Positions 1 to 14,600 of a stretch of 14,600 nt of DNA are shown piece after piece (position 1 is the stretch's first letter; every line of letters starts with the position of its first letter). A program made the translations under genes and the position numbers. Source of the stretch: an uncultured Pseudomonadota bacterium (GTDB lineage: Bacteria > Myxococcota > UBA796); the NCBI GenBank assembly GCA_913040875.1, contig CAJWHX010000040.1, positions 1 through 14,600 of the forward strand, read 5' to 3'. The notes below the pieces were generated by a model that was given only the letters and a program-made list of their open reading frames with translations, ran no database searches and had not been told where the DNA came from.

Positions 1-715
1 TAATATTGTTGGTTTCGAACTGAACGAATGTCGCCTCTGCATACTTAGTCGTACCGGAATCATCTTTCGACTCCACCCAAACACTCGAGCCTTCTTCAAT
101 CGGGAACTTCTCCATCGATACCGGTACCGTCAACTCCAAAACCTCATACGGTGGCAGCGGCTCATTCTCTTCTTTTCCAGCGACCTTCCGGTCCACCAGC
201 ACAGGTATACCCTGTTCCGTCAGTGCTTCTGTCACAAAACGTTCTTTTCCCTGCTCGACTTCGGGTGCCTTTGGTAAATCACCCTTGTCTTCTGACCACT
301 CCGACGCTGGAATTAATTCTACTTCCAAGGTTTGAATCGTGGTGGCAGGGATGCTCGCACTGAGAGAACGATCTGCATTCTGAGCAATCGTCCACTCGAA
401 GAACTCATTCTTCTTGGTCACAGGTTCTGTCAATCGAATAGACAACGCATCTTCTGAAGAGGTGAATTGAGGAAGGAGAGTATACTCAACCGTCCAATTG
501 TCAACATAATTGCCATCTACAACTTGACCAACACCATCGCCAAGGTCCAGTGTATTGTCCCAAAACATCACATCCCAAAACAAGACGCTTGCTAAGGGAC
601 CAACAAAATACTGACCAAATGCATCGTCTATAGCTGTAAAAATATCCTTTTCCTCTGCTACGGGTGCTTCTGCGGAGGCTATCCCCAGCAGTCCCACAAA
701 TAAAGATACAAGCAT
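1..715 (-). CDS. N-terminal part of a secreted/membrane protein; possible AGCS-type symporter with inserted domain
   Basis: The gene starts at ATG 713-715 with AAGGAG five bases upstream; an in-frame TGA lies just above, so the start is firm. About 238 codons are visible and the 3' end is beyond the left edge. Residues 1-15 form a signal-like hydrophobic segment ending ...GIASA before a charged stretch. The next part contains IDDAFGQYFVGPLASVLFWD, which resembles, from memory, the first helix region of long alanine/glycine:cation symporters (AGCS family) of Gram-negative bacteria. After it comes a hydrophilic, beta-rich, acidic region of about 180 residues where that family normally moves quickly to its second membrane helix. 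The reading frame is certain. The family is a guess, because the membrane domain that would prove it lies outside the window. Otherwise it is a secreted protein of unknown function. Confidence 0.6.
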   Translation of the reverse strand, partial: MLVSLFVGLLGIASAEAPVAEEKDIFTAIDDAFGQYFVGPLASVLFWDVMFWDNTLDLGDGVGQVVDGNYVDNWTVEYTLLPQFTSSEDALSIRLTEPVTKKNEFFEWTIAQNADRSLSASIPATTIQTLEVELIPASEWSEDKGDLPKAPEVEQGKERFVTEALTEQGIPVLVDRKVAGKEENEPLPPYEVLELTVPVSMEKFPIEEGSSVWVESKDDSGTTKYAEATFVQFETNNI

Positions 716-791
716 CGAAACTCCTTGACCAAATGGTCATACAATCTGCACAATCAAATCCACATGCAACATGAATGTATTCGCCTTGAGA

Positions 792-811
792 CTACAACAA
801 TCGGGTTGTAG
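792..811. repeat. Inverted repeat in the gap between the J-protein gene and the left-edge gene
   Basis: CTACAAC (792-798) and GTTGTAG (805-811) form a perfect 7-bp dyad with a 6-base loop. A weaker dyad, GTTGC (867-871) and GCAAC (881-885), lies nearer the end of the J-protein gene. The gap 716-931 otherwise shows no reading frame. Either dyad could be a weak terminator for the J-protein gene or a control site for the left-edge gene. Neither is followed by a T-run on the minus strand, so the role is open. Confidence 0.35.
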
Positions 812-931
812 ATGCGAACAAACATCCCGATCAACAGGATTTTGGTAAACCATGGTAGTTTAGTCCGTTGCTACAATCCTGCAACCTACATTCAACTGGA
901 CTGATATCATACGATCAAAGTAGGACATCGT

Positions 932-1993
932 TCATCTGGGAGAGAGTGGGTTCCGTTCGGCAAACTCCTCCACCAATTCTATACTGCGGGCATCCAAGTC
1001 TGTTGGTATCACAATGTGTACTGTCACAATGTAGTCCGCGTCCTCAGCCCCTTTGGCTCGAAGGCGAAACTTTCGTCCTGAAGACGTGCCGGCGGGGATG
1101 GAAATCGTCACTTCACCCTGTGGGGTACCGACAGACACGCGACCTCCAAGTACAGCCTCTGGAAACGTAATCTGCACCACACCGTTGCTCATCGACTTGT
1201 TTGTCTTTTCTTGGGGTTGAGGTTGATGACGAGATGTATTGGTTGTTTTGTCTGGTCGATTATGTTCCTCGTGTGATTGATCAGCCACAATGTTCACCGT
1301 ACAGTGTAAATCTCCAGAACGACCACCATTCAATCCCGTGTGTCCCATCTTCTCGATGTCAAGCACTTCTCCATCGCGAGTTTCGGCAGGTACACGTAAA
1401 TAGAAGAGTTCCAGAACAGATTGCACTTCCAGCCCATCCGTTCGACGCAATCGTTGGTACTCAAACTGAACCATCCCACCTTTGGATGCTGTACTGCGAG
1501 GCACATCAACTGTTACATGGATATCTTCACCATCACTGCGCTCACCTGCTCTTGCCTGATTCTGAGCATACCGTCCACCAAACTGCCCACCACCTTGCTT
1601 CGAAGACTCTGGATTACCGCCAAAAAGATCATCGAGGTTCAGACTGTTCTGAGGCTGTTTCCAAGATGGGTTCCGCTTATTGGTTTTGTGGGTAAACCTG
1701 GATTCTGTATGAGGCTGGTCACTGGAAAAATTGGCCCCTTTTGGTGGTCTCCATGAAGATCGATAAAAGGTTCTTGACCGTCTAGGCTTGTCGTATAGTG
1801 CACGTTTTTCGGGATCGGATAGGATTTCATATGCCTTACAGATTTGAGCAAACCGCTCTGTATTCTCTGGTGAGTTGCCTGCTTTGTCGGGATGATGAAC
1901 CTGTACAAGCTTGCGATACGCCCGTTTTATGGTGTCCAAATCAGCTTCTTGTTGTACACCCAAGATTTCATACAAACTTTGATTGATTTCCAT
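932..1993 (-). CDS. CbpA-like J-domain co-chaperone with an expanded inter-domain linker
   Basis: J-proteins deliver substrates to DnaK (Hsp70) and stimulate its ATPase through the HPD motif. The preferred start is ATG 1991-1993 (353 residues), preceded by AAGGA six bases upstream; an upstream ATG at 2047 would add 18 residues without a clear ribosome site. Residues 1-70 are a J domain with H34-P35-D36 and the helix IV part AYEILSDPEKRALYD. Residues about 71-155 are a polar linker with a small DDLFGG/GGGQFGG patch in place of a long G/F region. No CxxCxGxG zinc modules are present, so it is CbpA/DnaJ-B type and not true DnaJ. Residues about 156-236 match C-terminal domain I and 270-332 match domain II (PEAVLGGRVSVGTPQGEV, then IPAGTSSGRKFRLRAKG). 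Between them sits a hydrophilic stretch of about 33 residues where the family usually has a short PHPRF-type connector. It is divergent from clpX. No dnaK or grpE is in view. Confidence 0.9.
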   Translation of the reverse strand: MEINQSLYEILGVQQEADLDTIKRAYRKLVQVHHPDKAGNSPENTERFAQICKAYEILSDPEKRALYDKPRRSRTFYRSSWRPPKGANFSSDQPHTESRFTHKTNKRNPSWKQPQNSLNLDDLFGGNPESSKQGGGQFGGRYAQNQARAGERSDGEDIHVTVDVPRSTASKGGMVQFEYQRLRRTDGLEVQSVLELFYLRVPAETRDGEVLDIEKMGHTGLNGGRSGDLHCTVNIVADQSHEEHNRPDKTTNTSRHQPQPQEKTNKSMSNGVVQITFPEAVLGGRVSVGTPQGEVTISIPAGTSSGRKFRLRAKGAEDADYIVTVHIVIPTDLDARSIELVEEFAERNPLSPR

Positions 1994-2090
1994 TTTCTGT
2001 CCTTCAGTATCGAGATTATGTACATTTTGATTTGAAACCACACCCAAAATCGTCTATGTTAAGCAATGTATTTCAAGGGTTGATTTTTGG

Positions 2091-2129
2091 TTGACCGTGT
2101 TGATAAACAGTATATCAATCCCCTATCCT
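2091..2129 (+). promoter_or_regulatory. Putative clpX promoter and operator-like dyad in the divergent gap
   Basis: The 2048-2188 gap separates the J-protein gene (minus) from clpX (plus). Two sigma70-like readings overlap: TTGACC (2091-2096) with TATCAA (2113-2118) at 16-bp spacing, and TTGATA (2100-2105) with TATCCT (2124-2129) at 18 bp. TTGATA-N7-TATCAA (2100-2118) is also an inverted repeat that would sit on top of either promoter, so a repressor site is possible. No CIRCE element (the HrcA operator) was seen. These are consensus matches by eye only. Confidence 0.35.
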
Positions 2130-2188
2130 TGTCAGATCGTTTTTCGAGAATCATCATTTGATTTCATCGCCTCACCGTAGGAAAGTCC

Positions 2189-3448
2189 ATGGCTAGAAAT
2201 TCACGAAGTCGAAGTCCAAAGTGCTCATTTTGCGACAATCAGCAGGTTAAAGGCATTAAAATTATAGCCGGTCCAAAGGGTGTTCACATCTGTTCAGAGT
2301 GCATCAAACTCAGTTTGGACATGATTCGAAATGATACACCTGCGATACAGATGAATGATGTCAATCACTTACCAACCCCCAAAGAGATTAAAGCTCATTT
2401 GGATCAGTATGTGATTGGACAACACCAGGCTAAGAAGAGATTGTCTGTCGCAGTATACAACCATTACAAGCGTTTGGAAAACGTTCGTTTGGTCGAAGAA
2501 AAGCAAGAAGAGGTGGAGATCCAGAAGTCGAACCTGCTTTTGATCGGACCCACTGGAACTGGTAAAACATTGATGGCGCAAACACTAGCAAAGTTTCTCA
2601 ATGTCCCGTTTGTAGTGGCTGATGCAACAACCCTAACTGAAGCTGGTTATGTTGGTGAGGATGTCGAAAACATTGTACTCAACCTGTATCGGGCTGCAGA
2701 CGAAAATGTGGAACAGACCATCCGAGGGATTGTCTTTGTAGACGAGATTGACAAACTTGCCAAAAAGGGCGCTTCGGGTTCAACAAGCCGAGATGTCTCT
2801 GGTGAAGGTGTTCAACAGGCTCTGTTGAAGATTATTGAAGGGACACTGGCAAATATCCAAGCAAAGGAAGGCAAGCGAATGTCTTCCCAACAGCCCAAGC
2901 AAATTGATACCACCCACATTTTATTCATCTGCGGAGGTGCATTTGAAGGACTTGATAAGATCATCGAACAACGCACGGGTAAAGGACGCATTGGTTTTAC
3001 TGAGGAAGACATACTCGATAACGAGACGTATGAACAACGTTTGATGAAAGATGCCTCCCCAGAAGATCTAGAAAAATTTGGACTCATTCCAGAGTTTGTT
3101 GGACGACTCCCTGTCATTGCCGTCATGGAGCATCTGGAAGAAGAGCAATTGGTCGAAATTTTGACCAAGCCAAAAAATGCATTGGTCAAACAATACCAGA
3201 AGCTATTTGTAGATGAAAGCATCACCCTAACGTTTACAGAAGATGCTTTAAAAGCCATTGCTAAGAGAGCCGTTGATAGAAAGGCGGGTGCTCGTGGACT
3301 TCGAACGATTCTAGAAGAGATTATGCTCGACATCATGTACGATGCCCCGTCGCAAGAGAATTTGGTTGAAGTCGTCATTGATGAAGCTTCCGTTTTAGAG
3401 GGCGTGACACCCAAATGCATCCATACCGACGCTCTAGACGTTAGTTAA
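2189..3448 (+). CDS. clpX: ATP-dependent Clp protease unfoldase subunit ClpX
   Basis: ClpX is the hexameric AAA+ unfoldase that recognises tagged proteins, unfolds them with ATP and feeds them to ClpP. Its 419 residues are about the usual length. The zinc-binding dimerisation domain has C12, C15, C35 and C38. Walker A is GPTGTGKT (120-127) and Walker B is VDEID (D185-E186). The pore-1 loop GYVG is at 153-156, the arginine finger in EFVGRLP is R306, and sensor 2 GARGLR has R369. The ClpP-docking tripeptide IGF is at 268-270, so partnership with ClpP is expected. The loop that is normally GGRKHP, part of the substrate entry face, reads GKRMS here (K229-R230-M231), with its flanks also changed. 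AGGAAAG precedes the ATG. No clpP, tig or lon lies beside it, unlike the common tig-clpP-clpX-lon order, so a second clpX elsewhere in the genome is possible. Confidence 0.97.
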   Translation: MARNSRSRSPKCSFCDNQQVKGIKIIAGPKGVHICSECIKLSLDMIRNDTPAIQMNDVNHLPTPKEIKAHLDQYVIGQHQAKKRLSVAVYNHYKRLENVRLVEEKQEEVEIQKSNLLLIGPTGTGKTLMAQTLAKFLNVPFVVADATTLTEAGYVGEDVENIVLNLYRAADENVEQTIRGIVFVDEIDKLAKKGASGSTSRDVSGEGVQQALLKIIEGTLANIQAKEGKRMSSQQPKQIDTTHILFICGGAFEGLDKIIEQRTGKGRIGFTEEDILDNETYEQRLMKDASPEDLEKFGLIPEFVGRLPVIAVMEHLEEEQLVEILTKPKNALVKQYQKLFVDESITLTFTEDALKAIAKRAVDRKAGARGLRTILEEIMLDIMYDAPSQENLVEVVIDEASVLEGVTPKCIHTDALDVS

Positions 3449-3537
3449 TAGTTAGAGTTAGTAGTTAATACCATCCCATACTGTACGTGAGCTCACACTC
3501 GCAGGTTTGGACGTTTACCATCACTTAAGGAGTTCCT
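3439..3537. other. clpX-kinase gap with AGTTA-rich repeat and short palindrome
   Basis: The last codons of clpX and the following bases (about 3439-3469) contain five close copies of AGTTA/GTTA, a degenerate short tandem repeat spanning the stop codon. GTGAGCTCAC at 3487-3496 is a perfect 10-bp palindrome. No convincing terminator hairpin with a T-run is present, so read-through from clpX into the kinase gene is possible. The ribosome site AAGGAG for the kinase lies at 3527-3532. Confidence 0.4.
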
Positions 3538-4677
3538 GTGCAATCACTTCACTTCATAAAAGTACTGGGCACAGGTGCAATGGGGTCAGTGTATCTAGCT
3601 GAAATGGTCAGTGGACAAAATTTTCGCAGACAGATTGCTGTAAAGGTGATCAAGTCAGAAGAGGCCAGTTCGTCTCCCTTTATCACCAGAATGCGAGATG
3701 AGGCGCGTCTGCTGGGATTGTTGCAAGACGATGAGATTTTACAAGTGATCAACCTGGTCAATTTGCAAGGACGCGATGCAATCCTGATGGAATACGTAGA
3801 GGGAGAAGATCTAAGTAGAGTTGGCAGCAGTGGTCTACCTCTTTCCCCAAAAGCCATTACAACCATTGGTGCGATTACAGCGGGTGTACTTCATCGTGCT
3901 CATACGGCTGTCGATCCTCGAACCCGTCTACCACTCAACGTGGTCCATCGAGATATCAAACCGGCAAACATCATGATCACCCGTAATGGTGGTGTAAAAG
4001 TCTGTGATTTTGGCGTTGCAAAAGCCCGTTTCGAGGGGCAGGAAAGCCATACTTCGCCTGACCAAATTCTGGGCACCCTACATTACATGTCACCAGAGTA
4101 TCTCCGCACTGGTGAAATTTCACCGGCGGCTGACATTCTTGCGCTAGGGATTTCTCTGATTGAAGTTTTAAGCGGTAAGAAATTTGGGCGTCCAAAGTTA
4201 AAACGCTCAGACCATGAAGCTGCGGTAGCTAAGCTGCTTCAAGTCGCACGTTTCCCACCTCAGTTGCAAGCCATCTTAAAACAGTGCTTAGAATGGAATC
4301 CAAACAGTCGCCCCACAGCTGCCAGATTGGAAGACGAGCTGTACAATATCGCAGAATCACTCCCTGGGCTCAGTCTTAGACGATGGGCATCTCAAACACT
4401 GCCCCAACTTGAACACTATCAAGATCCGTCGAGTGACTCGTTGCAACTAATCGGACAAACCATCACCCTGTCTTCCCAAGCCTTCATCCTCGATCCCAAT
4501 TCCACGTTGGACACTCCTGCAAGTCAAAGCAGTATCACCCACACACAGGCAAATGATGCATTCAAGGTAACTCGACAGGAAATTCATACACCTTCGAAAA
4601 AATATGCTATTTTATTGGGTGCAGGTGTCGGATTTGTTCTGTTTTTGCTAACGCTACCTGTATACTTTATTGGATGA
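3538..4677 (+). CDS. Eukaryote-like Ser/Thr protein kinase with C-terminal membrane anchor
   Basis: This is a Hanks-type kinase that phosphorylates Ser/Thr on proteins using ATP. It starts at GTG 3538 with AAGGAG five bases upstream; an in-frame TAA at 3526-3528 excludes a longer N-terminus. The glycine loop GTGAMGSVYLAE starts at G11. The ATP lysine is K36 (AVKVIK) and E55 is the likely helix-C glutamate. The catalytic loop is HRDIKPAN (H137, D139, K141, N144), followed by D157-F158-G159 and a MSPEYL segment replacing APE. All key catalytic residues are present, so it should be active. The kinase domain ends near residue 270. About 85 polar residues follow, then one hydrophobic segment (about 356-377) ending at the C-terminus with almost nothing beyond. 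It is therefore tail-anchored, with no PASTA or other outer sensor domain. It overlaps the next gene by 8 nt. Confidence 0.95.
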   Translation: MQSLHFIKVLGTGAMGSVYLAEMVSGQNFRRQIAVKVIKSEEASSSPFITRMRDEARLLGLLQDDEILQVINLVNLQGRDAILMEYVEGEDLSRVGSSGLPLSPKAITTIGAITAGVLHRAHTAVDPRTRLPLNVVHRDIKPANIMITRNGGVKVCDFGVAKARFEGQESHTSPDQILGTLHYMSPEYLRTGEISPAADILALGISLIEVLSGKKFGRPKLKRSDHEAAVAKLLQVARFPPQLQAILKQCLEWNPNSRPTAARLEDELYNIAESLPGLSLRRWASQTLPQLEHYQDPSSDSLQLIGQTITLSSQAFILDPNSTLDTPASQSSITHTQANDAFKVTRQEIHTPSKKYAILLGAGVGFVLFLLTLPVYFIG

Positions 4678-6004
4678 CCGGATTCCCCATCCCTTATCTA
4701 ATTCGTCCCTCATCAAAATCCTCATCCCCTCAACCATCGTGAAACCTATACACACCATGTTTTTGTCGGCATTGCTGACATTGTCTTTAATCTTCGGCTA
4801 CAAATACCTCGTGCAGTCAACCGTCACAGAATCTGTCTCTACTGCAGAATTGGATGGTCAAGATGACTATGACTCTATCCCTGAAGAAGTACCTGAACCT
4901 GAACCCACGGCCGAATGGCGCAGCTATCGTGTTCAAAAGGGAGATGTCTTGGGAAGCATTTTGCCAAAGTTTGGTCTACCCACCGCTAAGGTCCGTGCGG
5001 CGGCGATCGACATCATCGATTTGGCAAACCTCCGAATTGGTCAAGAGTTTCGATTTCAGTTTCAACCTGGCGCGGAAACTCCAGATGAGATCCGCTTCGC
5101 ATTGGGAGAAGATGACACCCTCATCATTCGGAAAACTGGAGAGGATTGGACAGCAGAACAGGAAAAGATTCAATTTGATATTCAGCTGGGATACCGACAT
5201 TTCGTTGTAGAAACTTCGCTGTGGCAAGCGGCAATTGATGAAGGATTGCGAGCCCGTGATATAGCCATGATGGCTGAGGTTCTTCAATACGACATTGACT
5301 TCAATACCGAAATTCGAAAAGGCGCCACGGCTGAGCTTCTTGTGGAAGAGATGTGGCAGAATGGTAAACTCGTCAAATTGGGAGCCGCCAAGATTTTACT
5401 GTTCATCAATAAAGGCAATGAATACCAGGCCATTCGGTTTACCAACAGTCGAGATGTCACAGCATATTACGACTCCAACGGTGTTTCAAGAGAAAGTCCA
5501 TTTCTTCGATCGCCACTCGCCTTCTCTAGGGTCACATCGAATTTCAATCCAAAAAGATTTCACCCCATTCACAAGAAGGTACGCCCACACAACGGTACAG
5601 ATTTCGGTGCAAAAACCGGTACCCCAATCCGCTGTGTCTCAGATGGTGTGGTCACATACGCGGGGCGAAATGGTGGACATGGAAACTTTATAAAGGTCAA
5701 ACACATGAGTCCTTATGAAACCTCCTACTCTCACCTGTCCAAGATCTCTGTGAAGAAGGGAGAACGTGTTAAGAAAGGTCAGATCATCGGAAAAGTAGGC
5801 ACAACAGGTGCTTCTACAGGACCGCATCTCCACTATCAGGTTTGGAAGAACAAACGCTTTGTAGATGCCATGAAGGTCAAGTTCCCAAAGGGCAAAAAAT
5901 TATCGGGTGGTGACTACACCACATTTAAGCAACAAAAGAGCGATGTCTGGACAGAGTTTGAACGATTGAAGGGTCTAGATGATACCAGTAAAGGAATCGA
6001 TTGA
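4670..6004 (+). CDS. MepM-like M23 family murein DD-endopeptidase, membrane anchored
   Basis: M23 (LytM) metallopeptidases of this kind cut peptide cross-links in peptidoglycan so that new strands can be inserted. The longest form starts at TTG 4670 (444 residues), inside the end of the kinase gene. ATG 4757 (residue 30), just before the hydrophobic anchor, is the other candidate; neither has a clear ribosome site. One membrane segment (about 30-50) points the rest into the periplasm. An acidic proline-rich stretch is followed by a LysM-like region (about 83-130, YRVQKGDVLGSIL) and a middle domain resembling the second domain of E. coli MepM. The M23 domain is about 298-405 and has zinc ligands H307 and D311 (HNGTD) and H388 (HLHY), so it should be catalytic. 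The layout matches MepM from end to end. Overlap with the kinase gene suggests translational coupling and a shared envelope role. Confidence 0.93.
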   Translation: MDDRIPHPLSNSSLIKILIPSTIVKPIHTMFLSALLTLSLIFGYKYLVQSTVTESVSTAELDGQDDYDSIPEEVPEPEPTAEWRSYRVQKGDVLGSILPKFGLPTAKVRAAAIDIIDLANLRIGQEFRFQFQPGAETPDEIRFALGEDDTLIIRKTGEDWTAEQEKIQFDIQLGYRHFVVETSLWQAAIDEGLRARDIAMMAEVLQYDIDFNTEIRKGATAELLVEEMWQNGKLVKLGAAKILLFINKGNEYQAIRFTNSRDVTAYYDSNGVSRESPFLRSPLAFSRVTSNFNPKRFHPIHKKVRPHNGTDFGAKTGTPIRCVSDGVVTYAGRNGGHGNFIKVKHMSPYETSYSHLSKISVKKGERVKKGQIIGKVGTTGASTGPHLHYQVWKNKRFVDAMKVKFPKGKKLSGGDYTTFKQQKSDVWTEFERLKGLDDTSKGID

Positions 6005-6032
6005 GTAAAATCGATTGAGTAAGATCGATTGC
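5996..6032 (+). repeat. 14-bp tandem repeat spanning the endopeptidase stop codon
   Basis: The unit ATCGATTGAGTAA(A/G) occurs at 5996-6009 and 6010-6023, with a partial third copy ATCGATTGC at 6024-6032. The first copy encodes the last two residues and the TGA stop of the endopeptidase gene. Since 14 is not a multiple of three, later copies shift frame and are not translated. It looks like a replication-slippage repeat. Confidence 0.7.
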
Positions 6033-6064
6033 AAAAAATCAGTTATGAGAGGAATGTACGTGAT

Positions 6065-6108
6065 CGACGGGAACTTTATCCTTGCCGTCGTTGTCTCATA
6101 CTGAGACA
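6065..6108 (+). promoter_or_regulatory. Two adjacent hairpins in the leader of the beta-propeller-like lipoprotein gene
   Basis: CGACGG (6065-6070) pairs perfectly with CCGTCG (6085-6090) around a 14-base loop. One base later, TGTCTCA (6092-6098) pairs perfectly with TGAGACA (6102-6108) around TAC. The second hairpin ends 20 bases before the ATG and just upstream of the AGGAG ribosome site. There is no T-run, so an intrinsic terminator is unlikely. An RNA leader element or mRNA processing site between the endopeptidase and lipoprotein genes, or a protein-binding dyad, would fit. Confidence 0.4.
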
Positions 6109-6128
6109 CCCTTCTACAGGAGTACTCA

Positions 6129-7235
6129 ATGCTATGGATTTTGACCACCCTTCTAGGCTGTTCACGAGAAGATTACTATGCAGATCGATCTCTATACGAC
6201 AATATCCGTGAAGTCTATGAAGATTGTGAAGAAGGGAAGATTGCATTCTTAAAGCGTAAAGCCAACATTCAAACCTTGTTTACCGATTGTGGTTCAAACA
6301 ACATTTACAATTACAATTGGTCTCCTGATGGACGACTGTTCTATTTTCAGCTGTTCACCAACAACTTCATCATGAATCCTGAAAATCAAGGTGTTGATCA
6401 ACTCCCCATCGGTAAGCCGATTGAGCGAGGCGTATGGCTACACGAAACGGCTCTCGTAGTACCCATTGTGGAAAGTGATGATGGTCCACCTATGCTGAGT
6501 GTATACCTGACTGCTGGGATGATACAAAACTATGAGATCCCAGGCTCCAAGCCCGCAGACCTTCAAGTCTATAAAGATAAAACGATGCTGCTCACAATGA
6601 TCGATGACTCTGGAAAAAGACGTCCGTACTTCTTTACAGAGGCAGATGGATTTACAAGAGCCTTTGAGTTCGTCGAAGAAGTATTGAACATCAATGTAGC
6701 GGCAAGTCCCAACCTACTTGCCTATACAGATTCCACCGGCACACATCTAACAGACCTATCTGGTAGCATCATTGCAGACTTTCCCGATGCCAAACGTGCC
6801 GTACCACATCCGGATGGCAAATACGTAGCCATCGAAACAAATGGTGCACCTCTCCCACCCATTGACCTTGGAGATGGAAAGTACAAAGACCCTGAGGTTC
6901 GAAAGAGAGAAGAAAAACGGCGTCAACAAAAGATCGACAGTCTACCGGATTGGGTACCCAAAGAGATCATTCCACCAGAGATCAATATTTACAATGTAGA
7001 AGCCAAACGGCGCTATCGCATCAAAAACTTTTTTGGTGAACGGTTCGAATGGTATCCCAATCAAAAATATTTCTGTTCATTCTTCATCAAAGGAATCGAA
7101 GGACAACTGATTCAACAAAATATTGCGCTCACAGATATTGGAGTGGCACTGTTGATGGCAGACAACGACAACTTCCCTTCTAGTATTGAACTGTGGACAC
7201 CTATTGAGAAGAAGGAATCTGTATCGACAGAATGA
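6129..7235 (+). CDS. Putative lipoprotein with PD40/WD40-like beta-propeller motifs
   Basis: The start is ATG 6129, with AGGAG six bases upstream. The N-terminus is a very short signal peptide ending in the lipobox LLGC with C11 as the lipidated residue, so the mature protein should be attached to a membrane. The 368-residue protein contains NWSPDGRLFYF (about 63-73) and PHPDGKYVAI (226-235), which look like the SPDG blades of PD40/TolB-type beta-propellers. A strongly basic helical stretch (about 255-269) is followed by a proline-rich turn. I cannot name a family. It lies 124 bases after the endopeptidase gene in the same direction and may belong to its operon; a structural or scaffolding role at the envelope is inference. 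The signal peptide lacks the usual N-terminal lysine or arginine. Confidence 0.8.
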   Translation: MLWILTTLLGCSREDYYADRSLYDNIREVYEDCEEGKIAFLKRKANIQTLFTDCGSNNIYNYNWSPDGRLFYFQLFTNNFIMNPENQGVDQLPIGKPIERGVWLHETALVVPIVESDDGPPMLSVYLTAGMIQNYEIPGSKPADLQVYKDKTMLLTMIDDSGKRRPYFFTEADGFTRAFEFVEEVLNINVAASPNLLAYTDSTGTHLTDLSGSIIADFPDAKRAVPHPDGKYVAIETNGAPLPPIDLGDGKYKDPEVRKREEKRRQQKIDSLPDWVPKEIIPPEINIYNVEAKRRYRIKNFFGERFEWYPNQKYFCSFFIKGIEGQLIQQNIALTDIGVALLMADNDNFPSSIELWTPIEKKESVSTE

Positions 7236-7269
7236 CCAGACTTTACCAAAGTACAAGTCACTAAGACAA

Positions 7270-7297
7270 AGAAAGGAGAGCCATGGCTCTCCTTTCT
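7270..7297. terminator. Bidirectional terminator-like 28-bp perfect palindrome
   Basis: A 28-bp perfect palindrome is centred on CCATGG, with arms beginning AGAAAGGAGAGCC. As RNA it would form a stem of about 12 bp with a CATG loop. It lies between two convergent genes (ending at 7235 on plus and at 7331 on minus). The T-rich side is CCTTTCT in both directions and lacks a long U-run, so termination may be moderate or factor-assisted. Confidence 0.7.
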
Positions 7298-7330
7298 CCT
7301 GATTACACCATCCCACATGGGTGCTCTACA

Positions 7331-8398
7331 TCAGCGAATGATCACCTTGTTACAAGTCGTGATCTTTTTCTCAGGCTTGCCTTCACACTGAATATTGTGC
7401 GTTGTCATGACAACCTCAGCTGCCCCCCGTTTCGTAGCGCTTTTGTAGTGCTTGGTGAATGAATATCGATTTTCCTTCTTCTTATCGACTTCCACAACTT
7501 CCGGAGTCAGTCCAGACTTCACCTTCTTGTAGTTGTAGAATACATCGTATGTATATGTACACCCTTCCTCAGCGTAACGAAGGGGCTCATGTAACACCCA
7601 GTATGTAACTTTGGTATCTGGAGCATGCTTACCGATTGGTTGCACTTCTTCTGGTTTCTCAGGAAAGGTCTCTGAGGTGGTGTCGAAAAGTTGTGGCGTT
7701 TCACAATCTTCCCATTGCAAGTCTCCAAGTTCATTCTTCACAAATGGATTGTTACCGTTTGGATTGGAATCTTCTTGGCGCTTTTTGTCCACGTACGCAA
7801 CGTAGTGATCGATCACATTTAAACGACACTTATTCTCATCAATGCTGATATAAATCAGTCCTTGCAACTTGTTGTTGAGTGTATTGAACTGTCTCTTGTA
7901 TCCAGTAAAGTTGTCACTCTCTTTCCCTGCCTTGAAGAGTTTTGTACCTTCTTCAATTCCCTTCTGAACCTTTTCAGAGTCTTGAAGCGTATCATCAATC
8001 TGATTCAAGGTCTTCATATTGCACTTGCGGTTACTGCTCATCAACGTCTGGCACCACTTTGCAACCTCTCCTTCAGTGCGACAGGTCACTTGATCACCCT
8101 TTTCATTCTTTTCACAGTTGTAGTCGTACATATCAGACAAAGAACCCACTGTATACTTGGCACTCAATTTTCCATCTGTACTCACAAACTTCAAGCGACT
8201 CTTTGGATCTGGTTCAGGATCTTGACCGTTGATCTCTCGGAGAAACAACCACTCGGAATCTGTAAGTTGATCCAATGACAAATCACATTGTACGACTTCC
8301 GTTTCTGGCGCCGCTTTTTCTTGCTCTCCACAAGCCATCACGCCAACGATAACGATGGGCATGCACAACATGGAACGTTGAAGGAAATTTCGCATCAT
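7331..8398 (-). CDS. Cysteine-rich lipoprotein of unknown family
   Basis: The gene starts at ATG 8396-8398 (two consecutive ATGs) with GAGGT just upstream. It encodes 355 residues. The signal peptide has arginines at 3 and 8, a hydrophobic core and the lipobox VMAC with C23 lipidated, followed by GEQEK. The mature part carries ten further cysteines, an even number, beginning with C38 and ending with a pair about ten residues apart near the C-terminus. This suggests up to five disulfides and an exported, oxidised protein. The rest is highly charged, with several short beta-rich segments. I recognise no enzymatic motif. The gene stands alone, convergent with the propeller-like lipoprotein gene and divergent from rdgB. 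Confidence 0.85.
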   Translation of the reverse strand: MMRNFLQRSMLCMPIVIVGVMACGEQEKAAPETEVVQCDLSLDQLTDSEWLFLREINGQDPEPDPKSRLKFVSTDGKLSAKYTVGSLSDMYDYNCEKNEKGDQVTCRTEGEVAKWCQTLMSSNRKCNMKTLNQIDDTLQDSEKVQKGIEEGTKLFKAGKESDNFTGYKRQFNTLNNKLQGLIYISIDENKCRLNVIDHYVAYVDKKRQEDSNPNGNNPFVKNELGDLQWEDCETPQLFDTTSETFPEKPEEVQPIGKHAPDTKVTYWVLHEPLRYAEEGCTYTYDVFYNYKKVKSGLTPEVVEVDKKKENRYSFTKHYKSATKRGAAEVVMTTHNIQCEGKPEKKITTCNKVIIR

Positions 8399-8666
8399 GG
8401 GTACCTCAAAACAATAAAATGAATAGTTTGTATAAGATACTATAATTAATCAGACCAAATATCTCACCTTTCCAATGACGAAAACTCTATTTATGACAAT
8501 TTGTTGATGTTTTTATTTCTACAATCACGACAGTCCAACCATCAACCGGTCAAATCCGATACAAGGAATCTCTTTGTAGCGTTTGTTATCCATTATTGAT
8601 GGCCAACAAATCTGTCGTATCCACCATCACCATGAATTAAGAAAATTGTAGACAACAGGAGACCTC
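8399..8666. promoter_or_regulatory. AT-rich divergent promoter region between the cysteine-rich lipoprotein gene and rdgB
   Basis: This 268-base gap has no coding frame and is more AT-rich than its surroundings. On the minus strand, TTGGTC (8453-8458) and TATACA (8429-8434) are 18 bp apart and could drive the lipoprotein gene, about 30 bases above its ATG. On the plus strand I see no clear -35/-10 pair for rdgB, whose ribosome site AGGAG ends five bases before its ATG. No strong hairpin was found. Confidence 0.35.
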
Positions 8667-9257
8667 ATGTCTAGACTGATCTTTGCGACTTCAAACCCTC
8701 ACAAAGTAGAAGAGATCAAGCAGTTTTTCTCTGACACTTCATACGAGATTCAATCTCTTCTTGACTTTCCAAACATTCCAGAAGCCCCTGAGCCCTATGA
8801 CACATTCCATGAAAATGCTGCCTCCAAGGCTCATTTTGTTCACCCTTATACAGGTGGAATGGTCATCGCAGATGATTCAGGACTGGTCGTCGACGCCTTA
8901 GATGGTCGCCCTGGGGTCTTTTCGAAACGGTATAGCAATGAAGGGACAGCACAGAGCAACAATACAAAATTGCTCAGTGAACTGAACGAGACAAAGGAGC
9001 GTTCAGCCAGGTTCAAATGTGTCTTTGCGATCTTCGATGGTCAAAGTACTGAATATATAGAAGGTACATGCGAAGGAGACATCAGTACAACACTGTCCGG
9101 TAAAGGTGGGTTCGGTTACGACCCGTTGTTTCTTCCAAAAGAGTTCCCAGGAAAATCAATGGCAGAACTAACGATGGATGAAAAGAACACCATTTCACAT
9201 AGAGGTCGTACATTGCAGCAGTTCAAACGTTGGTTGACAGATACATCCACAAGCTGA
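8667..9257 (+). CDS. rdgB: RdgB/HAM1-family XTP/dITP pyrophosphatase
   Basis: This housekeeping enzyme hydrolyses non-canonical purine triphosphates (XTP, dITP, ITP) to monophosphate and pyrophosphate in the cytoplasm, keeping them out of DNA and RNA. The 196 residues are the family length. Signatures are all in place: the N-terminal ATSNPHKVEEI (7-17), TFHENA with the metal-binding glutamate region, ADDSGLVVDAL with D69-D70, GRPGVFSKRYS, FGYDPLF (149-155) and SHRGR (177-181). The start is ATG 8667, five bases after AGGAG. Its stop is 3 bases from the end of the convergent TerB-like gene. Confidence 0.96.
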   Translation: MSRLIFATSNPHKVEEIKQFFSDTSYEIQSLLDFPNIPEAPEPYDTFHENAASKAHFVHPYTGGMVIADDSGLVVDALDGRPGVFSKRYSNEGTAQSNNTKLLSELNETKERSARFKCVFAIFDGQSTEYIEGTCEGDISTTLSGKGGFGYDPLFLPKEFPGKSMAELTMDEKNTISHRGRTLQQFKRWLTDTSTS

Positions 9258-9260
9258 AAA

Positions 9261-9656
9261 CTAGTACAATAGCTCTTGAATGTATTCAAATAGAAGATCG
9301 TTTGAGAGGTTCAATTTCTCTGCCGCAACTTGAAGTATCGCAATTTCGCCTGGATTCACAGTACCTGTTGATGCGGCGGCACCAAAACACAATCCTATCA
9401 CTTGCAGTTTCTCATCTTGAGACAGTTCCATCGGTAAAGTCGTTAACGCTTCTTCCAGGAGCGGAGGAAATGTTTGAGGATCGGTCAAGTCCAAAGCGTG
9501 TAATACATTACTCGGGAAATGCTCTTGAACGTAGGCCAATTCTTCAGGTTCAGCAATTTCATCGGCCCAAATGATCTTTTGTATAAAAAACATGGAGAAA
9601 ACATATTTCAACCGATGTTTTCGAAGTTCTTCAATACTATTTTGAGAATACGTCAT
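9261..9656 (-). CDS. Small TerB-like helical protein
   Basis: The gene encodes 131 residues, predicted all-helical and acidic. WADEIAEPEELAYV (30-43) resembles the ADGxIxxxE repeat of TerB/DjlA-N domains, with D32-E33 and E38 in the metal-binding positions of that family. The second half (ASTGTVNPGEIAILQVAAEKLNLS) gives the matching second repeat, in degenerate form. TerB-domain proteins occur in tellurite resistance and in many membrane-linked or stress contexts, so the fold does not fix the function. There is no signal peptide or membrane segment. The ribosome site at ATG 9654-9656 is weak. The assignment rests on the repeat pattern and not on high similarity. Confidence 0.75.
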   Translation of the reverse strand: MTYSQNSIEELRKHRLKYVFSMFFIQKIIWADEIAEPEELAYVQEHFPSNVLHALDLTDPQTFPPLLEEALTTLPMELSQDEKLQVIGLCFGAAASTGTVNPGEIAILQVAAEKLNLSNDLLFEYIQELLY

Positions 9657-9697
9657 ACTTATTTTTATCGTCTTAAAGTGAAAGATACCAATTGTTG

Positions 9698-9736
9698 TCC
9701 GAACAAAAGACAGAGTTGCGTTCGGAAGGTTAGAAT
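9698..9736 (+). promoter_or_regulatory. Operator-like dyad overlapping a putative exonuclease promoter
   Basis: TCCGAAC (9698-9704) and GTTCGGA (9720-9726) are perfect inverted repeats 22 bp apart centre to centre, about two helical turns, which suits a dimeric DNA-binding protein. A sigma70-like pair AAGACA (9707-9712) and TAGAAT (9731-9736), 18 bp apart, overlaps it: the -35 lies between the arms and the right arm lies in the spacer. The gap is divergent, with the TerB-like gene on the other side, so one protein could control both. Confidence 0.4.
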
Positions 9737-9774
9737 CAAACTAAGCATTCGTCAACATCCACATGAGGACACCA

Positions 9775-10356
9775 ATGAAATACTTCTCAACACCAATTGT
9801 CATAGTAGATGTCGAAACGACCGGTTTTGGACCCACTTCGGAGGTCATTGAGATTGGAGCGGTATGCTTGGATGAATATGGAAGGGTTCGCTCCGAGTTT
9901 GGTGCCCTAATTCAAAATCAAAATGAACTCGATGACAACGCACACAAAGCGCTGGCCATCAATAACATTACAGAAAGTCAACTCAACAATGCTGCGTCAA
10001 AGTCAACCATCCGAGCCAAATTTGTCGACTGGTGGAATGCACTTCCTAAGGACACCGGTATTACTGCCGTCGCCTTCAATCAACGTTTTGACAGTCGTCG
10101 CCTCAATGAAATCGGAATCCATCTCCCGTGGGGCAAATGTCTAATGGAAATGACAAAACAAGTGATGATCAAGCACGGACAAACCCCTATGACCAGTTCC
10201 GGACGCAGGAAAGGCCAAGTCTCCCTAAAAGATGCTTGCGGTTTTTTGGGATTGGAATATCCAGAAAATGCACACAGAGCCTTAGAAGACTGCCGGATCA
10301 CAGCACAAGTGGCGTGTAAGATATCAGGATTCTGGGGTACCGAAAGCAATTTGTAA
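9775..10356 (+). CDS. DEDDh (DnaQ-like) 3'-5' exonuclease
   Basis: DEDDh exonucleases remove nucleotides from 3' ends of DNA or RNA with two metal ions. The chosen start is ATG 9775 (193 residues) because GAGGA lies six bases upstream; ATG 9763 would overlap that site and add four residues. ExoI is VDVETTGFG with D12 and E14, ExoII is FNQRFDSRR with D106, and ExoIII is HRALED with H167 and D172, so the catalytic set is complete. The protein is a stand-alone nuclease domain without polymerase-binding or other extra domains. This fits the broad DnaQ/RNase T/exonuclease group; sequence alone does not tell whether DNA or RNA is the substrate. The gene precedes the giant pentapeptide/coiled-coil gene but is separated from it by a promoter-like site. 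Confidence 0.92.
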   Translation: MKYFSTPIVIVDVETTGFGPTSEVIEIGAVCLDEYGRVRSEFGALIQNQNELDDNAHKALAINNITESQLNNAASKSTIRAKFVDWWNALPKDTGITAVAFNQRFDSRRLNEIGIHLPWGKCLMEMTKQVMIKHGQTPMTSSGRRKGQVSLKDACGFLGLEYPENAHRALEDCRITAQVACKISGFWGTESNL

Positions 10357-10409
10357 ACTCAGCAGTACGTCACGGTCAGCATCGGATATATCCCTCATCT
10401 GGGTTTTCA

Positions 10410-10439
10410 TTGGGAAGTACACTCAAAATGCGTTACAAT
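10410..10439 (+). promoter_or_regulatory. Putative promoter of the giant pentapeptide/coiled-coil gene
   Basis: TTGGGA (10410-10415) and TACAAT (10434-10439) are 18 bp apart and match the sigma70 consensus at four and five of six positions. Transcription would begin near 10446, leaving about 40 bases of leader. No strong Shine-Dalgarno sequence precedes the ATG at 10488; the leader there is pyrimidine-rich. Confidence 0.45.
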
Positions 10440-10487
10440 TCGCGACAACCACCTTCTTGATAACACCGATTGTTTGCAACCTCTTGA

Positions 10488-13400
10488 ATGTCTTCTACAG
10501 AGAATCCAGCACCCCAACAAAATGTCAATTACCGTGCCCAAAATCTCAATGGAGCATTGTGGGATCGTCGTGCCTTTTCCGATGGAGACTTCAGTCAGAT
10601 TCAGGCCAATGAGAGTCGATTCAATCAAGTTTCTTTTGACAAATCTATCTTCCATGCCGCCATTGTGCGGAATGCACTGTGGAGAGACACTCGTTTTGCC
10701 TCCTGTGCAGGTCGATTTATGGAAATGGAAAATACTGATTTGGGTGGTTCCGATTTCCAAGAGTGTAGATTTGAAGACAGTAGTTTTTATGAAGTCAACT
10801 TTGATGACAGTCAATGGATAGACTGCAGTGCAAATGGATGTGACTTTCGATACTCTTCATTCAAGAATGCTTCCTTACAAAACATTAATTTCAGCAATTG
10901 TGACCTAGCATATGTAGACTTTACAGGATGTAGTTTCGAGAATGTGAACGCATACAATGCGCGCATAACCAATTCCATTGGTTTAAGTGATGCACAACGA
11001 GATCAGCTCCTCGCGAGCGGTGCCTATGAGGGATTGCCTCCTGCCATCAACAAACTTCGAAAACGAAGCCTCTCCTTCCAACGATACGTACAGTCTCGCT
11101 TGAGCAGCCTCCGGGAGAAGGTCAAACCCACGACGTGGGTGGATACACAAGGCCTTGTACAAAAGGCTCAGGATACTTTTCAAGAATGGCGCGAAGAACG
11201 TCGCCGGCAACAGGAAGAACTGCAGCGACAGGAAGATGAGTGGCGCAAAGAACAAGAGGCCCGAAGATTAAAGAGCATTGAAGATCGAAAAATCCGAGAA
11301 GACCGAAGACGTCAAGAAAAAGAAGCGCAACAGGTGGAACGCGAGCGCCTTCAAGAACGTCGACGTCAAGAGCAGGATATTCAAGATCTTCTACAATCGC
11401 AACAATCCGAACGACATCAACTGCAAAAGGAAATCGAGCAGTTCTTCGGAAGCTTAGAACAACGCGAAACAGAACCAGAATACATCGAGGCCATTGGTAA
11501 CCAAGCCAATATGCTTTATCAGGATACGGAAGATTCCCTCAAATTAGAAGAGATTCTTCGACAGCAACTGAAGCATTCTCCTTTGGATACTGATCTACAG
11601 CAACAACTGACCAGTCAGACCAATCAAACACAGCAGTTAGCAGCAGAAGCACTCGACGCTCAGCAGCGATACTTCAAAGCGCTTCAAGAATGGAAGCGAA
11701 AGGAACATGCTCTATTAAAAAGACTCCAGCAAGACGCGTTGTCACGGAGTACCCAAATACTGCTTGAAAACAAGTCTCAATTTACCGTCGATTCTGATGC
11801 ATTCAAACAACAAATATTAACGATTGAGACTCAAAGCCATCGTGATTTATTGCGGGCACAGTTGGAAGATGAACAAAAAGCCATTCGTATCGAGCGCGAG
11901 GAACTTGAGAATGCCGTATCACTCGAGCAATCTGAGCCCGAGGCAAATACCGAGATAGAGACCGAACAAATACAAGATCTCCTTCCTGCCCTAACGCCAG
12001 ATACCAAACCCGATCCCCTCTTGTCTAGCGAAGGATTGACAGATCTACATCACGCAATCGAAGAACAGTCGATAACTACGAAATTAGACGTCAGTACAGC
12101 AGACATAGCTGAGCCAGTCTCACAAGAAGCTACCGAACCCTTTTCCTCTGACGAGGAAATCGTCGAAAGTTCTGAAGAATTGGTCTCCATCAATGAGCCT
12201 GTGGAAACACCGCATACGGAAGAGTACCAAAGTTTGTTTTCTCGAGTCACAGAGTGGTTTGCAACCAATACTGAGGTGACTGCAGAGGGTTCTGAAACGA
12301 TTGAAGAAACTCAGGATCCGTTAACCGAACTGACTCAACGAATTGAAACCCAGTACGAACAAGAGTTAACGCGCATCGAAGAGCACATCGGTTCAGAGAC
12401 CTTGCAACCGAGTCTTCTGGATTCACTCAAAGAAATACAACAAACGTCCATCCAGGAAATCCTCGATGCCAATACCGAGGTCACATTTTTGTCTGAAGAG
12501 GCCATTCAAAATCTTCAATCTGATCTTATTACCACCTCATTGTTGTCATTCAAAGAACAGTTGGAAACAGAGCGTGTACTGGCAGACAAAAAGGCGGCAC
12601 TGGCCAAGCAAAGAGAACTTGAGCAGAAACGTCTTGAGGAAGAACGAGAGAATGTAAAAAGACAACAAAAGGAACTCGAAGAACTAAAAAAGTCAGAGAG
12701 AGCCGCACTCGTTCGGCAAAGACAACTTGAACTCGAAACGCAACACAAGAAACAACTCCAATCCATCATTGAGAGTCGATATGCACAGTTCGAAAAATCA
12801 ATAACCCAAAGTCCTGAAGAAGAGGCTGAGTCCTTCGGTAGTGTTGAAGAGCTCGAAATCGCAACAACACAACTCCAGCAACTTCAAGGTCTTTCTTTCA
12901 ATAAGACGGTGCAAACGTTCATTGAATCTGAAGCCCAAAAGCAACGTAAAGAACTCGAAGAAAAGATAAAGCAAGAGGAACTTCAACGACAGCGCGAACT
13001 CGACGCACAGGCAGTCGCACAGAAAAAATTAGACCGAGACGAAGAACGAAAGCGCAAAGAGGCACACCGTGCGTTCTTAAAGAAACAGACCGAAGAGGCT
13101 AAGGCTGCGGCGCGAATAGCAGAAATCGAACGTCGAGAACAAATTGAAAAGGAAAAAGCTGCTAGAGAGGCCGCTGAGCAAGAACGCCAAGAACGACTCG
13201 CAAAAGAAAAAGCGGAAACTCGTGCCGCAGAATCAGAACGGCGGAAACAAATCGCCAAAGAAAAGGAAGCCGAGCGGCTTGCCGCGATTACACGTAAAGA
13301 GTTGCTAGCCAAAGAGAAGTCAGAAGCACGAGCTTTCGAACGTGAACAAGTCGCAAAAGAAAAAGCGGAGGCACGTGCCGCAAACCTGGCTGAAAAGGCG

Positions 13401-14600
13401 AAAAGACAAGAACAACTCAACAAAGAAAAGGCCGAAAGACAACGCCTACAGGAAGAAAAGAAGAAACTTGTCGAGTCAGAAAAGGAGAGAAAGAGACAGG
13501 CGCGGCTTGAACAAAAGAGAATCGATGAGGAACAAAAACGACAGGAGGAAGACCGTCGAAAACAAGAACGTGAGTTGAAAAGACTCGAGGCTCTGGAGAA
13601 GGAACAGCAGGCAACCATTGAAAGAAAACGCGAAAGACTTTCCTTCTTAAAAGATCAACTTCTTGAAGAGGCACGGCGACAAGAATATCAAGAACTCTCC
13701 GCACAAATCGAAGCAGATATTGAAGTGCAGCAGTCACAAGCACTCGAACGACAACGCAAACAAGAAATATTTTTAAATCAAGTCCGAGCTGAACAGAAAC
13801 GTAGAGCCAATGATCCCTTATTGCTAGAACAGGAGCGGCAGCAAGATTTGCTGTTGCGTAAGCAAGAACGCCTCCAACGTTTACAAGAACGCGAACGAGA
13901 AGTTCAGAATGCGTTGTTGCAACTTCAAACAGATTATGAAAGTGAAAAGATATCTGCACCAACTGAAGATCTCGCCATTCAGATTCAAAGTCCAATGCAG
14001 CAACGATGGTACCGATTCACCGATGTCGTGTCCTCACAATCTCCAACTTTGGCACAATCTCTGGACACCTTCAAGGAACAACTAGAAGAGTTGTATATCT
14101 CTAGACAAGCCCAAGCGCGATTTTCAAGAGAGCAACAAAAGCAACTTGCAGCCAGTGCTCTAGAAGAAAAAAGGCGATTGGAGCACCAAGAGAGACTCAA
14201 CCGCCTAGCGGAAATTCGTAGTAAGGAAGAGCGACGAGAAGCTCGGATACTCGATGAAGCAGAGCAACGAGCAAGAAAAGAAGCTAAGGCGGATAGACAA
14301 GAACGCCGATTGGCTATGGAACACACTGAACGACATCAGTTGCATCGAATCGAAGCAATGAACTTCACCGCTGCCATCTCCCTGGTCGATCAAGATCTTA
14401 GGGGGGAAAACCATATCGCGGCCGAATGGATGAAGACCAATGCTCAACGGTGTCTACTGAGCGGTATCAGACTTGAGGCCGCAAATTTAATTGAGGCGGA
14501 TCTTTCCTTGGCTTTACTGGACTATGCCAATTTAAAAGGAGCCACGTTGGATGGGGCAACCTTACACAAAAGCAATTTGGAAGGGGCCAATCTACAACAC
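10488..14600 (+). CDS. Giant protein: pentapeptide domain, long coiled coil, second pentapeptide domain (3' end outside window)
   Basis: One frame is open from ATG 10488 to the edge (1371 codons), read codon by codon with no stop. The start follows a TGA directly (TGAATG) and has no clear ribosome site. Residues 20-160 carry a large or hydrophobic residue (mostly F, L or W) at nearly every fifth position, 29 steps without a break, e.g. SDFQE, SSFYE, CDLAY: a right-handed pentapeptide beta-helix. It is closed by GLSDAQRDQLLASGAY (165-180). Residues about 226-325 are E/R/Q coiled coil. Residues 326-483 are helical with less charge. Residues 484-618 are an acidic S/T/P-rich linker. Residues about 685-1158 form the main E/K/R/Q coiled coil, with an 18-residue tandem repeat at 874-982. 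Residues 1205-1285 are more coiled coil. From about 1322 a canonical A(N/D)LxG pentapeptide domain begins and runs off the edge. No signal peptide, membrane segment or catalytic motif is visible. It is probably a cytoplasmic rod-like scaffold; the function is unknown. Confidence 0.93.
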   Translation, partial: MSSTENPAPQQNVNYRAQNLNGALWDRRAFSDGDFSQIQANESRFNQVSFDKSIFHAAIVRNALWRDTRFASCAGRFMEMENTDLGGSDFQECRFEDSSFYEVNFDDSQWIDCSANGCDFRYSSFKNASLQNINFSNCDLAYVDFTGCSFENVNAYNARITNSIGLSDAQRDQLLASGAYEGLPPAINKLRKRSLSFQRYVQSRLSSLREKVKPTTWVDTQGLVQKAQDTFQEWREERRRQQEELQRQEDEWRKEQEARRLKSIEDRKIREDRRRQEKEAQQVERERLQERRRQEQDIQDLLQSQQSERHQLQKEIEQFFGSLEQRETEPEYIEAIGNQANMLYQDTEDSLKLEEILRQQLKHSPLDTDLQQQLTSQTNQTQQLAAEALDAQQRYFKALQEWKRKEHALLKRLQQDALSRSTQILLENKSQFTVDSDAFKQQILTIETQSHRDLLRAQLEDEQKAIRIEREELENAVSLEQSEPEANTEIETEQIQDLLPALTPDTKPDPLLSSEGLTDLHHAIEEQSITTKLDVSTADIAEPVSQEATEPFSSDEEIVESSEELVSINEPVETPHTEEYQSLFSRVTEWFATNTEVTAEGSETIEETQDPLTELTQRIETQYEQELTRIEEHIGSETLQPSLLDSLKEIQQTSIQEILDANTEVTFLSEEAIQNLQSDLITTSLLSFKEQLETERVLADKKAALAKQRELEQKRLEEERENVKRQQKELEELKKSERAALVRQRQLELETQHKKQLQSIIESRYAQFEKSITQSPEEEAESFGSVEELEIATTQLQQLQGLSFNKTVQTFIESEAQKQRKELEEKIKQEELQRQRELDAQAVAQKKLDRDEERKRKEAHRAFLKKQTEEAKAAARIAEIERREQIEKEKAAREAAEQERQERLAKEKAETRAAESERRKQIAKEKEAERLAAITRKELLAKEKSEARAFEREQVAKEKAEARAANLAEKAKRQEQLNKEKAERQRLQEEKKKLVESEKERKRQARLEQKRIDEEQKRQEEDRRKQERELKRLEALEKEQQATIERKRERLSFLKDQLLEEARRQEYQELSAQIEADIEVQQSQALERQRKQEIFLNQVRAEQKRRANDPLLLEQERQQDLLLRKQERLQRLQEREREVQNALLQLQTDYESEKISAPTEDLAIQIQSPMQQRWYRFTDVVSSQSPTLAQSLDTFKEQLEELYISRQAQARFSREQQKQLAASALEEKRRLEHQERLNRLAEIRSKEERREARILDEAEQRARKEAKADRQERRLAMEHTERHQLHRIEAMNFTAAISLVDQDLRGENHIAAEWMKTNAQRCLLSGIRLEAANLIEADLSLALLDYANLKGATLDGATLHKSNLEGANLQH
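13107..13433 (+). repeat. 18-residue (54-bp) tandem coiled-coil repeat inside the giant gene
   Basis: Four consecutive 54-bp units (13107-13160, 13161-13214, 13215-13268, 13269-13322) encode 18 residues each and end in KEKA, KEKA, KEKE and KEKS. The consensus is near xxRAAExERRxQLAKEKA. A shortened 15-residue unit (13323-13367) and a 22-residue unit (13368-13433) follow, both ending KEKA. The DNA copies have diverged much more than the protein pattern, so it is an old repeat kept by selection on the helix, not a recent slippage array. Confidence 0.8.

Follow-up and report, generated by a model that had tools for sequence, protein, structure and literature searches.

The reading frame and its pentapeptide-repeat ends

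The stretch of DNA analysed here (14,600 nucleotides, hereafter the window) ends within a single stop-free frame on the plus strand (10488..14600), which comprises 1371 codons, as the preliminary description had proposed in giving one frame of at least this length. The frame is open at the window edge and the remainder of the gene, which encodes a giant protein, lies beyond it. An artefact was ruled out because a fragment that is 81% identical to the window protein (P0002, 'Deltaproteobacteria bacterium' in its source) spans residues 1-944. A phage or plasmid origin was rejected as well: the plasmid records searched gave no match, the viral contigs searched gave 8 pattern stretches with no relative among them, and the neighbours in the window are housekeeping genes.

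Pentapeptide-repeat (PPR) proteins are best known as small gyrase binders or orphan domains. Pfam PPR families match both ends of the window protein (PF00805, E = 1e-23, five stretches), which belongs to the PPR superfamily (PF00805/PF13599) in having tandem five-residue repeats that form a beta-helix. PPRs and transmembrane (TM) helices were called with our own simple scripts. The register scan placed the first domain, PPR1, at residues 13-162 (10524..10973, +) with 30 five-residue steps, and the second, PPR2, from residue 1312 with 12 steps up to the window end (residues 1312-1371, 14421..14600, +; best Pfam stretch 1332-1370), and 300 shuffles of the window protein yielded no segment above threshold. 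Both ends described earlier were thereby confirmed, with 30 rather than 29 steps in PPR1 and with PPR2 starting at 1312 rather than at about 1322. AlphaFold2 modelled residues 1-240 as a beta-helix (approximately 10-166; pLDDT 93-98 as 10-residue means over residues 11-180) closed by a cap helix at 168-176. The cap helix and the aligned junction GAYEGLPP occupy residues 168-185 (10989..11042, +); this junction was found in five of the ten rows of the N-terminal alignment (P0001, P0002, P0003, P0004 and P0006), and P0123, the closest complete relative (2558 aa), carries the variant GAYEGLAP. PPR1 of the window is 43% identical to that of P0123 (global alignment, author-set segment bounds), contains six cysteines in its repeats, has a net charge of -8, and retrieved designed PPR solenoids, AlbG, QnrB1, MfpA and HetL in Foldseek. 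The protein also matched LD_SV2 (PF23894, 33 bits; cutoff 29), which we infer to be a cross-match between repeat folds.

The spacer between the two domains (residues 163-1311, 1149 residues) is rich in E/K/R/Q. It comprises charged helical segment A (residues 186-474, 11043..11909, +), an acidic low-complexity break (residues 475-620, 11910..12347, +) and charged helical segment B (residues 621-1150, 12348..13937, +, including the E/K/R-rich 857-1024), with approximate boundaries drawn from composition, together with periodicity for A and B and comparison with P0123 for A and the break. More than 1000 residues of coiled coil had been proposed for this core, and that claim did not hold. In a periodicity scan against shuffles, performed with a simple script rather than a dedicated coiled-coil predictor and with alanine not counted as hydrophobic, z ≥ 2 for a hydrophobic period of 3.4-3.65 was reached only in three 56-residue windows (297-352, 353-408 and 577-632), and the windows of highest charge (241-296, 857-1024) stayed below z 2. 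By this script, the continuous heptad periodicity of a canonical long coiled-coil cytoskeletal protein is absent from the core, which is moreover interrupted by a K/R-poor stretch (approximately 460-700) and has most of its prolines at approximately 470-600. Judged from its sequence, the core is more aptly described as a charged helical rod with breaks than as a coiled coil.

Towards PPR2, a regular expression located the motif WYRFTDxxSxxSPxLAxxLDxxKEQLEE (residues 1174-1201, 14007..14090, +), which was found in 10 of 41 sequences (P0001, P0003, P0004, P0006, P0009, P0010, P0013, P0014, P0017 and L001), twice in P0009, P0010, P0014, P0017 and L001; P0123 has the motif too. A conserved, putatively membrane-proximal helical segment follows (residues 1202-1311, 14091..14420, +), recognised by its identity to P0123 and P0013. 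In global alignments with author-set bounds, residues 191-474 and 1151-1311 of the window protein are 36% and 46% identical to P0123, respectively, and for the segment upstream of PPR2, 160 columns aligned with P0013 show 47.5% identity (E = 4e-35; the best of 200 shuffles gave 0.11). Residues 1163-1370 are colinear with residues 274-482 of P0013 (E = 1.7e-51). Among the ten relatives tested, residues 1163-1371 matched the same place colinearly in P0013, P0003, P0006 and six more, and the tenth, P0041, matched via its PPRs only. The window protein thus runs from PPR1 through the spacer into the start of PPR2, with homology around PPR2 that is colinear, and its full length is probably about 2,500 aa, going by P0013 and P0123.

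Domain order and predicted topology of the relatives

By sequence and model, complete relatives consist of PPR1, a charged spacer with low-complexity breaks, PPR2 (16-34 steps), one hydrophobic helix and approximately 27 TPR-type hairpins (~1,000 residues) that extend to the C-terminus. This full order was found in P0123, P0003, P0004, P0006, P0009, P0010, P0014, P0017 and P0041, and also in L001, L041, L047, L051, L054, L056 and L057. With TM helices scored as the best 19-residue Kyte-Doolittle window within a given region, all 39 aligned relatives reaching past PPR2 scored at least 1.33 there (weakly, 1.33-1.5, in seven) before continuing into TPR-type sequence. Six further relatives were scanned unaligned, and three of these (P0125, P0126 and P0129) gave no TM helix above threshold at the expected place.

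The preliminary description had noted no signal or membrane segment. None is visible in the window, because the window cuts the gene inside PPR2, but the relatives have one just beyond; for the same reason we infer the TM helix and TPR part of the window protein itself from them. The order PPR, rod, PPR noted earlier is real and recurs: two PPR blocks lie at least 600 residues apart in one chain in 16 of 24 relatives, or in 19 when spacers of about 160 residues are counted, so the two ends are not always separate proteins. In P0015 and L043, extra PPR blocks replace the rod. This three-part order is, however, probably only the front half of a larger protein, as the relatives continue into a TM helix and TPRs. 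No named family with the order PPR-rod-PPR was found in NCBIfam or in the literature searched, in agreement with the earlier statement, and we propose PPR-spacer-PPR-TM-TPR as a protein family hitherto unnamed.

The net charge flanking the TM helix favours an N-in orientation in 31 of the 39 sequences and does not in the other eight. An extra hydrophobic stretch lies upstream of PPR2 in 8 of 39 (P0020, P0082, L002, L003, L048, L051, L054 and L057); were it a second TM helix, the TPR part would be in the cytoplasm. The TM helix was modelled at low confidence in a segment of L001 (pLDDT 36-52, 10-residue means at approximately 141-180; pTM 0.45). In all 16 rows of alignment A3, which were chosen by us and are partly redundant, the TPR part has an invariant pair of cysteines spaced by 13-20 residues, located in neighbouring model helices (721-734 and 739-751). 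The pair is missing in P0015, P0060, P0082 and a deeper clade, which has a different pair, 23 residues apart, in L047, L048, L049, L051 and L055. The cysteines of the TPR part would be compatible with a disulfide in an oxidising compartment, and those of PPR1 with a cytoplasmic location. The best Foldseek matches of the ectodomain are eukaryotic, mostly cytosolic TPR proteins (IFT-A, Ski3 and Ctr9) with low TM-scores.

Distribution, genomic context and spacer length

A profile of the PPR2-TM-TPR junction matched 25 of 377 Myxococcota genomes, 24 of which (all except G183) were examined for genomic context. The gene is divergent to murA in all 11 of the relatives' loci that include the gene start; the window lacks this arrangement, its 10.4 kb upstream carrying other genes. 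Little can be read about function from the murA neighbourhood. In 6 of 24 loci (L001, L002, L004, L038, L040 and L041) a gene close by encodes a relative of the L001 FHA-GGDEF protein, the Pfam assignment being that of L001. At L001, the sole locus annotated by Pfam, the neighbours include no export or secretion gene. PADLOC models gave no match to P0001 or P0123 (E ≤ 0.001), and an anti-phage defence system was rejected on this basis.

A first scan of genome contigs with the window's N-terminal 220 residues returned 31 stretches, none of them a relative, and a second with the PPR2-TM-TPR alignment A1 returned 15 stretches and 4 loci. The strict A1 pattern missed most of the genomes found by the profile, so we claim no restriction to one phylum. 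The window's N-terminus matched 30 of the 377 genomes; 24 of the 34 listed places were in frames of less than 900 residues and the best identities were 18-37%, which indicates that these genomes contain no close relative of the window protein. Protein searches were limited to the 7976 and 7989 candidates that had the most words in common, and one of them listed the best 120 of 138 matches; the membership lists are therefore incomplete.

Among 24 relatives the spacer ranges from 59 to 2,247 residues and the TPR part, which varies least in length, from 935 to 1,056. Spacer length is often similar within clades (five rows have 608-622 residues, three have 158-168 and two have 936), and P0010 and P0017, whose spacer sequences are 42% identical, have spacers of 609 and 618 residues. 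The spacer of P0123 has 1165 residues against 1149 in the window, and that of P0006 has 1164. L056 of a remote clade has 1163, showing that lengths can coincide by chance, and P0009 is closely related to L001. The spacer tree was built from 24 of 40 sequences (the 39 scored for TM helices plus P0123), omitting P0015, P0060, P0082 and 13 loci cut at a contig end, and half of its rows (12 of 24) carried a flag for unusual composition.

Proposed function and comparison with known systems

The reading that we favour, held with belief and doubt in even balance, is that the window encodes the cytoplasmic front half of an N-in bitopic (single-pass) inner-membrane scaffold, which would anchor a cytoplasmic component at a site on the envelope, or organise it there, in a PodJ-like manner. 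The N-terminus would lie in the cytoplasm and the TPR part in the periplasm, its superhelix docking on a conserved envelope partner. The rod, which may fold back, would at full extension carry PPR1 up to ~100-150 nm into the cytoplasm, where PPR1 would bind a second partner, with the result that a cytoplasmic component would be held at the envelope. Lineages may further alter this reach through the spacer, not the ectodomain. Of the cytoplasmic ruler, scaffold or filament suggested earlier, the scaffold is still the best guess; a purely cytoplasmic dumbbell gave way to the TM helix and TPRs of the relatives, and the range of spacer lengths rules out a single ruler length across the family. The family comprises proteins of ~1,600-3,700 residues (for some loci measured from stop to stop) with PPRs at both rod ends and a conserved genomic place and, if the topology holds, would be a candidate envelope-to-cytoplasm organiser in mostly uncultured Myxococcota.

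It is possible, at a distinctly lower probability, that the protein acts on the periplasmic side as an assembly factor for an envelope machine serving exopolysaccharide export, secretion or motility, with the TPR superhelix as working part and the PPR-rod as a cytoplasmic sensor or linker, perhaps controlled by c-di-GMP. The constant ectodomain length and the nearby FHA-GGDEF relatives agree with this, as do one periplasmic scaffold from bacteria (9hmf_K), which ranked 22nd in the ectodomain Foldseek list, and the weak matches, under the cutoff, that P0124 gave to the TPR proteins PrsT, YbgF and PorW/SprE. The NCBIfam matches, however, lie far under their curated cutoffs, TPRs cross-match in general, and the L001 neighbourhood is devoid of export and secretion genes.

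The clade-wise spacer lengths bring in a more doubtful reading, in which the rod would be a tether whose set length is tuned by lineage: the periplasmic TPR dock would be conserved and the cytoplasmic reach selected and reset by clade (~160, 610, 940, 1,150 or up to 2,250 residues), so that PPR1 would meet a target lying a set distance away from the inner membrane. If true, this would be a bacterial transmembrane distance-setting tether, a kind of which we found no description, and the lengths make selection on length itself directly testable. Conversely, the rod may be structural filler that serves as a long mechanical or spacing element, lacks a specific PPR1 partner and drifts neutrally in length. 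The overall spread of lengths, the replacement of the rod in P0015 and L043, and the coincidence of L056 with the non-sisters P0006 and P0123 would all fit, but we consider filler unlikely in view of the similar lengths inside several clades despite differing spacer sequence (P0010/P0017) and the conservation of PPR1 between the window and P0123.

Very unlikely is a PPR1 that serves as a DNA-mimic or topoisomerase-binding head (Qnr/MfpA-like) at the rod tip, tying nucleoid or gyrase to the envelope. PPR1 does share its fold with MfpA, QnrB1 and AlbG and is net acidic, but its charge is modest, the first PPR block ranging from -1 to -9 in the relatives listed and reaching +5 in P0082, and PPR folds match such structures generally. 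Curated NCBIfam cutoffs for Qnr, MfpA and HetL were not reached (e.g. the window protein scored 52.9 bits for HetL, where the cutoff is 260), and Qnr/MfpA membership was rejected on these cutoffs. Least credible is the soluble cytoplasmic dumbbell, filament or ruler of the preliminary description, since the window shows PPR, rod and PPR only but all 39 aligned relatives (seven weakly) and P0123 add a hydrophobic stretch and TPR-type sequence, and spacer length varies across the family.

MfpA, Qnr, AlbG and HetL have the beta-helix fold of PPR1 (Foldseek E ~1e-8 to 1e-9, query TM-scores 0.2-0.57) and share a Pfam family with the window protein; they are small (178-237 residues), whereas here the fold caps both ends of a rod in a predicted membrane protein. 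Single alpha-helix (SAH) rods such as CAF-1 KER have opposite charges three or four residues apart (PMC10335832), and in the window protein each 56-residue window at 241-296 and 857-1024 shows 5-13 pairs of opposite charge at i,i+4, a likeness of composition. DUF2169-PPR proteins, type VI secretion accessory proteins according to the title of their description (PMC8747328), are large with PPR blocks like the proposed family, and several with PF09937 were among the listed matches; unlike them, the window protein, P0003, P0004, P0123 and L001 lack PF09937.

PodJ, a Caulobacter polar scaffold, is described as having cytoplasmic coiled coils, a disordered region, a TM helix and periplasmic TPRs (PMC8980812). 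The proposed family is predicted to have in common with it a long cytoplasmic helical part, a disordered charged region, a TM anchor and periplasmic TPRs; the likeness of the window itself to a PodJ-type N-terminal helical scaffold with a disordered region is one of composition. PodJ differs in its 974 residues and its peptidoglycan-binding domain, and PPR domains are not among the features given in that description. Membership with PodJ, which was compared by its description, was rejected, as no peptidoglycan-binding Pfam match was found in P0003 and P0004 (E ≤ 0.001) or in P0123 and L001 (E ≤ 0.01). By analogy, and with no homology implied, the best reading is that the proposed family would work as PodJ does.

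Pentapeptide blocks and the charged rod

The gene at 10488-14600 (+) is a single frame of 1371 codons with no stops, open at the window edge, and it is under coding constraint, since P0002, a 946-residue fragment from a 'Deltaproteobacteria bacterium', spans window residues 1-944 with 81% identity. Pfam detected pentapeptide repeats (PPRs) at both ends of the protein: PF00805 (E=1e-23) matches best over residues 1332-1370, and PF13599 over 88-154. A register scan, in which 300 shuffles gave no segment above threshold, delimited a first block of 30 steps (PPR1, residues 13-162) and a second of 12 steps running from residue 1312 to the window cut (PPR2). An AlphaFold2 model of residues 1-240, built from ten aligned sequences, contains a beta-helix at ~10-166 (10-residue pLDDT means of 93-98), followed at 168-176 by a cap helix and further on by low-confidence helices at 185-211 and 220-239. 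Its best solved matches in Foldseek were designed PPR solenoids, AlbG, QnrB1, MfpA and HetL (E ~1e-8 to 1e-9, query TM-scores ~0.2 to 0.57).

The 1149 residues between the blocks (163-1311) are mainly E, K, R and Q. When 56-residue windows were compared with shuffles, a hydrophobic period near 3.5 was found at 297-352, 353-408 and 577-632 (z 2.0-4.7), and none in the most charged windows (241-296 and 857-1024), where strongly hydrophobic residues, alanine not counted, make up 11-14%. Three of these four windows hold 10-13 opposite charges four residues apart; judged by the charge spacing described in PMC10335832, their composition resembles single-alpha-helix rods more than a continuous coiled coil. 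A K/R-poor stretch at ~460-700, with most of its prolines at ~470-600, interrupts the rod, and shorter ones lie at ~300-400, 760-820 and 1140-1200. Because the period is confined to three windows, the charged windows lack it and the rod is broken, the coiled coil of over 1000 residues proposed in the preliminary description is unsupported as such.

Continuation beyond the window edge

In distant relatives found with the window N-terminal part (P0003 and P0004, ~2312 aa) or with the PPR2 region, PPR2 is followed by a hydrophobic helix (TM) and then by TPR repeats. Among ten relatives tested, window residues 1163-1370 are colinear with P0013 274-482 (E=1.7e-51), 1170-1371 with P0003 970-1169 (E=4.3e-34) and 1164-1368 with P0006 1170-1378 (E=7.9e-34); six more are likewise colinear, and P0041 matches through PPRs only. 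P0013, which has one PPR block and starts inside the rod, continues for a further 1144 residues. For P0123 (2558 aa), BLASTP found 39% identity with the window protein across residues 14-432, and global segment alignments gave 43% for PPR1, 35% for the spacer, 46% before PPR2 and 50% over 54 columns of the comparable PPR2 part; its TM lies at 1543-1561, with a C-terminal part of 996 residues. Since these relatives continue past PPR2, their alignments indicate that the protein very probably has ~2,500 residues, of which the window encodes the first 1371.

Of the 24 members compared, 19 have at least 150 residues of spacer between two PPR blocks, and in 16 of them it reaches 600 or more. P0005, P0013 and P0021, with the second block only, look truncated, and P0034 has a spacer of 59 residues. 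The L043 locus encodes four PPR blocks and P0015 six without a rod; these blocks, ~21-40 steps each, stand in for the charged rod ahead of TM and TPR. The spacers of P0009, P0010, P0014, P0017 and the L001 protein each carry two copies of a W(Y/F)xxTD...S...LD motif, one in the second half and one before PPR2. Two long frames, at G173:C11:35754-37754 (3067 residues) and G130:C147:18979-19398 (3060 residues), carry PPR matches to the window N-terminus.

For L001 residues 850-2046, an AlphaFold2 model reproduces the rungs of PPR2, which are followed by a cap helix, a low-confidence helix at the TM place (pLDDT means 36-52) and then, up to the C-terminus, another 55 helices paired into hairpins; the mean pLDDT is 85.5, and the pTM of 0.45 makes the overall shape unreliable. 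Foldseek grouped it with long TPR superhelices (IFT-A subunits, Ski3, Ctr9) at low TM-scores, a Campylobacter flagellar periplasmic scaffold ranking 22nd.

Spacer lengths and gene neighbourhood

On a tree of the C-terminal TPR part (the ectodomain; 24 rows, 12 flagged for composition, with good support for 16 of 21 inner branches), spacer lengths cluster: five rows, including two close kin, have 608-622 residues, three have 158-168 and two have 936. The spacers of P0123 and the window protein measure 1165 and 1149. Equal lengths can arise by chance, as P0006 (1164), sister of the 936 group, and L056 (1163), in a deeper clade with spacers of 842-2247 in its remaining members, match yet lie in different clades. 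The spread from 59 to 2247 excludes one fixed ruler length for the family, and each lineage may set its own. Ectodomains span 935-1,056 residues (874 in L043, cut by a contig end). Among six complete proteins (15 pairs), identity averages 44% in PPR2, 41% in TM, 39% in PPR1, 38% in the ectodomain and 30% in the spacer, which has large gaps in many pairs.

A profile of the PPR2-TM-TPR junction matched 25 of 377 genomes drawn from the phylum of G001 (record title: Myxococcota), and genomic context covered the 24 other than G183. In all 11 loci whose gene start is not cut by a contig end (L001-L004, L041, L043, L047, L051, L054, L056 and L057), murA is the divergent neighbour, with dnaG also matched in eight and rpoD in six; in the remaining 13 loci the frame has no closed start side. 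A relative of the FHA-GGDEF protein of L001, where the domains were checked, lies nearby in 6/24 loci. The L001 region also encodes, at 16713-19124, a protein that joins a sulfatase domain to a TPR array at its C-terminus, with relatives in the analysed regions of L004 (16899-19025), L038, L041 and L044. At L004 ~7289-11020, in a metagenome-assembled genome (G004), the gene is broken up into several frames (820 and 415 residues reported); this copy looks broken or badly assembled, with an intact copy in other genomes.

The window gene lacks this murA-type neighbourhood. Upstream of it in the window, Pfam identified genes for an RNase T-type exonuclease, a Ham1-type protein, an M23 peptidase, a Ser/Thr kinase and ClpX, and a DnaJ-type protein gene is also present. 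Across the 377 genomes the M23 protein is matched best in G001, at 54% identity, so the window probably comes from a Myxococcota lineage not represented among them. For a 131-residue protein between the Ham1-type and exonuclease genes (9261-9656, (-)), Pfam gave nothing at a threshold of 0.001 and NCBIfam nothing beyond a trivial match. Proteins of 368 residues (6129-7235, (+)) and 355 residues (7331-8398, (-)) gave no confident family in Pfam and NCBIfam and in NCBIfam, respectively; the start of the latter, read by eye, resembles a lipoprotein signal peptide.

Membrane topology and known systems

In 31 of 39 sequences the charge flanking the TM favours placing its N-side in the cytoplasm. 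A pair of cysteines separated by 13-20 residues is invariant in all 16 rows of the TPR-part alignment, and both sit in adjacent helices of the L001 model, placed there as a periplasmic disulfide would be. Counting against this topology are the eight sequences whose charge does not favour it, weak TM windows in 7/39 (1.33-1.5), and the missing cysteine pair in P0015, P0060, P0082 and the deeper clade, five loci of which have another pair, 23 apart. So do an extra hydrophobic stretch upstream of PPR2 in 8/39 (P0020, P0082, L002, L003, L048, L051, L054 and L057) and the absence of an above-threshold TM at the expected place in P0125, P0126 and P0129, three of six further relatives. The protein is best read as a single-pass scaffold, in which the cytoplasmic rod would bear one PPR head at the membrane and one at its tip, and the conserved TPR part would serve as a dock on the periplasmic side.

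No NCBIfam model scored above cutoff for the window protein (P0001), P0003 or P0123, and the L001 protein (P0124) narrowly exceeded that of the Alr5209 PPR model (125.6 bits vs 125). Among the matches listed in the open-access literature searched, titles and abstract openings named no such family. PodJ, the Caulobacter polar scaffold, is described in PMC8980812 as having six coiled coils in the cytoplasm, a disordered region and a TM anchor, with TPR and peptidoglycan-binding domains on the periplasmic side. The giant proteins were not filed as PodJ because its peptidoglycan-binding domain is missing from the relatives by Pfam, and the PPR blocks are an addition relative to PodJ as described there. 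By layout, PodJ would be their nearest documented working analogue.
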